In this document: positions 1-64,000 of the stretch, piece after piece | Layout of the letters: each line of letters starts with the position of its first letter | Position numbering within the stretch: the stretch's first letter is position 1 | NCBI GenBank assembly: GCA_958295775.1 | Contig: CATQHC010000009.1 | Coordinates: 124,001-188,000 of the forward strand | Direction: 5' to 3' | DNA length: 64,000 bases | Origin: Chloroflexota bacterium | GTDB lineage: Bacteria; Chloroflexota; UBA11872; VXOZ01 | Notes under the pieces: model-generated | What the model was told of the DNA's origin: nothing | The model's database searches: none | What the model saw: only the letters and a program-made list of their open reading frames with translations | Program-made: the position numbers and the translations under genes

Positions 1-2
1 GG

Positions 3-593
3 GAGGCTGCAACGCTAGACGCGCCGTGGAGCAAGCGGAGCGCCGCCTCAGCAGTCGTATTCGACGACAGAATGTGGCTGTTCGGCGGTTTCAATATTGA
101 GAAGTTCCACCACTTTCAGGATGTTTGGACCTCGACTGACGGCAAGCACTGGGACTTGGTGGAGGAACATGCGCCGTGGAGCGCCCGCAGCATGCAAACG
201 TCAGTCGTCTTTGATGGCAAGATGTGGTTCATGGGCGGCGGCGTCTACAACACGAACTACCCCAACAACACCGTCGTGAACCACAACGACGTCTGGTGTA
301 CGACCGATGGCAAGTCGTGGGAGATAGTCGCGGTAGCCGCGGCCTGGCAGGAGCGGCGCTTCCACGCCTCGGCTGTGTATGACGACAAGCTGTGGGTCAT
401 CGGGGGCCACACCCACGGCAACCGTAACGACGTCTGGTTTTCCGCCGACGGCGCCAATTGGGTGGAAGCCGTCGGCGATCCCATCTGGCCTATTCGTCAT
501 GCGCCGGTCTGCCTGACCTACCGCGACAAGCTGTGGCTAATCGGCGGCTTTGGCGACACCCTCTACAACGACGTGTGGTCGTACCAGCGGTAG
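3..593 (+). CDS. Kelch-repeat protein (5' end outside window)
   Basis: The reading frame is open from the first bases, so the N-terminus lies upstream; 196 codons are visible. The protein is built of repeated blades of a kelch/galactose-oxidase beta-propeller: the phrases VVFDDRMWLFGGF, VVFDGKMWFMGGG, AVYDDKLWVIGGH and LTYRDKLWLIGGF recur about every 50-55 residues, each followed by an NDVW segment and a (T/S)xDGxxW strand. Kelch propellers are usually binding or scaffolding modules, sometimes extracellular sialidase- or oxidase-like; no catalytic residues can be assigned here. The stop codon is 5 nt before the next ATG, so it is probably co-transcribed with the phosphoesterase. Whether the missing part carries a signal peptide cannot be seen. 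Confidence 0.85.
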   Translation, partial: EAATLDAPWSKRSAASAVVFDDRMWLFGGFNIEKFHHFQDVWTSTDGKHWDLVEEHAPWSARSMQTSVVFDGKMWFMGGGVYNTNYPNNTVVNHNDVWCTTDGKSWEIVAVAAAWQERRFHASAVYDDKLWVIGGHTHGNRNDVWFSADGANWVEAVGDPIWPIRHAPVCLTYRDKLWLIGGFGDTLYNDVWSYQR

Positions 594-598
594 CGGGC

Positions 599-2209
599 AT
601 GCGAATCACCGCCGGCCCCTACCTGCAAAATGTCGCGCGCGACGCCATCACGATCATGTGGCAGACCGACGATCCCGCCACGTCCGCAGTGGAGTACGAG
701 CAAAGTGGGCGGCTCGGTTGGAGCGCCTACGAAGGCAGGCCGGAGCCGACGTATCCCTGCCGCAGGGAGAGTGATGAGCTGCGGACAATTCATGCGGTTC
801 GCCTCACGGGGTTGGAAACCGAGCAGGAGCATTTCTATCGAGTTTCTTCTTCCTCACCTGGCGGAGACACAGTTTCGTCAGCCGCAGCCAGCTTTCGCAC
901 CGCCGTCCGCGCTGACTCTCCCTTTTCGTTCGCTACCTATGGCGATAGTTTGCGCGACCACGCGGCGCACAGGCGCAATGCCGACCTCGCCCGCGCCCAC
1001 CGCGCCGACATCTGCGTCGGCGCCGGCGACCACTCCCAAGACGAGATTGCGAGGTTTGGCGACTTCTTTGCCTGTACAGAAAACCTGCTGCCCTACACCC
1101 CATGGTATGCCCCAATGGGCAATCACGACTCGCCAAACGAAGGATACTTTCGCTATTTCAACTATCCCGAACCTCACTACTGGTATTCCTTCAATTACGG
1201 CGCCGCGCACTTTACCGTGCTCAATAGCAATATGGACTACCGGCCAGGGTCTGAGCAGTGGAATTGGCTGGAAGACGACCTTAAGACCTTTCAAGACGCA
1301 CGCTGGAAGTTCGTCTTCTTCCATCATCCACCTTACTGTTCGAACAACTGCGAGATACCTGCGACCCGCGTGCTCTGCCCGCTGTTCGAACGCTACGGCG
1401 TTGACATCGTGTGCACGGCCCACGCCACCATCTACGAGCGCTTCCATCCCCTGCGGGATGGGCAATACGACAGTGCAGACGGTGTTCCCTACTTTGTCTC
1501 CGGCGGCGGCGGCTACGACATGAGCCTCGCGCCCAGCGAACTGTGGGACCACCTGCATCCCATATCCGCGCTCGCCAAGCCCACCAATCACTTCTTGCTC
1601 ACCAGTGTGGCGCCGGATGAGTGCCAGGTACGCGCTATCGATTCCGAGGGCTACCTGTTCGATACGCTGACCCTACGCAAGCCGGCAGCCCCTCTCACCC
1701 CACTGCCCGCGGCAAGCCCGCAATTGCCGTATCCGGACCTCCCTCCCACCGGCACCGTGCTTGCTGGAATCGCCGAAGGCGCGGCACGCTGGGTGCTGCC
1801 GCGCACGCAATTCGCATGCGACTCAAGGGTGGCGCGCACAAGCGCACAGAGCATTCGCTGGCACAATCGAGGTGACGAACCGGCGCTGCCGGCAATTCGC
1901 CGCGTCCTCAATGACGACGGCAAGCTGCTGGCGGCAACTGCCGGCAAGCGTTACGCACTCGAAGCCTGGGTCCGCACAGAAGACGTACAGGGCGGGATCA
2001 CTGTGTCCCTCGAGTGGAACGGCGACATGGGGTTCATAGATCGCGTGCAGTCGCGGCCGGTTGCCGGAACCCGTGATTGGACGCGGCTTGAAGTCACCAC
2101 ACCCGCTTTGCCGCCTTATGTCTACTGCTGCCGGGTCGTGCTCTCCGCCCTGGCCGGATCCGCGGGCGCCGCCTGGTTCGATGGCGTCACGGTGACGGAA
2201 GTCACGTAA
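599..2209 (+). CDS. Purple-acid-phosphatase-like metallophosphoesterase
   Basis: Predicted phosphoesterase of 536 residues. The ATG at 599 was chosen because the protein then begins directly with the fibronectin-like N-domain of purple acid phosphatases (MRITAGPYLQN...ITIMWQT); an in-frame upstream start would overlap the kelch gene. The calcineurin-like core shows YGDS (about residue 115), GAGDHSQD (about 142), GNHD (about 173), FFHHPPY (about 241) and TAHATIYER (about 274). Family members normally have GDxG, GDxxY, GNH(D/E), VxxH and GHxH. The iron-binding Tyr of the second motif and the second His of the last motif are therefore absent, so activity may be altered. A C-terminal beta-sandwich (about 420-536, GKRYALEAWVRTEDVQGG) resembles a carbohydrate-binding domain. 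No signal peptide is visible. Five nt downstream of the kelch gene. Confidence 0.8.
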   Translation: MRITAGPYLQNVARDAITIMWQTDDPATSAVEYEQSGRLGWSAYEGRPEPTYPCRRESDELRTIHAVRLTGLETEQEHFYRVSSSSPGGDTVSSAAASFRTAVRADSPFSFATYGDSLRDHAAHRRNADLARAHRADICVGAGDHSQDEIARFGDFFACTENLLPYTPWYAPMGNHDSPNEGYFRYFNYPEPHYWYSFNYGAAHFTVLNSNMDYRPGSEQWNWLEDDLKTFQDARWKFVFFHHPPYCSNNCEIPATRVLCPLFERYGVDIVCTAHATIYERFHPLRDGQYDSADGVPYFVSGGGGYDMSLAPSELWDHLHPISALAKPTNHFLLTSVAPDECQVRAIDSEGYLFDTLTLRKPAAPLTPLPAASPQLPYPDLPPTGTVLAGIAEGAARWVLPRTQFACDSRVARTSAQSIRWHNRGDEPALPAIRRVLNDDGKLLAATAGKRYALEAWVRTEDVQGGITVSLEWNGDMGFIDRVQSRPVAGTRDWTRLEVTTPALPPYVYCCRVVLSALAGSAGAAWFDGVTVTEVT

Positions 2210-2389
2210 GTGCGCCGGTTCCCAAGCCTGAATGCGCCTACAGGGCTTGTGATCGCCTCCAAAGTGCGCCAACCCCTTGGCCGAGGGCGGCTCACCGCAG
2301 GACTCGTTGCCGTGAATTCGGAGCTGCCCACTACGAGTGACCGCACAAATGGGGAATTGCACATGGCATTCAGCCTTGTTCAAGCGGTA

Positions 2390-2418
2390 TTGACGACAGA
2401 TTTACCTTATGCGATACT
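2390..2418 (+). promoter_or_regulatory. Sigma-70-type promoter for the sugar-binding protein
   Basis: TTGACG (2390-2395), 17-nt spacer, GATACT (2413-2418): 5/6 and 4/6 matches to consensus with ideal spacing, about 135 nt upstream of the ATG at 2552. The rest of the gap 2210-2551 shows nothing else that I can support. Confidence 0.5.
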
Positions 2419-2551
2419 ACGGCTACCCGATCAGGAGGAGATTGAGGGAAAGGAGGGGGATTCCGCCCTACGGGCGCGAGTGTTCTTTATTGTGTAGTCC
2501 TGTTAATGTGCCACTTGAGTGAAAGAGTGGCTGATTGAGGAGAAGAAAGAA

Positions 2552-3943
2552 ATGCAAGAGAAGCGATATGCTTTTTCTCGCCGTGGTTTTCTGGCGGGAG
2601 CAGGTGGTCTCGGTGGTGTAGTCTTCTTGGCAGCCTGCGGCGCAGTTCCGGTTGCGCAGACTGGCGAGATGGCCGAAGACACAGAGCCGGAGCCTGAGGC
2701 CAAAGAAGAGATGGCGATGGAAGAGAAGGTCATGCGGATTGACGAGACCTTCGTCGAATCCGATGGTCGTTACCAGGCGTTCCGAAACACACTGGCGCAG
2801 GCCGAGGAAGCGCTGGGCATCAAGACTGAGGTCGTCCCCGGCGAGTACAGCACGATTTGGGAACGACGGCAGACGAACCACGCGGCCGGACAGGCCGACG
2901 TGGACCTCTCCATCAACCAGATTAACTGGTACGGCTACGGCGGTTTGAATGGGATATTCCCCGATCACATCCCATTCTTCCAGCGCGACAAACTTTCGTT
3001 GGAAGACTACTTCAACGCCGACATTCGTTCTTGGACCTGGCAGAATAAGCTCTACGCCGTGCCCATGCAGTCGGGCGGCGAGGTGGTGCTCTTCAACAAA
3101 GAGTACTTCGACGATGCCGGCCTGAACTACCCCGGCGGTGACTGGACGTACGATGACCTGCTCGCTATGGCCGAACGGCTCCATAAGCCTGATGACGGCC
3201 GCTGGGCGCTGCAAGTGGGCCAGAATAACCTCTGGTACATGGGCGGCACCTTCATGCTCAACTTTGGCGGGTCCATCATGAATGAGAATGACACCAGGGC
3301 GCTCTACGGCGAGGACCCGCTCTCGGCGCGCGGCGGTCAGTTCAACGTGGATCTCCACATCAAGCACCAGTACACCCCGTCCAGCGAAGACATCGAGAAA
3401 GTCACTGCCGGCAGGTCCGGTATTGGCATCCTCGAGGCGGGGGCCCTCTCGATGGAGTTTAACGGCATGTTCCGTTACAACGCCGCCAAGACGCACTTGG
3501 AGGAGCGGTTGGACATCGCCATGCCGCCGAAGGGTGAGGCCCAAACCGCCACCCTGGTCGGAAATGGCTATTCTCTGATGACCCTCTCGGAGAACCAGGA
3601 AACAGCTTGGAGCTTCCTCAAGTATATCCACAGCGACGAGGGCGCTGAGGAAACTGATTACTTCGGTTACATTGCCTGGCCGCCGATCATCCGGCACGGC
3701 CTGTTCCCGAAGTGGGCAGCGCGTTACGAAGGTACGCAGGTGGACCAGGTCGTGGCCGGCTGGGCCGCCGGCGGCCGCCCGTTCCCGCGCGTACTGGAAT
3801 TCAGCGAAGCGTACGGCCCGTCCAACGAGCCTTGGTATCAAGCCATTAGAGGCGAGATTACGGTGCCCGAAGCACTACGCACGTCCGCTGACATCCTCAA
3901 CGAGATCATCGATCGCCGCCCCGAAGAGTATCGGGAAGAATAA
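2552..3943 (+). CDS. Extracellular sugar-type solute-binding lipoprotein (family 1)
   Basis: Periplasmic or surface-anchored substrate-binding protein of an ABC importer, 463 residues. The ATG at 2552 follows a GAGGAG ribosome site; a GTG 33 nt upstream is less likely. The N-terminus carries a twin-arginine motif (S9RRGFL) and a lipobox ending LAAC with Cys29, so the protein should be exported folded by Tat and then lipidated. An acidic, Glu-rich linker (about 37-60) leads into a family-1 binding fold with phrases such as VPMQSGGEVVLFNKEYFDDAG and GNGYSLMTLSENQETAWSFLKY, typical of oligosaccharide/glycerol-phosphate binding proteins. No permease or ATPase gene is adjacent, so it is an orphan and its substrate cannot be read from context. 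Confidence 0.88.
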   Translation: MQEKRYAFSRRGFLAGAGGLGGVVFLAACGAVPVAQTGEMAEDTEPEPEAKEEMAMEEKVMRIDETFVESDGRYQAFRNTLAQAEEALGIKTEVVPGEYSTIWERRQTNHAAGQADVDLSINQINWYGYGGLNGIFPDHIPFFQRDKLSLEDYFNADIRSWTWQNKLYAVPMQSGGEVVLFNKEYFDDAGLNYPGGDWTYDDLLAMAERLHKPDDGRWALQVGQNNLWYMGGTFMLNFGGSIMNENDTRALYGEDPLSARGGQFNVDLHIKHQYTPSSEDIEKVTAGRSGIGILEAGALSMEFNGMFRYNAAKTHLEERLDIAMPPKGEAQTATLVGNGYSLMTLSENQETAWSFLKYIHSDEGAEETDYFGYIAWPPIIRHGLFPKWAARYEGTQVDQVVAGWAAGGRPFPRVLEFSEAYGPSNEPWYQAIRGEITVPEALRTSADILNEIIDRRPEEYREE

Positions 3944-3993
3944 GCCCGACCCTTCGGTAAAGCGAATGAGATCTCCTTGATTGGAGAATGACG

Positions 3994-4023
3994 AGTAGGG
4001 GCACGACATGTCGTGCCCCTACT
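3994..4023 (+). repeat. Perfect 30-bp palindrome, possible terminator
   Basis: AGTAGGGGCACGACA is followed directly by its exact reverse complement, a 15-bp arm palindrome with no spacer, 50 nt after the stop of the binding-protein gene. Downstream is TTTGTGTT, a weak T-run. It could end that transcript in either direction or be one copy of a dispersed palindromic element. No second copy was noticed in this window. Confidence 0.6.
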
Positions 4024-4143
4024 TTGTGTTAAGGCTTGCCGTCTGACACCATAAACCCCAGCAGGGCTCAGGCCGTCAGCGTCAAGCCAACTTTCCACAA
4101 TTGCATCGCTACTTGTTTCTGAGGTGCAAAGACTCTGTGCTTC

Positions 4144-4359
4144 CTACGCCCCAATGGACGTGCCCTCATCGCAACGAGAACAATAACCCCAGATAGTTTT
4201 GCCTGGCCCCCGATCCCTCTGCTTCGTCATCAAGGAACCCAAGAGTTCGAATCCGCATGTACGACAAGGCTGCCCGGCCGTCGCGCATCCCCCATCATTT
4301 TCAATAGACTCCCATCGGTATATAATCGCATTGGCAGACCAAACCACTGGAAAAGGCAC
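4144..4359 (-). CDS. Possible small zinc-ribbon protein
   Basis: A 71-codon minus-strand frame with two CxxC pairs (CRTC near residue 33 and CSRC near residue 60) separated by about 23 residues, plus a charged KQRDRGPGKT segment. Four paired cysteines in so short an ORF are typical of zinc ribbons. Against it: the start is a GTG without a clear ribosome site, and a convincing plus-strand promoter (4298-4326) lies inside it. It could be a real small gene, a remnant, or chance. It lies in the otherwise empty gap 3944-4414. Confidence 0.3.
   Translation of the reverse strand: MPFPVVWSANAIIYRWESIENDGGCATAGQPCRTCGFELLGSLMTKQRDRGPGKTIWGYCSRCDEGTSIGA
4298..4326 (+). promoter_or_regulatory. Promoter for the deacetylase-fold gene
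   Basis: TTTTCA (4298-4303), 17-nt spacer, perfect TATAAT (4321-4326), about 85 nt before the ATG at 4415, which has its own AAGGAG ribosome site. Confidence 0.55.
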
Positions 4360-4414
4360 TTCGCCGAAGATTAGTGCGCCATAGGGCTTTTCACTTCCGA
4401 TTAAGGAGCACGTT

Positions 4415-5395
4415 ATGGGTGATTCGAAGAGGATCTACTTTGCCTACTTTGTGGACTGCGAGCCGCTGGCGGCCAAGTCGCCCCGCTGCGGCGGACCGCA
4501 ATCGTGGGCCGTGAGCGAGCGGACAGTGCGCAACATTAGAGATTCATTTGAGTCCCACGGCCTGCTGCCCGCCGTGACCTTCAACTTAACTCCTGAAGCG
4601 GCCAAGGCCCATGCCGACATGATGCGAGAGTGGGCCGGTGAAGGCGTAAACATGGGCATCCAGCCCAACGTGCCCGGTTTTCGCTATCCCAAGTACGAGA
4701 ATGACCTGGGTGAGTACGACGAAGCAACACAGCGCCAGATCATTGCCGAGGCTACGGAGGACTTTGAGAACGCGCTTGGCTTCAGGACTGATACCTACTG
4801 TGCATGCTGCGGGTCTAAGAGTCCCGTGACGCTCCGCCTGCTCTATGAGGCAGGCTACCGCCAGTACATCGCACCCGCGCCGGGGCGCTATTTTCCGGAC
4901 CGCCCCGACCGCTGCACGGAAGGCGACTATCCATTCCCTCACTGGGGAAGTTCACAGCATCACGTCCTGGGCGGCGCGTTGCCGATCTGCGTCATCTCCT
5001 GCAGCGGCGAAATGAGCGGCGGACGTTGGGCGCGCCCGCGCGACCTGCGCTCGGAAGAGCCGGTCAGCGAGGAGTCAAGAGAGCTCTATCGCACGATCAT
5101 CGATTGGAATATCGAGCTTTCCGGTCTGCTGCAAACACCAGTGCGGGCCATAATCGGCGCTACGCACAACTCCGAGAAAGTGAATATTCCAAACCTCGAT
5201 TACGTGTTGGAGTATATCCAAGAGGCCACCGAGCGCGAGGGGCTGGAACTCGTGCCGGCCTCGTTCCCCACGATCCGGTCGGCGCTTGAAGAAGCGCTGC
5301 CGTTGTCTGATGTAACAGTCTCAAACCCTCCAGCGCCACCAGTGCCACCCATGGCTCCCATGGCGCCAGAGAAACCTAATGACTATGCAAACTAG
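4415..5395 (+). CDS. Polysaccharide-deacetylase-fold protein, catalytic residues unclear
   Basis: A 326-residue protein beginning at an ATG preceded by TTAAGGAGCAC. The N-terminal part resembles the NodB/polysaccharide-deacetylase barrel: a strand with an acidic pair (YFVDCEP, about 11-17), then a helix-strand region (ESHGLLPAVTFNLTPEAAKAHADMMREWAGEGVNMGIQ) laid out like the family's ageing-loop and G-H-E-I region. The canonical metal-binding HxxxH is not present, GVNMGIQPN standing where GHEIGSH would be expected. Cysteines are unusually frequent (CACCGSK near 130). The tail is a Pro/Ala/Met-rich low-complexity extension (about 305-320). Forty-odd nt downstream lies a transglutaminase-like gene on the same strand. 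Function is unknown; the fold assignment is by eye. Confidence 0.6.
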   Translation: MGDSKRIYFAYFVDCEPLAAKSPRCGGPQSWAVSERTVRNIRDSFESHGLLPAVTFNLTPEAAKAHADMMREWAGEGVNMGIQPNVPGFRYPKYENDLGEYDEATQRQIIAEATEDFENALGFRTDTYCACCGSKSPVTLRLLYEAGYRQYIAPAPGRYFPDRPDRCTEGDYPFPHWGSSQHHVLGGALPICVISCSGEMSGGRWARPRDLRSEEPVSEESRELYRTIIDWNIELSGLLQTPVRAIIGATHNSEKVNIPNLDYVLEYIQEATEREGLELVPASFPTIRSALEEALPLSDVTVSNPPAPPVPPMAPMAPEKPNDYAN

Positions 5396-5437
5396 CAGTG
5401 CCCACGAGGACACATACGCGAAGGAAGCCCAGAAATA

Positions 5438-6601
5438 ATGGCAACTACCATAGATTCGTTGACACTTGAAGAGCTACAAGCCGACTCAGCCCGTGAAGAG
5501 GCGATAGCTCCGGAGTTACGTATCATCGAATGCCAAAACGAGCGCATCGTGCGCAGTGCGTTTCCCTTCCGCTACCAAGCGCCTGACGCGATGCTGACCG
5601 AACTGCGCCAGCGCTACCAACTCGATGACGTGATTGCCTCCGGACAGTCTGAGTTCGACCAGGTACTCCTGCTGCGCGAATGGGTGCACACGCGCTGGAA
5701 GCACGGCTGGACCCGCGTGCCGGAGCCACGCAATGCGCTGGAGATTCTGGCCGCCGTAGAACAAGGCAAGGACTTCAACTGCGGCTACTTTGCGATAACT
5801 CTAATGCAATGCCTGCTTGCGCTTGGGTTTGTCGCGCGCAATTTGAGCATCTGCAAACCTGAAAGCGAGTGGATGTCCGACGACGAGGGTAACATCGGTC
5901 ACTCCATCGTCGAGTTCTGGTCGCACGAATATCACAAATGGATCCTGCTCGATCCCGATCTGAACGTGCATTATGAACGTGAGAGTATCCCGCTCAGCGT
6001 CCTAGAGATTCACGAAGCATGGGTCACGCGGCGCTGGGAAGATGTAAACATGGTCACAGGGCCGACTCCCTTCCGCGTTACGGAAAAGGTAGAATCGGGC
6101 GCGGCCACCACGTTCTTGAATCAGGACAACCAGGATGCCGAGTTTCAGATTTTTGGCTGGCACAATGTCGGTGACTACTACACCCATGTCGTGCTCCCTT
6201 TGCACAACACGCAGCACTCCACGAACGAGGACGCAGGATCGTTGGAGTGGATCGACACCTGGACACCGCCGCGCCTCATCGCCTACAACAGAGTGAATGA
6301 CAGTCATTTCACCAGCGATATCCATGATCTCTACTGGTCCGTCGATCAAGTGCAGATCAATCTCAAGGCGGACCCGGCAGCTTGGGAACGGGGCAAGGCT
6401 ATGTTAGAGGTCTCGCTTGAAGGCAGCATGCCCAACCTCGACAAGCTGCTCGTGCGTCTCGATGGTGAAGAGTGGCGTGAGACTTCGGCGGAGTTCATTT
6501 GGCGCTTGCGCCCGGGTAAGAATCAGATCATGGCCAAAGGCGTGAACAGCTTTGGCCGCGAGGGTCACGTGAGCCGCATACTGCTGCGCTTTAACCCGTA
6601 G
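5438..6601 (+). CDS. Transglutaminase-like superfamily protein
   Basis: A 387-residue protein with the Cys-His-Asp arrangement of transglutaminase-like cysteine enzymes: Cys115 in DFNCGYFA, His155 in IGHSIVEFW and Asp172 in LLDPDLNVHYE. The approach segment (LREWVHTRWKHGW) is also typical. The last 150 residues form a beta-rich domain ending RPGKNQIMAKGVNSFGREGH, reminiscent of an immunoglobulin-like fold. No signal peptide is visible, so the enzyme appears cytoplasmic. Members of this superfamily act as peptidases, amidases or crosslinkers; the substrate is unknown. It is preceded by an AAGGAAG ribosome site and follows the deacetylase-fold gene by 42 nt, so the two are probably co-transcribed. 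Confidence 0.75.
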   Translation: MATTIDSLTLEELQADSAREEAIAPELRIIECQNERIVRSAFPFRYQAPDAMLTELRQRYQLDDVIASGQSEFDQVLLLREWVHTRWKHGWTRVPEPRNALEILAAVEQGKDFNCGYFAITLMQCLLALGFVARNLSICKPESEWMSDDEGNIGHSIVEFWSHEYHKWILLDPDLNVHYERESIPLSVLEIHEAWVTRRWEDVNMVTGPTPFRVTEKVESGAATTFLNQDNQDAEFQIFGWHNVGDYYTHVVLPLHNTQHSTNEDAGSLEWIDTWTPPRLIAYNRVNDSHFTSDIHDLYWSVDQVQINLKADPAAWERGKAMLEVSLEGSMPNLDKLLVRLDGEEWRETSAEFIWRLRPGKNQIMAKGVNSFGREGHVSRILLRFNP

Positions 6602-6728
6602 CGGCACACCGGGGAAGCCCCCGCGCAAATCCAAGATTCGCCTGCAGCTATAGGGACGCCCCGCAAGCGAAGCACGGAACTATAATCTTTCAAGCACAAG
6701 CCACAGCAAACCAGAACAGGAGATGCCT

Positions 6729-8240
6729 GTGAATGTCTTGGCAGCCCAGGGAAATTTCCTAGAGCAGGGCGCGGACCTGATTGTTACAAACCTCTTTGAG
6801 GGCGTAACGCAGCCCGGTGGCGCTACCGGCGCGGTTGATCGCGCCTTGAACAGCCAACTCAGCGATCTCATCGCCGCCGGTGATTTCGAAGGAAAACTGA
6901 ACGAAACCCTCTATCTCTATACACATGGGGCGATTGCCGCGCGACGCGTGCTCCTCATCGGTCTAGGCAAGCAGGACGAGTTCTCGTTGGAGCGCGCGCG
7001 CCAAGTAGCGGCCAAGGCAGCGCGCACCGCGCGTGACCTTGGCGCCAAGCAAATAGCCAGCATCGTGCATGGGGCCGGAATAGGCGGCCTAGACCCTGCC
7101 GACGCCGCACGGGCCGCGGCCGAGGGTACCGTACTTGGGCTCTACCGCTATCAGCGCTACAAGTCCGACGAGAACGGCAAGGACCTGGAATCTGTCACCT
7201 TCGTCGAAGCCGACGCCGCCAAGTTTCCTGCGGTAGCTACGGGCGTCAGTGAAGGCACCGTGATTGGCAAAAGTCAGAATTTCGTACGCGACCTTGCCAC
7301 CACACCCGGGAGCGATCTCCCGCCGGCTGCCCTCGCCGAAGCCGCCAGCACTATGGCACAAGAATTCGGCTTGCATTGCACCATTCTGGGGCCGGAAGAG
7401 ATTGCCGCCGAAAACATGAACGTCATCTTGGGAGTTTCCCGCGGCAGCGCACAGCCCTGCCGCTTCATCGTCCTCGATTACACGCCCGCCGAGACCTCCG
7501 ATCAAACTATCGTTCTCGTAGGCAAAGGCATCACCTTTGACACCGGCGGCTTAAATCTCAAGCCGGGTGATTCTATGCGCCATATGGAATCCGACATGGC
7601 CGGCGGCGCCGGAGTTATCGGCGCGATGCGCCTGGTAGGCCACTTCAAGCCTCCCGTCCGCGTCATTGGGCTGGTGCCCGCCTCGGAAAACATGCCTGGC
7701 GCCAATGCGTTCAAACCCGGCGATATCCTGCGCGCCGCCAATGGGAAGACTATCGAGATAGACAATACCGACGCCGAGGGCAGGCTCGTCCTTGCCGACG
7801 CATTGTGTTACGCGCAGCGCTACAACCCCTCGGCCATCATAGACATGGCAACACTCACCGGTGCCGTGATTATTGCTCTGGGCCAACATGCGGCGGGATT
7901 GATGACGAATCATGCCGGACTCGCGGCGAGAGTGACGGCAGCGGGAGAGCAGACCGGCGAGCGTGTCTGGGAGTTGCCGCTGTGGCCCGAGTTCGAAGAG
8001 CAAGTTAAGAGTGACATTGCTGACGTAAAGAATACCGGTGGTCGCGCCGGTGGCAGCATTACGGGCGCAGCACTGCTCAAGAAATTCGTCGACGAAAAGC
8101 CCTGGGTGCACCTGGACATTGCCGGTGTGGACTACACCGACATGGACCGTCCCTACATACCGAAGGGAAGCAGCGGATACGGCGCGCGCCTCCTCTTCCA
8201 GGTCGTGCGCGATTGGGAAGACGGTCTCGATTCCGCATAG
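6729..8240 (+). CDS. pepA: Leucyl aminopeptidase (M17)
   Basis: Cytosolic dizinc/dimanganese aminopeptidase releasing N-terminal residues in peptide turnover. The C-terminal catalytic domain contains KGITFDTGGLNLKP with the metal-binding Lys/Asp and catalytic Lys, the metal-binding Asp in ESDMAGGAG, and the M17 signature NTDAEGRLVLADAL. Size (503 residues) fits the family. An ATG lies at 6723, but the AGGAG at 6718-6722 touches it; the GTG at 6729, two codons inside, has correct 6-nt spacing and is preferred. A TATAAT at 6681-6686 is a possible -10 box without a recognisable -35. The gene stands alone between the transglutaminase-like and Clp loci. Confidence 0.92.
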   Translation: MNVLAAQGNFLEQGADLIVTNLFEGVTQPGGATGAVDRALNSQLSDLIAAGDFEGKLNETLYLYTHGAIAARRVLLIGLGKQDEFSLERARQVAAKAARTARDLGAKQIASIVHGAGIGGLDPADAARAAAEGTVLGLYRYQRYKSDENGKDLESVTFVEADAAKFPAVATGVSEGTVIGKSQNFVRDLATTPGSDLPPAALAEAASTMAQEFGLHCTILGPEEIAAENMNVILGVSRGSAQPCRFIVLDYTPAETSDQTIVLVGKGITFDTGGLNLKPGDSMRHMESDMAGGAGVIGAMRLVGHFKPPVRVIGLVPASENMPGANAFKPGDILRAANGKTIEIDNTDAEGRLVLADALCYAQRYNPSAIIDMATLTGAVIIALGQHAAGLMTNHAGLAARVTAAGEQTGERVWELPLWPEFEEQVKSDIADVKNTGGRAGGSITGAALLKKFVDEKPWVHLDIAGVDYTDMDRPYIPKGSSGYGARLLFQVVRDWEDGLDSA

Positions 8241-8319
8241 CAGTTGCGACGCTATGTCCTATCGCGATCCGCACCGAGGGTAAGAACCAATACTGACAGG
8301 TCGCAAGCGTGTTCCTACC

Positions 8320-8799
8320 GTGGAAAGCACTCGCCTATCCGACATGGGCAAGCTGGCGCTCGCCCTCTCACGCAATGAAGCGCGCTTCTTTGAACGGGAG
8401 CAGGTGCTGCCGGAGCACATACTGCTCGCACTTGTTGGCATCCGCCAGTGCGGCGCTTTCCACCTGCTTCTGGATTATGGACTTAACCTGCACCTGGTTG
8501 TTCGAGAGATCGTTGCTGCCAGCGGGTTTGGCCCACGTCGAAAGAGCTCTACCAATCCATCGCTCTCTGCTGCAAGCATACACGTAATTGAAATTGCCGA
8601 AGCAGATGCACGAGCACTCTCCGCCAAGCAGGTAGGTACTGAGCACCTACTCCTCGGCCTGCTTGGGGACAGGAGTTTGGCGTCCGAAGTGCTTGCGAAT
8701 CGCTTCGGCGTGCAGTTAAGAGAAGTGCGCCGCATGGTCAAAGATCGGATCCGTGAGAACACGATAGACGGCCCGCAGAACGGCTCGTATCCAAGCTGA
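8320..8799 (+). CDS. Free-standing Clp N-terminal (Clp-R) domain protein
   Basis: A 159-residue protein that is only a double Clp repeat domain, without any AAA module. It aligns along its whole length with the first 150 residues of the ClpC encoded next door: GKLALALSRNEARFFERE / GKQAITLARNEALFFQHE, QVLPEHILLALVGI / QIRPEHILLALVAL, VVREIVAAS / IVREIVAAI, GTEHLLLGLL in both. The GTG start at 8320 puts its first residues in register with ClpC residue 1. Clp N-domains bind adaptors and substrates (MecA, McsB and phospho-arginine in Bacillus), so a detached one could act as an adaptor, decoy or regulator of ClpC. It probably arose by tandem duplication and truncation. The gene ends 95 nt before clpC, which has its own promoter. 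Confidence 0.82.
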   Translation: MESTRLSDMGKLALALSRNEARFFEREQVLPEHILLALVGIRQCGAFHLLLDYGLNLHLVVREIVAASGFGPRRKSSTNPSLSAASIHVIEIAEADARALSAKQVGTEHLLLGLLGDRSLASEVLANRFGVQLREVRRMVKDRIRENTIDGPQNGSYPS

Positions 8800-8838
8800 T
8801 TTGCGTGGTGCGCCGCCAGCGTGGCACTGTAAGCCGCA

Positions 8839-8847
8839 TGGTATAAT
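8839..8847 (+). promoter_or_regulatory. Extended -10 promoter for clpC
   Basis: TGGTATAAT: a perfect TATAAT (8842-8847) with the TGn extension, 47 nt before the clpC GTG. No good -35 is seen at 16-18 nt, which extended -10 promoters tolerate. It lets clpC be expressed separately from the upstream Clp-N gene. Confidence 0.5.
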
Positions 8848-8894
8848 GCCACCAGAGCAAGACACGGATTCTTCCTTCCTGGAGATGCGGCCCC

Positions 8895-11348
8895 GTGGCG
8901 GATATTGTCGACCGTCTCACCGACAAGGGCAAGCAGGCCATTACCCTTGCGCGCAACGAGGCGCTGTTCTTTCAGCACGAGCAAATCCGGCCGGAGCACA
9001 TTCTCCTTGCCCTCGTCGCGTTGCCTGAATGCCTGGCAGCACGTCTCCTGCGCGAGCTTGGTCTTGATCTTCACGTAATTGTGCGTGAAATTGTCGCTGC
9101 TATTGACTTTGGCCAAAACCGCGAATCATTTGCCAGCCCCCGCCTTTCGGCAGGCGGTTTGCGGGTGTTGGAACTTGCCGATGAAGAGTCTCGCGAACTT
9201 TCGACAGAGTACATTGGCACCGAGCACCTGCTGCTCGGCCTCCTCCGCGAAGAAGAGGGGCTTGCCTCCCACGTGCTCACCAATCGGCTCGGCGTGCAGA
9301 CAGACGTGATGCGCCGCATGGCCAATCGCTGGTCGCGGAAGAGCCCGGAAGTGGGCCGACAGCGCACACATGAGCGTTCGCGGCGGCAAGAAAAATCTTC
9401 TCTCTTGGAGCAGTTTGGCCGCGACCTCACCAAGCTGGCGCGGGAAGAAGAGCTGGACCCCGTAATAGGACGTGAGAAGGAAGTCGAGCGGATGTGCGAG
9501 GTCCTCTTGCGCCGCCGTAAGAACAACCCGGTGCTCGTGGGTCCCGCCGGTGTCGGCAAGACCGCCGTTGTTGAAGGCTTGGCAGAGCGCATTGTATCCA
9601 AGGAAGCCGCGTCTGTAATGCACGACTTGCAGGTCGTGCAACTCGACCTCGCCGGCATGATCGCGGGCACCAAGTTCCGCGGCGAGTTTGAGGAGAGAAT
9701 CAAGCGGCTTCTCGAAGAAGTAAAGGGGACCGACAATCTAATCCTCTTTGTCGATGAAGTCCACATGATCCTCGGCGCGGGCGCCGCCGCCGGCGCGATG
9801 GACGCGGCCAATATGCTCAAGCCCCCGCTTGCGCGCGGCGAACTGCGTATGATCGGCGCAACGACTTGGGATGAGTACCGCCGCTATATTGAGCGAGACG
9901 GTACTCTCGTGCGCCGCTTTCAACCAATCCCCGTAGAAGAGCCCGCTTTTGAAGAAACCGTTGCCATCTTGGCGGGAATACGGAATGTTTACGAAACATA
10001 TCACGGCGTGACCATCACGGATGAAGCGCTGGTGAGTTCAGTGCGACTTGCCCAACGCTACTTACCCGGCCGGTTCTTCCCAGATAAGTCGATCGACCTG
10101 ATAGACGAAGCCGCTGCGCGCACAAAGGTGTCGCGCCTCACGGCGCCGGCCGAAATGCGCAAGCTCAAGCATAGGTTGGAATTGCTTCAGAAGGAGGCAA
10201 AGGAGGCCCGGGAAGAAGGCAACTATGACTGGATCACCCGCGTTAACAGTGAGATAGAAGACATTCACATGCAGTTGCGCGAGCTGGAAACCGGTTGGCG
10301 TCAGCGGCTCGCGGAGCAGGATGCTGAAATCGCAGAAAAAGACATAGCGGCCGTTATCGCGCAATGGACTGGCATTCCCAGCAGCACGGTCGACACCAAC
10401 GAAGCCCAGCGACTGCTCAAGATGGAATCTGAGGTTGCCCGGCGCATCGTCGGCCAGCCGGAACCCGCCCGCGAAGTTGCCCAGGCCCTGCGCCGCGCGC
10501 TCGCCGGCGTCAAGGACCCCTTGCGCCCCATCGGCTCTTTCTTCTTCATTGGCAGCCCGGGCGTAGGCAAGACCGAGCTTGCAAAGGCCATAGCGGAATT
10601 CATGCTGGGTGACGAGCAACAGATGGTCCGCATTGATATGTCTGAGTACGATGAGTACCACACGGTTTCGCGCCTGATCGGCTCGCCGCCCGGCTTTGTA
10701 GGTTACGATGAAGCGGGCCAGCTCACGGAGGCAGTGCGACGTCGTGCCTATGCGGTCATCCTGCTTGATGACATTGACAAGGCCCATCCTGCTGTCCTCG
10801 ATTCCCTCTTGCAGATTCTCGACCACGGCCAGCTCACGGACGGACAAGGGCGCGTAGTGAGTTTTCGCAATACCATTTTGATTTTCACTTGCAACTTCTT
10901 CGAGGATGATCCTAATCGGGCTGGCATCGGCTTCACGGCCGAGAATGAGGTTGTTGACTATGCGCGCATCAAGAGAGCCGCGCTGAAGGCGTTGGAACGC
11001 AATCTGCGACCTGAGTTTCTCAACCGGGTGGACACCGTTTGCGCATTTCGTCCCCTGAACGAGGAGGACATTCACAATATTGCTAAACTCCTCGTCGAAG
11101 AATGTGTGTCGCATCTGGCCAGTGAGGGTGTAACCGTAGCAGTTGACGCTGCCGTGATCGACCATTTGGCAAAGCGCTGCGGCGGCGCGCAGGGCGCGCG
11201 GCCTCTGCGCCGGCTAATCACCACACTGCTCGAAGACCCGCTCACGGACCTCCGCCTTAAGGACAGGCCCCAGTCGCACTGGCTCATCACCCTCAATGCG
11301 GCCGGAGACTCGGTTGAAATTCAGCCGGCTGAGGTACCGATCGGCTGA
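8895..11348 (+). CDS. clpC: ATP-dependent Clp protease ATPase subunit ClpC
   Basis: Hexameric unfoldase that feeds proteins to ClpP, 817 residues. Order: Clp-R domain (1-145), AAA-1 with Walker A GPAGVGKT (about 216) and Walker B LILFVDEVH, a coiled middle region (about 425-475), and AAA-2 with Walker A GSPGVGKT (about 553). An IGF tripeptide in RAGIGFTAENE (about 678) matches the ClpP-docking loop, so it probably partners ClpP, which is not in the window. The second Walker B reads VILLDDIDKAHP: the usual catalytic Glu is Asp. This conservative change is expected to slow or alter hydrolysis in the second ring. Start GTG at 8895 is set by GGAG at 8881. The comF gene follows after 3 nt. Confidence 0.93.
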   Translation: MADIVDRLTDKGKQAITLARNEALFFQHEQIRPEHILLALVALPECLAARLLRELGLDLHVIVREIVAAIDFGQNRESFASPRLSAGGLRVLELADEESRELSTEYIGTEHLLLGLLREEEGLASHVLTNRLGVQTDVMRRMANRWSRKSPEVGRQRTHERSRRQEKSSLLEQFGRDLTKLAREEELDPVIGREKEVERMCEVLLRRRKNNPVLVGPAGVGKTAVVEGLAERIVSKEAASVMHDLQVVQLDLAGMIAGTKFRGEFEERIKRLLEEVKGTDNLILFVDEVHMILGAGAAAGAMDAANMLKPPLARGELRMIGATTWDEYRRYIERDGTLVRRFQPIPVEEPAFEETVAILAGIRNVYETYHGVTITDEALVSSVRLAQRYLPGRFFPDKSIDLIDEAAARTKVSRLTAPAEMRKLKHRLELLQKEAKEAREEGNYDWITRVNSEIEDIHMQLRELETGWRQRLAEQDAEIAEKDIAAVIAQWTGIPSSTVDTNEAQRLLKMESEVARRIVGQPEPAREVAQALRRALAGVKDPLRPIGSFFFIGSPGVGKTELAKAIAEFMLGDEQQMVRIDMSEYDEYHTVSRLIGSPPGFVGYDEAGQLTEAVRRRAYAVILLDDIDKAHPAVLDSLLQILDHGQLTDGQGRVVSFRNTILIFTCNFFEDDPNRAGIGFTAENEVVDYARIKRAALKALERNLRPEFLNRVDTVCAFRPLNEEDIHNIAKLLVEECVSHLASEGVTVAVDAAVIDHLAKRCGGAQGARPLRRLITTLLEDPLTDLRLKDRPQSHWLITLNAAGDSVEIQPAEVPIG

Positions 11349-11351
11349 CCT

Positions 11352-12047
11352 GTGCAGAGACTGCTGCATCATGTGCTCGATCTCGTGCTCCCGCAGCGCT
11401 GTGTAAGCTGCCGTGCGCTTGGCGAAAACCTCTGCGGTTCGTGCATCAATGGGTTTACTATCCTACCGAGCCTGCATTGTCCACTCTGTAACGCCGTTAT
11501 AGCCAAGCCATCCACCCTTTGCCGCCAGTGCCGCAGAAAGCACCCAAAGCTCCGCGGCATCGTGGTGGTTGGATCTTATGCCGGCCCGCTCCGCAAAGCG
11601 GTCCACGGTTTCAAGTATCAGAGCCGCACCAGCTTGTCCCACAATCTAGGACAGTTGCTAAGCGCGAGCATCATTGAAGCAGGAGTGCCACCCAGCGCCG
11701 CCATCGTACCGGTTCCGCTTCACCGCAAGCGAGAAGCCGCCCGCGGCTTCAATCAAGCCACGTTGCTGGCGCAGGAAGTCAGCGAAACATTGCGTGTGCC
11801 GGTTTTGAAGGACGGCATTGCGCGCGTAGTGGACACACCACCTCAAGTAGGACTTTCGCGCAGCCAACGTCTGCGCAATGTTGCCGGGGCGTTCTCAGCC
11901 CGTCCCGGCGCATATTGTCGTGGGGGTGTACTGCTCGTTGACGACGTGGCTACGACCGGCGCGACCTTGGTTACGTGCGCCCGCCAGATCACGCAAGAGG
12001 GCGGCGCTCCCTGGGTCTGGGGAGCGGTGTTGGCACGCGGGGGCTAG
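11352..12047 (+). CDS. comF: ComF-family phosphoribosyltransferase-like protein
   Basis: A 231-residue protein with the two ComF parts: an N-terminal zinc-binding region with CxxC pairs (CVSC, CGSC, CPLC, CRQC) and a type-I phosphoribosyltransferase domain with the PRPP-loop LLVDDVATTGATL near residue 195. In naturally competent bacteria ComF is needed for taking up or processing transforming DNA; in many others the role is uncertain. The GTG start lies 3 nt after the clpC stop with no clear ribosome site, suggesting translational coupling. The short gap 12048-12188 that follows separates it from the convergent glpX gene and shows no evident terminator. Confidence 0.85.
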   Translation: MQRLLHHVLDLVLPQRCVSCRALGENLCGSCINGFTILPSLHCPLCNAVIAKPSTLCRQCRRKHPKLRGIVVVGSYAGPLRKAVHGFKYQSRTSLSHNLGQLLSASIIEAGVPPSAAIVPVPLHRKREAARGFNQATLLAQEVSETLRVPVLKDGIARVVDTPPQVGLSRSQRLRNVAGAFSARPGAYCRGGVLLVDDVATTGATLVTCARQITQEGGAPWVWGAVLARGG

Positions 12048-12188
12048 CCTGGTTTGTGTCTCTTCTGCAAGTAGACCCACGCGTGTCCATGGAACAGGAG
12101 CATCAGCAGCTTCAATAGACTGGATGATCGACGAACCGCGCCGGGGCCGGCCACGCCGGCGGAGCGAACCCCAGTTTCGGCGCCGAGG

Positions 12189-13217
12189 TTAGATGCGGAT
12201 TCGTCCAACCTGTTGGCTATCGAAGATGTGCGTGCTATCCACAAACCGCACGAGCAGACGCTGACCGGTCATTACGAGCGTGTGGGTGCGGACGCCGCCG
12301 CCAAAGAAGCGCACGCCGCGCAGCATGTCGCCATCGGTTACCGCGGTGGCAACGAATACGATTTGCTCGCCGCTCGCCAACTCTTCGATGTTGAATACCC
12401 GGTCCGGGTCTGCAATGCCCATGGACCGCACCCGCTCGCGCTCCTCGTCGTTGCGGTACCAAAAGCGGCCGACCATGCCGCCGCCGAGACAGCGCAGCGC
12501 CGCCGCGGCCAGGACCCCTTCCGGCGCGCCGCCAATGCCCATGACCGCATGCACGCCGGTACCGGAGATGGCGCAGGCCACTGCCGCCGTCACGTCGCCG
12601 TCGGCAATGAGACGAATCCGCGCCCCGGCGCCCCGGACCTCTTCAATAAGCTCTTTGTGCCGGTCGCGATCAAGAATGACTACGGTAAGATCTTGCACGC
12701 GGCGTTGCAGGGCCTCGGCGATAATTTGAAGATTAGCAAGCACCGGGAAGTCCAGGTTTACTTTACCCGCCGCCGGGGGACCCACAATGAGCTTCTCCAT
12801 ATAGATATCCGGCGCGTGCAGCAGGCCTCCGCGCTCGCTCGCGGCGATTACGGCAATGGCATTGTTGAGCCCTCTGGCGACGAGATTGGTGCCCTCCAGG
12901 GGGTCTACGGCGATATCCACGGCCGGTCCGCCATTGCTGCCCAATTGTTCGCCAATGTAGAGCATGGGCGCTTCGTCCCGTTCTCCCTCGCCAATGACGA
13001 CCGTGCCGTCCATCACGATTTCTTGGAGAGCGGCCCGCATGGCTTTGACCGCGGCGTCGTCAGAGCCATCGGAACTTCCCTGACCCATAGTGCGCGCCGC
13101 GGCAATGGCGCCTTCTTCAGTGACACGCACAAACTCAAGGGCCAGGTGCGCCTCGATACTGGTCAAAGGAAACGACGACGATGCATCTGCGACCTCAGTT
13201 GCGCCCTTGTTTGCCAT
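12189..13217 (-). CDS. glpX: Class II fructose-1,6-bisphosphatase
   Basis: Gluconeogenic enzyme hydrolysing fructose-1,6-bisphosphate to fructose-6-phosphate, 342 residues. Family marks: VVIGEGERDEAPML near the N-terminus, AVDPLEGTNLVARG (metal/phosphate site), GDVTAAVA and GIGGAPEGVLAAAALRCLGGGM. The ATG at 13217 (MANKGATEV) is preferred because AGGCAGGGA precedes it; the frame extends 33 codons upstream with no family similarity. It is the last gene after the MoxR/vWA operon on this strand, separated from the pseudo-receiver by about 150 nt, so it may have its own promoter. Confidence 0.92.
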   Translation of the reverse strand: MANKGATEVADASSSFPLTSIEAHLALEFVRVTEEGAIAAARTMGQGSSDGSDDAAVKAMRAALQEIVMDGTVVIGEGERDEAPMLYIGEQLGSNGGPAVDIAVDPLEGTNLVARGLNNAIAVIAASERGGLLHAPDIYMEKLIVGPPAAGKVNLDFPVLANLQIIAEALQRRVQDLTVVILDRDRHKELIEEVRGAGARIRLIADGDVTAAVACAISGTGVHAVMGIGGAPEGVLAAAALRCLGGGMVGRFWYRNDEERERVRSMGIADPDRVFNIEELASGEQIVFVATAVTDGDMLRGVRFFGGGVRTHTLVMTGQRLLVRFVDSTHIFDSQQVGRIRI

Positions 13218-13365
13218 GGTTTCCCTGCCTTTCATCTGTCTGATCGATCTGGCTACATTTACCGCTTCATCCGAATCCATCCCAACGCCAATATCCCCAG
13301 TCTCCAAGACCCTCACACGAGCTCGAGATGTTGAGCCAGCGAGTCTGAGCTACCGGCGGCCCCGC

Positions 13366-13764
13366 TCACTGAGGCATTGCAAGCAAGTCCAGTACGGTCG
13401 AGCCAACATCCTCAACTGTCACTGGCAGCCTCAGAATGCGGTCCACGCCGATCCAGTCCGAACGTGTGCGGGTCCGTCGTTCCACGAGCAACACAATCGT
13501 GAGCGGCATCTGCGCCGCAGCCCTTAAGCGCTCGCACTCTTCGTATACGTGGGGAAAGATGAAGGCTTCATCGAGAACTAACACACTCCCCTTTGGCGAC
13601 ACGCTACCGTCCTCACGCACGAGAAGTCTAGTCAGGTCGTCTACGTCGTGCGGAACGTGCACATCCAGTCCCCGCGACCGCAGCGCAGCAACCAACTTCC
13701 CGCGCAAGTGCGGATTGGCAAGCGCGACAAGCAATCCTAGACCATTTGGCGCATTTCGACCCAT
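13366..13764 (-). CDS. Degenerate receiver-like domain protein
   Basis: A 132-residue protein with the alternating strand-helix plan of a CheY receiver: LLVALANPHLRGKLVAALRSRG, then VLVLDEAF (Asp65 in the phospho-acceptor place), PLTIVLLVER and DRILRLPVTVEDV. The acidic pair after strand 1 is replaced by NP and the conserved Lys of the K-P motif is Arg-Leu-Pro, so ordinary phosphotransfer is unlikely: a pseudo-receiver, or a fold look-alike. The ATG is 2 nt past the stop codon of the upstream vWA gene (stop 13767-13769), so it is the terminal gene of that operon. Its role may be to bind one of the complex members; this is inference. Fold assignment is by eye only. Confidence 0.6.
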   Translation of the reverse strand: MGRNAPNGLGLLVALANPHLRGKLVAALRSRGLDVHVPHDVDDLTRLLVREDGSVSPKGSVLVLDEAFIFPHVYEECERLRAAAQMPLTIVLLVERRTRTRSDWIGVDRILRLPVTVEDVGSTVLDLLAMPQ

Positions 13765-13766
13765 AG

Positions 13767-16499
13767 TTAGGAACGCTTAGGCACGCGCTGCCACCAGGAG
13801 TGCAGCCCCGCGAACCAACGCATGCGCGACAATTGCCGCAGTTGCTGTTGCAGCTCGCGCTGCAAGGGAGCGCCTATGCGCGGCAAGCGCAACGACCGCA
13901 CAATTGATCCAAATAACCCAAGCTCGTACCAGGTAAACCGCAGGCGGCGCACACCGATGTCGGCAACGAATAGGATTAACGCAATGACCACAAGTGGCTG
14001 CCAGAAGGGCCGGTTATATCCTTCCGGCGGCGGCAGGTCATGTCGAAATGCCTCCGCGGCGTTTGTCAGTACTTTCCCGCCGGTGACCGTGGCAAGACGC
14101 CGCAAGAGCCGATAGTCAGTCTCAAAGCTCAAGAACTCGGCTGCAACCGGCACAACGGCGCCCGTAATCTGCTCCACCACCGGCGTATCGCCATCGTACT
14201 GAGTAATGCGCAGCGCGTACACACCGGCTTTATCCACATTTAGTGTGCCTGCGTAGCGCCCCGGCGCCGTCTGCGGCAAGTTGAGCGAGAAGGCGCGTTG
14301 TTCCGGGCCTGCCACCTCTACTTGCGTGTTGAGCAAGTTGCGGATGTTGCCTTGCTCATCCACCGAATCCACCGCCACCGTTACCTCGCTGCCGTCTACA
14401 CGCACTTGAGTCGCCAGTTGCGGATTGAGCGGACTCGGCATTGTCCACCGCACCATTTGTGCCCAGAATTGTTGGTTTTGAGGCCATTCACTCCAGTCTG
14501 CCGCCCAGTCTTGGCCGGCATCGCTCGTCCACGCCACCGCCCGGCCCAGACCGTACTGCCATTGCGCCAAAATCACTTCACTTGTGTCAGAAAGCAGTGG
14601 TGTCTCCGCGGCCGGTTTTGCCTCTGTGCGCACGAAAGCGGAGAGATTAGGCAAGGAATCAGGCAAGATTGCGCGCAAAATCGGGCTGGCCGTCACCACG
14701 CGGGGCTGAAAGAGCCGGCTCATGACCAGAGAGCGGCTCGCACGCTGACTCTCTTTCGTCACGACCTGAGGGATATTCTCCGGCACGTCGGCATAGTAGT
14801 ACCTGCCGTCACCCAGCCGCACCAGCCGCTGCAACAGAATCTGATCGGCGTCCGCCCCAATCGCCACCGCCGAAAGCGTAATGTGGTCACGGCGCATGCG
14901 GGTCATCAAAACGTCCCATAGGCCGGGCGCGGAAGTTGATTGCCCGTCAGTGACGAGGATAATGTGCTTCACCTGGGCGGGTGTACGGCGGAGCGTATCG
15001 TACGCAAGCTGCAGGGCGTTGTAAATGTCAGTGCCGCCGCCGGCCTGGATGGTAGCAACCCGCCGCACAACATTTTGCGCGTCTTCGGCGTCATTCACCG
15101 GCGCGGGCCGCACCACCCACTGTGGCGAGTACTCGAATGCCAACACGCCCAGCACGTCGCCGCTTTCAAGGATTTCAACTGCCTGTGCCGCCGCTTCACG
15201 TGCCATGGCAATCTTGGAGACCGGCGTGCCCTCGTTCATGCTGCCTGACTTATCGATGAGGAGCGCCAGCGCGAGAGTCGGCAATTCCTCATGGTCCGGC
15301 GGCTGCGAGATGACGGGGAGCGCATGTTCCAAGGGCGTGCCGCCGTAATCGCCCATGCCGAATGACGCAGCGCCACCGAGCGCGACGAGCCCGCCGCCAA
15401 AGCTCTGCACGAAGTCCCGAAGCGCCTGCATTTGCTGTTCAGTAAGCTGGGAGGCAGGGACGTTTACGAGCACCACGCTGGACACGCCATCGAGATCTTC
15501 CGGGCGGGTAGGGAGCTGGGCCGGCGTGACGTTTTGCGCCTGAATTCCGGCCGCTTGGAGGGCCTGGGTAAGAATGATCGCGTCACCAATAATGTTTTCT
15601 ACCACCAGTACGAGACCCTTGGGCCCCACCTGCGAAAAGCCATACGCGTCGTTGTTCTGCGGGCGTTGATCGTCCGGCGCAACCACCTGCGCGCGGAAGG
15701 AGTAGAACCCTTCTTCTATGCCAGGCTGTTGAATTGTAAAGTAGTTCTGGCCGTACTCCAGCCTCACCGGTCCCTCGCTCACGAGCGTTTCATTCATGAA
15801 GAGCCGCAGCACCGCCTCGCCCTGCGTCGTGGCGGCCACGGTGACCCGGACTTCAAAATTCTCATCTTCTCGCAACGCGCTCGGCGGTGAAACCTCGGTA
15901 ACGGCAGCGTCGATCCCCGGTTCCGCGAGGAGAGGCACCACATCCACTTGAACGCCTTGCGCCGCGATGACTTCCGCAGCGCGCATGACGTCGCCCGCGG
16001 TTTGGTTGCCGTCAGAGAGCAAGACTATTCGCTTCGGCGCGTCGGGCGGGAACAGAGACGCGGCCATCTGCAACGCATCTGCAATGTTCGTACGTTCTTC
16101 GACAATGGCTGCGGATTCGCTTTCACCGATGTCACCGCGGCTAAACGGCCGATCTATGCGCGTGCCGTCGCCAAAGGTCAAGAGCGCCACGCTATCATCG
16201 GGAGCGCGCTGTGCGGCTGCCCTTATAATCCATTCCCGGGCCGCGGCCTGCGTCCTGGGCAGGACACTGGCAGAGGTGTCCAGCAAGAAAATCGTGTTGA
16301 CCGGTCCGCCTGACAACGGCAAGCGTAGTCCCGCCAATGCCAGAACCAACAGGGCGATCGCTATCAGCCGCAAGGTCGTCGCCAAGACGAGAGTGCGCCG
16401 CGAAAGCTGCATCACGCCATGCCTGGCAACGAAGATGACTACGATCCACGCCAGCGGGATCAAGATGAGCAGCCACGGCTGTGAGAAGTATGCAAGCAT
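13767..16499 (-). CDS. Membrane protein with two von Willebrand A domains and a glutamine-amidotransferase-like domain
   Basis: A 910-residue protein. Two N-terminal membrane segments (about 5-25 and 40-60) are followed by a first vWA domain with MIDAS start LLDTSAS (Asp74), a beta-sandwich, a class-I-amidotransferase-like segment (about 300-390, LRDFVQSFGGGLVALGG), and a second vWA with LLIDKSGSMNEG (about 415). After another beta domain comes a C-terminal membrane segment (PLVVIALILFVADIG). This layout is known from uncharacterised bacterial membrane proteins encoded next to MoxR and DUF58. The ATG at 16499 lies 2 nt after the upstream gene's stop; translation is likely coupled. vWA domains bind partners through a divalent cation; what they bind here is unknown. 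Confidence 0.85.
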   Translation of the reverse strand: MLAYFSQPWLLILIPLAWIVVIFVARHGVMQLSRRTLVLATTLRLIAIALLVLALAGLRLPLSGGPVNTIFLLDTSASVLPRTQAAAREWIIRAAAQRAPDDSVALLTFGDGTRIDRPFSRGDIGESESAAIVEERTNIADALQMAASLFPPDAPKRIVLLSDGNQTAGDVMRAAEVIAAQGVQVDVVPLLAEPGIDAAVTEVSPPSALREDENFEVRVTVAATTQGEAVLRLFMNETLVSEGPVRLEYGQNYFTIQQPGIEEGFYSFRAQVVAPDDQRPQNNDAYGFSQVGPKGLVLVVENIIGDAIILTQALQAAGIQAQNVTPAQLPTRPEDLDGVSSVVLVNVPASQLTEQQMQALRDFVQSFGGGLVALGGAASFGMGDYGGTPLEHALPVISQPPDHEELPTLALALLIDKSGSMNEGTPVSKIAMAREAAAQAVEILESGDVLGVLAFEYSPQWVVRPAPVNDAEDAQNVVRRVATIQAGGGTDIYNALQLAYDTLRRTPAQVKHIILVTDGQSTSAPGLWDVLMTRMRRDHITLSAVAIGADADQILLQRLVRLGDGRYYYADVPENIPQVVTKESQRASRSLVMSRLFQPRVVTASPILRAILPDSLPNLSAFVRTEAKPAAETPLLSDTSEVILAQWQYGLGRAVAWTSDAGQDWAADWSEWPQNQQFWAQMVRWTMPSPLNPQLATQVRVDGSEVTVAVDSVDEQGNIRNLLNTQVEVAGPEQRAFSLNLPQTAPGRYAGTLNVDKAGVYALRITQYDGDTPVVEQITGAVVPVAAEFLSFETDYRLLRRLATVTGGKVLTNAAEAFRHDLPPPEGYNRPFWQPLVVIALILFVADIGVRRLRFTWYELGLFGSIVRSLRLPRIGAPLQRELQQQLRQLSRMRWFAGLHSWWQRVPKRS

Positions 16500-16501
16500 T
16501 G

Positions 16502-18349
16502 CTACGTACGCACCCGGTGATACCATACCCACTCGAAGAGCAAGAGAAAGAGCACAGCGAGCGCCAAGTACCGCCAAATCTCCTGAAAGACCGGCAGCTC
16601 AACGGGGGGTACCGCAGCTCCACCGCGCGCGAGCGCCGGCACCTGGGCGCCGACGTTTGTCTCTGCTACGTCCTGAAGACTAACGATGAAAACTTCACGG
16701 TAGACTTCCTCCGCTCCCGCATAGTGAACCACATGATAGACGCCAAGTTCCTCCGTAGCGGCGAATGGGATGCGCTGCCTTCCGCCGAAGGAAATGCGGC
16801 CGCCATCAGGCCGCTCAACCACTAAGCGGTCGGCGTGCGGATGCAGTCCCAGCTCTATCACAGCCTGCGGCTGAAAGTGAGAAACCGTCTCTTGAATGCG
16901 GTACGGATTGAGCCACTGGTAGATGTTTCCCATCAACACGGGAAACGCCGTGCGCAACGGCAAGTTGCTCTGCACAATCGAAAACGAAAAGACTACTATG
17001 CGCCGGCCGTCGATTGAACCGCTGAACACCAGCGGACCGCGATTACTCCCTATGAGCTCGTCCGCCCAGGCAGGCAACTCCATGCGTTGCGCCCGCGACA
17101 CGCGCAAATCGCGAATATCCACAAACTGCAGGAGGCGGTGGCCCTGCGCCACGTATTCCAGCGGCGGTTCAAACATCTCACCGTTAACCGGCAAGACCTG
17201 CGACCCTGGGGGAGGATTGATAATTAGCCAATTGCCCGGTGGGAGCTCCGCTGGCAGCCAGCCGTCGAAGATGTAAAGATCATAGACGTCCGCCGGGCGA
17301 AACTCCACGGGACGCACCTGGTCTAGCGCGAGGTTTGGCAGCGGCGCCAATACGGTACTGAGAAAGAAGGGTGAATCTGAGACCAATAGCGCCCGCAGCA
17401 CCGGCGGCGGCATGAGGATCGACGCGGTGCGGTCGTCCGCCGCCAGCGCATCCTCGTGATCCAACACCGCGTCCACCCGGGAAGTGCCGGAAGGAAAGTC
17501 GCCAAAGAGGAGGTCAAGCGACGAGCCGGGCTCCGGATATGGAGCCAGTGTTATGTCACGTCGTTCCAGCGGCTGCCCGTCTGCCAAAATCGCCAGCGGC
17601 ACGGTGACTGATTGACTGCTGTAGTTTTGCACCTGAACGAATGCCTGGAGGCTCTCCAGATGACGGCGAATGGCAAAGGCACTGATTCCCTGATTGTCGG
17701 CCGGTGTGCCCACCCGGACGAAATTCACCGTTGTGTTCAGAGTCTCAGGCACGGTGGGCGCAGGAAAGCTGCCGTCGGTGTAGAGAAAGACCTCACTGCC
17801 GGGTAGCGAATCCGCGAGAGAGATAGCCAATTGCAGTGCGCGTTCCGTGTCCCCCACCGTGGCAGTTTGCGTGATGTTCTCGACAGCAGCGCGCGCAGCT
17901 TGTACTTCCCGAATTTGATAGGCAAGTACCGCTGGTTGACTGCCGAAAGCCATCACGGTGAGCCGGTCGCCCGGTTCGACAATCTCCACCTGTGCGAGCG
18001 CAGCGGCTTTCGCCTCTTCCAACCGCGTGGTGTTCCCAAAGGCCACGCTCATGCTGGCTGAGGCATCGATCACGTGCACCACGTGCCGTTGGGGGAGGGT
18101 GTCTGCCGTGCGCTCCGGCCGCGCCAGCACCAGCGTCAGCAAGAGAATGGCGAGGAGTTGAAGGAGCAGCAGAAGATGCCTGCGCAGCCGCTGCCACAAG
18201 GTGAGCGCCTGCTCGCGTTGCACCAAGTCGCGCCAGAGGAAGATGCTTGGCACTTCAACGCGCAGGCTGCGCGGACGCAGTATGTAAAAGAGCAAGACCA
18301 GCCCCGCGAGTGCTCCCCACGCGAGAGCCAATGGGACCAGCAGGCTCAT
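16502..18349 (-). CDS. BatA-type membrane protein with von Willebrand A domain
   Basis: A 615-residue membrane protein. It begins with a BatA N-terminal region: a membrane segment (4-23), the conserved PSIFLWRDL stretch and a second membrane segment (58-76), then a vWA domain with MIDAS motif VIDASASM (Asp95, Ser97, Ser99). A long extracytoplasmic beta-rich part follows and a final membrane helix near the C-terminus (LALAVLFLLLFEWVW). It overlaps the DUF58 gene by 4 bp and precedes the double-vWA gene by 2 nt. In Bacteroides and other bacteria BatA-like proteins act with MoxR ATPases in stress tolerance or complex maturation. Specific function here is inferred from this neighbourhood. Confidence 0.83.
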   Translation of the reverse strand: MSLLVPLALAWGALAGLVLLFYILRPRSLRVEVPSIFLWRDLVQREQALTLWQRLRRHLLLLLQLLAILLLTLVLARPERTADTLPQRHVVHVIDASASMSVAFGNTTRLEEAKAAALAQVEIVEPGDRLTVMAFGSQPAVLAYQIREVQAARAAVENITQTATVGDTERALQLAISLADSLPGSEVFLYTDGSFPAPTVPETLNTTVNFVRVGTPADNQGISAFAIRRHLESLQAFVQVQNYSSQSVTVPLAILADGQPLERRDITLAPYPEPGSSLDLLFGDFPSGTSRVDAVLDHEDALAADDRTASILMPPPVLRALLVSDSPFFLSTVLAPLPNLALDQVRPVEFRPADVYDLYIFDGWLPAELPPGNWLIINPPPGSQVLPVNGEMFEPPLEYVAQGHRLLQFVDIRDLRVSRAQRMELPAWADELIGSNRGPLVFSGSIDGRRIVVFSFSIVQSNLPLRTAFPVLMGNIYQWLNPYRIQETVSHFQPQAVIELGLHPHADRLVVERPDGGRISFGGRQRIPFAATEELGVYHVVHYAGAEEVYREVFIVSLQDVAETNVGAQVPALARGGAAVPPVELPVFQEIWRYLALAVLFLLLFEWVWYHRVRT

Positions 18350-19233
18350 ATAACGACTCTCCGCAAGAGCCGCTGAAACATAACTTCCTCCAGCGGCCAG
18401 GATGTTTCGAGCCGCACGTAGCGCGCGTTACGCCGCCCGCAGAATTTTTCTAGCTGATTGGCCCAGTCGAGCACGTGCTCGCGGTATTGGTTGAGCGTTT
18501 CCGCATCGGCAGCCACATTGATGGACCGGCCGGTTTCACGATCAACCAGGCTCAGTTCGCCGCTCAGTTCGGGATCGATTTCCGCCCAATCAAGCACGTG
18601 CAGGAGCACTAGCTCATTCCCCGCCTCCTGGATGGCCGTGATGCCGCGGTAGGCATCTTCCGTCATCATGTCCGAGATCAAGATCACCAAGCCGCGCTGG
18701 GCGTTACGCGCCACATAATTGCGAATCGCGGCAACCAGCGAGGTAGCGCCGCCAACGGGCCCCGCCTGCTCGAGAAAGTCGAAGAAACGGAGGGCAAAGG
18801 CTCGGCCCTGGGCAGGCGGAAAATACTGCTCAACCGATTCGCTAAACACGGCGGCAGCCAGCACGTCGTCGCGATTCAGCGCAATATATCCCAAACTGCC
18901 GGCCAGCGACTTGGCATATGCAAATTTGTTCTGCCGGCCCCAGTCCATGGAGCGGCTGCCGTCCACCAGCACGTGTACTGCGAGATGCTCTTCGGCTTCG
19001 CGCAGCTTGATGTAGAGGCGATTTGAGCGGCCGTAGACATTCCAGTCAATGTGGCGAAAGTCGTCGCCGGGACTATAGTTACGGTAGTCGGCGAACTCGA
19101 TTGACGAACCAAACTGCCGGCTGCGCCTGCCGCCGCCGCTCACCATGCCATAGCCGCGTCGGCTGATCAATTGCAGCCGATCTAACCGCCGCAAGAACGC
19201 GTGGTCGATCAATGCCGACGGACTCGACTTCAT
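18346..19233 (-). CDS. DUF58 domain protein
   Basis: A 295-residue soluble protein with the DUF58 hallmark GSSIEFADYRNYSPGDDFRHIDW followed by RLYIKLREAEEHLAVHVLVDGSRSMDWG, in which the strand DGSRSM resembles a vWA MIDAS. DUF58 proteins are almost always encoded beside MoxR ATPases and are thought to be their partners. It overlaps the MoxR gene by 4 bp at its start and the BatA-like gene by 4 bp at its end, which implies tight translational coupling and stoichiometric production. Confidence 0.9.
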   Translation of the reverse strand: MKSSPSALIDHAFLRRLDRLQLISRRGYGMVSGGGRRSRQFGSSIEFADYRNYSPGDDFRHIDWNVYGRSNRLYIKLREAEEHLAVHVLVDGSRSMDWGRQNKFAYAKSLAGSLGYIALNRDDVLAAAVFSESVEQYFPPAQGRAFALRFFDFLEQAGPVGGATSLVAAIRNYVARNAQRGLVILISDMMTEDAYRGITAIQEAGNELVLLHVLDWAEIDPELSGELSLVDRETGRSINVAADAETLNQYREHVLDWANQLEKFCGRRNARYVRLETSWPLEEVMFQRLLRRVVI

Positions 19234-20231
19234 TCTTCCTTTTCCGGTGAAATTGTCATGACTAGCTCATCAATTACCGTATCGGCAGTGACACCTTCCG
19301 CCTCGGCCTCGAAATTCAAGATGAGCCTGTGGCGCAACGTTTGGTGGGCAACTTCACGAATGTCATCGAAGGAGACGTTATAGCGTTCGTCGAACAGAGC
19401 GCGAACCTTACCGGCCAACACCAGAGTCTGCGCGCCGCGGGGCGAGGCGCCGTACCTGACGTAGTTGCGCGTAATCTGCGGGGCCTCTGCCGATTCCGGA
19501 TCCGTAGCCGTAATTAAACGCACCGCGTAGCGCAGGACGTGGGTACCAATGGGCACCTGCCGTACCAGCACCTGCAGGGCCAGGATGTCCTTCGTCGTTG
19601 CCACTTTACGCACTTCCGGCACCACGTCGGTTGTCGTGCGCAAGACTATTTCTTCCAATTCCTCAGCGTCAGGATAGTCGACGATTATCTTGAAGAAGAA
19701 CCGGTCAAGCTGCGCCTCCGGCAAGGGATACGTGCCCTCCATTTCGATGGGGTTCTGCGTAGCCATCACGAAGAAGGGGATCGGCAAGTTGTGAAGGGAG
19801 TTTCCCACCGTGACGGTTCGCTCATGCATTGCCTCCAGCAATGCCGATTGCGTCTTGGGCGTGGCGCGGTTGATCTCATCGGCCAAGATCAGATTGTTGA
19901 AGATCGGCCCCGGCTCAAACCGAAAGAAGCGGTTGTCCTGCTGGTCCTCCGCTATGACGGTAGTGCCGGTAATGTCCGCCGGCATGAGGTCGGGCGTAAA
20001 CTGAATGCGGCCGTAGCGCAAATCGAGCACCTCGCCAAGCGTCTTGACAAGCTCGGTCTTGCCCAGACCGGGCACGCCTTCGAGCAGGGCGTGGCCACCG
20101 GCAAGGAGACAGATCATGACGTTGTCAACCACGGCCTGTTGGCCTACGATTACTTTTCCCAACTCGGCGCGAATGTCCTTGGTGAGTGCATGGAAGTCTT
20201 CGATTCGCTCTTCAGTTGGCCGTGAGATCAT
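19230..20231 (-). CDS. MoxR family AAA+ ATPase
   Basis: A 333-residue AAA+ ATPase: Walker A GVPGLGKTEL (about 57-66), Walker B LILADEINRATPKTQSALLEAM, sensor 1 ATQNPIEMEGTYPLPEAQLDRF and an arginine-rich C-terminal lid. MoxR proteins act as chaperones that insert metals or assemble complexes together with vWA-domain partners (methanol dehydrogenase, nitric oxide reductase and others). Here the candidate partners are the DUF58 and vWA proteins encoded immediately downstream. Overlaps both neighbours by 4 bp. Confidence 0.93.
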   Translation of the reverse strand: MISRPTEERIEDFHALTKDIRAELGKVIVGQQAVVDNVMICLLAGGHALLEGVPGLGKTELVKTLGEVLDLRYGRIQFTPDLMPADITGTTVIAEDQQDNRFFRFEPGPIFNNLILADEINRATPKTQSALLEAMHERTVTVGNSLHNLPIPFFVMATQNPIEMEGTYPLPEAQLDRFFFKIIVDYPDAEELEEIVLRTTTDVVPEVRKVATTKDILALQVLVRQVPIGTHVLRYAVRLITATDPESAEAPQITRNYVRYGASPRGAQTLVLAGKVRALFDERYNVSFDDIREVAHQTLRHRLILNFEAEAEGVTADTVIDELVMTISPEKEE

Positions 20232-21949
20232 TGTGACTGCTCCAGCGCATTCGATAAGGCATTAAAGTATTGTTGGACATAGTCGGCTACCATCCACGGC
20301 ACAAAGTGACTCGCGCCGCCGGTGGAGACAATGGCGTTGCCCGCGTCGGTAACCCCGTACTGGGCGGGGGCCGAACCTGGCCCGGGCACAGCCACCGGCG
20401 CACGTTGCGGCGACCAGAGCGATGGGCCGATCCCCCTATCCGCCAAGACTACCGATGGCTTCTGTTGGATTTGCAGGCGGGGCGCTTCCGGTCCCGGATT
20501 GAAGGATTCTTCGCCACGGTTGCCGCCACCTTGGCTTGGCCCCCCCGGCGCAGACTGCAGTTGCCATGAATCTTGCTGCTGCGCCTGCCCCGGCTGTTCT
20601 GCCACGCCGGATGTGTTGAACGCTTGTTGTGCCTGGCTTCCCCGCTGTTGTGCATCGCTCTGCTGCGCCCCAGACTCCTCGCCGCTCGCGCCGGCCCGCA
20701 ACTGTTCAGCCTGCTGCTCCAACTGTTGCTGCGCCTGGATCCGCTGTCCGCGCTCCTGAATGGCGTCGCTAAGTTCCTGCAATTCACGCTCCGTCGCGGG
20801 GTCGTTGTACGACGCGACTTCCCTGCTCACGTCCGCTAGCTCCTGGGCCAGGCGTGGATCGGCCTGTTGCGCGCGTTCGGCCGCTTTGGCAAACGCGTCG
20901 GTCATGTCATTGCGGTCTTCACGCGATAGGTCTCGCACTTGTCGCGCCAACTCTTCGAGCGCTTGCGCCGCCTGCTCGTAGTTGCCGCGTTCCAAGTCCT
21001 GGCCGGCTTGGCGTGAGGGCCGGGCCTGTGTGAGCTCTCGACCTATCTCGGCGAGAGACGTGGCTTGCTGATCGATCTGGGGATTGCGACTTTCCTGAAG
21101 CTGTTGCGCAAGGTCGGTGAGGTCTGATCCACCTTCCTTGTTCTCCCCCGCCTCTCCCTCCTCTGCGGCCTGAGCCTGCTGGGAGGCATTCTGTTGCTGA
21201 TTCAGTTCAGCCTGCGTGAGTAACGGCTGGTTCTGGCCCTGCTGGGCACCTTCCTGCGCCGCAACCGGTTCCGCAAGGTCCTTTGCCGCCACGGGGGTAT
21301 CGGAATCTTCGCCGACCACGAACGCATCCGGTGAAGTCTGTTCGATGAGCGTGCCTTCACGCACTGCCGCCACCTGGTGCGCCAAAGGCGCGAGCGGTGC
21401 GAGCTGACCGGCCATATACGGAAACACCTCCCAGAGAAGGAGCGCCACCAATGCCAATGCCAGGAGGAGCACGTCTCGCTGCGGAATCCTGAGAGGGAAT
21501 ACCTGTCTCGGTTGGATCTCCGCCGCGTGACGGCTGGCATCGTCAAGGAGCAAAGGGCGAAACGGATTTTCATCAGAACGCCCCAGCAGTTCAACCGCCG
21601 TGGCAAGGCGTTCGGAGAGCGACAGACGCTCATCGTAGGCCTTGGCGACGTCGAGCGTGTTGAGCCGACGCATCACCGCAGGGACGACCAAAGCGAGGAA
21701 TACGCCGATTGCTAGGAAAAAGCAGATGGCGAAGACGGGCAACTGCGGCACAAGCAGCGACCCGATAAGCGAGAGACCCACGTAGAGCAGAGCCGCTACC
21801 CACAAGGCCCGGACTAGCCGCAATAGCACCGCCAACACCCGCAAGCGCCGGCCAAATTGCGAAATCCGGTTGACGTAGCTCGCCGCCGAGGCAACTCCCT
21901 TCCCAGAGAATTCAGCAGTTGCTGAAGCTGTCTTCGACGAGGTCGCCAC
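20228..21949 (-). CDS. Membrane protein with long Gln/Ala-rich coiled coil (DUF4175-like)
   Basis: First gene of the MoxR operon. Two N-terminal membrane helices (about 35-85, VALLYVGLSLIG and FAICFFLAIGVFLALVV), a third at ALALVALLLWEVFPYM, then an outward or periplasmic region rich in Gln, Ala and Glu with heptad-like patterns (about 215-430: TLAQQLQES, LEELARQVRDLSRED, QAQQQLEQQAEQLRAG). The arrangement recalls DUF4175 proteins, which sit beside MoxR genes. The C-terminus ends in a hydrophobic-aromatic segment (HFVPWMVADYVQQYFNAL). Start: GTG at 21949 with AAGGAAG about 11 nt upstream; a TTG at 21973 would add 8 residues. The stop overlaps the MoxR start by 4 bp. Function unknown. Confidence 0.75.
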   Translation of the reverse strand: MATSSKTASATAEFSGKGVASAASYVNRISQFGRRLRVLAVLLRLVRALWVAALLYVGLSLIGSLLVPQLPVFAICFFLAIGVFLALVVPAVMRRLNTLDVAKAYDERLSLSERLATAVELLGRSDENPFRPLLLDDASRHAAEIQPRQVFPLRIPQRDVLLLALALVALLLWEVFPYMAGQLAPLAPLAHQVAAVREGTLIEQTSPDAFVVGEDSDTPVAAKDLAEPVAAQEGAQQGQNQPLLTQAELNQQQNASQQAQAAEEGEAGENKEGGSDLTDLAQQLQESRNPQIDQQATSLAEIGRELTQARPSRQAGQDLERGNYEQAAQALEELARQVRDLSREDRNDMTDAFAKAAERAQQADPRLAQELADVSREVASYNDPATERELQELSDAIQERGQRIQAQQQLEQQAEQLRAGASGEESGAQQSDAQQRGSQAQQAFNTSGVAEQPGQAQQQDSWQLQSAPGGPSQGGGNRGEESFNPGPEAPRLQIQQKPSVVLADRGIGPSLWSPQRAPVAVPGPGSAPAQYGVTDAGNAIVSTGGASHFVPWMVADYVQQYFNALSNALEQSQ

Positions 21950-22149
21950 GTTGATTGCTGCTTCCTTTGGCAAGCGACCGCAATTGAGTTACAGTCGTCT
22001 GCGTCCTCAAGAAAAGTGTGGCTGCACCAGCGGCTTACGCTCGGCGCACCACATTCGCAAGCGCGCAATGCGCCCCGCACAACAAGAACAGCGCAGAGTT
22101 GCAGCCTGCCCCGGCCTGCTCTGCTTACTGACTCAATCTTACCTGAGAA

Positions 22150-22245
22150 GCGTGTAGGCGTAAACGCAGTGGCAGTTGCGACAGTAAACGCAGCAGTAGT
22201 TGCGATGGTAAGCGCAGTAGTAACGGCGGTAGTAGCCGTGTGGTA
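22150..22245 (+). repeat. Degenerate ~24-bp tandem repeat
   Basis: About four imperfect copies of a 23-24 nt unit of the type GCGACAGTAAACGCAGCAGT, the later copies drifting to GTAGTAACGGCGGTAGTAG. It lies in the roughly 390-nt non-coding stretch between the MoxR operon (reading left) and acs (reading right). The divergent position means it could influence either promoter; it may equally be simple-sequence drift. Confidence 0.5.
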
Positions 22246-22273
22246 GGACACGGTTCAGGAGGCGCAGGCGCGA

Positions 22274-22302
22274 TTGAAGCACCCGAAACGCTATGCTATC
22301 AT
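22274..22302 (+). promoter_or_regulatory. Promoter for acs
   Basis: TTGAAG (22274-22279), 17-nt spacer, TATCAT (22297-22302), 63 nt before the acs ATG. Match is 4/6 and 5/6 with ideal spacing. Confidence 0.6.
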
Positions 22303-22365
22303 GGCACCCAAACACGCACCTACCTTGGCATCTCAGATGTGCTGTGCCAATTGCAGGAGGACACG

Positions 22366-24327
22366 ATGGCAACAGAGTCCGGTAACACAATCGAAGCCCT
22401 GTTGGAAGAGCAACGGGTCTTTCCTTCGCCAGAAGAATTCGCAAAGAACGCCCATGTCAATGCCGATGACATCTTTGCGCAGGCCGCAGCCGATCCGGAA
22501 GCCTTCTGGGCTTCCGTTGCGGAAGAGTTGCACTGGTTCAAGAAATGGGACCAGGTGCTGGACGAATCCGATCCCCCTTTCTTCAAGTGGTTCGTCGGCG
22601 GCAAACTCAACATTACCCACAATTGCCTCGATCGCCACTTGACCTCGTGGCGGCGCAACAAAGCCGCCATCATCTGGGAAGGTGAGCCTGGCGACCAGGT
22701 CGTGCTTACGTACTATGACCTGTGGCGCGAGGTGAGCAAGTTTGCCAATGCCCTCAAGGGTCTGGGCGTCAAGAAGGGTGACCGCGTAACGCTCTACATG
22801 GGCATGGTGCCGGAACTCGCAATCGCCATGTTGGCCTGCGCCCGCATCGGCGCCCCGCATAGCATCGTGTTCGGCGGTTTCAGCGCCGAAGCCCTTGCCG
22901 ACCGCATCAATGATGCCCAAGGGAACGTGCTCGTCACGTGCGACGGCGGCTGGCGGCGCGGCGGCATCGTGCCCCTAAAACAGATGGCCGACGAAGCAGT
23001 GGAACGCTGTCCCACCATCGAAAGCGTGGTGGTTGTGAAGCGCATCGGCGACGAAGCCAGTATCGAGATGCAAGAGGGCCGCGACCACTGGTGGCACGAA
23101 TTGATGGAATCCGCCGGGCTGCGCTGTGAGCCGGAGGAAATGGACGCCGAGGATATGCTCTACATCCTCTACACCAGCGGCACTACCGGCAAGCCCAAGG
23201 GCATCGTGCACACCACCGGCGGCTACTCCACGCAGACCTACCTCACCACGAAGTGGGTCTTCGACATGAAAGATGACGACGTGTACTGGTGCACGGCCGA
23301 TATTGGCTGGGTGACCGGTCACTCTTACATCATCTACGGCCCGCTGCAAAACGGGGCCACGACGGTTATGTATGAGGGTGCGCCGGACTTTCCGGGCCGC
23401 GATCGCTTCTGGGACATCGTGGAAAAATACGGCATCACCATTCTCTACACCGCTCCCACCGCCATCCGCGCCTTCATGCGCTGGGGTGATGAGTATCCGG
23501 CGATGCACGACATGTCGAGCCTGCGCCTGCTCGGCTCGGTCGGCGAACCGATAAACCCCGAAGCGTGGATTTGGTACCACACAAATATCGGTGGCGAACG
23601 GTGCCCCATCGTGGACACCTGGTGGCAGACGGAGACCGGGGCAATTCTGATTACGCCCCTGCCCGGCTACACCGCAACCAAACCGGGCTCGGCAACGAAG
23701 ACCTTCCCCGGTATCAGTGCCGCCATCTTCGATGAAGCCGGTAACGTGGTGCCTGAAGGCGGCGGCTACCTTGTGCTGCAGCGTCCCTGGCCCTCGATGC
23801 TGCGGACGATCTATGGCGATCCGGAACGCTTCAAAGAACAGTATTGGAGCCGCTATCCCGGGGTCTATTTCACCGGCGACGGTGCGAAAATCGATGCGGA
23901 CGGGTACTTCTGGGTGCTCGGCCGTGTGGACGACGTCATGAATGTGGCGGGACACCGTCTTTCGACGATGGAAATCGAGAGCGCGTTGGTAGACCACCAG
24001 TCGGTAGCCGAGGCGGCCGTCATCGGCAAGACCCACGAACTCAAAGGCCAGGCGGTCTCCGCATTCGTGCTCCTCAAAGAGGGCATTGATCCGGGAGATA
24101 CGCTGCTCGACGAGCTTAAGAAGCACGTCGCCCAGAAAATCGGCCCCATCGCGCGGCCGGACGACATCTTCTTCACCGCGGACTTGCCCAAGACCCGCAG
24201 CGGCAAGATTATGCGCCGCCTCCTGCGCGACGTCGCGGAAGGTCGCGCCCTCGGCGACACCACGACATTGCTCGACGCAAACGTGGTGGACAATCTGCGC
24301 GGGCAGTACGAGGATTCAGAGGGCTGA
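22366..24327 (+). CDS. acs: Acetyl-CoA synthetase (AMP-forming)
   Basis: Activates acetate to acetyl-CoA via acetyl-AMP, 653 residues, the usual length. Motifs: the AMP-binding P-loop [14 protein letters not shown], the acetate-specific DTWWQTETG, and the C-terminal [14 protein letters not shown] with the Lys that is acetylated in regulated enzymes. The ATG at 22366 follows GCAGGAGG; the frame extends 42 codons upstream without family similarity and contains the promoter. Together with glpX this suggests growth on acetate-level carbon, though that is inference. It is transcribed alone. Confidence 0.96.
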
Positions 24328-24345
24328 TAGACCCGGAATTGTCTA

Positions 24346-24361
24346 CTTGACGCACGTCAAG
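24346..24361 (+). promoter_or_regulatory. 16-bp palindrome upstream of membrane gene
   Basis: CTTGACG-CA-CGTCAAG, two perfect 7-bp arms, 20 nt before the ATG at 24382 and just after acs. A dimeric repressor operator is possible; the TTGACG inside resembles a -35 box but no -10 fits before the gene. Confidence 0.35.
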
Positions 24362-24381
24362 AGAGGTTGTAGCAGGAAAAC

Positions 24382-25209
24382 ATGTGGGAGAACATCAAAC
24401 AATGGTCAGGGTGTATTCGTACCACGGGTGGAGCCATCTCCATCTTGGGATTCCTGTGGAACGTCGTCTTTCCAATTCCCGGTCAAATTGATGATGGGCT
24501 TGCTTGGGCTGCCATCGCTACACAGATGGGGGTGCATGTGACAGACCCAATAACGCTCCTCTTCGCAGGTATCGCTATCGCTTGCTTAGTCTTGGGCACC
24601 GCAAAATGGTGGTTGGATCCAGTTTCTCGTCGCCTCAGCAAGAAGCAAGACCCACCCGCATTGCCGGAACCAGCCGAACCAACGCGCGAGTACGCAACTC
24701 GCACACCGAAAGAGATCACCCATGAAGCCTTCCTGCACGAATTCGACGATGAGCCGTGGTCCAGCCCGGAGATTGGCAAGTGGCTCAGGTTTGAAGGCAG
24801 CATTTTGGCTGCGCCCGACACAAGGCGCGACCCCATCGAGATCACTATGGAAAGTCGCGGTGACGGCGAGTGGGTTTTTCTTCACTTCGACAATGATCCC
24901 TGGCGCGACCGGCTAGCTGCTCTCAAGACCAGGGAATGCATCAAGGGCACGGGCAAGATTGTAGGGATAGAGGCTAACAACATGACACTGCACGACTGCA
25001 AGCTACTGGATATGGTAGAGGGGAACTATATACGTGACTTGCCGGGGAACAGTTGGTCTAGCCCAAGAGATTTAGCAGTCTGCCTTATAGATAGCGACAA
25101 TGGCGATGTGTACGCCATTGTACGCCGCCGCTTGGATGGACAGGTGATCCGGTATCCCATTGTTGGCACGGACCCGGCAAGGGGTACATGCCTTGGGACA
25201 TCATCCTAG
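24382..25209 (+). CDS. Membrane protein with C-terminal OB-fold-like region
   Basis: Not recognised as a named family. 275 residues: two membrane helices (about 18-32, ISILGFLWNVVFPI, and 58-78, ITLLFAGIAIACLVLGTAKWWL), a charged Pro/Glu-rich linker, then a soluble part. Within it, residues about 135-210 (WLRFEGSILAAPDTRR...IKGTGKIVGIEANNMTLHDCKLLD) have the pattern of the small OB-fold tRNA_anti-like domain found in other short bacterial membrane proteins. AGGA lies 4 nt before the ATG. Its 3' end overlaps a second frame (25188-25295) that looks protein-like, so the C-terminus may have shifted frame recently. Confidence 0.6.
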   Translation: MWENIKQWSGCIRTTGGAISILGFLWNVVFPIPGQIDDGLAWAAIATQMGVHVTDPITLLFAGIAIACLVLGTAKWWLDPVSRRLSKKQDPPALPEPAEPTREYATRTPKEITHEAFLHEFDDEPWSSPEIGKWLRFEGSILAAPDTRRDPIEITMESRGDGEWVFLHFDNDPWRDRLAALKTRECIKGTGKIVGIEANNMTLHDCKLLDMVEGNYIRDLPGNSWSSPRDLAVCLIDSDNGDVYAIVRRRLDGQVIRYPIVGTDPARGTCLGTSS

Positions 25210-25295
25210 CGCACTACACCGTGCCCAATGCGGTGATCCAGGCTATTCCGCAGGACACCGGCAACTACGGTGAAGCCTGCGGGCCGTGGTCATAG
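25188..25295 (+). other. Protein-like 35-codon tail in another frame
   Basis: ATG at 25188 opens a 35-residue frame, MPWDIILAHYTVPNAV then IQAIPQDTGNYGEACGPWS, whose composition looks more like real protein than the frame of the preceding gene at the same place. No ribosome site precedes it. It may be the original C-terminus of the 24382 gene after a frameshift, or the remains of another gene. It ends 12 nt before the next ATG. Confidence 0.3.
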
Positions 25296-25307
25296 GGAGG
25301 AGCTACT

Positions 25308-25553
25308 ATGCCACGCATCGTCTCCGAACTCATGAAGTCGCTAGGAACTGTGCTTCTGATTGCGATCCCGTCCGCGCTTTGCGGCATCGTTTTTCTCACC
25401 TTGCAGGGAATGATGTGGGGTGATGACTTTGGTTCCGCACTAGCTAGGGCTGCTACGATCACTGGCTGGATTACGCTGGTGTGCGGAGGGGGGCTAATTG
25501 TCCTGATAGTAATTGGCGTTGTAGCGAATGCCATGAAAGAAGAAGCCGACTAA
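25308..25553 (+). CDS. Small two-helix membrane protein
   Basis: 81 residues, not recognised. A strong GGGAGGAGC ribosome site precedes the ATG. Two hydrophobic helices (about 10-33 and 48-72, ITGWITLVCGGGLIVLIVIGVV) flank a short loop with WGDD. It probably forms a unit with the membrane protein upstream. Confidence 0.6.
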   Translation: MPRIVSELMKSLGTVLLIAIPSALCGIVFLTLQGMMWGDDFGSALARAATITGWITLVCGGGLIVLIVIGVVANAMKEEAD

Positions 25554-25585
25554 AGCTTCGGTCTTAGCGCCATTCTCTATCGTGA

Positions 25586-25990
25586 CTAGGCCGTTAGTTC
25601 GTCGTAGGTGAGGTGCTCGGTCTTGACCATGCGCCGGAGGGTGTCAACGAAGATGTGGTCGTTGTCGCGGTTGTTGTACCGCCATTCCAGTTCTTCCAGG
25701 TAAGCGCCCACGACCCATTCATCGATGGAGTGGTTGACGCTCTGGTGCTTGTCTCCCACTCCGAGATAGGATGCCAGTTCATCAGTGTAGATGGCATCTG
25801 CTTCGTCGCTGACAACTGCGCGGATGAATTCGTGGAGCGTGGCGCGCCGGACGTTGGGGGGCTGCTTCAAGCGGACCGCGCCCTGTCGCTGGATAGCGCC
25901 GGCAACCCAGACCTTGTTGCTGCGATAGCCGCGCCCCGCTCCGCGCTTCTTGCCGCCTACCAGCGTTTCGTCCACTTCGACCACGCCCAA
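25586..25990 (-). pseudogene. Decayed ISXO2-like (IS1595 family) transposase
   Basis: A 134-codon remnant of a DDE transposase. The first acidic motif is intact (VVEVDETLVGGKKRGAGRGY) and the second is visible (IYTDELASY), followed by HQSVNHS. There the family normally has some 25-30 residues with a HTNxIESFWSLLKRG block before the RYNNR region; here the sequence jumps from NHSIDEWVVGAYLEE to LEWRYNNRDN, so the third catalytic Glu block is deleted. The N-terminal zinc-ribbon domain is also missing upstream. No terminal inverted repeats were found. It is inactive, and marks an old insertion between 25.5 and 26 kb. Confidence 0.85.
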
Positions 25991-26065
25991 GCGTCAAGTA
26001 GATAATTCCGGATAGACCTGCTTCTTCGCTACCACTGCGTGAGAGGGAAAAGTCAAAGAACCAAG

Positions 26066-26104
26066 ACAGCGGGCTCTATGGCGTATGCCAACACAGCCCG
26101 CTGT
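26066..26104 (-). terminator. Hairpin downstream of hxlR-family gene
   Basis: ACAGCGGGCT pairs with AGCCCGCTGT over 10 bp with a 19-nt loop, about 100 nt past the stop of the HxlR gene in its direction of transcription. The following minus-strand bases are T-rich (CTTGGTTCTTTGACTTTT), which fits a weak intrinsic terminator. Confidence 0.5.
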
Positions 26105-26206
26105 TTCACATTAACGAAAATCCTCCACTGCATCAACTAACAGAAGAGGAATCACTAATCAGGTGTATCTTCAGCGAGCGGGTTCTTGCCGCGTCATTTT
26201 CACTAC

Positions 26207-26581
26207 CTATTTCCCGGCCACCCCAACCGGCTCCGCTACCGCCAGCTCATTCTCGCTGGGATTGAGCCAGCGTTCGCCGTAGTCTCGCATCATGGCCAGC
26301 ACCGGCACTAAGGCGCTGCCCTTTTCAGTGAGAGTATATTCCACGCGCGGCGGAATCTCGGCGTAGGCGCGGCGCGTGATGATCTCCTCTTCCTCAAGCG
26401 TGCGGAGGCGTTCAACCAGGGTATTGGGGCTGATGCCTTCAAGAGATCGTTCGAGGGCGCAAAAGCGGCGGGGACTCTCAGCGAGGTCCCGCAGAATGAG
26501 TAACGTCCAACGACCGCAAATCAGTGACGCCGTGCGCGCTATCGCGCATTCCATGTCTTTGTCTGAACAGCGAGTGGACAT
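26207..26581 (-). CDS. HxlR-family winged-helix regulator
   Basis: A 124-residue DNA-binding protein with the HxlR pattern: a Cys near the start (MECAIARTASLICGRW), LLILRDLAESPRRFCALERSLEGISPNTLVERLRTLEEEEII as helix-turn-helix and the wing RVEYTLTEKGSAL. HxlR/MarR-like regulators respond to redox or electrophile stress, often through the N-terminal Cys. The target is unknown; no divergently oriented obvious target is adjacent other than the RlpA-like gene 235 nt away. A strong promoter lies 64 nt upstream. Confidence 0.88.
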   Translation of the reverse strand: MSTRCSDKDMECAIARTASLICGRWTLLILRDLAESPRRFCALERSLEGISPNTLVERLRTLEEEEIITRRAYAEIPPRVEYTLTEKGSALVPVLAMMRDYGERWLNPSENELAVAEPVGVAGK

Positions 26582-26644
26582 GGTTACAGCCGCTCTCTAG
26601 TGCAGGCAAATCGCCCACCGTTGCACGCGCACCACTTAATTTCG

Positions 26645-26674
26645 ATTGTAGCGTAGCCTTAAGGGGACGGTCAA
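26645..26674 (-). promoter_or_regulatory. Promoter for the HxlR-family gene
   Basis: On the minus strand TTGACC (26674-26669), 18-nt spacer, TACAAT (26650-26645): 5/6 and 5/6 matches. Confidence 0.65.
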
Positions 26675-26757
26675 ACTTGCCGTCACAAGGTTTGCGCGCT
26701 GTGCGTTACGTCAACCTTCTCAATGGACTAATACAACACCGAGCAGGCGCGCCTTTG

Positions 26758-26787
26758 TTGACGACTATGCCATCCATGCGCTATAAG
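26758..26787 (+). promoter_or_regulatory. Promoter for the RlpA-like gene
   Basis: TTGACG (26758-26763), 18-nt spacer, TATAAG (26782-26787), 30 nt before the ATG at 26817. Both boxes match 5/6. Confidence 0.65.
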
Positions 26788-26816
26788 TTGTCGTTACAGC
26801 GGAGAAGTGGGAGACA

Positions 26817-27287
26817 ATGCTAAAGCGATTTGGAATTCCATTGGTCTTTGCGCTCCTGGTGTGCCTGGTAACGGCATCGCCAGCCGCAGCATTCTCGTTC
26901 ATTGTCGAGGAGGAAGACGGCTCCCTGACAAATCTGACACGATTTCGCCCGCCCGCCTTCCTGCGCGAGCATTCGGAGTATACAGTGACGCGAGTTGAGT
27001 ACGGCAACGCCACCTACTATCATCCGTCTCTCCACGGAGATACCATGGCAAACGGCGAACCGTACAACCGGTATGACCCCATCATTGCCGCGAGCCCGTT
27101 CTTCCCATTGGGTACTGTGGTGCGCGTCACCCGAATCTCGACGGGAGCCAGCATCGTCGTCACGGTGAAGGATCGTGCTCCTTCACCAGGCTTCATGTGG
27201 ATCGACCTCAGCGAGGCGGCCTTTATTCAATTATCCCCTTTCATTACCGGTCGCTTCGCGGCGAGATTGGAGATACTGAGCCGGTGA
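26817..27287 (+). CDS. Secreted RlpA-like double-psi beta-barrel protein
   Basis: 156 residues with a typical signal peptide (LVFALLVCLVTASPAAA, cleavage near 25). The mature part is one double-psi beta-barrel of the RlpA type: VEYGNATYYHPSLHGDTMANGEPYNRYDPIIAA, PLGTVVRVTRISTGASIVVTVKDRAP with the conserved Asp. RlpA enzymes are lytic transglycosylases acting on denuded peptidoglycan strands; the SPOR domain of the Gram-negative protein is absent. ATG with GGGAG just upstream. The acetyltransferase gene follows 34 nt downstream. Confidence 0.85.
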   Translation: MLKRFGIPLVFALLVCLVTASPAAAFSFIVEEEDGSLTNLTRFRPPAFLREHSEYTVTRVEYGNATYYHPSLHGDTMANGEPYNRYDPIIAASPFFPLGTVVRVTRISTGASIVVTVKDRAPSPGFMWIDLSEAAFIQLSPFITGRFAARLEILSR

Positions 27288-27321
27288 CCGCAGAACAGCA
27301 TCCGTAACCCAGAGAAATGCC

Positions 27322-28296
27322 TTGAAAAGCACTGAAATCACAATTGAAGCGCTCACGCCGGCGCCTGAGCACGTGCTGGGCGTTCGCGTTGAGCCGAACA
27401 TGCTCACCTACGGCCCGAGCGAGATCTTGCTCGCCAAAGACGGCGCCGATATTGGAGGTGCGGTGCGCCTTGCCTTGCGCCAAGATGCCCGCCGCCGCCA
27501 CGGCCTGATCGCCGATCTTTCAGTGCACGAGGACTACGCGCGGCAGGGACTTGAGGAAGCGCTCATTGCCGCGGCCGAAGCGCGCTTGAAAGCGCGGGGC
27601 GTGACGAAGATCGACGCCATCGTGCGCGACGGTGAAGGCGCCACGGTACCCTTCTATGAACGCGGCTACTGGGCGTCCCGCAAGATGGTGCTACTGACGT
27701 GGGATCTCCGGTCCCTTAGCGAACTAGAAGTCAGCCACGAATTTACTATAGAAGAGCAACCGACCCCTGAGCAGGAGTTTCTTACTGACTTCATTCTCAC
27801 CAGCTATCAACCCTATTGGCGCTGGTGGAAGGAGTACAAAGAAGACACGCGCTGGCACCGTGTCGAGTATCCCGCCGCACCGGAGGCGCCGCCCAGCGAG
27901 GAATTGGGTCGAGAAATGCGCGCCCGCGTGGAAACCCGGGTCGCCGCGTTTGGCACGGAAGCGCCCCAAACACTCTTCACCGCGCGGCTGGACGGCGAAA
28001 TTGTCGGTCTCTGCGATGCCAAAGCTGTGGAAGATGACATCACGTTTGATTGGGGGTTGCTTGTGCGCCGCGACTATGGCGGCCGCCGCATTGGCTCGGC
28101 GCTGCTCTGGCACGCGCTCAACTGGCTCAAGACACAGGGGCTACGCACCGCTCGCATCATTACTACTTCCGGTCTCGATGACTACGATCCGACGGTCTAC
28201 CTTTACTCCATCGCTCATGGCGGCGCGATCCGGGCCGAGTACCTGAACCTGGTCAAAAGAAGGCTCCATACTACAGGCGGATCGGAAAGCGAGTAG
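27322..28296 (+). CDS. Tandem GNAT N-acetyltransferase
   Basis: 324 residues in two GNAT halves. The first (about 1-135) has DLSVHEDYARQGLEEALIAAAEARLKARGVTKIDAIV and FYERGYW; the second (about 145-315) has LLVRRDYGGRRIGSALLWHALNWLKTQGLRTARIIT, with the acetyl-CoA loop RRDYGGRRIG. In the first half the Q/RxxGxG/A loop is degenerate (ARQGLEEA), so catalysis is likely in the second. The only in-frame start that keeps the first strand is a TTG at 27322. The acceptor substrate is unknown. Confidence 0.8.
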   Translation: MKSTEITIEALTPAPEHVLGVRVEPNMLTYGPSEILLAKDGADIGGAVRLALRQDARRRHGLIADLSVHEDYARQGLEEALIAAAEARLKARGVTKIDAIVRDGEGATVPFYERGYWASRKMVLLTWDLRSLSELEVSHEFTIEEQPTPEQEFLTDFILTSYQPYWRWWKEYKEDTRWHRVEYPAAPEAPPSEELGREMRARVETRVAAFGTEAPQTLFTARLDGEIVGLCDAKAVEDDITFDWGLLVRRDYGGRRIGSALLWHALNWLKTQGLRTARIITTSGLDDYDPTVYLYSIAHGGAIRAEYLNLVKRRLHTTGGSESE

Positions 28297-28407
28297 TTGC
28301 TCCCCACCCGGCTCGCCCGGTTCGTTGCAGGATTTCTGCCCGCAATCGGGATCAACAAGCCGTGCCATTTTACTCCCCTTGGAAGAATCCTCCCCAGGCT
28401 TGAAGCC

Positions 28408-28436
28408 TTCACTAATTGCGGGAAGTATGGTAGGCT
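28408..28436 (+). promoter_or_regulatory. Possible extended -10 promoter for the SOD gene
   Basis: TTCACT (28408-28413), 17-nt spacer ending TATGG, then TAGGCT (28431-28436); the TGG before the -10 gives the TGn extension. About 80 nt before the ATG. Confidence 0.35.
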
Positions 28437-28517
28437 AACTCCGAAAACGATTACTGCGAATCGTTCTGGCTATCGCAATTAATAGCACGACATTGCACAC
28501 TACAGGGAGCACCAATC

Positions 28518-29105
28518 ATGGCCTTTACCGTGCAGGACCTCAAGTTCGGCAAAGACGCACTTGACGGCATATCCGAGAAGACGGTTACCGTACACCACGA
28601 CACGTTGTATGCTGGTTATGTCAATAAACGCAATGAGATCGAGGAAGGCCTGAAGGGCGTTGATCGCTCCACGGCCAATCAGGCCTACAGCGCGTACCGC
28701 GCCCTGAAGTTGGAAGAGACCTTCGCCGCGGACGGCCAGATTTTGCATGAGCTCTACTTTGACACCCTCGGCGGCAACGGGGAAGCCGGTGGCGAATTGG
28801 CAGAGAAGATTGCTGAAGACTTTGGCTCCTGGGATGCCTTCATCGAAGACGCCCGCGCCTGCGCAATGGCGGCGCGCGGCTGGATGGTGACCGCGCTCGA
28901 TCCGACTGACGGCAAGATCCACAACTTCCTGTGCGACGTGCACAATCAGGGCGGCGTCTGGGGCACCGTGCCCTTGTGGACGATTGATACCTACGAGCAT
29001 GCCTACTTCATGGACTATGGCAGCGACCGGGGCTCCTACATTACCGCGTTACTCAAGAACGTAGACTGGGACTCAGTGAACGCCCGCTATCAGGCGGCAA
29101 AGTGA
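28518..29105 (+). CDS. Divergent Fe/Mn superoxide dismutase family protein
   Basis: 195 residues with the whole Fe/Mn-SOD outline. Metal ligands are in place: His26 (TVTVHHDTLYAGYVNK), His77 (GQILHELYFDTLGG), Asp157 and His161 (PLWTIDTYEHAYFMDY). The gateway Tyr is also kept (AGYV). The second sphere differs from ordinary SODs: the KHH before the gateway Tyr is TLY, the Trp of DxWEHAY is Tyr, and WNHxFYW is replaced by ILHELYFD. It may be a SOD with changed metal preference or a family member with another activity. GGGAGC precedes the ATG. Two hairpins follow. Confidence 0.8.
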   Translation: MAFTVQDLKFGKDALDGISEKTVTVHHDTLYAGYVNKRNEIEEGLKGVDRSTANQAYSAYRALKLEETFAADGQILHELYFDTLGGNGEAGGELAEKIAEDFGSWDAFIEDARACAMAARGWMVTALDPTDGKIHNFLCDVHNQGGVWGTVPLWTIDTYEHAYFMDYGSDRGSYITALLKNVDWDSVNARYQAAK

Positions 29106-29132
29106 CGCTCGCATCCCGCTGAGATGCAGGCA

Positions 29133-29156
29133 GTTTGCCGCGCTAGTGCGGCAAAC
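29133..29156 (+). terminator. Hairpin after the SOD gene
   Basis: GTTTGCCGC pairs with GCGGCAAAC over 9 bp with a 6-nt loop, 28 nt after the stop codon. No T-run follows (ACACAGACT), so it may act as an mRNA 3'-end stabiliser or Rho-assisted terminator. Confidence 0.5.
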
Positions 29157-29174
29157 ACACAGACTAATGTGGAT

Positions 29175-29205
29175 GAGAGGCGCTGGCTTGCAGCCGGCGC
29201 CTCTC
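29175..29205 (+). terminator. Second, GC-rich hairpin after the SOD gene
   Basis: A 14-bp stem (GAGAGGCGCTGGCT with AGCCGGCGCCTCTC, one G-T pair) closes on a 3-nt loop and is followed by TTGCTGT. It is the stronger terminator candidate in the gap 29106-29481, which otherwise shows only the promoter at 29426. Confidence 0.55.
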
Positions 29206-29425
29206 TTGCTGTCCCAGAGCAGCGCAGGCGTGAACGAGAACTGCGCCGCCTGCATGCCCAGTCAATTTCTGCCTGTTAATTCTCTCCGCTTTCTCTCCAC
29301 CTTGGAACAGCCAAGAGTCCTGTGCACAACAGACTTGCTGCGCGCCGCGCCGCACAACCGTCAAACTATGCCGCAGGACTTCCCCTAGCCCGCTCGCAGC
29401 GTACGTAGCCGCCAGTCCGCGCGGC

Positions 29426-29434
29426 TGCTACAAT
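29426..29434 (+). promoter_or_regulatory. Extended -10 promoter for the hydrolase pair
   Basis: TGCTACAAT, a TGn-extended 5/6 -10 box (TACAAT 29429-29434). With transcription starting about 29441 only a start downstream of that leaves room for a leader, which supports GTG 29482. Confidence 0.4.
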
Positions 29435-29481
29435 AACACGGACTGATGGGGCCCACCTGCGAGGAAAGAAAGGCCGGAGCG

Positions 29482-30273
29482 GTGACTATCGCAGCAGAAA
29501 TCCAAGACACCTGTGTGCCGAAAGAGTCCCTTGCCGTCTGGAGTCTCGGACAAGCAGGGTTTGTCTTCAAGTCGAGCAAAGGCACCGTCGTCTATGTGGA
29601 CCCATATCTGGGCGATTCCTGCAATCAGCTTTACGGACTTGAGCGCTTGCTTGCGCCACCTTTGGCAGCATCTGCGGTGCGCGCCGACTTTGTACTCGCC
29701 ACCCACAATCACGCCGATCATCTTGACCCGGATGCCTTTCCGGTGATTGCCCGCCACAACGCCACGGCACTCTTCATCGGCCCCTCATCGTGCACCAACG
29801 CCATGCGCGAACTCGGCATTCCCGCCAGCCAGACCTACACCCTCAACCACGACGACGTGCTCCATAGCGGCAGTGTCCGCATTCACGCGACATTCGCGCA
29901 TCACGTCTGGGGTGATCCAGACGATGCGCCTGATGCCGTAGGCTACATGATTGACTTTGGGGACGTGCGCGCTTACATAAGCGGCGATACGCTCTACCAT
30001 GCCCGCATGGAGGGCATTGCCGACCTCCAGCCCCACCTTGCCTTCATCTGCATCAACGGGCGGTGGGGGAACATGCCGGCGCCAGAAGCCGCGCATCTCG
30101 CCACGATTCTCCGCGCCCAGGCGGCCGTGCCGACGCACTACAATATGTTTGCCAATAACACCGCCGATCCCGCTGACTTTTCCAGCGCACTTGCAAGCGA
30201 AAGCGGCACTGTACAACCGCTCGTCCTCACGCCCGGACAGCGCGTGCTCTATCCAGAAAGGGATGCTTCGTGA
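29482..30273 (+). CDS. UlaG-like metallo-beta-lactamase-fold hydrolase
   Basis: A cytoplasmic metal hydrolase of about 263 residues. The metal site THNHADHLDPD (HxHxDH) is complete; later ligands include FAHHVW and the Asp in YISGDTLYH, and His in PTHYNMF. These resemble the UlaG branch (L-ascorbate-6-phosphate lactonase) rather than true beta-lactamases. The GTG at 29482 has AAAGG 8 nt upstream; an ATG at 29446 lacks a ribosome site. The stop overlaps the start of the amidohydrolase by 4 bp, so they are an operon and may act on one substrate, for example sequential opening of cyclic esters and amides (inference). Confidence 0.85.
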   Translation: MTIAAEIQDTCVPKESLAVWSLGQAGFVFKSSKGTVVYVDPYLGDSCNQLYGLERLLAPPLAASAVRADFVLATHNHADHLDPDAFPVIARHNATALFIGPSSCTNAMRELGIPASQTYTLNHDDVLHSGSVRIHATFAHHVWGDPDDAPDAVGYMIDFGDVRAYISGDTLYHARMEGIADLQPHLAFICINGRWGNMPAPEAAHLATILRAQAAVPTHYNMFANNTADPADFSSALASESGTVQPLVLTPGQRVLYPERDAS

Positions 30274-31556
30274 GCCAAAAGAGAGTCCTCAAAGCCGACT
30301 GGGCCTTCACCGGCACCGGCGCAGACCTTATTCCACAGGCCGCAGTAGCGCTAGAAAATGACCGCATTACATTCGTGGGCCCGGCCGCAGAACTCAGCCG
30401 GAGCCAATTGGAAGGCGCAACGGTTGAGGAGTTGCCGGGTCACACGCTGCTGCCCGGCATGCTTGACGGACACACCCACCTGAGCTTTACCGCAGGCCGC
30501 AACCACGAGGAAGTGGTCGACGAAATCAGTCGCGAGACCGATATGCAACAGGTGGTGCGCACAGCAGCCAATGCCCAGAAGTGCCTGCGAGCGGGTTTGA
30601 CAACCGTTCGCGACCTCGGGGGACGCCGCGACGTGGTGCCCACGGTGCGAGACGCCATCAACCGCGGTCAAATTGCCGGCCCGCGCATTCTCTCCTGCAA
30701 CGTGCCGATAACGGTCACCGGCGGGCACATCCACTTTGTCGGCTGGGAGGCCAATGAGGAGTGGGAGTTGCGCAAGGCGGTGCGCACGCTGATCAAACAG
30801 GGCGCGGACGTCATCAAGATTTGCGCCAGCGGCGGCAATATGACCGCCGAGTCCAATCCGCTCATGGTGCAGTACAGCGCCCAGCAACTCGGCGTGGTGG
30901 TGGAAGAGGCGCACAAGCTCGACACACCGGTAGCGGCGCACGCCATTCCCGCTGACAGCATTCGCAATTGCATCGCAGCCGGAATTGACACCATTGAGCA
31001 TTGCGTCTGGCTCGGCCCCGACGGCGGCTACGACTACGATGCTGAGGCCATGGCAACAGCAGTTTCGAAGGGTCTCACCGTATCGATCACCCTCGCCGGG
31101 GTGTTTCGAGGCTACCTAACCGATCTGCCCGGCAGCGAACTCATGCGCGAGGCCATGGCAATTACCAGCAAACTGCTAGAGGAAGAGCGCGTCGAGATGT
31201 TTCGCAGAATCTGGCAGTCGGGAGTGAACCTCATCATCTCCAGCGACGCAGGTGTGCGCTATACGCCGTTTGACGATTTCTTTGTATCGCTGCGCAGCGC
31301 CGTGGAATTACTCGGCATCCCAACCAAGGACGTGCTCCTCATGGCCACCCGCAATCCCGCGCAGGGCCTTGGCGTGATCGACGAGCGGGGAACCCTAGAG
31401 GCGGGCAAAGTTGCCGACGTCATCGCGGTGGCAGGCAACCCGGTCGCCGACATCAAGGTGATGGCGAATGTTAAACTCACTATTTTGGGCGGCAAGGTCT
31501 TGTTCCGCGACGGCATGATCCACGCGCCGCGCACAACCGCACTGGGAGTTAGTTAA
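30270..31556 (+). CDS. Amidohydrolase family protein
   Basis: 428 residues, GTG start overlapping the previous stop (GTGA). Amidohydrolase barrel with GMLDGHTHLSF (metal HxH), Lys in ADVIKICASGG (bridging-ligand position), AHAIPAD and EHCVW (further His), and ISSDAGVRY (catalytic Asp). The pattern fits the imidazolonepropionase / prolidase-like group that cleaves cyclic amides or dipeptides. The natural substrate cannot be told. The preceding hydrolase is translated from the same message. Confidence 0.9.
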   Translation: MSQKRVLKADWAFTGTGADLIPQAAVALENDRITFVGPAAELSRSQLEGATVEELPGHTLLPGMLDGHTHLSFTAGRNHEEVVDEISRETDMQQVVRTAANAQKCLRAGLTTVRDLGGRRDVVPTVRDAINRGQIAGPRILSCNVPITVTGGHIHFVGWEANEEWELRKAVRTLIKQGADVIKICASGGNMTAESNPLMVQYSAQQLGVVVEEAHKLDTPVAAHAIPADSIRNCIAAGIDTIEHCVWLGPDGGYDYDAEAMATAVSKGLTVSITLAGVFRGYLTDLPGSELMREAMAITSKLLEEERVEMFRRIWQSGVNLIISSDAGVRYTPFDDFFVSLRSAVELLGIPTKDVLLMATRNPAQGLGVIDERGTLEAGKVADVIAVAGNPVADIKVMANVKLTILGGKVLFRDGMIHAPRTTALGVS

Positions 31557-31665
31557 GGATATTAGGAGCGGTTGACTCGATAAAGCAAGGCTCCGCGTTT
31601 GTGCCCTCTTCCAAAGGGTGAGGGTAAAACATCGGGGCAGAATTAAGGTGAAAGGGTACTCAATC

Positions 31666-33054
31666 ATGGCGGCGCAGATGTTATCGGATATTCGCATCCG
31701 GGAAGTTCAGACCTATTTCACCGATGAGATTGCGCGCACGCCGTTAAAATTCGGCGGCGTCACCATGGAGGGCGCCACCCACGTGCGGGTACGGGTCGCT
31801 GTGGAGAATCGCGCGGGACAGACGGCGGAAGGCTGGGGCAGCATGTTCCTGGCCATTGGCTGGGCCTGGCCTACCGATGCCGTGGATGCCCTCGCTCGCG
31901 ACGCGGCAATGCGTCAGGTGGTGGAACGCTATGCGCAGGCTCTGGAAGGCCATGCCAGTTACGCCCATCCCATTGACATTGCGCTCAAGACGGAACCCAC
32001 TCTTCTCAGCAACGCCGCTGAGACCAGCCAAAGCATGCAGCTTGCGGAGCCGATCCCGGTGCTGGCCTCGCTGGTGTGCGGTTCGCCATTCGATGGCGCG
32101 TTGCACGATGCCTTCGGCAATGTGAATGGTATCTCAAGCTACGACGGCTACTCCGATGAATTTATGGCGGAAGACCTTAGCGCCTACCTCGGGCCGGAGT
32201 TCAAGGGACAGTATCTCGACGACTACGTTCGTTCCGCCTATGTCGCGGAAATGCCTGTCTTTCATCTCGTTGGCGGCCTCGACAAGCTCTGGGAGAGCGA
32301 GATCACGGCTGACGACCCGAACGACGGCGAACCGGTCTCGCTCGACCAATGGATCGACCGCGACGGCGTTTATTGCCTTAAGATCAAGCTCCTGGGCAAT
32401 GACATGGACTGGGACGTCCAGCGCACGCTCGATGTGTACGCAATCGGCAAGGAATCGCTTGCAAAGCAGGGACGAGAGGAAATCTATCTCACTGCGGACA
32501 CCAACGAGATCTGCGAGACGCCCGATTACATGGTGGAATACCTTGAGCGAGTGCGGGAACAGTCGCCCGCGGCGTATGACACACTACTCTATGTGGAACA
32601 GCCGACCCATCGTGACCTGGACAGAGCGCCGTTCCGCATGGACGGCATCGACAAGCTCAAACCCGTCATCATGGATGAGAGTCTTTACAACCACCGGCAA
32701 TACGAGCGCGCCAAGGAGTTAGGCTGGTCGGGCATTGCATTGAAGGTGTGCAAAGGCCACTCACACAGCCTGCTCTTCACGGCGCTCGCGACCCACGACG
32801 GCCTGCCGTACACAGTGCAGGACCTCACCAATCCCGATCTCTCGCTCATTCACTCGGTGAGCTTTGCATCCCGCATCAATCCCATGATGGGCGTGGAATG
32901 CAACTCGCGCCAGTTCTTCCCGGCATCGAATAGCGCCGTTGCCGCCGTACACCCGCGCATCGCCAACGTGCGCAACGGCGTTGCGCGCACGGAAACGCTG
33001 ACCGGTACGGGACTTGGCTACCAGGTGGACCGCATCCTGGCTCACGCCCCGTAG
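31666..33054 (+). CDS. Enolase-superfamily (mandelate-racemase-like) enzyme
   Basis: 462 residues. C-terminal barrel with CLKIKLLG (KxK base), metal ligands in LTADTNE, YVEQPT and IMDES, and ALKVCKGHS near the end, all in family order. This superfamily abstracts a proton alpha to a carboxylate: dehydratases, racemases and cycloisomerases of sugar acids. Which one is not clear from sequence. ATG at 31666 with AAAGGG 9 nt upstream was preferred over an in-frame GTG 48 nt earlier. It follows the amidohydrolase by about 110 nt. Confidence 0.82.
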   Translation: MAAQMLSDIRIREVQTYFTDEIARTPLKFGGVTMEGATHVRVRVAVENRAGQTAEGWGSMFLAIGWAWPTDAVDALARDAAMRQVVERYAQALEGHASYAHPIDIALKTEPTLLSNAAETSQSMQLAEPIPVLASLVCGSPFDGALHDAFGNVNGISSYDGYSDEFMAEDLSAYLGPEFKGQYLDDYVRSAYVAEMPVFHLVGGLDKLWESEITADDPNDGEPVSLDQWIDRDGVYCLKIKLLGNDMDWDVQRTLDVYAIGKESLAKQGREEIYLTADTNEICETPDYMVEYLERVREQSPAAYDTLLYVEQPTHRDLDRAPFRMDGIDKLKPVIMDESLYNHRQYERAKELGWSGIALKVCKGHSHSLLFTALATHDGLPYTVQDLTNPDLSLIHSVSFASRINPMMGVECNSRQFFPASNSAVAAVHPRIANVRNGVARTETLTGTGLGYQVDRILAHAP

Positions 33055-33130
33055 CGGCGGGTCTCAGCGGCCGCCAGCGCTGTCTCTCGGATTGGCGCAG
33101 CCTGATACAATGGATTGGAAGGAGCGTGTC

Positions 33131-33562
33131 ATGGCAATCATTGACACCCACAAAGTGTTTGAGACCCTAACGGACGCGGGCTTCAATGAAGCCCAGGCCA
33201 AAGCCTTGGTTGGCGCAGTAAGCGAATCGCACGACACCCTCACGACCAAGACCGACCTGCGAGCCTTGGCACAGGAAACCAAAGCCGACCTGCAAGCCGA
33301 GATTGCCGATGTGCGCGCCGACCTCCAAACCTTGGCGCAGGAAACTAGAGCGGAGTTTGCCGGGGTCCGCGCCGACCTGGAAGCTTTGCGGCAAGAGACG
33401 AAGACCGACTCGGAGGCTTTGCGGCAAGAGACGAGAGCCGACCTGCGCGAACTGGAATTGCGCATGCGGCTCCAGTTGGGCGCAATGTTGATCATCGCTG
33501 CCGGCTTGCAGATTGCGATACTTGGTTTCCTGATGGCGCTCTTCACCGGAGTCCTGCCGTAA
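33131..33562 (+). CDS. Coiled-coil membrane protein (DUF1640-like)
   Basis: 143 residues. An N-terminal helix (VFETLTDAGFNEAQAKALVGAV) resembles the DUF1640/CCDC90 start, followed by a coiled coil of near-repeats about 11-14 residues long (LRALAQETKADLQAE, LQTLAQETRAEFAGV, LEALRQETKTDSE, ALRQETRADLREL), ending with one membrane helix (LGAMLIIAAGLQIAILGFLMALF). The ATG has AAGGAG 7 nt upstream. Copies of such genes are common and often placed next to mobile or variable loci. The gene downstream starts 2 nt after its stop. Confidence 0.8.
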   Translation: MAIIDTHKVFETLTDAGFNEAQAKALVGAVSESHDTLTTKTDLRALAQETKADLQAEIADVRADLQTLAQETRAEFAGVRADLEALRQETKTDSEALRQETRADLRELELRMRLQLGAMLIIAAGLQIAILGFLMALFTGVLP

Positions 33563-33564
33563 CG

Positions 33565-35064
33565 GTGAAGCCTCCAAGCCACCCAAGCGGCCACATCCCC
33601 TTCCCCGTTATAGCGATCTTCTTGGGCCTCTGTCTGGCGCTCTTCATTACCGTGACCACCCACGCCGCCGATCACTGTGAGTTTCGCCTGGGATTCAAGA
33701 CGCTCCGCGACCTGATAGGGCATGATGTCGTCGGCGAATGCTTGGAGAACGAGCATTACAATGCCATTGGCGATAGCAATCAGCGCACCACCGGCGGGCT
33801 CATGGCCTGGCGCAAGGCAGACAATTGGACGGCGTTCACAGACGGTTATCGCACGTGGATAAATGGCCCGAATGGCTTAGTCCAGCGCCTAAATACCGAA
33901 CGATTCGAGTGGGAGGCTGACTACGCAAACTTCACTGCGCCTTCGTCTATGCTATCGCCACAGGAAACTCCGCTCACAGACGCCGCCATAATTGAGACAG
34001 CTTTTCGAGCACTGCGATCTTCGGAGGGAGGGGGATGGTTAGCCACGGATTTCTTGGAGTCGGGAGGTACGGTGACGTTTGACGATGCGCCGTTCCAGAA
34101 CTTACCCGACATTCCCGAAATTCCGTTCGCTATTGCATTGGACGTGCAAGAACACCACATCTACATTGCTACCGCTCATCGTGGCGAAAGCGCGGAGACA
34201 CTCGCCGCCTTGCTGGCAGGATCTTTGGTTGCTAGTATTCAGTTTAGGCTGGGTGGGGATCCAGATTCCACGGATGCCTGTTACGACGATGTGCAAGCCA
34301 GTTATCACGCTCGAGCCGCACTTTGGCATGATTTCTATGGCAGCAACGGCAAGCCTAACGCGAACTCTCTGGAAGCGTTTCTGAACCAGAATTTGCAACG
34401 CTTGCAGAGCGGCACACTCCTCACTTGGGTACGTAGCATCCCCTACTACCAACAATTCTGCGCCCTATTCGGTGCTGCGCCGGCGGCAACACCTGCGCCC
34501 GCGCCGACACCCACGCCGTCGCCGACACCCGTACCGCAGCCTGCCCCAGGCCCAATACCGGGCACGGCCACCAGCGAGGAAGCAGCCCAGTTCATGAGCC
34601 TCCCCGCGTCCCACTACAAAGCGCTTTTCCGGAACGCGCTGGCGCAGAAGTACAACCTCAACCCGCAGGGTGGCGTGATGCTGAGGCTGATGAAGCGCGT
34701 CTACGCTAATTTCATAGACGTTATGCCCCTCGTCTACCGCATGTACACGTGGAGCGCGTACCCCTACGGGACGTTCCCCGACACACAGGCGTTCGTGAGA
34801 GCGTATGCAGACAACCCGAGGGATTACGTGCGCCTGGCCGGTGAGTGGCTAGAGAGCGACCCCTGCACGTGGCCGGAGCCAGTGCAGCAAGAGATGGTAG
34901 CAACAGAACGGGAGAATCCAGGAATGATCAGGGCAATGTTGGTAAATAGCGTGTTGGACCCATACCTGGCAGAAAATGTTGTCCCTGGCATCACCGACAA
35001 GGCGGGGCAAGCGTACATCGAGGACCCCGAAGCCTATCTGAATCAGTTCAGGTGCACTGCCTGA
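33565..35064 (+). CDS. Secreted protein with FKTLRDLI-type N-domain
   Basis: 499 residues with a membrane or signal segment (IPFPVIAIFLGLCLALFITVTTHAA, about 11-35). The first mature domain reads LGFKTLRDLIGHDVVGECLENEH, TTGGLMAWRKADNWTAFTDG and NGPNGLVQRLNTERFEWE. I recall this block from numerous secreted Chloroflexota proteins, function unknown. A middle domain (about 120-290) is followed by a Pro/Ala/Thr linker (PAATPAPAPTPTPSPTPV, about 305-335) and a helical C-domain. GTG start, possibly translated by re-initiation after the coiled-coil gene. A substrate or partner cannot be named. Confidence 0.75.
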   Translation: MKPPSHPSGHIPFPVIAIFLGLCLALFITVTTHAADHCEFRLGFKTLRDLIGHDVVGECLENEHYNAIGDSNQRTTGGLMAWRKADNWTAFTDGYRTWINGPNGLVQRLNTERFEWEADYANFTAPSSMLSPQETPLTDAAIIETAFRALRSSEGGGWLATDFLESGGTVTFDDAPFQNLPDIPEIPFAIALDVQEHHIYIATAHRGESAETLAALLAGSLVASIQFRLGGDPDSTDACYDDVQASYHARAALWHDFYGSNGKPNANSLEAFLNQNLQRLQSGTLLTWVRSIPYYQQFCALFGAAPAATPAPAPTPTPSPTPVPQPAPGPIPGTATSEEAAQFMSLPASHYKALFRNALAQKYNLNPQGGVMLRLMKRVYANFIDVMPLVYRMYTWSAYPYGTFPDTQAFVRAYADNPRDYVRLAGEWLESDPCTWPEPVQQEMVATERENPGMIRAMLVNSVLDPYLAENVVPGITDKAGQAYIEDPEAYLNQFRCTA

Positions 35065-35096
35065 CTGGTAGAACGGAGGCAAGAGGAGGTAGTATT

Positions 35097-35264
35097 GTGA
35101 CTAGGAAGCGAAGAAACAAAGAGGAAACTTCCTAGGAAGCGGCGTCCGCAGCAGCGCGAGTGTTGCGGGACCCCAAATCAACGAAGGCTCAAAAGTCAGC
35201 AGCAGCAGCGTTGACGCAGCGCCGAGACAGGAAAACCGCCCTGCAAAGAAGAAGTAGCGGCTAA
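35097..35264 (+). pseudogene. Small basic protein gene broken by an in-frame TAG
   Basis: A strong AAGAGGAGGT ribosome site precedes a GTG at 35097. After 12 codons (VTRKRRNKEETS) comes TAG (35133-35135), and the same frame continues for 42 more sense codons to a TAA (35262-35264): EAASAAARVLRDPKSTKAQK, then SAAAALTQRRDRK. Read through, it matches a small Lys/Ala-rich protein type that I recall as common in bacteria (a helix with VLRDPKS..K and SALTQ). The amber codon is either a nonsense mutation, an assembly error, or read through. Downstream to 35317 nothing else is seen. Confidence 0.6.
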
Positions 35265-35317
35265 ACCGCCTGCCTCGCGCGCGACCGCCAGCGGAACTTA
35301 TGCGCCACGCTGTCGGT

Positions 35318-36064
35318 TCAAAGCGAATCGCCGCCGTCAACGTCCAGGCACTGCCCCGTGACCCAGGCCGCCTCGTCCGCAGCAAGGTACACGGCAGACA
35401 GCGCCACGTCGGCCGGATGGCCGCTGCGGTCCAGCGCCGGCGGTGGCAGTCCCGCATTCTCCGCGCCGCGCGAATCCCCGATAGACCCCGGGCAAATGCA
35501 GTTCACGCGAATGCCGTGCTCGCGGTATTCCCGCGCGAGCGTGCGTGTGAGGCCGACGAGCGCCTCTTTTCCTGCCGCATAGCCAACGTTGGCTTCCCGG
35601 CGCGTACGCGAAGCTGCCGAGACCAGCAGGATACAGCCGCTGCCCTGCGCCACCATGGACGGCAGCACTGCATGGCAACTGAAATACGCCGTGTCCACAT
35701 TTATGTTGATGAGGTACCGCCACTCCTCGGCTGCCGTTTCGTGCAACTTCTGGCCGCCGTACGCATAGTCGCCGAGATTATCGAAGAGCACGTCGATCCG
35801 TCCCCATCTGTCGAGGGCGGCTTGGGCCATCGCAGCCGCGCCGGATGGCGTCGCCAAGTCCGCCGTCGCAATTGCCGCCTCGCCTCCGCAGTCTTCGATT
35901 TCCTTGGCCAAGGCCGCGAGCGGTTCCGCGCGACGAGCCACTAACAGCACCTTCGCCCCCTCACGCGCGAAATGCAGCGGCGTCGCGCTGCCCATGCCGC
36001 CACCGGCCCCCGCAATCACCGCCACTTTTCCCACCAAGCGACCCGAGACCTCTTGATTTTCCAT
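35318..36064 (-). CDS. Short-chain dehydrogenase/reductase
   Basis: NAD(P)-dependent oxidoreductase of 248 residues: dinucleotide-binding GAGGGMG (classical TGxxxGxG with Ala for Thr), NNxG-like DNLGDY, catalytic Ser in LLVSAASRTRR and YAAGK (YxxxK), then the FabG-like tail AAWVTGQCLDVDGG. The second of two ATGs (36064) was chosen since GGGGAG lies 8 nt before it. The substrate is unknown. It reads toward the amber-interrupted small gene and is monocistronic. Confidence 0.92.
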   Translation of the reverse strand: MENQEVSGRLVGKVAVIAGAGGGMGSATPLHFAREGAKVLLVARRAEPLAALAKEIEDCGGEAAIATADLATPSGAAAMAQAALDRWGRIDVLFDNLGDYAYGGQKLHETAAEEWRYLININVDTAYFSCHAVLPSMVAQGSGCILLVSAASRTRREANVGYAAGKEALVGLTRTLAREYREHGIRVNCICPGSIGDSRGAENAGLPPPALDRSGHPADVALSAVYLAADEAAWVTGQCLDVDGGDSL

Positions 36065-36140
36065 TTTCATTTCTCCCCGGCTAGAAACCAAACTCCTAAT
36101 CCACAATGCACGTTATCACCAAGTGACGATTCTCCGGTTG

Positions 36141-36159
36141 CGCAGGTTTGTAACCTGCG
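36141..36159 (+). repeat. REP palindrome 1
   Basis: CGCAGGTT-TGT-AACCTGCG, an 8-bp perfect stem with a 3-nt loop, in the same orientation as REP 2 and about 104 bp from it. The flanks of the two also agree (CCGGT before, CTGCG-like after). Confidence 0.75.
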
Positions 36160-36240
36160 TCCTATGCGCACCCCAGCATACTCTCAACAAATCGGAGGTG
36201 TCCCCAGATACAATGCACTTGTTTCAAGACCATTTCCCCG

Positions 36241-36265
36241 GTAGCGCAGGTTTGCAACCTGCGTC
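36241..36265 (+). repeat. REP palindrome 2, next to the transposase 3' end
   Basis: GTAGCGCAGGTTTGCAACCT and onward to GCGTC: stem CGCAGGTT/AACCTGCG with loop TGC. It lies 8 nt beyond the RAYT stop and is in inverted orientation to the copies on the other side of the gene. Confidence 0.8.
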
Positions 36266-36272
36266 TTCTGCG

Positions 36273-36743
36273 TCACGCCATCGCATCACACCAGAAGCCG
36301 TCATAGTCCCACGGGTCTTGTACCAACCCACGTCTCAGTGAATTTGCCAGAATGTACCGTGATTTCTCATCAAACTCCGCCTCATCGCGCACAATCCGGT
36401 CATAAGTTTCAGACTGCCATAGTTTACCTTGCCGCCCTCGGGCGAGATTGATTTGGCGAGCACTGTGCCGCTTGACGCTATGCAAGATCACACTTAGCGA
36501 ATACCACTCGTTTGGACCGGAGAGTAAAGGAGACGCAAGCACGTGCGCATGATCCGGCATCACCGTAAACACGTGCACGCGCCATTTCACTTGGTGCCAA
36601 TGAAGAACGGCCTTCTTCACCAAAGCGCGCTCACCCATGCGTAGATAGGGCCTGACACTAGAATCAAGGCGAAAGGTAAGAAAGTAAGCAGAGCCGCCCA
36701 ACTGCCAGTGAGGGAGATATCTCTTCTTGGTCGTGAGTGCCAA
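36273..36743 (-). CDS. REP-associated tyrosine transposase (RAYT)
   Basis: About 156 residues of the Y1/HUH transposase family. Histidine motif VMPDHAHVL (HAH in the HUH place) and the catalytic Tyr region SETYDRIVRDEAEFDEKSRYILANSLRRGLV are complete. RAYTs nick single-stranded REP hairpins and spread or edit them. The gene is flanked by REPs in inverted orientation (36241-36265 and 36741-36770), the canonical layout. A GTG at 36797 would place the REP inside the coding region (SGSAGLQPARL is REP-encoded), so the TTG at 36743 or another near-cognate codon is more likely. Probably domesticated rather than a self-moving element. Confidence 0.88.
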   Translation of the reverse strand: MALTTKKRYLPHWQLGGSAYFLTFRLDSSVRPYLRMGERALVKKAVLHWHQVKWRVHVFTVMPDHAHVLASPLLSGPNEWYSLSVILHSVKRHSARQINLARGRQGKLWQSETYDRIVRDEAEFDEKSRYILANSLRRGLVQDPWDYDGFWCDAMA

Positions 36744-36990
36744 GCGCGCAGGTTGCAAACCTGCGCTACCGGAATCTACAGTCACTCTTCGATTCACCTT
36801 GACACTCGCGTTGCCGACATACTCATTTTCGCATGGCCTCCTTATTGGCTACGCTTGCGCAGGTTGCAAACCTAAGCTACCGAAATCTACAGCCCCATTT
36901 CGATTCACCTTGACACTCGCGTTGCCGATGTTCTCATTTCCGCATGGCCTCGTTGCTGGCCAAGCGCGCAGGTTGCAAACCTGCGCTACC
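36741..36990 (+). repeat. Tandem ~110-bp repeat carrying REP hairpins
   Basis: Three REPs (cores starting 36746, 36857 and 36966) separated by two nearly identical spacers that contain CGATTCACCTTGACACTCGC and CGCATGGCCTC. Spacing is 111 and 109 nt. The hairpin is GCGCAGGTTGCAAACCTGCG; the middle copy has decayed on its 3' arm (CCTAAGC). These REPs point opposite to those at 36141 and 36241. The array lies directly upstream of the transposase start, between it and the 3' end of the phosphodiesterase gene. Confidence 0.85.
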
Positions 36991-37050
36991 GTGGGCAGGA
37001 CTTACACCGCGGCTGCATAGAACGACCTGCAATATACCCTGCCTGCGCAA

Positions 37051-39057
37051 TTATCCCTCTGCCTTGTGATAGGTATGCGTCATCGCCGCTTCTGATTCTG
37101 CCACGCCGGAGAGCACGTCCACGTGGCGCTGCAGGCGCATGCGCTCTTTCAGGGGCGCGTCCGGGTCTTCTAGGGCTTGGTAGACGACGGAACCTTCGCA
37201 ATCGGCGGGCAGCGGTAAGTCCATGAGATAGCAAACCGTCGGCACCAGGTCCTTCAGATTTACATTGCGCTCCAGCACGTGGCCTTGCTTCACACCCGGC
37301 CCCGAAAGCGCAAAGAGGCCGCGCATATCGCCCATGCCCTGGGTGGCGGACGGGAATTGCGGCCCGTGTTGGGACCCAAATTCGTCAGCGTAGCAGAACA
37401 CCACGTCACCAGTGGTATCGCCGTAGAGATCGAGAAAGCGCGCGTTCTGTTTCTTGAATGCAAAGGCGATTGGCTTGAGGCCAGATTCAGGATCCGTATA
37501 GTCGTAGAGCGCCTTGATGATCTCGTTCTGCACGGAGACATAGTCTTCCGGTTCTACGATTCCCTCAGGATCGCGCCCTTTCAGGTTGACCCAAATATAG
37601 GAAGAACCGCTCGCAGCCGCCCGGGTCTTCGACCAGTCCACCTGCTTGCGCCCGGTATACATGGCAAAGTGCGCGACTGCATCCGGATCATCCTCTTCTT
37701 TGAGTACCGTAAGGCCCGCGTCGATGAGGATTTGGCCGGGGTTGCATTTGTAGCCGTTCGCTTTCGCGCCGTGATCGGAGACATACGCATAGAGCGTGCG
37801 CCGCGGCGCCGCTGCCGCCATGTCCCCGAATGCGCGATCTAAGCTCTCGTACATCCGGGCCTCGACCTCCTGCCAGCGTTTGAGGCTCTCCGCATCTCGG
37901 TTGAGCGTCGGGTCGACCTCACTGGCAAAGAGGTGATAGAAGTAATCTGGCGTATGAATGTGGATAAAGAAGAGGTCCCAGGACTCTTGCGCGCTGCTGT
38001 CAGCGCGACGCATCAAGTACCGTGCCGCATCGGCAAACCATTGATGGTGCATGTCGCACAGCTCGATGAACGTATCGGCGTCAAACCACCCCATACGGAA
38101 GGTGCGCAGCCCGAGGTACGGCGCCGGCAGCCCACGACAGTTCCCATTCTCATGTATCTCGCGGTCCAAACCTTCCGGGTACGCCGAGCCGCCTATCTGG
38201 CACAGCGGCGTGACAAACAGCGTCATAGTCTCGCCGTCCGCAGACAGGTCCAGCAGCTTTATGCGAAAGACCGCCTCAGTATTGCCCAACTCCTTGCTGG
38301 CAAATTCGCGAACGATGTTGTCGGACCACTCGCCCACTTTCAACGAGCACATGGATGTCGCGAGATCACGCGCCTCGCAGATGTGCGCCGTGGTGAAGTC
38401 GCCGTGCGAGTCGGCCTCCAACAACACATGCCACGTCAGCGGCTGCATGGTGTACTTTGAAAAACGAAAACGCCAGCGCAGTTCTGCTTCCAGATACTCC
38501 ACGCCTGCTGAAAGGCCTTGCCAATCTTCCGCATCTTCCACCTCGATCAACGTGCCCTCAACATAGTCGTCGGTTGCAAAGAGCGCATCTCCCGAAAAGG
38601 TGTAGGCGTGGTGAAACGTCGGATGATCGTGCCACTCATTCATGGATAGACCGTACCCGGCGAGCTGATAGCCGTCTTGCATGCGTGCCGGCCAAGAGGA
38701 AGGCCAGTTTATTACGATGGACTTCTTGCCGATCTTCTCGGCTGCTTCCCACAGGTACTCCGCCGTGTGCCAGCGGGAGTCAAAGGCGGCGTGGGTCATG
38801 CCGAGCGGCTCCCCTTTCCAGTGCACGTTGAAGTCAGTGAAACCGGTCCTCCCCGCTGACGCGCCGGTTGCTATCGTTGTCCAGTTCGGCGGCGTGATTG
38901 TGGGATACGGCACCAAGCAGTTTTCCGCCCACGTGCCGCTTTCCACAAGCTTCCGCATTAGGGGCATGCGCCCCTCGCCCATCAGTCGTTGGAGCGTCGG
39001 CAGGATTGGACCGTCGATACCAAAGACAACCAGTTTTTCCGGTGGACGGTAGGCCAT
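37051..39057 (-). CDS. Alkaline-phosphatase-superfamily phosphodiesterase
   Basis: 668 residues of the type-I phosphodiesterase / nucleotide pyrophosphatase group. Metal ligand VFGIDGPIL (Asp14), the nucleophile region TITPPNWTTIATGA, and the late metal site YVSDHGAKANG are present; GSQHGPQFPSA near 560 adds a His. The group hydrolyses phosphodiesters or phosphonate/sulfate esters of small molecules. No signal peptide is visible. GGGAG lies just before the ATG. A short frame ends 18 nt upstream and the TIM-barrel gene precedes that, so all three may be one transcript from the promoter at 40208. Confidence 0.88.
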   Translation of the reverse strand: MAYRPPEKLVVFGIDGPILPTLQRLMGEGRMPLMRKLVESGTWAENCLVPYPTITPPNWTTIATGASAGRTGFTDFNVHWKGEPLGMTHAAFDSRWHTAEYLWEAAEKIGKKSIVINWPSSWPARMQDGYQLAGYGLSMNEWHDHPTFHHAYTFSGDALFATDDYVEGTLIEVEDAEDWQGLSAGVEYLEAELRWRFRFSKYTMQPLTWHVLLEADSHGDFTTAHICEARDLATSMCSLKVGEWSDNIVREFASKELGNTEAVFRIKLLDLSADGETMTLFVTPLCQIGGSAYPEGLDREIHENGNCRGLPAPYLGLRTFRMGWFDADTFIELCDMHHQWFADAARYLMRRADSSAQESWDLFFIHIHTPDYFYHLFASEVDPTLNRDAESLKRWQEVEARMYESLDRAFGDMAAAAPRRTLYAYVSDHGAKANGYKCNPGQILIDAGLTVLKEEDDPDAVAHFAMYTGRKQVDWSKTRAAASGSSYIWVNLKGRDPEGIVEPEDYVSVQNEIIKALYDYTDPESGLKPIAFAFKKQNARFLDLYGDTTGDVVFCYADEFGSQHGPQFPSATQGMGDMRGLFALSGPGVKQGHVLERNVNLKDLVPTVCYLMDLPLPADCEGSVVYQALEDPDAPLKERMRLQRHVDVLSGVAESEAAMTHTYHKAEG

Positions 39058-39075
39058 CAGGTTCTCTCCCTCAAT

Positions 39076-39249
39076 CTACAAGCCCTTCTCAACCAAACCC
39101 TCTATACGCACGTCCAGAACCAACTCCCGCTTGGAACCCTTCAACGCAAAACAGTCAAGTGACCAGCGAACAGAAAACGGCACACGGGGAATCTCTTCAA
39201 ACCTCAATCGCGCGACCTCGTGCTGCATAGTCCTCGGCAATTCGAAAAC
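39076..39249 (-). other. Possible small gene or gene remnant
   Basis: A minus-strand stretch that reads like protein: VFELPRTMQHEVARLRFEEI then PRVPFSVRWSLDCFALKGSK and IEGLVEKGL. It begins without a clear start (the open frame reaches back into the TIM-barrel gene) and ends 18 nt before the phosphodiesterase ATG. It may be a separate short gene, or the tail of one that lost its front. Not recognised. Confidence 0.3.
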
Positions 39250-39311
39250 GCGATGCCGTCGAGTTGCCTGCTGGCCGCGCACGGCATGGTGAAGGACTTG
39301 GAACGCTACAC

Positions 39312-40169
39312 TCAGTCCCCTGCCGTAGCCACCGTACCGGCAGCGGCAGCATGATACGGCAGAGCGCTCTCGCCGGCAGCGGCTGCCAGGGCATTCCAAG
39401 CGCGGAAGAGCTGGGCGTACATGAGGAAGTAATCCTCATGCGTTGGCTCCGTCTTACCTATTTCGGATGAGAGATAGCCGTCGTAGCCGTCGCGTTGGAG
39501 CAGGCCGAAGAGCTCAGCGTAGGGAAAGCCATTGACGAAGTCGTGCATGTGCACGTGGCCGATCAGGTGCGCGACGCGGTTATACGTTGAGGCCACCGAA
39601 CCGCCGACGAGATCGCGGTTATCGCAATTGTAGAGAATCCCCACCTGCGGGTGGTCGGCATGCTCAACTGCGGTCATGGCGAAGTGCCAGTAATTGAACT
39701 GACCGTGCATTTCCAGCATCACGTTGACACCGTGAGGCTCGGCAAATTCCCCTAACTCCCTGAGCGAGTCACCCACATAGCGCATTACATCTTCACGCGG
39801 CGGGGGCGCACCCCCATCCACACCTTCTTTGGGCATATCATTGCCAAAGACCCGAATCTGGCCGGCATTCACGTCCGCCGCGAGCTCGATGAAGCGTTTG
39901 CTGCGCTCAACAACCTCGCGGCGCTTGGTGGCATCCGGTGATTCAAAGCGAGAACTGGTGCTGATTCCGGCAACTTCCAAGCACGCGTCCTGCACTTGAT
40001 AGCGAATCGACAGGCGCTCCTCAGCGCTCGTTTCCAATTCCACGCCGTGCTTGTGGCCGGCTTCAGCCCTGAACTCCAGACCGCTAAAGCCGCCAAGACG
40101 TGCCAAGTCAAGGAGTTCCTGCAGTTCCCAGTGCCGCGCCATGTTGTAGGTCAATAGACAAAGTTTCAT
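39312..40169 (-). CDS. Sugar-phosphate isomerase/epimerase-like TIM barrel
   Basis: 285 residues of the xylose-isomerase-like (AP endonuclease 2) fold. It starts KLCLLTYNMARHWELQELLDLARLGGFSGLEFRAEAGHKHGVE; acidic/His metal positions appear in VMLEMHGQFN, HADHPQVGILYNCDN, HLIGHVHMHDF and LSSEIGK. Such enzymes isomerise keto-sugars or inositol derivatives. The ATG has GGGAG upstream and a good promoter at 40208-40236. It heads the presumed operon with the phosphodiesterase. Confidence 0.85.
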   Translation of the reverse strand: MKLCLLTYNMARHWELQELLDLARLGGFSGLEFRAEAGHKHGVELETSAEERLSIRYQVQDACLEVAGISTSSRFESPDATKRREVVERSKRFIELAADVNAGQIRVFGNDMPKEGVDGGAPPPREDVMRYVGDSLRELGEFAEPHGVNVMLEMHGQFNYWHFAMTAVEHADHPQVGILYNCDNRDLVGGSVASTYNRVAHLIGHVHMHDFVNGFPYAELFGLLQRDGYDGYLSSEIGKTEPTHEDYFLMYAQLFRAWNALAAAAGESALPYHAAAAGTVATAGD

Positions 40170-40207
40170 AGCCTTGCTCCCAAGGTTGCATAAGGTTTCC
40201 CGTTGGC

Positions 40208-40236
40208 ACGATAGCGCGCCGCGCGTGCGCCGTCAA
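40208..40236 (-). promoter_or_regulatory. Promoter for the TIM-barrel / phosphodiesterase operon
   Basis: Minus strand TTGACG (40236-40231), 17-nt spacer, TATCGT (40213-40208), about 40 nt before the ATG at 40169. Confidence 0.6.
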
Positions 40237-40455
40237 CAATGCGTGTTGAGTGGAATAGATTTTAGCACTGGGCACAGGACTGCCGCATGCGCAGCTTACC
40301 GGCGCAGGTAGATCGCTGAATCGCAGCAGTTAACAACGCATGCCCGTAACCGCCGCAGAGGATATTGGCGCGACAAACTCCCTTAAGGGCGTACTCATTC
40401 CCTACAAAGTCGAGTATGATGAAGCTAGAGGCGCAGGAATAAGGAGCGTGCCCTC

Positions 40456-41733
40456 TTGGAACAGACCGGCAGGCAAGTAAACGTAAGAGTCATTCCCCGC
40501 CCCGCACCGCGGCGAAGGAACCCCTCGAGGCTGCCGCTCTGGGCGTTGCTGGCGGTATTTGGTGTGCTCGTTGGGGCCTTCGCTGTTTCCGCGAGGGTTG
40601 GATCGCCCCTTCCTTCATTCGAACGCAGTGACCCGCTTGCCGAAGTCTCCCGCACGGCTGAACAGCAGCCACGTGACGCCGTGTCCCCGCCAGCGGAGCC
40701 TGCTCCCACAATTGCCGTTACCGACAAAGCTACTTCGTTGCCGGTAGCGGAAGTGTCCGCTAAACCGGCGCCGCAGACCGTCTTGGATCCAGCTCCCGCG
40801 CAACTGCCCTCATCCGCGCTGCTCATTGGATTACGGCATGAGTACCAGGGGTGGAACAATTGCGCCCCAAGTTCTGTGGGCATGGTGCTCAGTTACTTCG
40901 ACCGCACGGAGGCGCAAGCAGAGATCGCCCCCATCCTCAAACCTGATCCCAACGACAAGAATGTCAGTCCTGACGAAATCGTCTCCTACGCCAGAAGTAT
41001 AGGGTTTCAAGCGCACGTCGGAGTCGGCGGTGACATCCGAGTGCTAAAGCAACTCTTGGCTGCCGGCATTCCCGTTATCGTTGAAATCTGGTTTGAACCG
41101 CGACCGGATGACGGTATGGGTCATTATCGCGTGCTCTTTGGCTATGACGAACAGAGTGGAACCTTCAACGCGCACGACTCTTATCTGGGCCCTAGTCTGA
41201 CCATGACCTTTGCCGAACTGGATGCCATGTGGCACGTATTCAACCGGACCTACGTCGTTATATACCCTCAAGAAGCTCAGCCTACAGTAGATGCAATTCT
41301 TGACGAAAGCGCGAGGGGCACACAGATGTGGCAGAGGGCGCTGCGCATCGCCCAGGAAGAAATAGCGCGGGACCGGAACAATGCGTTTGCCTGGTTCAAT
41401 CTGGGCACGAGCGCGCTCAGACTCGGCGACACGTCCCAGGCCGCCCAAGCCTTTGACTGGGCACGCCAACTTGGTCTGCCCTGGCGCATGTTGTGGTACC
41501 AATTCGGTCCCTTCGAAGCTTACATGGCGCAAGGACGCTACCAAGACGTGATTGCGCTTGCCGAAGCGGGCATGGAAGACACAGACATTGAGGAGTGGTA
41601 CTACTGGCGGGGCCGCGCACTGGAACTGACGGGGGATTCTGAAGGGGCCCGCAGCGACTTTCTTTTGGCGATTGAATTGAACGCAAACTATGTCGCCGCC
41701 AAAGAAGCGCTAAGAGACAGCCAGGCAGCCTAA
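40456..41733 (+). CDS. C39-like cysteine peptidase with TPR tail, membrane anchored
   Basis: 425 residues. A TTG start at 40456 is fixed by AAGGAG at 40441-40446. One membrane anchor (LPLWALLAVFGVLVGAFAVSA, about 24-44), a Pro/Ala linker, then a papain-like C39 domain: Cys136 in WNNCAPSSVGMVL, His223 in MGHYRVLFGYD and Asp241 in NAHDSYLG. The last 140 residues hold TPR-like helices (AWFNLGTSALRLGDTSQAAQAF and onward). C39 domains elsewhere cleave leader peptides or act as extracytoplasmic peptidases; TPRs suggest a protein partner. No bacteriocin gene is adjacent. Confidence 0.82.
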   Translation: MEQTGRQVNVRVIPRPAPRRRNPSRLPLWALLAVFGVLVGAFAVSARVGSPLPSFERSDPLAEVSRTAEQQPRDAVSPPAEPAPTIAVTDKATSLPVAEVSAKPAPQTVLDPAPAQLPSSALLIGLRHEYQGWNNCAPSSVGMVLSYFDRTEAQAEIAPILKPDPNDKNVSPDEIVSYARSIGFQAHVGVGGDIRVLKQLLAAGIPVIVEIWFEPRPDDGMGHYRVLFGYDEQSGTFNAHDSYLGPSLTMTFAELDAMWHVFNRTYVVIYPQEAQPTVDAILDESARGTQMWQRALRIAQEEIARDRNNAFAWFNLGTSALRLGDTSQAAQAFDWARQLGLPWRMLWYQFGPFEAYMAQGRYQDVIALAEAGMEDTDIEEWYYWRGRALELTGDSEGARSDFLLAIELNANYVAAKEALRDSQAA

Positions 41734-41770
41734 GCGCCGGGCCGCCACTATCCCTTGACAGCACCCCCAC

Positions 41771-42562
41771 CTAGTAATGAATGTCCTTCCCCAACGCCTT
41801 GACGCCTGCGGAGAACTGGTCGATGGCGCCGCTCAGCATGGTGCGTGCTTCTCGATCTGAGGCAGCGCGGGCGACAAAGTCGACCGGCATATGGGTGTCA
41901 GTGCGCAACGCGACGTACCCTTTCGCATACAGGCCGGGATACTGCTGCATTGCTTCTTCAATGAGGGGTGAGATTTCAGATTCGCTCATGTTGACGAACA
42001 GTCGGCGCGCAGCGCTCTTTATCTCAAGGGAATCCGATATCGCGGTCGCAACATAGCGATCGAAGAGCGCCTCCATCTCACGCGGTGGGCCCGGCAGAAT
42101 GAAGAACGTCGTTTCGGCCTTGCTGACTTGGATGCAAGGCGCCCAGCCCGCGGGACTGGCCCACACGACTGCGCTCTCCGGTACTGTGGCCATCTTTCTT
42201 AGCCCCGGGCTTAGCTCGTCCTCGCCGATTTGACGTCGACGCATGTAGTCTTCCAGTAAACCGCGCTCCTGATACGTTCCCTCGCCGAGAAGTCTTGCGA
42301 AAGCTTCCACAGTTAGGTCATCGGGCGTCGGGCCCAGGCCGCCAGTAACTACGACAAAATTTGCGCCATCGTCGGCTGCGCCCTGCAGCACGGGGACAAC
42401 TTCCTCCAAGGTGTCGGGAAGCACCGTAATCCTCTGCACCTCCGCGCCCAACTCCGTAAGCTGCTGCGAAAGCCAAAACGAGTTCGTGTCCTGAATCCGA
42501 CCCAGCACAAGCTCGGTGCCGATTGCAATTATCTGCACAGTGGGGATTTTGGGATCAGTCAC
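41771..42562 (-). CDS. CinA-like molybdopterin-binding-domain protein
   Basis: 263 residues corresponding to the N-terminal COG1058/MoCF half of CinA: IIAIGTELVLGRIQDTNSFWLSQQLTELG and VVVTGGLGPTPDDLTVEAFARLLG, with the mid-domain PGPPREMEALF. The C-terminal amidase (nicotinamide-nucleotide deamidase) half of full CinA is missing, so it resembles the short archaeal/competence-damage type, for which pyrophosphatase activity on ADP-ribose-like nucleotides is known in the family. It is the last gene after secG and the binding protein, 15 nt behind. Confidence 0.88.
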   Translation of the reverse strand: MTDPKIPTVQIIAIGTELVLGRIQDTNSFWLSQQLTELGAEVQRITVLPDTLEEVVPVLQGAADDGANFVVVTGGLGPTPDDLTVEAFARLLGEGTYQERGLLEDYMRRRQIGEDELSPGLRKMATVPESAVVWASPAGWAPCIQVSKAETTFFILPGPPREMEALFDRYVATAISDSLEIKSAARRLFVNMSESEISPLIEEAMQQYPGLYAKGYVALRTDTHMPVDFVARAASDREARTMLSGAIDQFSAGVKALGKDIHY

Positions 42563-42577
42563 GCTATTGGATCTCCT

Positions 42578-44260
42578 TTAGGAAAAGAAGGGCAGCCGCA
42601 ACCCCTCCAAGGGACCGCGCACGTTGATGATGTTCTTCTTCGTCTTGATATACCAACTCTCGATTTCCGCCAGCCTGGACTCAGTGTTAGGCAGAACCAC
42701 GGGTACGCTTACGCCCCGCACGGTGTTTCTTACAGCGAAACTATAGCGTGGGCTGAGGAGCATGAGACTGGGTACCTCGTCGGCAAACGTGCGCTGGAAG
42801 TCCACGTACATCTGCCGCCGTTCGTTCTGGTCCAGCGTGTGGCGGGCATTCTGCAGCGCCTCGTCAACGCGGGGATCGATAAACCCGGTAAAATTCCACC
42901 CGCTTTCGATCTGGCTCGAGTGCCAGGTCACGTACGGATCGGGATCCAAGCCATTGAGGAGCCACGTATACAAAGCCATGTCAAATTCATGGGTAAGCAG
43001 GTAGTCATTGAGCAGGCCGGAAGGACCCGCAACCTGAACCATCACCTCAAATCCTACAATCCGCAATTGAGCCCCTATCGCTTCAGCCAATTCAACCTGG
43101 CCCGGCAAGTCGGTGGCCATCAGAGTCAAAGAGAGGCGGGCCTCACCCCTCACGCGAATCCCATCCGGCCCCAGGGTCCAGCCAGCTTCCTCCAGCAGCG
43201 TCCTGCTGGTGCGCGGGTCATATGGATACCGCTGCACGTCCGTCGTATACGCCCAGGAAACCGGCAGAATCGGCCCTTCAAGTGGATCAGCGGTTCCTCC
43301 CTGCACATCGTTGGCTAGGAAACTGCGATCGATAGCATGGGCAATTGCCTGCCGTATCGTTCTGTCAAAGAACGGTTCGCGGCGCAGGTTGAAGTAGAGC
43401 ACCGTGTACCCTGCCAGAGGCGCGCTGTACTCCTGGACATCCGCCAATTCGCCAACGCGAGCAATCTCTGTTGTCGGCAGATAGCTCACGCCTTCCACCT
43501 CGCCGCGCTCCAGCGCGGTAATTGTAGCCTTTGCGTTTGGATAGAATTTGAACTTCAAGAAGCGGATGCGTGGTCGACCGTCGAAATACTGGTCATTCGC
43601 TCTAAGGAGCGCGAATTCATCGGTGAACTCTACAACACGGTAGGGGCCGGTGCCTACCGGTTGTAGGTTGAACGGCGTCAGATAGATTTGGTCGGCGCTT
43701 ACTCCGTCCAACAAGTGTTTTGGCAAGATGCCAATCGTCACGTACTCGAGCAGCGGCAAGTACACGTTGTTCAGCAAGTAGATGCGGACACCGCGGTCGC
43801 CTGCGCGTTCTGCCCTTACATTTCTCCACACCGGGTCATTGCGCACCGGGCTTGTCAGCAGGCCGTAGGTGAAGAGCACGTCGTCCACCGTAAAGGGCAT
43901 GCCGTCATGCCAGGTCACACCATCGCGGAGAAAAAACGTGTAGGAGCGGCTCTGGACATCAATTTCCCAACGCATCGCAAGGTCGGACGCAATTGTCCCG
44001 TCTTCCGCGTACCGCGTGAGACCGTTGAAAACCAGCGAAGAAATGGTGCGTGCCGAGTCGTTCTTTGCCAGCATCGGCACGAGCGTCGGCGGAGGCCCAA
44101 GCGTGCCCTCGATGTATGTGCCGCCGTAATCGGGGACGTCTTCGACGGTAGCGGCGTAGGCAAAATAAGTGAGCAACACTGCGGCCAGCAGCGCACCAAT
44201 ACAGCCGACGATGACTACCCCGGCAACGCGGGAGGATGCGAGCGATGGTTGCTCAGCCAT
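42578..44260 (-). CDS. Family-5 (peptide/nickel-type) solute-binding protein
   Basis: 560 residues with an uncleaved N-terminal membrane anchor (VVIVGCIGALLAAVLLTYFAYA, about 15-36), then the extracellular SBP_bac_5 fold: NGLTRYAEDGTIASDLAMRW, FFLRDGVTWHDGMPFTVDDVLFTYGLL and the RQAIAHAIDRSFLAND block. It would capture oligopeptides or similar for an ABC importer. No permease or ATPase gene is near. It lies between secG (19 nt upstream) and the CinA-like gene. Confidence 0.88.
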   Translation of the reverse strand: MAEQPSLASSRVAGVVIVGCIGALLAAVLLTYFAYAATVEDVPDYGGTYIEGTLGPPPTLVPMLAKNDSARTISSLVFNGLTRYAEDGTIASDLAMRWEIDVQSRSYTFFLRDGVTWHDGMPFTVDDVLFTYGLLTSPVRNDPVWRNVRAERAGDRGVRIYLLNNVYLPLLEYVTIGILPKHLLDGVSADQIYLTPFNLQPVGTGPYRVVEFTDEFALLRANDQYFDGRPRIRFLKFKFYPNAKATITALERGEVEGVSYLPTTEIARVGELADVQEYSAPLAGYTVLYFNLRREPFFDRTIRQAIAHAIDRSFLANDVQGGTADPLEGPILPVSWAYTTDVQRYPYDPRTSRTLLEEAGWTLGPDGIRVRGEARLSLTLMATDLPGQVELAEAIGAQLRIVGFEVMVQVAGPSGLLNDYLLTHEFDMALYTWLLNGLDPDPYVTWHSSQIESGWNFTGFIDPRVDEALQNARHTLDQNERRQMYVDFQRTFADEVPSLMLLSPRYSFAVRNTVRGVSVPVVLPNTESRLAEIESWYIKTKKNIINVRGPLEGLRLPFFS

Positions 44261-44279
44261 GCCTCACCCCTGCAGCATG

Positions 44280-44495
44280 CTAAATGCGGACCAGGATGAC
44301 GGAAACGAGGATGAATAGCACTGCGAGCCCGATGGTGACATTGAAAAGTAACCGATCGACGCCGCGGCGCGTATTGTGGATGCTATCAGAGCCGCCGAAT
44401 GCTGAACCCAACGCAGCACCGCGCGCCTGCAAAAGCACGGCGGCTATCAAAGCGACAGAGAGAATAATCTGGATTACTTGGAGATACTGCTGCAC
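44280..44495 (-). CDS. secG: Preprotein translocase subunit SecG
   Basis: 71 residues with the SecG topology: helix (LQVIQIILSVALIAAVLLQ), conserved loop ARGAALGSAFGGSDSIHNTRRGVDRLLF, second helix (VTIGLAVLFILVSVIL). It stabilises SecA insertion at the SecYE channel. First gene of the operon secG - binding protein - cinA, with a -10 element about 160 nt upstream. Confidence 0.94.
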   Translation of the reverse strand: MQQYLQVIQIILSVALIAAVLLQARGAALGSAFGGSDSIHNTRRGVDRLLFNVTIGLAVLFILVSVILVRI

Positions 44496-44655
44496 GTGTC
44501 ATGCTCTCCTCACACTGCAATTCCGAACAACTACGGCAATTCTGCCTCTGCAAGCGTATATACGTCCATTCGAACTTCCCGCCGCACGGCAAAACTGAAA
44601 CTTACCTGCTTCAACAAACTCCCCAAACCTAGGATAGTAGTCCGTAGCCTGATCC

Positions 44656-44664
44656 ATTATACCA
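44656..44664 (-). promoter_or_regulatory. Extended -10 promoter for secG
   Basis: Minus-strand TGGTATAAT, a perfect -10 with TGn extension. It is identical to the element before clpC. No -35 at usual spacing. Confidence 0.5.
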
Positions 44665-44919
44665 ATTCTACATGGTGGAACGGGCGCACAACCTACGCCT
44701 TCGCCGGCTTGGCTATGCATGCCGGGCAATCTCACCCCGCAGACCCGATCTCATGGATGCGCTAGTAACCTAGTCCCACTTCCAGATCGAATAGGGCAGG
44801 GCAAGCCCATGACCACTGGAATGCGGTGAGGGTTGGGTGAAAACGTTCTCTCACGTTGCAGGCCGTGCCTGTCCACTGTCAATTGGTCAGCGGCCCATCT
44901 AGTCTCTTGCGCTGCGAGA

Positions 44920-44948
44920 TTGTACAGCGGTTGGCGGGCCGCTATGCT
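44920..44948 (+). promoter_or_regulatory. Possible promoter for the TIM-barrel gene at 45050
   Basis: TTGTAC (44920-44925), 17-nt spacer, TATGCT (44943-44948), about 100 nt before the ATG. The remainder of the gap 44496-44919 shows nothing beyond the secG promoter. Confidence 0.4.
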
Positions 44949-44952
44949 AGAA

Positions 44953-44997
44953 CTTGCTGTCGCACGTGCTTAGAAGTCTAAGACTGACGACAGCAAG
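44953..44997 (+). promoter_or_regulatory. Nested stem-loop in 5' leader
   Basis: CTTGCTGTCG (44953-44962) pairs with CGACAGCAAG (44988-44997); the 25-nt loop holds a smaller hairpin, CTTAG-AAGT-CTAAG. If the promoter at 44920 is used, the structure is at the very 5' end of the mRNA. It may protect the transcript or be a regulatory leader; no known riboswitch was recognised. Confidence 0.45.
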
Positions 44998-45049
44998 CGG
45001 TGGAGATAGCGCCATAAACCTGATGAATAGCACTTAAGGAGAACGCAGT

Positions 45050-45916
45050 ATGTACGAAAAGATTAGCGGCTTTTGCGATGAGATTACGGACGACTTCAGC
45101 GAACAGCTAGACGCCATGCAGGCTCTCGGCATCAACTATGTGGAGGTACGCAATCTCGCCGTTAACGGCAAACCCAAGGCCGTGATTGTCGACCTCACCG
45201 AGGATGACCTCCGCGCGGCAAAGCGCGAATTGGACAGTCGCGGCATGCGCGTCTCGGCCATCGGTTCGCCAATTGGCAAGATCATGATTACTGATGACTT
45301 TGAATCGCACCTTGAGAGATTCAAGGGCGCGCTCCGTGCCGCCGACATCCTGGATACTTCCTACATCCGCATGTTCTCATTCTTCCTGCCGGAGGGCGAG
45401 GACCCAAACAGCCATCGAGACGAGGTAATGCGCCGCCTGCAAGCCCTATCCGCTGCGGCGAGGCAGCACCGGCCGGACATCCTGCTGTTGCACGAAAACG
45501 AGAGCGACATTTACGGTGACACGCCCGCTCGCTGCAGGGATATCTTTGAAACGGTTGGCGCAGAGAACCTGCGCCTGACCCTTGATCCCGCAAACTTCGT
45601 CGCTTGTGGTGTCAAGCCATTCAGCGAAGCGCTACCCGCGCTGCAACCCTGGCTCCACTATGTGCACGTGAAAGACAAGGAATCCCAAGCCGGCAAGGTG
45701 GTTGTTGCCGGTGAAGGCGCTGCCGAATGGCGCGAACTCCTGGGAGCGCTCAAACTTGCGGGGTACGACGGATTCTTCTCGCTTGAGCCGCACCTGCAAG
45801 TCGCCGGCCGTTCCTTTGGCTATACCGGGCACGACCTCTTTGCCAAGGCCCATGCAGGCTTCATGAATCTGCTGAACGAGACAGGCTGGCAGTCCGCCAC
45901 CACGAGCGCTCCTTAG
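45050..45916 (+). CDS. Sugar-phosphate isomerase/epimerase-like TIM barrel
   Basis: 288 residues, xylose-isomerase-like fold: FCDEITDDFSEQLDAMQALGINYVEVRNL at the N-terminus, then acidic/His positions in LLLHENESDIYGDTP, LTLDPANFVACG, YVHVKDKE and FFSLEPHL. AAGGAG precedes the ATG. It is not closely like the barrel at 39312, so the two likely have different substrates. Its last 56 bp overlap the 3' end of the convergent glycosyltransferase gene. Confidence 0.87.
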   Translation: MYEKISGFCDEITDDFSEQLDAMQALGINYVEVRNLAVNGKPKAVIVDLTEDDLRAAKRELDSRGMRVSAIGSPIGKIMITDDFESHLERFKGALRAADILDTSYIRMFSFFLPEGEDPNSHRDEVMRRLQALSAAARQHRPDILLLHENESDIYGDTPARCRDIFETVGAENLRLTLDPANFVACGVKPFSEALPALQPWLHYVHVKDKESQAGKVVVAGEGAAEWRELLGALKLAGYDGFFSLEPHLQVAGRSFGYTGHDLFAKAHAGFMNLLNETGWQSATTSAP

Positions 45917-47924
45917 CCTTTTTCCGTGCCATGGGGATGCCAAGAGCTGCCAGGGCCAGCGTGACGTACGCAAAGAGACTGGCATAGAAGCTGGCCATCA
46001 TGTAGGGTTTGCCCACGTCGACATTGTGCATATCAAAAGATGAGTAGAATTCGAAAGCGCTCGTACGAAATCCTAGGTAATCCCAAGACTGTGCCTGGAG
46101 TACACCGTCCTGCCATGCGTGCGGTATCTCCGGCAGTTGGAAGGGATGAGAAAAGAGGTTTTGAGCCAGGACAAATGTGTCGGCCGTGAGAAGTCCGCGC
46201 GCCTTACTGGCCGGCAGCAGGATTCCAGCGCTGCCATAGGTAACTTCCGGTGTTATGAGGACCTGGTACGAATAGTACGTGCCCAGCATAAAGACTGCCG
46301 CAACCAGCCATTGCCGCCATCGCTGACAAAGACTTCCCGCTAGCGCAAAGATGCCAATGCTCGCCGTTATCCACGCGAATGGCAGTGCATGCGACATGTG
46401 GCGAAAGAAGTCGGGAGGGTTCTCAACGTTCGTAAGTGCCGGGCCTGCCTCGGTGAGCCAGAGTATCAGCACATGGGCTCCCGCAGCCGCCGGCAGAAAA
46501 AGATATACGGGTCGGCGCAGCGCAAGCCAGACCGTGCCCAAACCGAAAAGCACCACGGCCGCGATGAGGATAATCCAGAATCCCAGCGTTGTCGTACGCA
46601 GCAAGTCGCTATAGTAGATTGCCCCAATGTCAGAGAATCCGTCCCAGTGTTTCTGCAGGTTTTCTAGGCCAAAATAGGTTGAACGATGGAGAGGCCACGG
46701 CTTTCCGGTCTGTCTCAGCGTCTCCCCGGCATAGAGCAAGGTGGGCACTGTTGCGACGACTGCCGACACCCAATAGCCTGCCTCCCGCCATCGAGCAATC
46801 ATTACGACTGCCAGAGTAATGGCAGCGTATATTCCGCCCTCCGGTCGGGTCAGCACAACCAGCCCGGCAATTGAGCCAAAGATTGCCCAGTGCTGCAACT
46901 TACCGTCTCGTGGCACGCTGGCTACCATAGCAAGTAACAGCAAGTGGAAGATGGGCTCCGGTTCAGCCGCTCCCAGCGCGTATATCTGGTATATGGGGAA
47001 GAGAACCAGTGTGATCGCTGCACCCACCGCGAGAGTCAGATCGCCGGAGATCTTTCGCACAGCCAAAAATGCCACGATTGGCATGGCTATGTTGGCAGCG
47101 ATGAGTGGAGCGTAGGTGCCGACTGTGGTGTGTCCAAATAGGAAGAAGCCCACAATCATCGTAAGCGGCCAGACCGGCAAGTCATCGGTCCAATAGGGTT
47201 TGATGCCTTGCGTGTCACCAAACACCTCGTCAAATGTGCGAAAAGGGTACCCCTGGCCGCGAGCCAATGCATCCGCTACCGACCAATACCTCACTTGATC
47301 GTCAAAGGCGATTGAGATGTACGTGAACGCTTGCGTAAGACCGACGGTCAGCAACGCCAGAACGGCGACGATTGGCAGCATGTAGGCCGCTGTGTCGCCA
47401 ACAGCCTTTGGGAACGGCACGCTCTCGTGCCTATTTCGATAGCCTATGCCGCCAATGAGCACGTGCAGATAGAGTGACAGCGCCACAAGGGTGCCAAGGA
47501 AGACTTTGCCTCCCCTTACTAGGTGGACGATTTCGCCGATCTCCCAAAGCAGCTCAATGCCAGTGTGAAAAGGAGGGTGCAAGAGGAAGCCCAGCACTGC
47601 GATCGGCAAGAATGGGAGTGTACTTAAAATACATACGCGCAGCGAAACAAAGTGTGAAGTCTCTCGATACCAGCGTATTGCGACGGCGATCCACAGCGCC
47701 GCAAGAACCGATGGCACCGCCCATATTAGCGATTCCCAGTTGCTGTCTGCCGGCAGCAATTCCACGAAGCGCAATGCCCGCAAGAAGAGCCCAATGCCGC
47801 CTAGCACACCTGCGAGCCACAGTATGCGTAGACCTGCTCGAATGAGCGCCATTCTCGGACGTTGGAAGATCAGAGGCATGGCAGAAATCGTCTCTTCAAG
47901 TGAGCCCCAAGGATATAGCCGCAT
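45861..47924 (-). CDS. GT39-like membrane glycosyltransferase
   Basis: 687 residues and about ten or more membrane helices. A conserved early loop after helix 5-6 reads FDDQVRYWSVADALARGQGYPF, the acidic pair resembling the catalytic DD/DE of polyprenyl-phosphate-sugar-dependent transferases (ArnT/PMT). It would transfer a lipid-linked sugar to a protein or lipid outside the membrane. The start is uncertain: later ATGs at codons 16 and 25 are possible. The last 56 bp overlap the 3' end of the TIM-barrel gene on the other strand. Confidence 0.72.
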   Translation of the reverse strand: MRLYPWGSLEETISAMPLIFQRPRMALIRAGLRILWLAGVLGGIGLFLRALRFVELLPADSNWESLIWAVPSVLAALWIAVAIRWYRETSHFVSLRVCILSTLPFLPIAVLGFLLHPPFHTGIELLWEIGEIVHLVRGGKVFLGTLVALSLYLHVLIGGIGYRNRHESVPFPKAVGDTAAYMLPIVAVLALLTVGLTQAFTYISIAFDDQVRYWSVADALARGQGYPFRTFDEVFGDTQGIKPYWTDDLPVWPLTMIVGFFLFGHTTVGTYAPLIAANIAMPIVAFLAVRKISGDLTLAVGAAITLVLFPIYQIYALGAAEPEPIFHLLLLAMVASVPRDGKLQHWAIFGSIAGLVVLTRPEGGIYAAITLAVVMIARWREAGYWVSAVVATVPTLLYAGETLRQTGKPWPLHRSTYFGLENLQKHWDGFSDIGAIYYSDLLRTTTLGFWIILIAAVVLFGLGTVWLALRRPVYLFLPAAAGAHVLILWLTEAGPALTNVENPPDFFRHMSHALPFAWITASIGIFALAGSLCQRWRQWLVAAVFMLGTYYSYQVLITPEVTYGSAGILLPASKARGLLTADTFVLAQNLFSHPFQLPEIPHAWQDGVLQAQSWDYLGFRTSAFEFYSSFDMHNVDVGKPYMMASFYASLFAYVTLALAALGIPMARKKAKERSWWRTASLSRSADS

Positions 47925-48103
47925 CTACGTGATAGCCGGACCGCCTTCACTTTTCCAGCCCTGCTGAATTCGGCAATTCAACCGCACGAGCGTTCCAGAA
48001 TCATGCCGCTACGGTTGGCATGTGCGGAGAGAGTGAAGTGGCAAGCAGACGTGCGAGCGCGTCATTGGCCTGTGAACACTGTTGTCCAAAGCCTGCCGCA
48101 GCG

Positions 48104-48481
48104 TCAGACCTCTCGGGAAGAAGGGAGTTGCGCCTGTGCTTCCGCCTTATCCTGGAAACTTGGGCGTTTTCCGTGCCGACGAGCAAGCTCCCGGTAGATG
48201 TCCTCCACGGTAAGGCCACTTTGGACCAGCAGCACCACGCAGTGAAACCAAAGATCGGCAACCTCGGCAACAATCTCGTTTGGTTCTTTGTTCTTGGCCG
48301 CCAGCACTACCTCTATCGCTTCTTCCCCCACTTTGCGGGCAGTGCGATCAACGCCGCCCTGCAGCAAGTGCGTTACATATGACCCTTCGGGCAACGTTTG
48401 CTGCCGTTCACGGACAATGTGAAAGACCTCATCGAGAACCTTTGCTGTTGCTGTCGTATGGTCTTTACTCTCAGACACCAT
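48104..48481 (-). CDS. hisE: Phosphoribosyl-ATP pyrophosphatase
   Basis: Second step of histidine biosynthesis, 125 residues. Family pattern: LPEGSYVTHLLQGGVDRTARKVGEEAIEVVLAAKN and EVADLWFHCVVLLVQSGL (MazG-like metal-binding helices). Its ATG overlaps the TAA of hisI by one base (TAATG), so hisI and hisE are two separate but coupled genes, unlike the fused HisIE of enterobacteria. Confidence 0.94.
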   Translation of the reverse strand: MVSESKDHTTATAKVLDEVFHIVRERQQTLPEGSYVTHLLQGGVDRTARKVGEEAIEVVLAAKNKEPNEIVAEVADLWFHCVVLLVQSGLTVEDIYRELARRHGKRPSFQDKAEAQAQLPSSREV

Positions 48482-48825
48482 TATTCCTCGTCGAGTGTGC
48501 GGTAGTAACACGAGACATTGCCGGTGTGGCACGTTGGCCCCTGTGGTTTCGCAAGAATCAACAACGAATTCTCCTCACAGTTGCGGTAGACGTCCACCAC
48601 GTGCAGATAGTTCCCGCTTGTGGCGCCCTTCAGCCACGGCTCCTGGCGGCTGCGGCTCCAAAACCACACCTGTCCGGTCTCCAGGGTCTTTGCCAGCATT
48701 TGCTTGGTCATGAAACCCAGCATCAAGACTTGCAGTGTGTGCGCATCTTGGACTACGGCAGGCACGAGTCCCTGCGCATCGAATTGGAGGCGTTCAAGGG
48801 CATTGTCCATGTCTTCTGCATTCAC
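48481..48825 (-). CDS. hisI: Phosphoribosyl-AMP cyclohydrolase
   Basis: Third step of histidine biosynthesis, 114 residues. Diagnostic blocks: VLMLGFMTKQMLAKTLETGQVWFWSRSRQEPWLKGATSGN, then zinc/magnesium ligands VVDVYRNCEENSLLI and PTCHTGNVSCYY with three conserved Cys. No other his genes are in the window. Coupled to hisE by a one-base overlap. Confidence 0.94.
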   Translation of the reverse strand: MNAEDMDNALERLQFDAQGLVPAVVQDAHTLQVLMLGFMTKQMLAKTLETGQVWFWSRSRQEPWLKGATSGNYLHVVDVYRNCEENSLLILAKPQGPTCHTGNVSCYYRTLDEE

Positions 48826-48938
48826 TGCGAGCGCCGCCTTGTTGCGGGCACCCCTTGGTTGGTCATTCCTGTGAGCATAGCGGATGCTTCAAGTCGAATT
48901 CTTCAAGTGCGAAGGATAGCGCACTCCTCGTACCGAGA

Positions 48939-48944
48939 ATTATA
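48939..48944 (-). promoter_or_regulatory. -10 element for hisI-hisE
   Basis: Perfect TATAAT on the minus strand, 114 nt upstream of the hisI ATG; no convincing -35 at 16-18 nt. Confidence 0.35.
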
Positions 48945-49079
48945 CCGCAGGAACATCAGACTAGTGTGGTACGGGCGGGCGCGACTACCACGCGGCAGGG
49001 GCCGGCACACGCGCCCACTTGACAGAATTGCCTCACCTCGCGCGGCATCCAGCCGGTCGCTCGATTCGGAGACTTGCGC

Positions 49080-49967
49080 CTAGCGGTTGACCTGCGCCTG
49101 CAACGCGCGGCGTTCGCGGGCCAGAGCCTCCGGCCTGCCGCCGACCGTGTCGAGCAAATGCACCAATGCCGGGTTTCTGCCCATCCCCCGCATGATCAGC
49201 GAAAGGTTCGGTGCTCGATCAAGCTCAAGCTGCAGCGGCCGGTCCGGCTCAGTAACGGGACTTGCATTGGTCCAGCGAATAGCGGCTAGTCTATCCACGA
49301 AGCGGGACGCCTTGCGCACATACCGCCCTAGCTGATCGTTGTCCCACATCACCGATTGAAACGCGCAGCCGGTATGCATCACAAAACGCAGCGCCGGGAA
49401 GGCATCGAGGAAGGTGAGAAAGTCATCGGGAAAATGCAATACAGACTCTCGTCCGCCGTTCTCAATCGCGATCGGCACACCAGGATAGAGCACCAGCAAC
49501 GCTTGCAGCGCCTCGTGGAGGGCTCTGAGATGGTCGTCGATGTAGCCCTTGCGTCTGCCGGCATGCATCACATAGAGCGACATCGGCGCGTACGCCTCAA
49601 AGAATTCCACCGCCTGCACAAGGCGCCTCAAGTAAATTGAGCGCGCAAACGCGGTCACATCGCTCGGGGCTTCTTCAAAGCCTTCATCCGGGAAGATATT
49701 CACCTGAAACTGCAGCGGGGCATGCGCCATGATTGCGAGGACATCTTGCGTAAAGGTGTCCCACAGGCCCTTGCGGTAAAGGACCTCATTGACTGTCAGC
49801 TCTATCACCGCGAATTCAAGCCGCTGCGCCGTGTGCAGGGCCTCTTGCAACTGTTCGGCCACACTCATGCGGCTGAAGGGCTGTAGCCGAGGATTGAATC
49901 CGACTTGCATCGCTTTCAACACACCATGCGAAATGTAAGAAGCACGCCCCTCTCCGGGGCCCTCCAC
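49080..49967 (-). CDS. Xylose-isomerase-like TIM-barrel protein
   Basis: 295 residues with the fold of sugar-phosphate isomerases: MQVGFNPRLQPF at the start of the barrel, FAVIELTVNEVLYRKGLW, LYVMHAGRRKG, GVPIAIENGGRESVLHFPDDFLTFLDAFP and RFVMHTGCAFQ. A Glu and His at barrel positions fit metal binding, although the C-terminal third is divergent and may not be catalytic. Start may be ATG further downstream (codon 20, MQVGFNP). Monocistronic. Function unknown. Confidence 0.72.
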   Translation of the reverse strand: MEGPGEGRASYISHGVLKAMQVGFNPRLQPFSRMSVAEQLQEALHTAQRLEFAVIELTVNEVLYRKGLWDTFTQDVLAIMAHAPLQFQVNIFPDEGFEEAPSDVTAFARSIYLRRLVQAVEFFEAYAPMSLYVMHAGRRKGYIDDHLRALHEALQALLVLYPGVPIAIENGGRESVLHFPDDFLTFLDAFPALRFVMHTGCAFQSVMWDNDQLGRYVRKASRFVDRLAAIRWTNASPVTEPDRPLQLELDRAPNLSLIMRGMGRNPALVHLLDTVGGRPEALARERRALQAQVNR

Positions 49968-50323
49968 TCACGCTCGCCGAAATTCTTCAACCGTGATCCA
50001 GTACCGGCGCTTGTCAACTATTCTCGCTCGGCGCCGAGCTCCACTCGATCCGGATAACGAGCGTACTTTCTCCATCCAATTAGATACCGAACCCAAGAAG
50101 CCGCTGTCAAGCTAACCGTTGCGGAACGGAGCGCCACTAACCAAGAGAGCCCCCCTCTCGGCTTGGAAGCTTACCTCCAGAAGTGGTTCGGCATGAACAA
50201 GAGAGCTGCCCGGCCTATGGGAAAGAAACTCTGTTCCGCTTCTCTGTCGGGGCGAATTCTGCAAACTGAAGGGAGTTTCGGTTGCCATTTCCTGTTGCGA
50301 CCGGGACTGTTAGACTGAAATAT
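49968..50323 (+). other. Non-coding stretch before tRNA-Sec
   Basis: About 356 bases with no supported gene. A short imperfect GC-rich inverted repeat (CCAAGAGAG / CTCTCGGCTTGG near 50138-50166) is visible. No convincing promoter for the tRNA was found by eye. Confidence 0.5.
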
Positions 50324-50423
50324 GGAGGCGCTCGGGTCCCGGTGGGCCTCGCGGTCTTCAAAACCGTCTGCGGGGCGGGCTACTCCCGTCCTGGGTGGGT
50401 TCGACTCCCATGCGCCTCCGCCA
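50324..50423 (+). tRNA. selC: Selenocysteine tRNA (anticodon TCA)
   Basis: An 8-bp acceptor (GGAGGCGC 50324-50331 with GCGCCTCC 50412-50419), discriminator G and encoded CCA (50421-50423). The D arm has a 6-bp stem (GGGTCC/GGGCCT) with a 4-nt loop, the anticodon loop is CTTCAAA with TCA at 50358-50360, and there is a long GC-rich variable arm before a T arm GTGGG-TTCGACT-CCCAT. The 8-bp acceptor, long D stem and long extra arm are peculiar to bacterial tRNA-Sec and exclude a serine or suppressor tRNA. selA, selB and selD and a selenoprotein should exist elsewhere in the genome. Confidence 0.95.
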
Positions 50424-50621
50424 GAGATGACCGGTATGCCGTTGGCGTGCCGCCACGCAGAAAGCAGGCCCACATTCCTCCGTTCGCCAACCACATCAGC
50501 GTACTGTCCATAGACGAACTGAAACACGAACTAAGCGGATAGATCCGGCATCCTTGCACCTATCGAGCTTTGCCAAACACTCATAGCAGTTTTGCCGGTC
50601 GGGATTACTTATGTAAATCGC

Positions 50622-51428
50622 TTATTTGAACGCTTGGCGCAAGTGCTCTTGGTTCAGCCGTGCAATTTCCGCGGTGGGGAGTTCCGACTTTGGATCGGAG
50701 TCTGACCATTCGTGGAGGACCCAGTGGGAATATCCATTTGCGCGGAGCACAGAGAAGACTTCAGCGAGCGCCACATCACCCTCTCCCAGCACCTCCACAC
50801 ACGTTGCGTTCCCTACGGTGTCGCGAATGTGCACCATGCGCAGTCGTGGGTAGAACTCCCGCAATACCGCGATACCGTCGGCGCCGCCCCACACCGCCCA
50901 GTTGAAGTCCAAACACAAGCCAAGCGCATCTGCGCTGATTCCGGCCATTATTCCACGAAACACCTGGGCACCATGTGCAAACTCATGCTGATGATTGTGC
51001 AACAGCGGCATTACACCTTCTGCGGCAGTGAAGGCGCATAGCTCCGTGAGGTGCGTTACTTGCAAGTCGATCTCTGCCTGTGTCAGCGGGCCGTTCTGTT
51101 TTCTTCCCGTGCTGATCACGAGATACTCAGCTCCCACTGCGCCGGCGAATTCCGCCGCGGCGCGCGCCTGCGGCATGGACTTCTCCCGGACCGCAACCGG
51201 ATCATGCCAAGCGCCGCCCACGTGAATTCCTGCCGTCTCCAGCCCATTCCCGTATACTGCCCTGCGATGCGCGGCAACATCATTGGGGTCGTTCACGTAG
51301 GCATAGCCGATTTCCAAACCGTCATACCCCGCTGCTGCCAAGTCCCTGCCGATCGTGGGCAAGACACCGCCAAGGTCCTGCGTTTCTCTCAGCCACAGGC
51401 GAGCCTGACAACCGATCTTTGGCGCCAT
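50622..51428 (-). CDS. Sugar-phosphate isomerase/epimerase-like TIM barrel
   Basis: 268 residues starting at the ATG with AGGAG 10 nt before it (MAPKIGCQARLW). Fold markers: YDGLEIGYAYVND, TAGIHVGGAWHD, VMPLLHNHQHEFAHG, LCLDFNWAVWGGADG and MVHIRDTVGN, LHEWSDSDP, giving the usual Glu/Asp/His metal set. Typical of inosose dehydratase / epimerase families. It starts divergently from the small membrane protein gene downstream. Substrate unknown. Confidence 0.87.
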   Translation of the reverse strand: MAPKIGCQARLWLRETQDLGGVLPTIGRDLAAAGYDGLEIGYAYVNDPNDVAAHRRAVYGNGLETAGIHVGGAWHDPVAVREKSMPQARAAAEFAGAVGAEYLVISTGRKQNGPLTQAEIDLQVTHLTELCAFTAAEGVMPLLHNHQHEFAHGAQVFRGIMAGISADALGLCLDFNWAVWGGADGIAVLREFYPRLRMVHIRDTVGNATCVEVLGEGDVALAEVFSVLRANGYSHWVLHEWSDSDPKSELPTAEIARLNQEHLRQAFK

Positions 51429-51630
51429 GATTTGCGTGCTCCTAAACACTGGGTGTGCGTCGATGTGAATCTGAGCAATAGGGAATCTCGTCGAACCAGG
51501 AAAGTAACCAGGAATGCTCACGCTTGAATTTCAGGCAAATGCCTGGGATGCGTTCTGCGCGAGATTGGTGTACTATGTGACTACTTCCGCGTTTACCAGA
51601 GGGATTTGCATTCTTCGGAGGATCGTGCAG

Positions 51631-51783
51631 ATGATGGACATCGTGCTGCGCTTGATTGGGCTTGTTGTCTGGGGGTTCTTTTCAGGGCTGCCCTTCGTCG
51701 TCGCGCCCATGATTGCCATATTGACTTGTCTCACCATTATGGTCGCAGTCAAAGGAATAATGCGCGGAAACTCAAGCAACTAG
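51631..51783 (+). CDS. Small membrane protein
   Basis: 50 residues: MMDIVLRLIGLVVWGFFSG then LPFVVAPMIAILTCLTIMVA, effectively two hydrophobic helices and a short charged tail. GGAGG lies 9 nt before the ATG at 51631. The same frame is open from 51514 but the upstream part has no ribosome site. It ends 5 nt before the end of sufU on the other strand. Not recognised. Confidence 0.5.
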   Translation: MMDIVLRLIGLVVWGFFSGLPFVVAPMIAILTCLTIMVAVKGIMRGNSSN

Positions 51784-51788
51784 ACCGC

Positions 51789-52244
51789 TTACTCGACCTC
51801 GATCGAGACACGTTGGCCGGCATCTTCATTTGCCAAACCGTGTTCAAGCGTCACCCACGGCAGGAGCGCGCATTTAACTCGTAGAGGAAAGTTGGCAACT
51901 CCCTTAAGGGATTCAAGATCTTCCAACTCTTCGGGTAGCGCTACGTCCTCCCCATGCATCATGGCCTTGAACTGGTCGCTTATTTGACGTACTTCCTCTC
52001 GCGACTTTCCCTGCAGCACCTCAGTCATCATCGATGCCGCCGCGAGACTGATCGCGCAGCCGGAACCATCGAAGTGCACCTCTTTAAGGCACTCTCCATC
52101 TAGCGCTACGTAAACCTCAACATCGTCTCCGCACAGCGGATTGCTACCCTCGGCTTCAATGTCGGCATGCGGCGGCCTGCCTCGATTGTGCGGACTCTCG
52201 TAGTGATCGAGAATGATTTCCTTATAGAGATCGTTCAACTGCAT
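51789..52244 (-). CDS. sufU: Iron-sulfur/sulfur-transfer protein SufU
   Basis: Zinc-dependent sulfurtransferase partner of SufS, 151 residues. Cys ligands in NPLCGDD, GSGCAISLAAASMM and RVKCALLPW, plus Asp, as in Bacillus SufU; the insert typical of SufU between the second and third Cys is present. It begins within the 3' end of sufS (23-bp overlap). Last gene of the Suf operon. Confidence 0.94.
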   Translation of the reverse strand: MQLNDLYKEIILDHYESPHNRGRPPHADIEAEGSNPLCGDDVEVYVALDGECLKEVHFDGSGCAISLAAASMMTEVLQGKSREEVRQISDQFKAMMHGEDVALPEELEDLESLKGVANFPLRVKCALLPWVTLEHGLANEDAGQRVSIEVE

Positions 52245-53475
52245 GTCCGAAAATCCTCTGCGCCTTGTGTAACCCTTGAACCAGCGCGTCTACCTCTTGC
52301 TCGGTGGTGTACACATAGAAGCTCGCGCGCGCCGTGGCAGGTACGTTGAATCTGCGCATAAGCGGCTGGCAGCAGTGATGTCCCGCGCGCACGGCAACGG
52401 CTTCACTGTCCAGAATCTGCGCGATGTCGTGTGGATGCACGCCGTCCAATACAAAGGAGATGACGCCGGCGCGGGTCTGCAATTCCCAGGGGCCAAAGAG
52501 CTTTATTCCGGAGACTTCACGCAACTTGTCAAGCGCATACTGGGTAATCTGTAATTCGTGCTCACGCACACTCTCCATGCCAAGTTCAGACAAGTAGTCA
52601 ACAGCCGCACCCAATGCAATCACATCGGCAATATTCGGCGTGCCTGCTTCAAATTTCTGCGGTACGTCCGCCCAAGTAGATTCGGTGAGCATGACTTTGC
52701 GAATCATACTGCCGCCGCCCATAAAGGGACGCATAGACTTCAGCAAGTGAGGCTTCGCATAGAGCACACCCACACCGGTCGGCCCCATCATCTTGTGGCC
52801 CGAGAAGGCTAGAAAATCGCAGTCGATGTCCTGCACATCCACCGGCATGTGGGGCACGCTCTGAGCCGCGTCGAGCAGTACCAACGCTCCGTACTTGTGG
52901 GCTTTCTTGACAATGCCCTTCACCGGATTGACAGTGCCAAGTACATTTGATACATGGGTAACCGCAATCAGCCGTGTCTTTTCAGTAATGAGGACGTCGA
53001 AGCCGTCCAGCATGAGACGACCTTCATTGTTCACGCGCAGGAAACGGAGGTCGGCTCCCTGCTCTTGCGCCAGCAATTGCCAGGGAACAAGATTCGAATG
53101 ATGCTCCATCTCTGAGATGAGGATCTCATCATCGGCGCCGACATTGTCGCTGCCCCACGCGTACCGCACGAGATTGATGGCTTCGGTGGTATTGCGGACA
53201 AAGATTATGCACTCCGGCGACGGAGCATTGATGAAGCGGGCGACCTTAGCTCGCGCCTCTTCGTACGCCGCGGTAGCCTGTTCGCTTATCGTGTAGATGC
53301 CACGATGAACATTGGCGTTATACCGCGTGTAGAAGTGCACCAGGCTGTCAATGACCGCCTGCGGTTTCTGTGAAGTCGCTGCGTTATCCAAATACACGAG
53401 CGGTTTGCCGTGTACTTGCGTCCCCAATATGGGGAAGTCTTGCCGCACAGCGTGCACATCAAAGTTGACTTCCAT
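52222..53475 (-). CDS. sufS: Cysteine desulfurase SufS
   Basis: PLP enzyme of 417 residues that releases sulfur from cysteine to SufU. Markers: YLDNAATSQKPQAVIDSL, SEMEHHSNLVPWQ, DAAQSVPHMPVDV, FSGHKMMGPTGVGVLY with the PLP Lys, and the catalytic-loop Cys in VRAGHHCCQPLM. Overlaps sufU. Confidence 0.95.
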   Translation of the reverse strand: MEVNFDVHAVRQDFPILGTQVHGKPLVYLDNAATSQKPQAVIDSLVHFYTRYNANVHRGIYTISEQATAAYEEARAKVARFINAPSPECIIFVRNTTEAINLVRYAWGSDNVGADDEILISEMEHHSNLVPWQLLAQEQGADLRFLRVNNEGRLMLDGFDVLITEKTRLIAVTHVSNVLGTVNPVKGIVKKAHKYGALVLLDAAQSVPHMPVDVQDIDCDFLAFSGHKMMGPTGVGVLYAKPHLLKSMRPFMGGGSMIRKVMLTESTWADVPQKFEAGTPNIADVIALGAAVDYLSELGMESVREHELQITQYALDKLREVSGIKLFGPWELQTRAGVISFVLDGVHPHDIAQILDSEAVAVRAGHHCCQPLMRRFNVPATARASFYVYTTEQEVDALVQGLHKAQRIFGHAVERSL

Positions 53476-53521
53476 CGTGCACAGTCCTATCTAGCGAAGG
53501 GATGCCGGTCTGCCGCGCGAA

Positions 53522-53833
53522 TCACTCCAGATCCACAAACACATCCTGGCCCTCGATCTTTACATCGTAAGCATTAACCGGCACCACCGCGGGAAAGGTG
53601 ATGGCGCGCCCCGTGCAGACATCAAAACGAGCGCCGTGCCGGGGGCATTCCAGCGTCGTACCGTCTAGTTCGCCTTCACCCAGTGGTCCTCCGTCATGGG
53701 TGCAAATATTGTCTATGCAGTATACGGCGCCTGCGACACGCGCCAATGCGAAGCTTTCGCCCTCAATATCAACGACAATAGCCCGCCCCTCCGGAATATC
53801 GTCCACCGACGCTGCTCTCACATAGTTTGCCAT
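53522..53833 (-). CDS. Rieske [2Fe-2S] ferredoxin-like protein
   Basis: 103 residues with the Rieske ligands CTH (NICTHDGGPLGEG) and CPRH (LECPRHGARFDV). Related to NirD and dioxygenase ferredoxins. Its place between sufD and sufS, 3 nt after sufD, suggests it supplies electrons to cluster assembly; similar insertions are known in Suf operons of Gram-positive and related bacteria. Confidence 0.9.
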   Translation of the reverse strand: MANYVRAASVDDIPEGRAIVVDIEGESFALARVAGAVYCIDNICTHDGGPLGEGELDGTTLECPRHGARFDVCTGRAITFPAVVPVNAYDVKIEGQDVFVDLE

Positions 53834-53836
53834 GCG

Positions 53837-55201
53837 TCAATCCTCTACCTGCCATCCGGTCATTTTCTCTTGGATCTTGCCGGCAAGCTGGGCCTGCACG
53901 CCGGCTACCGACGTGTGTTCGATAACCTCCGTAAAGAAACCCTCCACCAACATGCGCGCAGCTTCATCCCTATCCAACCCGCGCGTCATAACGTAGAAGA
54001 GTTCCTCCGGGTCCACTTGTCCGGTGGCCGATCCGTGGGTGCAGCGCACGTCATCGTTGTCAATTTCCAGAATAGGAATTGAGTCGGAGCGAGCACGCTT
54101 GCTCAGGAGTAAGTTGCGGTTCTCTTGATACGCATCCGTGCGCTTCGAACCCTTGCGGACACCGATCACGCCGGTAAAGACAGCACGGGAACGGTCCCGC
54201 AGCGCGCCCTTGATCAACAAGTCGCTCGTGCTGTAAGGAGCACGGTGATCTTGCATAGTCTTATAGTCCATATGCTGTGTGCCATCAGTAAAGAAGAACC
54301 CTCGATGAAAGGACTCCACTCCTGAGCCTGCAAAGCTATTGTCAACGTAATTCTTGACAAGCCGGCCGCCTGTGGCCGCTAAGATTGTATGCAGATTGCC
54401 GTCATTGTCTACGCGGAGTCGTTGAAAACCCAACTCAAACACGTGCCGGCCCCAGTCTTGGAGCGTGACGTGCCGTACGTGGGCGCCATCCTTAACAACT
54501 ACCTCAGTAGCCGGGCAGGAAAACGACTGCTCTGCGAGCGATGGGCTTGCGTAGCGTTCTACAAACGTCACCTGACTTCCCCGGTCTGCCACAAGCAGGA
54601 CGTGAGGAAAGACCGCAATGTTCTCAGCATTCATCCAGGCAACGAACTGAATTGGGAGCGCAACCTCAGTATCCGGCGGCACGTAACAGAAGATTCCGCC
54701 TGAGAAAAAAGCACCGTGCAACGCGGGGAATTTGCCGTCGGCCGGAGTCACCACCCGCCCAAGGTGTGGTTGTACCAATTCGGGGTGCGTGCGGGCGGCC
54801 TCAGCGAGCGGCGCCAGGACCACGCCCTGCTCCTGCAGGGATGCATCAAGCGTCGTAAACGCTACTTCCGAATTAATCTGTACCGCCAAACCGCCCCAGG
54901 CATCGCCGGTATCGATATGCGGATGGATTGCTTCCGGCAAGTCCGCCGCAGCCTTCGCTTCAATGCCGGCGGGCATGTACAGCAGCAGCTCGTCCAGCTC
55001 TAGTTCACGATAGTCGGTGCGCCGCCAATCCTCATCTCTCAGCGTGGGCATTGGCGATTCTTCATACGCCTCCCAAGCCTCCTGACGCAGATTCCGCACC
55101 CAATCCGGCTCACCGCAAGCTCGTGACACTTCTTGCCAGGCTGCGGCTGTTATTCCTTGCAGGGCCGTCAACGGCTTTTGTTCAACTGACGATTGGCTCA
55201 C
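53837..55201 (-). CDS. sufD: Fe-S assembly protein SufD
   Basis: 454 residues, scaffold partner of SufB. C-terminal family block: FTGVIGVRKGSKRTDAYQENRNLLLSKRARSDSIPILEI and CTHGSATGQVDPEELFYVMTRGL, with parallel beta-helix core. The gene follows sufB after a 175-nt gap that holds a hairpin. Confidence 0.94.
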   Translation of the reverse strand: MSQSSVEQKPLTALQGITAAAWQEVSRACGEPDWVRNLRQEAWEAYEESPMPTLRDEDWRRTDYRELELDELLLYMPAGIEAKAAADLPEAIHPHIDTGDAWGGLAVQINSEVAFTTLDASLQEQGVVLAPLAEAARTHPELVQPHLGRVVTPADGKFPALHGAFFSGGIFCYVPPDTEVALPIQFVAWMNAENIAVFPHVLLVADRGSQVTFVERYASPSLAEQSFSCPATEVVVKDGAHVRHVTLQDWGRHVFELGFQRLRVDNDGNLHTILAATGGRLVKNYVDNSFAGSGVESFHRGFFFTDGTQHMDYKTMQDHRAPYSTSDLLIKGALRDRSRAVFTGVIGVRKGSKRTDAYQENRNLLLSKRARSDSIPILEIDNDDVRCTHGSATGQVDPEELFYVMTRGLDRDEAARMLVEGFFTEVIEHTSVAGVQAQLAGKIQEKMTGWQVED

Positions 55202-55283
55202 GCTTCTCTTTCCTGATGTATTTCGTGCTTGAAAGCGATTCTATAAACCCATAATTGCTCTGATTGACCGTTTTACAGCAATT

Positions 55284-55328
55284 GCGCCAGACAGGAGGCA
55301 CATTTCGTCATGCTTCCTTGTCTGGCGC
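55284..55328 (-). promoter_or_regulatory. Intercistronic hairpin between sufB and sufD
   Basis: GCGCCAGACA (55284-55295 region) pairs with TGTCTGGCGC (55319-55328), the stem continuing imperfectly to a loop. On the transcribed strand it is followed by AATTGCTGTAAAA, not by a T-run, so it is more likely an mRNA-stability or processing element than a terminator. Confidence 0.5.
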
Positions 55329-55376
55329 TGCGCGCCTCAATTCAAACCGGAAATGCCCGGTCAGGATGCGCTCCGC

Positions 55377-56792
55377 TTAACCGACTGCCTTATCCATCTG
55401 TAGCTGGATAAGACGGTTCATTTCCACGGCATACTCCATCGGCAATTCTTTGACAATTGGCTCGATGAAGCCGCTCACAATCATGCCAGCCGCCTCGGAT
55501 TCGCCCAGCCCGCGGCTCATGAGGTAAAAGAGTTGGTCTTCGCCAATCCTGCTTACCACGGCCTCGTGGCCCAGACTCACCTGCTCTTCTTCAATTTCGA
55601 TGGTTGGATAGGTATCGGACCGAGATGCTTCATCCAAAATGAGCGCATCGCAACGCATGGCCGACTTCGACTTCTCCGCGCCCTTGTAAATCTTGAGCAG
55701 ACCTCTAAATGAGGTGCGCCCGCCGTGCTGGCTGATCGACTTGGAGATGATCTTGGATGAAGTATTAGGCGCCACGTGGATCGCCTTGCCACCCGCATCC
55801 AGCACCTGGCCGTCACCGGCATACGCTATCGAGAGAATGTCGCCCTTGGCCCCCGGCTCCATCAGATAGACGCTGGGATACTTCATCGTGATGTTGGAAC
55901 CAAGGTTTGCGTCCACCCACTCCATCACGCCCCCGGCATAGACTGCGGAGCGCTGCGTCACCAGGTTGTACACGTTGGTCGACCAATTCTGGATGGTGGT
56001 ATAGCGACAGCGGGCGTTCTTCTTGACGATGATCTCAATCACGCCGCTATGGAATGAGTCGGTTGAGTAAACCGGCGCCGTGCAGCCCTCGACGTAATGC
56101 ACGTACGCGCCTTCATCCACGATGATGAGCGTGCGTTCAAACTGCCCCATCTGTTCCGCATTGATGCGGAAATATGCTTGAAGCGGAATAGTCACCTGCA
56201 CACCCGGAGGCACGTATACGAAAGAACCGCCGCTCCAGAATGCGCCGTTCATCGCGGCGAACTTGTTATCCGCCGACGGAATGACCGTTCCAAAATACTG
56301 CCGAAAGAGCTCAGGGTGCTGCTCCAGACCTTCCTCCGTGCTGAGAAAGATGACACCCTTGGCTTCAAGGTCCTTCTGAATGGAATGGTAGACGACTTCA
56401 GATTCGTATTGCGCGGAGACTCCCGCCAGAAACTTGCGCTCCGCCTCTGGGATGCCAAGCTTATCGAAGGTGTCTTTGATGTACTCAGGCACGTCCTCCC
56501 AGGTAGTGCCCTGCTTTTCAGTAGTGCGCACGAAGTATGAGAGATCGTCAAACGGAATCTTGGAGAGATCCGCGCCCCACTTGGGCATCGGCTTCTTATT
56601 GAATATCTCCAGAGACTTGAGCCGGAATTCGAGCATCCACTCCGGCTCATTCTTCATCTGAGAGATCTCGATCACGCGATCGGGATCAAGTCCCTTAGGC
56701 GCCTTGTAGATCGCCTGATCGGGATCCGCAAAGCCATACTTCTCTTTATATACTCGCTTACTTTCTTGAATATCCTGCTCGGTAACCGCCAT
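55377..56792 (-). CDS. sufB: Fe-S assembly protein SufB
   Basis: 471 residues, main Fe-S scaffold of the SufBCD complex. Blocks: [57 protein letters not shown] and [19 protein letters not shown], all highly conserved in SufB. The Cys of NARCRYTT is the usual scaffold Cys. 43 nt behind sufC. Confidence 0.96.
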
Positions 56793-56835
56793 CTCAGCAC
56801 CTGCCTCTCTAAGCTTCCTGCGTCCGTGACGAAGT

Positions 56836-57609
56836 CTACGTTTCTGACGAAGCCACCATCACCTCGTCCAAGAGCACATCGTATCCCTTGGCCTCAAGCT
56901 CCTCAGCCAGCTCAAAGCCACCCGACTGCCGTATCTTACCATCCACCATGATGTGCACGTAGTCGGGCTTTACGAAGTGCAGAATGCGTGGGTAGTGCGT
57001 AATAATCACAATTGACATCTCAGGATGCATGATCGATGAGATGCCCTCGCCGACTGCGCGAATGGCATCGATGTCCAGGCCGGAGTCAATCTCATCCAAT
57101 ACGGCTAGTTTCGGCTCGAGCACGGCCATCTGCAAGATTTCCATCCGTTTTTTCTCGCCGCCGGAAAAGCCGTCGTTTAAGTAGCGCCCTGCAAATTCAC
57201 GGCCAATCTTAAGCATGTCCATCTTCTCAAGCAGATGCTTGCGAAACTCTCGCGCGCTGATTTCCTTCTGCTTGACCGCTTTGAGCGACGTGCGCAGGAA
57301 GTTCAGAGTGCTCACCCCAGGAATGGCGAGCGGATACTGAAAAGCGAGGAAAATGCCGAGTTTGGCGCGGTCATTTGGCTCTCTCTCCAAAATGTCCTCG
57401 CCGTCGAAGAGCACCTGCCCTGCGGTTGCCTCATAGCTAGGGTGGCCCATCAGTGTATGGGCGAGGGTGCTCTTGCCGGAGCCGTTCGGCCCCATAATCG
57501 CGTGGATTTCGCCGCGCTTTACGGAGAGGTCTACGCCCCGTAGGATCTCGTTCTCTTCAATCTCGACGTGGAGATCCTCAATATGAAAAAACGGTTGCTC
57601 AGTAGCCAT
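56836..57609 (-). CDS. sufC: Fe-S assembly ATPase SufC
   Basis: 257-residue ABC ATPase: Walker [18 protein letters not shown], the SufC-typical [11 protein letters not shown], signature [15 protein letters not shown] and Walker [13 protein letters not shown]. Drives conformational change of SufBD. Confidence 0.96.
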
Positions 57610-57711
57610 CGTGTTCTATTCTCTACTCCTCATCGCTCAACTAACTTTCAATATCCGCAATCTGCTATACATCACTGCCAAGCCTCTGCCTGACCTCATT
57701 GAATATCAAGC

Positions 57712-58221
57712 CTAAGCCTTGGTTTGCGCAACATCTATCCTAGGACCCCGGTTCGAAATCTGAGGCACGGCAGGCAGTTGCCCCAAAGTGCCCTGTTTGG
57801 TGCTCCGGCCGTGGCGGGCCAGGTCCGCAAGGGTGGTATCCCCAAGCGTAAGGCTGAGTTGCTGTTCCAGTCTTCCCCATAGGAATACGGTGGGGCAGTA
57901 ATCCACCCGGTCGCAGCACACGCCCTCTTCGGGTTGCAGCGAGCACGATATCGGGGCAATCTCGCGCTCTGTTGCCAGGATCACCTGGAGCGCAGTGATC
58001 TGATCGGGCGCCTCGGCCAATATGTACCCGCCTTTGGCGCCGCGAATGCTCTCCACCAGTCCATTTTCCTTGAGGGTGGACACGATTTGCTCAAGGTAAC
58101 CCAGGGAAATGCCGGTCTCCTCGGCAATGCGCGCCAATGAGAGCGGCTTACCCTCAGTTGCCATCGCCAGCGCCGTCATAATGACGAGGCCATAATGGCC
58201 TCGTGTCGATATTCCCAGCAT
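57712..58221 (-). CDS. Rrf2-family Fe-S-responsive regulator
   Basis: 169 residues with the Rrf2 winged helix (STRGHYGLVIMTALAMATEG, IAEETGISLGYLEQIVSTLKENGLVESIRGAKGGY). Three to four Cys follow in ISCSLQPEEGVCCDRVDYC, the IscR-type cluster ligands. It therefore likely senses Fe-S status and controls the genes downstream, including itself. The ATG at 58221 has GGAG 6 nt upstream; a GTG 12 nt earlier is possible. First gene of the Suf operon. Confidence 0.92.
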   Translation of the reverse strand: MLGISTRGHYGLVIMTALAMATEGKPLSLARIAEETGISLGYLEQIVSTLKENGLVESIRGAKGGYILAEAPDQITALQVILATEREIAPISCSLQPEEGVCCDRVDYCPTVFLWGRLEQQLSLTLGDTTLADLARHGRSTKQGTLGQLPAVPQISNRGPRIDVAQTKA

Positions 58222-58253
58222 TCTACACTCCACACCGGCACACGCAGCGTTAT

Positions 58254-58275
58254 ATCCTAGCCACCTTCTAGGGAT
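58254..58275 (-). promoter_or_regulatory. Inverted repeat, putative Rrf2 operator
   Basis: On the plus strand ATCCTAG (58254-58260), 7-nt spacer, CTAGGGAT (58268-58275): near-perfect arms. It begins right after the -10 box of the suf promoter, covering the expected +1. Suitable for autorepression by the Rrf2 dimer. Confidence 0.6.
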
Positions 58276-58276
58276 T

Positions 58277-58306
58277 AGCGTAGCACTCTTCTTGCCGCAG
58301 CGTCAA
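58277..58306 (-). promoter_or_regulatory. Promoter of the suf operon
   Basis: Minus strand TTGACG (58306-58301), 18-nt spacer, TACGCT (58282-58277). Followed directly by the inverted repeat. Elsewhere in the gap 58234-58551 nothing further is clear, including the promoter for the rightward gene. Confidence 0.5.
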
Positions 58307-58551
58307 GGCAAACGCGCGACTGCGTGCCATGTGGGTCCAACGGCCCTCTGACAGAAATATGCACTCAGTTTTCCCGCAAAGCGCATCTTGCCTTGGTGTA
58401 TACTGCAAAGCACTTGCACTGTAGGCATGCGCTACCGGCGCCTCCGTGCCAACATTCGATACGGCGCTCACCAACTCGCTAATCTTCAGAATCAGAGTTC
58501 TCTTGTTCCCCTCGAAAAGTGACACTTTGACCCTGCGGTGGCAAGAACAGT

Positions 58552-61245
58552 ATGTTTAGTCGTCGTCTTCTCCAGCTACCACTTGAGAAAGGTTGGCTCC
58601 GGCACGGGCTTCCCTTTGGATTGCTCTTGCTCGTCCAAATAGCCCTCGCGCTCTTTCGTGAGCTGCCGTTGGCAGTGTCAGATGAGACAGTCTATCTTGC
58701 GAATGCACGTTTTCTGTCCGGCACGGCGCCAATGCCCACTCTGCATGAGTCATACTTCTTTCACTTCGGTTACTCTCTCTTTCTTGTCCCAGTATTCTGG
58801 CTCTTCAAAAACCCCAGTGACGTTTACACCGCGAGCCTAGTCGTCAGCGCGCTCCTCATGAGCACGCTTTATTTAAGCCTCTATTTTGTATTGGCATCCT
58901 TGATCGGCATTAGTCCCCGCTTTGCGATGCTTGCCTCATTTATTACGTGCCTCTATCCACCACTGCTGCTGCGCGCGAACTTCGCCTGGGGTGAGAATGC
59001 GTACGTGCCGGGATTCGTGCTCACCGTAGCCCTCTTCGGCGTGCTCCTACGTCGGCAGTCTATGCGATACGCGGTCTTGTTCGGGCTTGTCCTCGGATGT
59101 ATGTACACTATTCACCCGCGCTCGTTGCCGCTCATTCCAATTGCCATGATATTCATGCTCTTTTGGGGGCGCAGCGGGATCTTGCGTTGGCGCGCCGTCA
59201 CTGTAGCCTTCACTGCCACCGTCGCGCTGTTTTTTGGCACACGTCAAATGCTCGACTACCTGAAGTCCATTAACCCCGGCGCTCTTGCCGAAGTGCAGAT
59301 TCGCCCCCTCATCGCACACTTAACGTCCCTGCAAGGTATCCATGACTTCCTGCTCGCCCTGAATAACCAACTGCTCTATCTCGTCCAGTCCTCGTTCGGC
59401 TTGTTTCTCATTGGCCTGTTTGCTATTGCGCTCTTCTATTGGCAGCGACGGCGCACCGGACTTTCCACTTTTGTCCAGGACGTACCCACTGCCACGCTGA
59501 CGTTCTTCTGCTTGGCATGGCTGGGGTCGCTTGCCCTCAGTTCAGCGTTCCTCAGTCTGCCGGAAGAGACCGGCAAACTGCTGAAGGGAAGGTATGTCGA
59601 TGGGAACTCTGCCCTCATATTCGCGTTCGGTCTCGCCACAATTCTATGTGGCAGGGTCAAGCTACTTGGAGGGTTTACACCCCCCTTCCGCCTTCGACAT
59701 TGGTCGTTTCGCGCGCAGGCGCTGGCCGTACTCGTGGTTGGCGCCAGCACAGCAGTCCTGATCTACAGTGTGTCTGTCTTTCTACCGGTGGTCGTTCCAA
59801 CGAACTCTCTTGGCATCTATCCAATTCTGGAGATTCTTGGCGCGACGAGAACTGCAATTCTTGGCACTTCCACGCTGGCGGCCGTAGGCTTTGTAGTTTT
59901 CTCTATTGCGCGAAGTCACTTTCGCTTTGCGGCCGTGGTCGCCATCGCCGGCCTCTTTCTTGTCACCAGCGCTTACGATTACCGCTTTGTCATTCTCCCG
60001 CTGCAGGAGCGCGTGGCGCGGTCGTCTAGTCTCGCGTCCTATATCCGCACATACTTCGGATCACCTGCGACCATTGCCTATGATGTTGCCAACGGCCATC
60101 CGGTGTCCTATTTTTCCTATGAATACCTGCTGCCGCATACGCGCTTTCTGCCATTCGACAGTGCCGCCGGCGAGAAGCCACCGGCGGCTATTGTGATTAG
60201 TAGCCGCAATTGGAATGAAGCCGAACTTCTGGGGGCGCAGTTCTGGCAAGCTGAGCCGCAAGTCCTGCTCGTAGGTGCGGACCAAGCACTCTGGACTTTG
60301 CCGGGGCCACAACAGTCAGCCCTCAGCCAGCAGACCGACTACACCAATACTGTTCTCGGTCTGTATGCGTTGCCCGCCTGGAGCGTTGAAGCAGCTCGAG
60401 GCATCCAGGTCCAGTCCATTTGGGGTGTGTGGCAAAGCGGTCTTTACCATCCGGTGACCAACGGTGAGAACAGCTCACTGGTCTGGTTCCATGACCACGC
60501 CAGCCTGCGCGCGCCCACAGGAGTGGATCCCCCGCAGTACGTGCTCTTGAACCTTCTCAGCACTGTTGCTCGCGCTACACCGCTGCATGTTGAAGCGAAC
60601 GGCGCGACCGTCTTTTCCGGCCCTGTGCCCCCGGGCAACTGGTGTCAATCATTCCCTTTACCGCACAATCCAGACGAACCAGGAACCACACTTGACCTCT
60701 TCCTGCCTTCATCCACTGGCACTGGGACTGCGTCACTGCCAGCAAACATGGTGGTACGAGGCATCACACTGCTCGATCACGACCCGGAATTACTTCAAGG
60801 CCTTACGCCTGACGCGCTGCCTGAAGGCGCCCATCGCTCCAATATCGCTCTTGAGTCGCAGCTCTATCCAAGGTCTCTCGCACAGGGCGTCATGGGTACA
60901 CTTGAAATTAACGTCAGGAACACCGGCGCTGAACCGTGGCCGACACAATGTGAAATCGGTCAAGTGCCGGGTTCAGTACAGCTCGGCATCCTGTGGTTTC
61001 CTAGTGGTTCTGCGGACCGAAGCCTCGTTGCACGCGCCGCCGAGGGGAGAGCGGCGCTGCCCTATGCGCTGGCGCCCGGCAACTCTCTGAGCCTCACTGC
61101 CATTCTCGCGCCCTTCACGCAGGGCGGCGTTCCGCTGCCTCCGGGAGACTATGAAGTCTGGATCGGGCCTGTCCAAGAGGGTGTTTCGTGGTTCTTTCAG
61201 AAGGGCGATGACGTACTAAAGGTACCCATTCGCATTGTTAGGTAG
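58552..61245 (+). CDS. Large membrane glycosyltransferase with C-terminal outer domain
   Basis: 897 residues. About 12-13 membrane helices in the first 480 residues; the first outer loop (PLAVSDETVYLANARFLSG) carries an acidic DE as in ArnT/PMT-like polyprenyl-sugar transferases. Residues about 490-897 are extracytoplasmic and beta-rich, with two sandwich-like parts (NARNTGAEPWPTQ-like strands near 790). Thus probably a GT-C enzyme that glycosylates surface material. Start ATG 58552; no strong ribosome site. It is divergent from the suf operon. Confidence 0.72.
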   Translation: MFSRRLLQLPLEKGWLRHGLPFGLLLLVQIALALFRELPLAVSDETVYLANARFLSGTAPMPTLHESYFFHFGYSLFLVPVFWLFKNPSDVYTASLVVSALLMSTLYLSLYFVLASLIGISPRFAMLASFITCLYPPLLLRANFAWGENAYVPGFVLTVALFGVLLRRQSMRYAVLFGLVLGCMYTIHPRSLPLIPIAMIFMLFWGRSGILRWRAVTVAFTATVALFFGTRQMLDYLKSINPGALAEVQIRPLIAHLTSLQGIHDFLLALNNQLLYLVQSSFGLFLIGLFAIALFYWQRRRTGLSTFVQDVPTATLTFFCLAWLGSLALSSAFLSLPEETGKLLKGRYVDGNSALIFAFGLATILCGRVKLLGGFTPPFRLRHWSFRAQALAVLVVGASTAVLIYSVSVFLPVVVPTNSLGIYPILEILGATRTAILGTSTLAAVGFVVFSIARSHFRFAAVVAIAGLFLVTSAYDYRFVILPLQERVARSSSLASYIRTYFGSPATIAYDVANGHPVSYFSYEYLLPHTRFLPFDSAAGEKPPAAIVISSRNWNEAELLGAQFWQAEPQVLLVGADQALWTLPGPQQSALSQQTDYTNTVLGLYALPAWSVEAARGIQVQSIWGVWQSGLYHPVTNGENSSLVWFHDHASLRAPTGVDPPQYVLLNLLSTVARATPLHVEANGATVFSGPVPPGNWCQSFPLPHNPDEPGTTLDLFLPSSTGTGTASLPANMVVRGITLLDHDPELLQGLTPDALPEGAHRSNIALESQLYPRSLAQGVMGTLEINVRNTGAEPWPTQCEIGQVPGSVQLGILWFPSGSADRSLVARAAEGRAALPYALAPGNSLSLTAILAPFTQGGVPLPPGDYEVWIGPVQEGVSWFFQKGDDVLKVPIRIVR

Positions 61246-61375
61246 GCCAGGATTGAAAACCGGACCAGGCACACTCGCTGACGGGGCAAACGAATGCCAC
61301 GTCCCTCTCCGCAACTGGATGGCCGCAGAGGCCCATTGCCGGTCTACGCACGCGCCATTGTGAAAGGGATCCCTC

Positions 61376-62386
61376 TTACGCTGCGTCGTTCCTGAGGAAA
61401 GCGGCGGACTGTTCCAGCGCAACTTGCGACCAGTCGGCTGCAAACGTCTGCCGCAATTGCCGCAGCACTGAGGGATCATCCGTGACTATGCCCACCTCCC
61501 GATTCTGATCTAAGGAAGTAGCAGTAAGATTCTGACTGCCCACAAACGCACGTTGACCGTCGACGACTATGACTTTCGCATGTACGTCCGGATAGGCGAG
61601 GAACCCAATAATTCCGCCGTTCTCGCGCAGGCTAGCCCGCTCGTCTGCATAGGGATCCCGTTCGGAAGGCGGATTTGTAATCAGCCGGACGCGGACACCG
61701 CGCCGCGCCGCATCTGCCAACGCCTCCGCAATGGCATCATCCTCCAGCGACAGCACGTAAACTTCCAAGCTCTGGTGTGCGGAGGCAATCAAGTCATGCA
61801 CGATGCTGCGCGCGTTGCCGGGACTAATGACAAGCGGGAGCCCGAATTCGGGCGAAGGCACGTGCTCCCAATCACTTTGAAAGAGGACATGGAGGGAATT
61901 AACGACCGCGGGATCTTCAACGATGAGGGCGAACTCCCGATTGGATCGAAAAGAACTCGCCGTGAGATTCAGGGTCATGATGGCCGCCCGAGCGGCATCG
62001 ACGATAATCACCTTGGCGTGCGTGAATCGAAAAGCCGGGCTTGTCCAGCGCACGCGCACACCTGCAGCCGCCAGTCTCTGACTAGCGAGGCGGTTGTACT
62101 CGCCACCCCCAACCGGGTTTTCTTCTAACAGCACACGCACCTGAACGCCACGCTGCCGGGCTGCCGCCAACTCCTCGATGATCTCCGCGCTAGACAGGAG
62201 ATAGACCATGAGATCTATGGAAGTTTCGGCGCGCCGCAGGAGTTGGAGAAGCTCACGCGCGCCGTGATCGGGGGTAACAATAAGGCTTGTCGGGCCCTGC
62301 AGCACATTCTGCCCGGAGGGACTGCAGGCCGGCGCAATGAGGGCAACTGCAATAAATGCGACCCTAAGGGCTTTGATTACCCCCAT
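61376..62386 (-). CDS. Exported phospholipase-D-like protein
   Basis: 336 residues with an N-terminal export signal (VAFIAVALIAPACSPSG; Cys21 may be lipidated though the lipobox is not ideal). Two HKD active-site motifs: H123-K125-D130 in THAKVIIVDAARAAIMTLN and H269-K271-D276 in VHAKVIVVDGQRAFVGSQN. Such two-HKD proteins are phosphodiesterases (phospholipase, cardiolipin synthase or nuclease type); the short size and export point to a secreted nuclease or lipase. 30 nt after it on the other side lies HU. Confidence 0.85.
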   Translation of the reverse strand: MGVIKALRVAFIAVALIAPACSPSGQNVLQGPTSLIVTPDHGARELLQLLRRAETSIDLMVYLLSSAEIIEELAAARQRGVQVRVLLEENPVGGGEYNRLASQRLAAAGVRVRWTSPAFRFTHAKVIIVDAARAAIMTLNLTASSFRSNREFALIVEDPAVVNSLHVLFQSDWEHVPSPEFGLPLVISPGNARSIVHDLIASAHQSLEVYVLSLEDDAIAEALADAARRGVRVRLITNPPSERDPYADERASLRENGGIIGFLAYPDVHAKVIVVDGQRAFVGSQNLTATSLDQNREVGIVTDDPSVLRQLRQTFAADWSQVALEQSAAFLRNDAA

Positions 62387-62416
62387 ATACGCAATCGAGT
62401 TCGAGAGGAATGCCCT

Positions 62417-62692
62417 CTATCCGCCAACAGACTTGCGTAGCGTGGTGCCGGCGGAAAAGACTGGGGCCTTTCTGGCAGCGACTTGAAGGGGTTCGCCGGT
62501 CCGGGGATTGCGTCCGGCCCGGGCAGCTCGTTCCGCAACGCGAAAAGTGCCAAAGCCCGGAATTGCCACACTTTCGCCGCGCATTAGTGAATCTTGTACT
62601 GATTCGACAAATGAATCCAGGAATTCCTTAGCCGCTTTTTGCGTTGAGCCTGTTCTTGACGCAACATCTTTGATTAGATCGCTCTGGGTCAT
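62417..62692 (-). CDS. HU-family nucleoid protein
   Basis: 91 residues: TQSDLIKDVASRTGSTQKAAKEFLDSFVESV, IPGFGTFRVAERAARAGRNPRTGEPL and the closing helix. Non-specific DNA bender. ATG at 62692 with GGAGG 8 nt upstream; an earlier in-frame start is less likely. One gene upstream of the PLD-like gene, probably co-transcribed. Confidence 0.95.
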   Translation of the reverse strand: MTQSDLIKDVASRTGSTQKAAKEFLDSFVESVQDSLMRGESVAIPGFGTFRVAERAARAGRNPRTGEPLQVAARKAPVFSAGTTLRKSVGG

Positions 62693-63180
62693 GTCCGCTA
62701 CCTCCAACTAGAAATGAGCGCCACCAACACCACAATCACAGCGCCGCTTCATCAGACTATACAATATCGCCCTAAGATTCTACTAGGACACCCAAGCAGC
62801 ATACCATTATTCCTTCTGGGGGATAAAGTCATGCGACGTAGCCCTGGGAGCAAGGTTTTGCAAACGATTGGAGCTTGTGTAGCGCCACGCTCAACCGAGG
62901 GAGCTGCCATTCTCCTACCCCGCTGGAGCCGCCGACACACCTAGACTCTTGCAATGTCGCCTCCAAAACCCTCGCAGAATAGCTTCTCTCTATCTAGAAG
63001 TGTCTAAGAATCCTATAAGTTTTCAATTGGCAGTGCGCATTGCCGTGGACAGTAGACACTGAGTATGCGTAGACTGCTACTATGTAATGTGGTCATCGTG
63101 CGGAATACTTCAATCCAATGGAGTCTGACGATTCGGTACCCAATGTGCATGATCCCAATTCTTTGTGAGGATAGAGCCGC
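62693..63180 (+). other. Non-coding gap between HU and the fusion-protein gene
   Basis: About 490 bases, divergent promoters expected. On the HU side a TATAGT is visible on the minus strand near 62755-62760; no -35 fits. No RNA gene or ORF with protein character was found. Confidence 0.4.
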
Positions 63181-64000
63181 GTGAAATATAGATCACTTGT
63201 TGCAATCGTAGTGAGCGGCATTTTGCTGCTCACGGCCTGCGTGCCGTCGCTGCCTTTTATTTCCGGCGATGATGAACCTGAGGAAGTCGTCGCACGTCCG
63301 GTGAGAAGTGTCGAGCGCCCTACGGTCAAAGTGGAACGCGGCTCAATCGTCGATGCGGTTCGAGTCCTGGGGCGTGTAGTCGCGGAAAGTGAAGAAAGCC
63401 TGTTCTTCAAGCAGAACGGCCGTCTTAAGGGCATTTATATTCAGTACAATCAGGCAGTCGTTCAGGGTACGCTGCTCGCCGATTTAGAGACGGGCAACTT
63501 GGAGACGTCCATTCAAAACTCAGAGCTAACCTTGCAAGACTTGGAGCGCAATCTGACCACGGCCCGCACCCAAGCAGCTTCCGGCGCCGCGGATATCACC
63601 ATAGCCCAGCTTGCGGTTGAACAAGCACTGCGGGACCTGGAAGTAGCGCAAGAAGCGCTAACCGAAGCTCAGGGCGGCCCCAGTCAGCAGGAGCGCGCCC
63701 AGTCACAGACTGCGTACACCAAAGCCGCCGCCGACCTTGCCGCAGCCGAGGACGCGCTCAAGCTCGCACAAGAAGCCAATGCGAAGGCCCAAGAGGATCT
63801 TACTGCCTTTCGATCTGGAGCTGCGGTAGACCTGAAGGTACAGCGAGAACTCGACTTGCGCGTGGCCGAAAACGACTATCGCACAGCTCAGACTCGTGTC
63901 GACCAGTTGCGCGCCGGGGGCGCTGATTCGAACCTGTTGAACTTGGAGAGACAACTTGAGGAAGCACAGCGGGCAGTTGATACGGAGCGCCAAAAACTAC
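63181..64000 (+). CDS. Lipoprotein membrane-fusion (HlyD/RND-MFP type) protein, 3' end outside window
   Basis: Begins at GTG 63181 (GAGG 10 nt upstream) and is still open at the window edge, 273 codons visible. Signal helix and lipobox LLLTAC (Cys20), an acidic linker, the first beta-barrel/lipoyl strand pair (GSIVDAVRVLGRVVAESEESLFFKQNGRLKGIYIQYNQAVVQGTLLADLE) and then a long heptad-rich coiled coil (from about residue 110 on: LTLQDLERNLTTARTQAA, LRDLEVAQEALTEAQG). This is the adaptor that links an inner-membrane pump to its partner; an ABC (MacB-like) transporter may follow outside the window. Confidence 0.88.
   Translation, partial: MKYRSLVAIVVSGILLLTACVPSLPFISGDDEPEEVVARPVRSVERPTVKVERGSIVDAVRVLGRVVAESEESLFFKQNGRLKGIYIQYNQAVVQGTLLADLETGNLETSIQNSELTLQDLERNLTTARTQAASGAADITIAQLAVEQALRDLEVAQEALTEAQGGPSQQERAQSQTAYTKAAADLAAAEDALKLAQEANAKAQEDLTAFRSGAAVDLKVQRELDLRVAENDYRTAQTRVDQLRAGGADSNLLNLERQLEEAQRAVDTERQKL

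Follow-up and report, generated by a model that had tools for sequence, protein, structure and literature searches.

The gene at positions 50324-50423 (plus strand) of the window, the whole 64 kb stretch of DNA analysed here (G000:C9:124001-188000), is a genuine bacterial selenocysteine tRNA gene, far above chance, and comparative sequence data make it almost certain that it is a functional selC serving the selenocysteine (Sec) decoding of UGA in selD and fdhA. It belongs to a metagenome-assembled genome (MAG) of 3.42 Mb in 9 contigs, 95% complete, in which at least two selenoprotein genes (selD and fdhA) are recognized. These data document Sec decoding in an uncultured class of Chloroflexota, most of whose genomes retain both the tRNA-Sec and a TGA-containing SelD, and bring no change to the view of the decoding mechanism itself.

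Identification and structure of selC

Bacterial tRNA-Sec is characterized by an 8/5 fold, a 6-bp D stem with a 4-nt loop, a UCA anticodon, a long variable arm, G73 and, usually, an encoded CCA, with lengths ranging from 90 to 101 nt (PMC5330540). Analysis of the whole window with ARAGORN returned a single tRNA, a tRNA-SeC with anticodon TCA at 50324-50423 (+). As a covariance test of this candidate we used the Rfam tRNA-Sec model (RF01852), which matched 50324-50419 (+) along its entire length (1-91 of 91) with 67.1 bits (E = 1.6e-11), exceeding the gathering score of 47 bits. Manual pairing and folding gave an 8/5 acceptor/T fold in which all 8 acceptor pairs are formed between the 5' strand GGAGGCGC (50324-50331) and the 3' strand GCGCCTCC (50412-50419). 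A TC linker separates the acceptor from the D arm (50334-50349), where manual pairing gave a 6-bp stem and a 4-nt loop, CGGT. The anticodon arm (50351-50367; ARAGORN and pairing) has a 5-bp stem and the loop CTTCAAA, with TCA at 50358-50360, and is followed by a long variable arm (50371-50393) that folds into a 9-bp stem with a 5-nt loop, and by the T arm (50395-50411), which pairs as a 5-bp stem GTGGG/CCCAT around the loop TTCGACT. The discriminator G73 and the encoded CCA are read directly at 50420-50423, all these elements being on the plus strand. The initial annotation had recognized the 8-bp acceptor, the 6-bp D stem with its 4-nt loop, the TCA, the long variable arm and the CCA, and had made its call dependent on the score reached with a tRNA-Sec model; every one of these features was recovered by ARAGORN, RF01852 or pairing, and the call stands. 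Including CCA the gene is 100 nt long, 2 bases more than in most of the sampled relatives of the class. It shares all the features described for RF01852 tRNA-Sec, with nothing beyond the described range, so the tRNA itself is ordinary and of a known kind.

The conservation of the gene points in the same direction. Five of the six genomes of the genus share its sequence unchanged through G73, with diverged flanks, and the encoded CCA is not universal, GCTG being present instead in G002; the tRNA-Sec was not found in the genus member G001, whose genome is 69% complete. At the class level, tRNA-Sec matches above threshold were obtained in 34 of 41 genomes, and the Sec trait is a normal, mostly retained character of the class.

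An anticodon UCA would read UGA in any case, and the gene could in principle encode an opal suppressor, or the tRNA of a genome-wide UGA reassignment, carrying another amino acid rather than Sec. We consider this highly improbable, since the 8/5 fold, the 6-bp D stem and the RF01852 score are peculiar to Sec tRNAs, selA, selB and selD are present in the genome, and TGA ends genes here. For instance, the SUF gene at 53837-55201 ends in a TGA where two relatives have TAA or TAG in the alignment, and therefore TGA is also used as an ordinary stop.

Dispersed Sec machinery in the genome

A search of the genome for the remaining Sec genes found selA, selB and selD, all of them above their curated cut-offs. 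selA lies at C9:219306 (571 bits; cut-off 268), outside the window by about 31 kb on its far side and 45 kb away from the tRNA, and selD at C9:447099 (377 bits; cut-off 125), 273 kb from the tRNA, whereas selB is on a different contig, at C2:1044162 (359 bits; cut-off 242). The initial annotation had seen none of these genes in the window, which is correct because all three map outside its coordinates, and had regarded the absence of selB or selD from the genome as evidence against Sec decoding; both are present. The set of selA, selB, selC and selD, together with Sec-containing SelD and FdhA, is the same as in the Sec-decoding trait described by Zhang et al. (2006, PMC1794560), but here the genes are dispersed and no selABC cluster is formed, and for this reason only selC is visible in the window. 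The lack of other Sec genes in this segment thus only reflects the window cut and is without biological meaning. Near selB we also observed a TPP riboswitch (L114 5280-5395, minus strand; 59.6 bits, gathering score 54.3).

The estimated contamination of the MAG, 2.3%, leaves some room for a foreign contig in the bin, or for a chance tRNA-like sequence, as the origin of the selC signal. Such an origin is very unlikely, since the same tRNA, accompanied by a second tRNA-like match about 20 kb apart, is found in four other assemblies, selA and selD share with selC one and the same contig of 967 kb, and SelA places among Chloroflexota in a maximum-likelihood tree.

From known biology, SerRS would first load the tRNA-Sec with serine, SelA would turn the product into Sec-tRNA with selenophosphate provided by SelD, and SelB would then bring the Sec-tRNA to those UGA codons that have a SECIS hairpin behind them; the UGA sites identified so far would be those of SelD itself and of the formate dehydrogenase catalytic chain. 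In addition, no match to MnmH/YbbB (TIGR03167) was obtained in the genome, and the selenouridine trait therefore appears to be absent.

Selenoproteins SelD and FdhA and their SECIS-like hairpins

Among bacterial selenoproteins, FdhA and SelD have the widest distribution (Zhang et al. 2006, PMC1794560). Each of the six genomes of the genus has a selD with one in-frame TGA at the position of the catalytic cysteine, within the motif LTSLAxCAGUAGK(LG). Of the 38 genomes of the class having a SelD match, 37 show a single in-frame TGA in it, the lone exception being a match that begins past the Sec site. Similarly, an FdhA-type formate dehydrogenase (624 bits) contains one in-frame TGA in DSCNRTUHAPSVVGL; this motif is readable in five genomes of the genus and the sixth has a contig-end fragment with the TGA, while in other families of the class the FdhA-type proteins are mostly without a stop. 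The idea that some apparent stops of this genome are not stops is borne out by these two genes, each with a single in-frame TGA at a known Sec position, and a standard annotation pipeline would truncate at least fdhA and selD at the UGA in this genus.

The region 3' of both TGAs is under constraint at synonymous sites. In codons 4-16 after the TGA, 11 of 12 synonymous positions are invariant in selD compared to 54 of 217 elsewhere (p = 5e-6), and 10 of 13 compared to 61 of 339 in fdhA (p = 1e-5), these p-values being somewhat generous because the codon range, chosen to match where bacterial SECIS elements are known to lie, was fixed after the sequences had been seen. When all 13-codon windows were scanned by conservation, the selD stretch ranked second of 234 and the fdhA stretch first of 297. 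In selD, the fold of every one of the six members contains a hairpin GCGCAG-GUx-CUGCGC with the GGU at 35 nt. The candidate hairpin of fdhA, GUCGUC-GGUCU-GGCGAC, was paired by eye, and the minimum-energy folds of 60 nt vary between members; its GGUCU loop begins at a distance of 21 nt, counted from the T of the TGA, and both this loop and its spacing to the TGA are the same as in E. coli fdhF, the sequence of which was confirmed. The hairpins are nearly invariant, so that constraint is visible and covariation is too low for an independent check of the pairing, and a search of the Sec loci with Rfam at a permissive threshold gave no SECIS match. The conserved GGU-loop hairpins are SECIS-like and appear as expected of bacterial SECIS elements.

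The presence of selA, selB and selD, the in-frame UGA conserved at a known Sec site in selD and fdhA and the constrained SECIS-like hairpin just downstream of it all agree with the proposal of the initial annotation that this organism decodes UGA as Sec. A different possibility, suggested by a 64 kb window lacking any other Sec gene, is that selC is a relic of a Sec trait since lost. This is extremely doubtful given the selA, selB and selD genes elsewhere in the genome, a tRNA unchanged within the genus between diverged flanks, and the TGAs kept in selD and fdhA, all of which argue for a selC in use.

The architecture of the Sec-FdhA is the only slightly unusual feature met. The catalytic chain matches only positions 51-672 of Fdh-alpha, and the 4Fe-4S domain (positions 1-50, PF04879) forms the C-terminal end of a NuoG-like subunit whose gene lies downstream. 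In this locus (C2:415228-410410, minus strand, within G000:C2:403001-422000) the catalytic chain is followed by a NuoE-NuoF fusion of 624 aa and then by the NuoG-like subunit ending in PF04879 (Molybdop_Fe4S4), in contrast to the FdhA of the described trait (PMC1794560), with its N-terminal 4Fe-4S domain. The split arrangement was found in five of the six members of the genus; in the sixth (69% complete) the detached domain was not found, and the catalytic chain starts at position 52. A catalytic chain that lost its 4Fe-4S domain, now carried by the NuoG-like subunit, might represent an undescribed form in this genus, a suggestion we regard as tentative and rather unlikely. Besides, in G032 and G036 (family f5) another molybdopterin oxidoreductase, distinct from this one, has a single in-frame TGA inside its match to Fdh-alpha positions 2-236, suggesting that another type of Sec formate dehydrogenase may be present in this family.

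Genes surrounding selC

Selenoprotein genes were also sought in the window, with TGA translated as a residue, against about 260 kb of sequence from four relatives of the genus, a comparison that covers only those parts of the window having a counterpart in a relative. No convincing selenoprotein gene was found in this comparable part, and among the TGA-readthrough candidates only shadow frames and gene ends were left in a second pass. Two long open frames, of 897 aa (58552-61245, plus strand) and 581 aa (20228-21973, minus strand), are without a Pfam match. Just downstream of the tRNA there is a group of SUF-type iron-sulfur cluster assembly genes (51789-57609, minus strand), which, from reading their sequences, we take to encode an ABC ATPase, two SufB/SufD-like proteins, a SufS-like desulfurase and a SufU-like scaffold. 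Lastly, the window contains three xylose isomerase-like TIM barrels (PF01261), at 39312-40169 (minus strand), 45050-45916 (plus strand) and 50622-51521 (minus strand).
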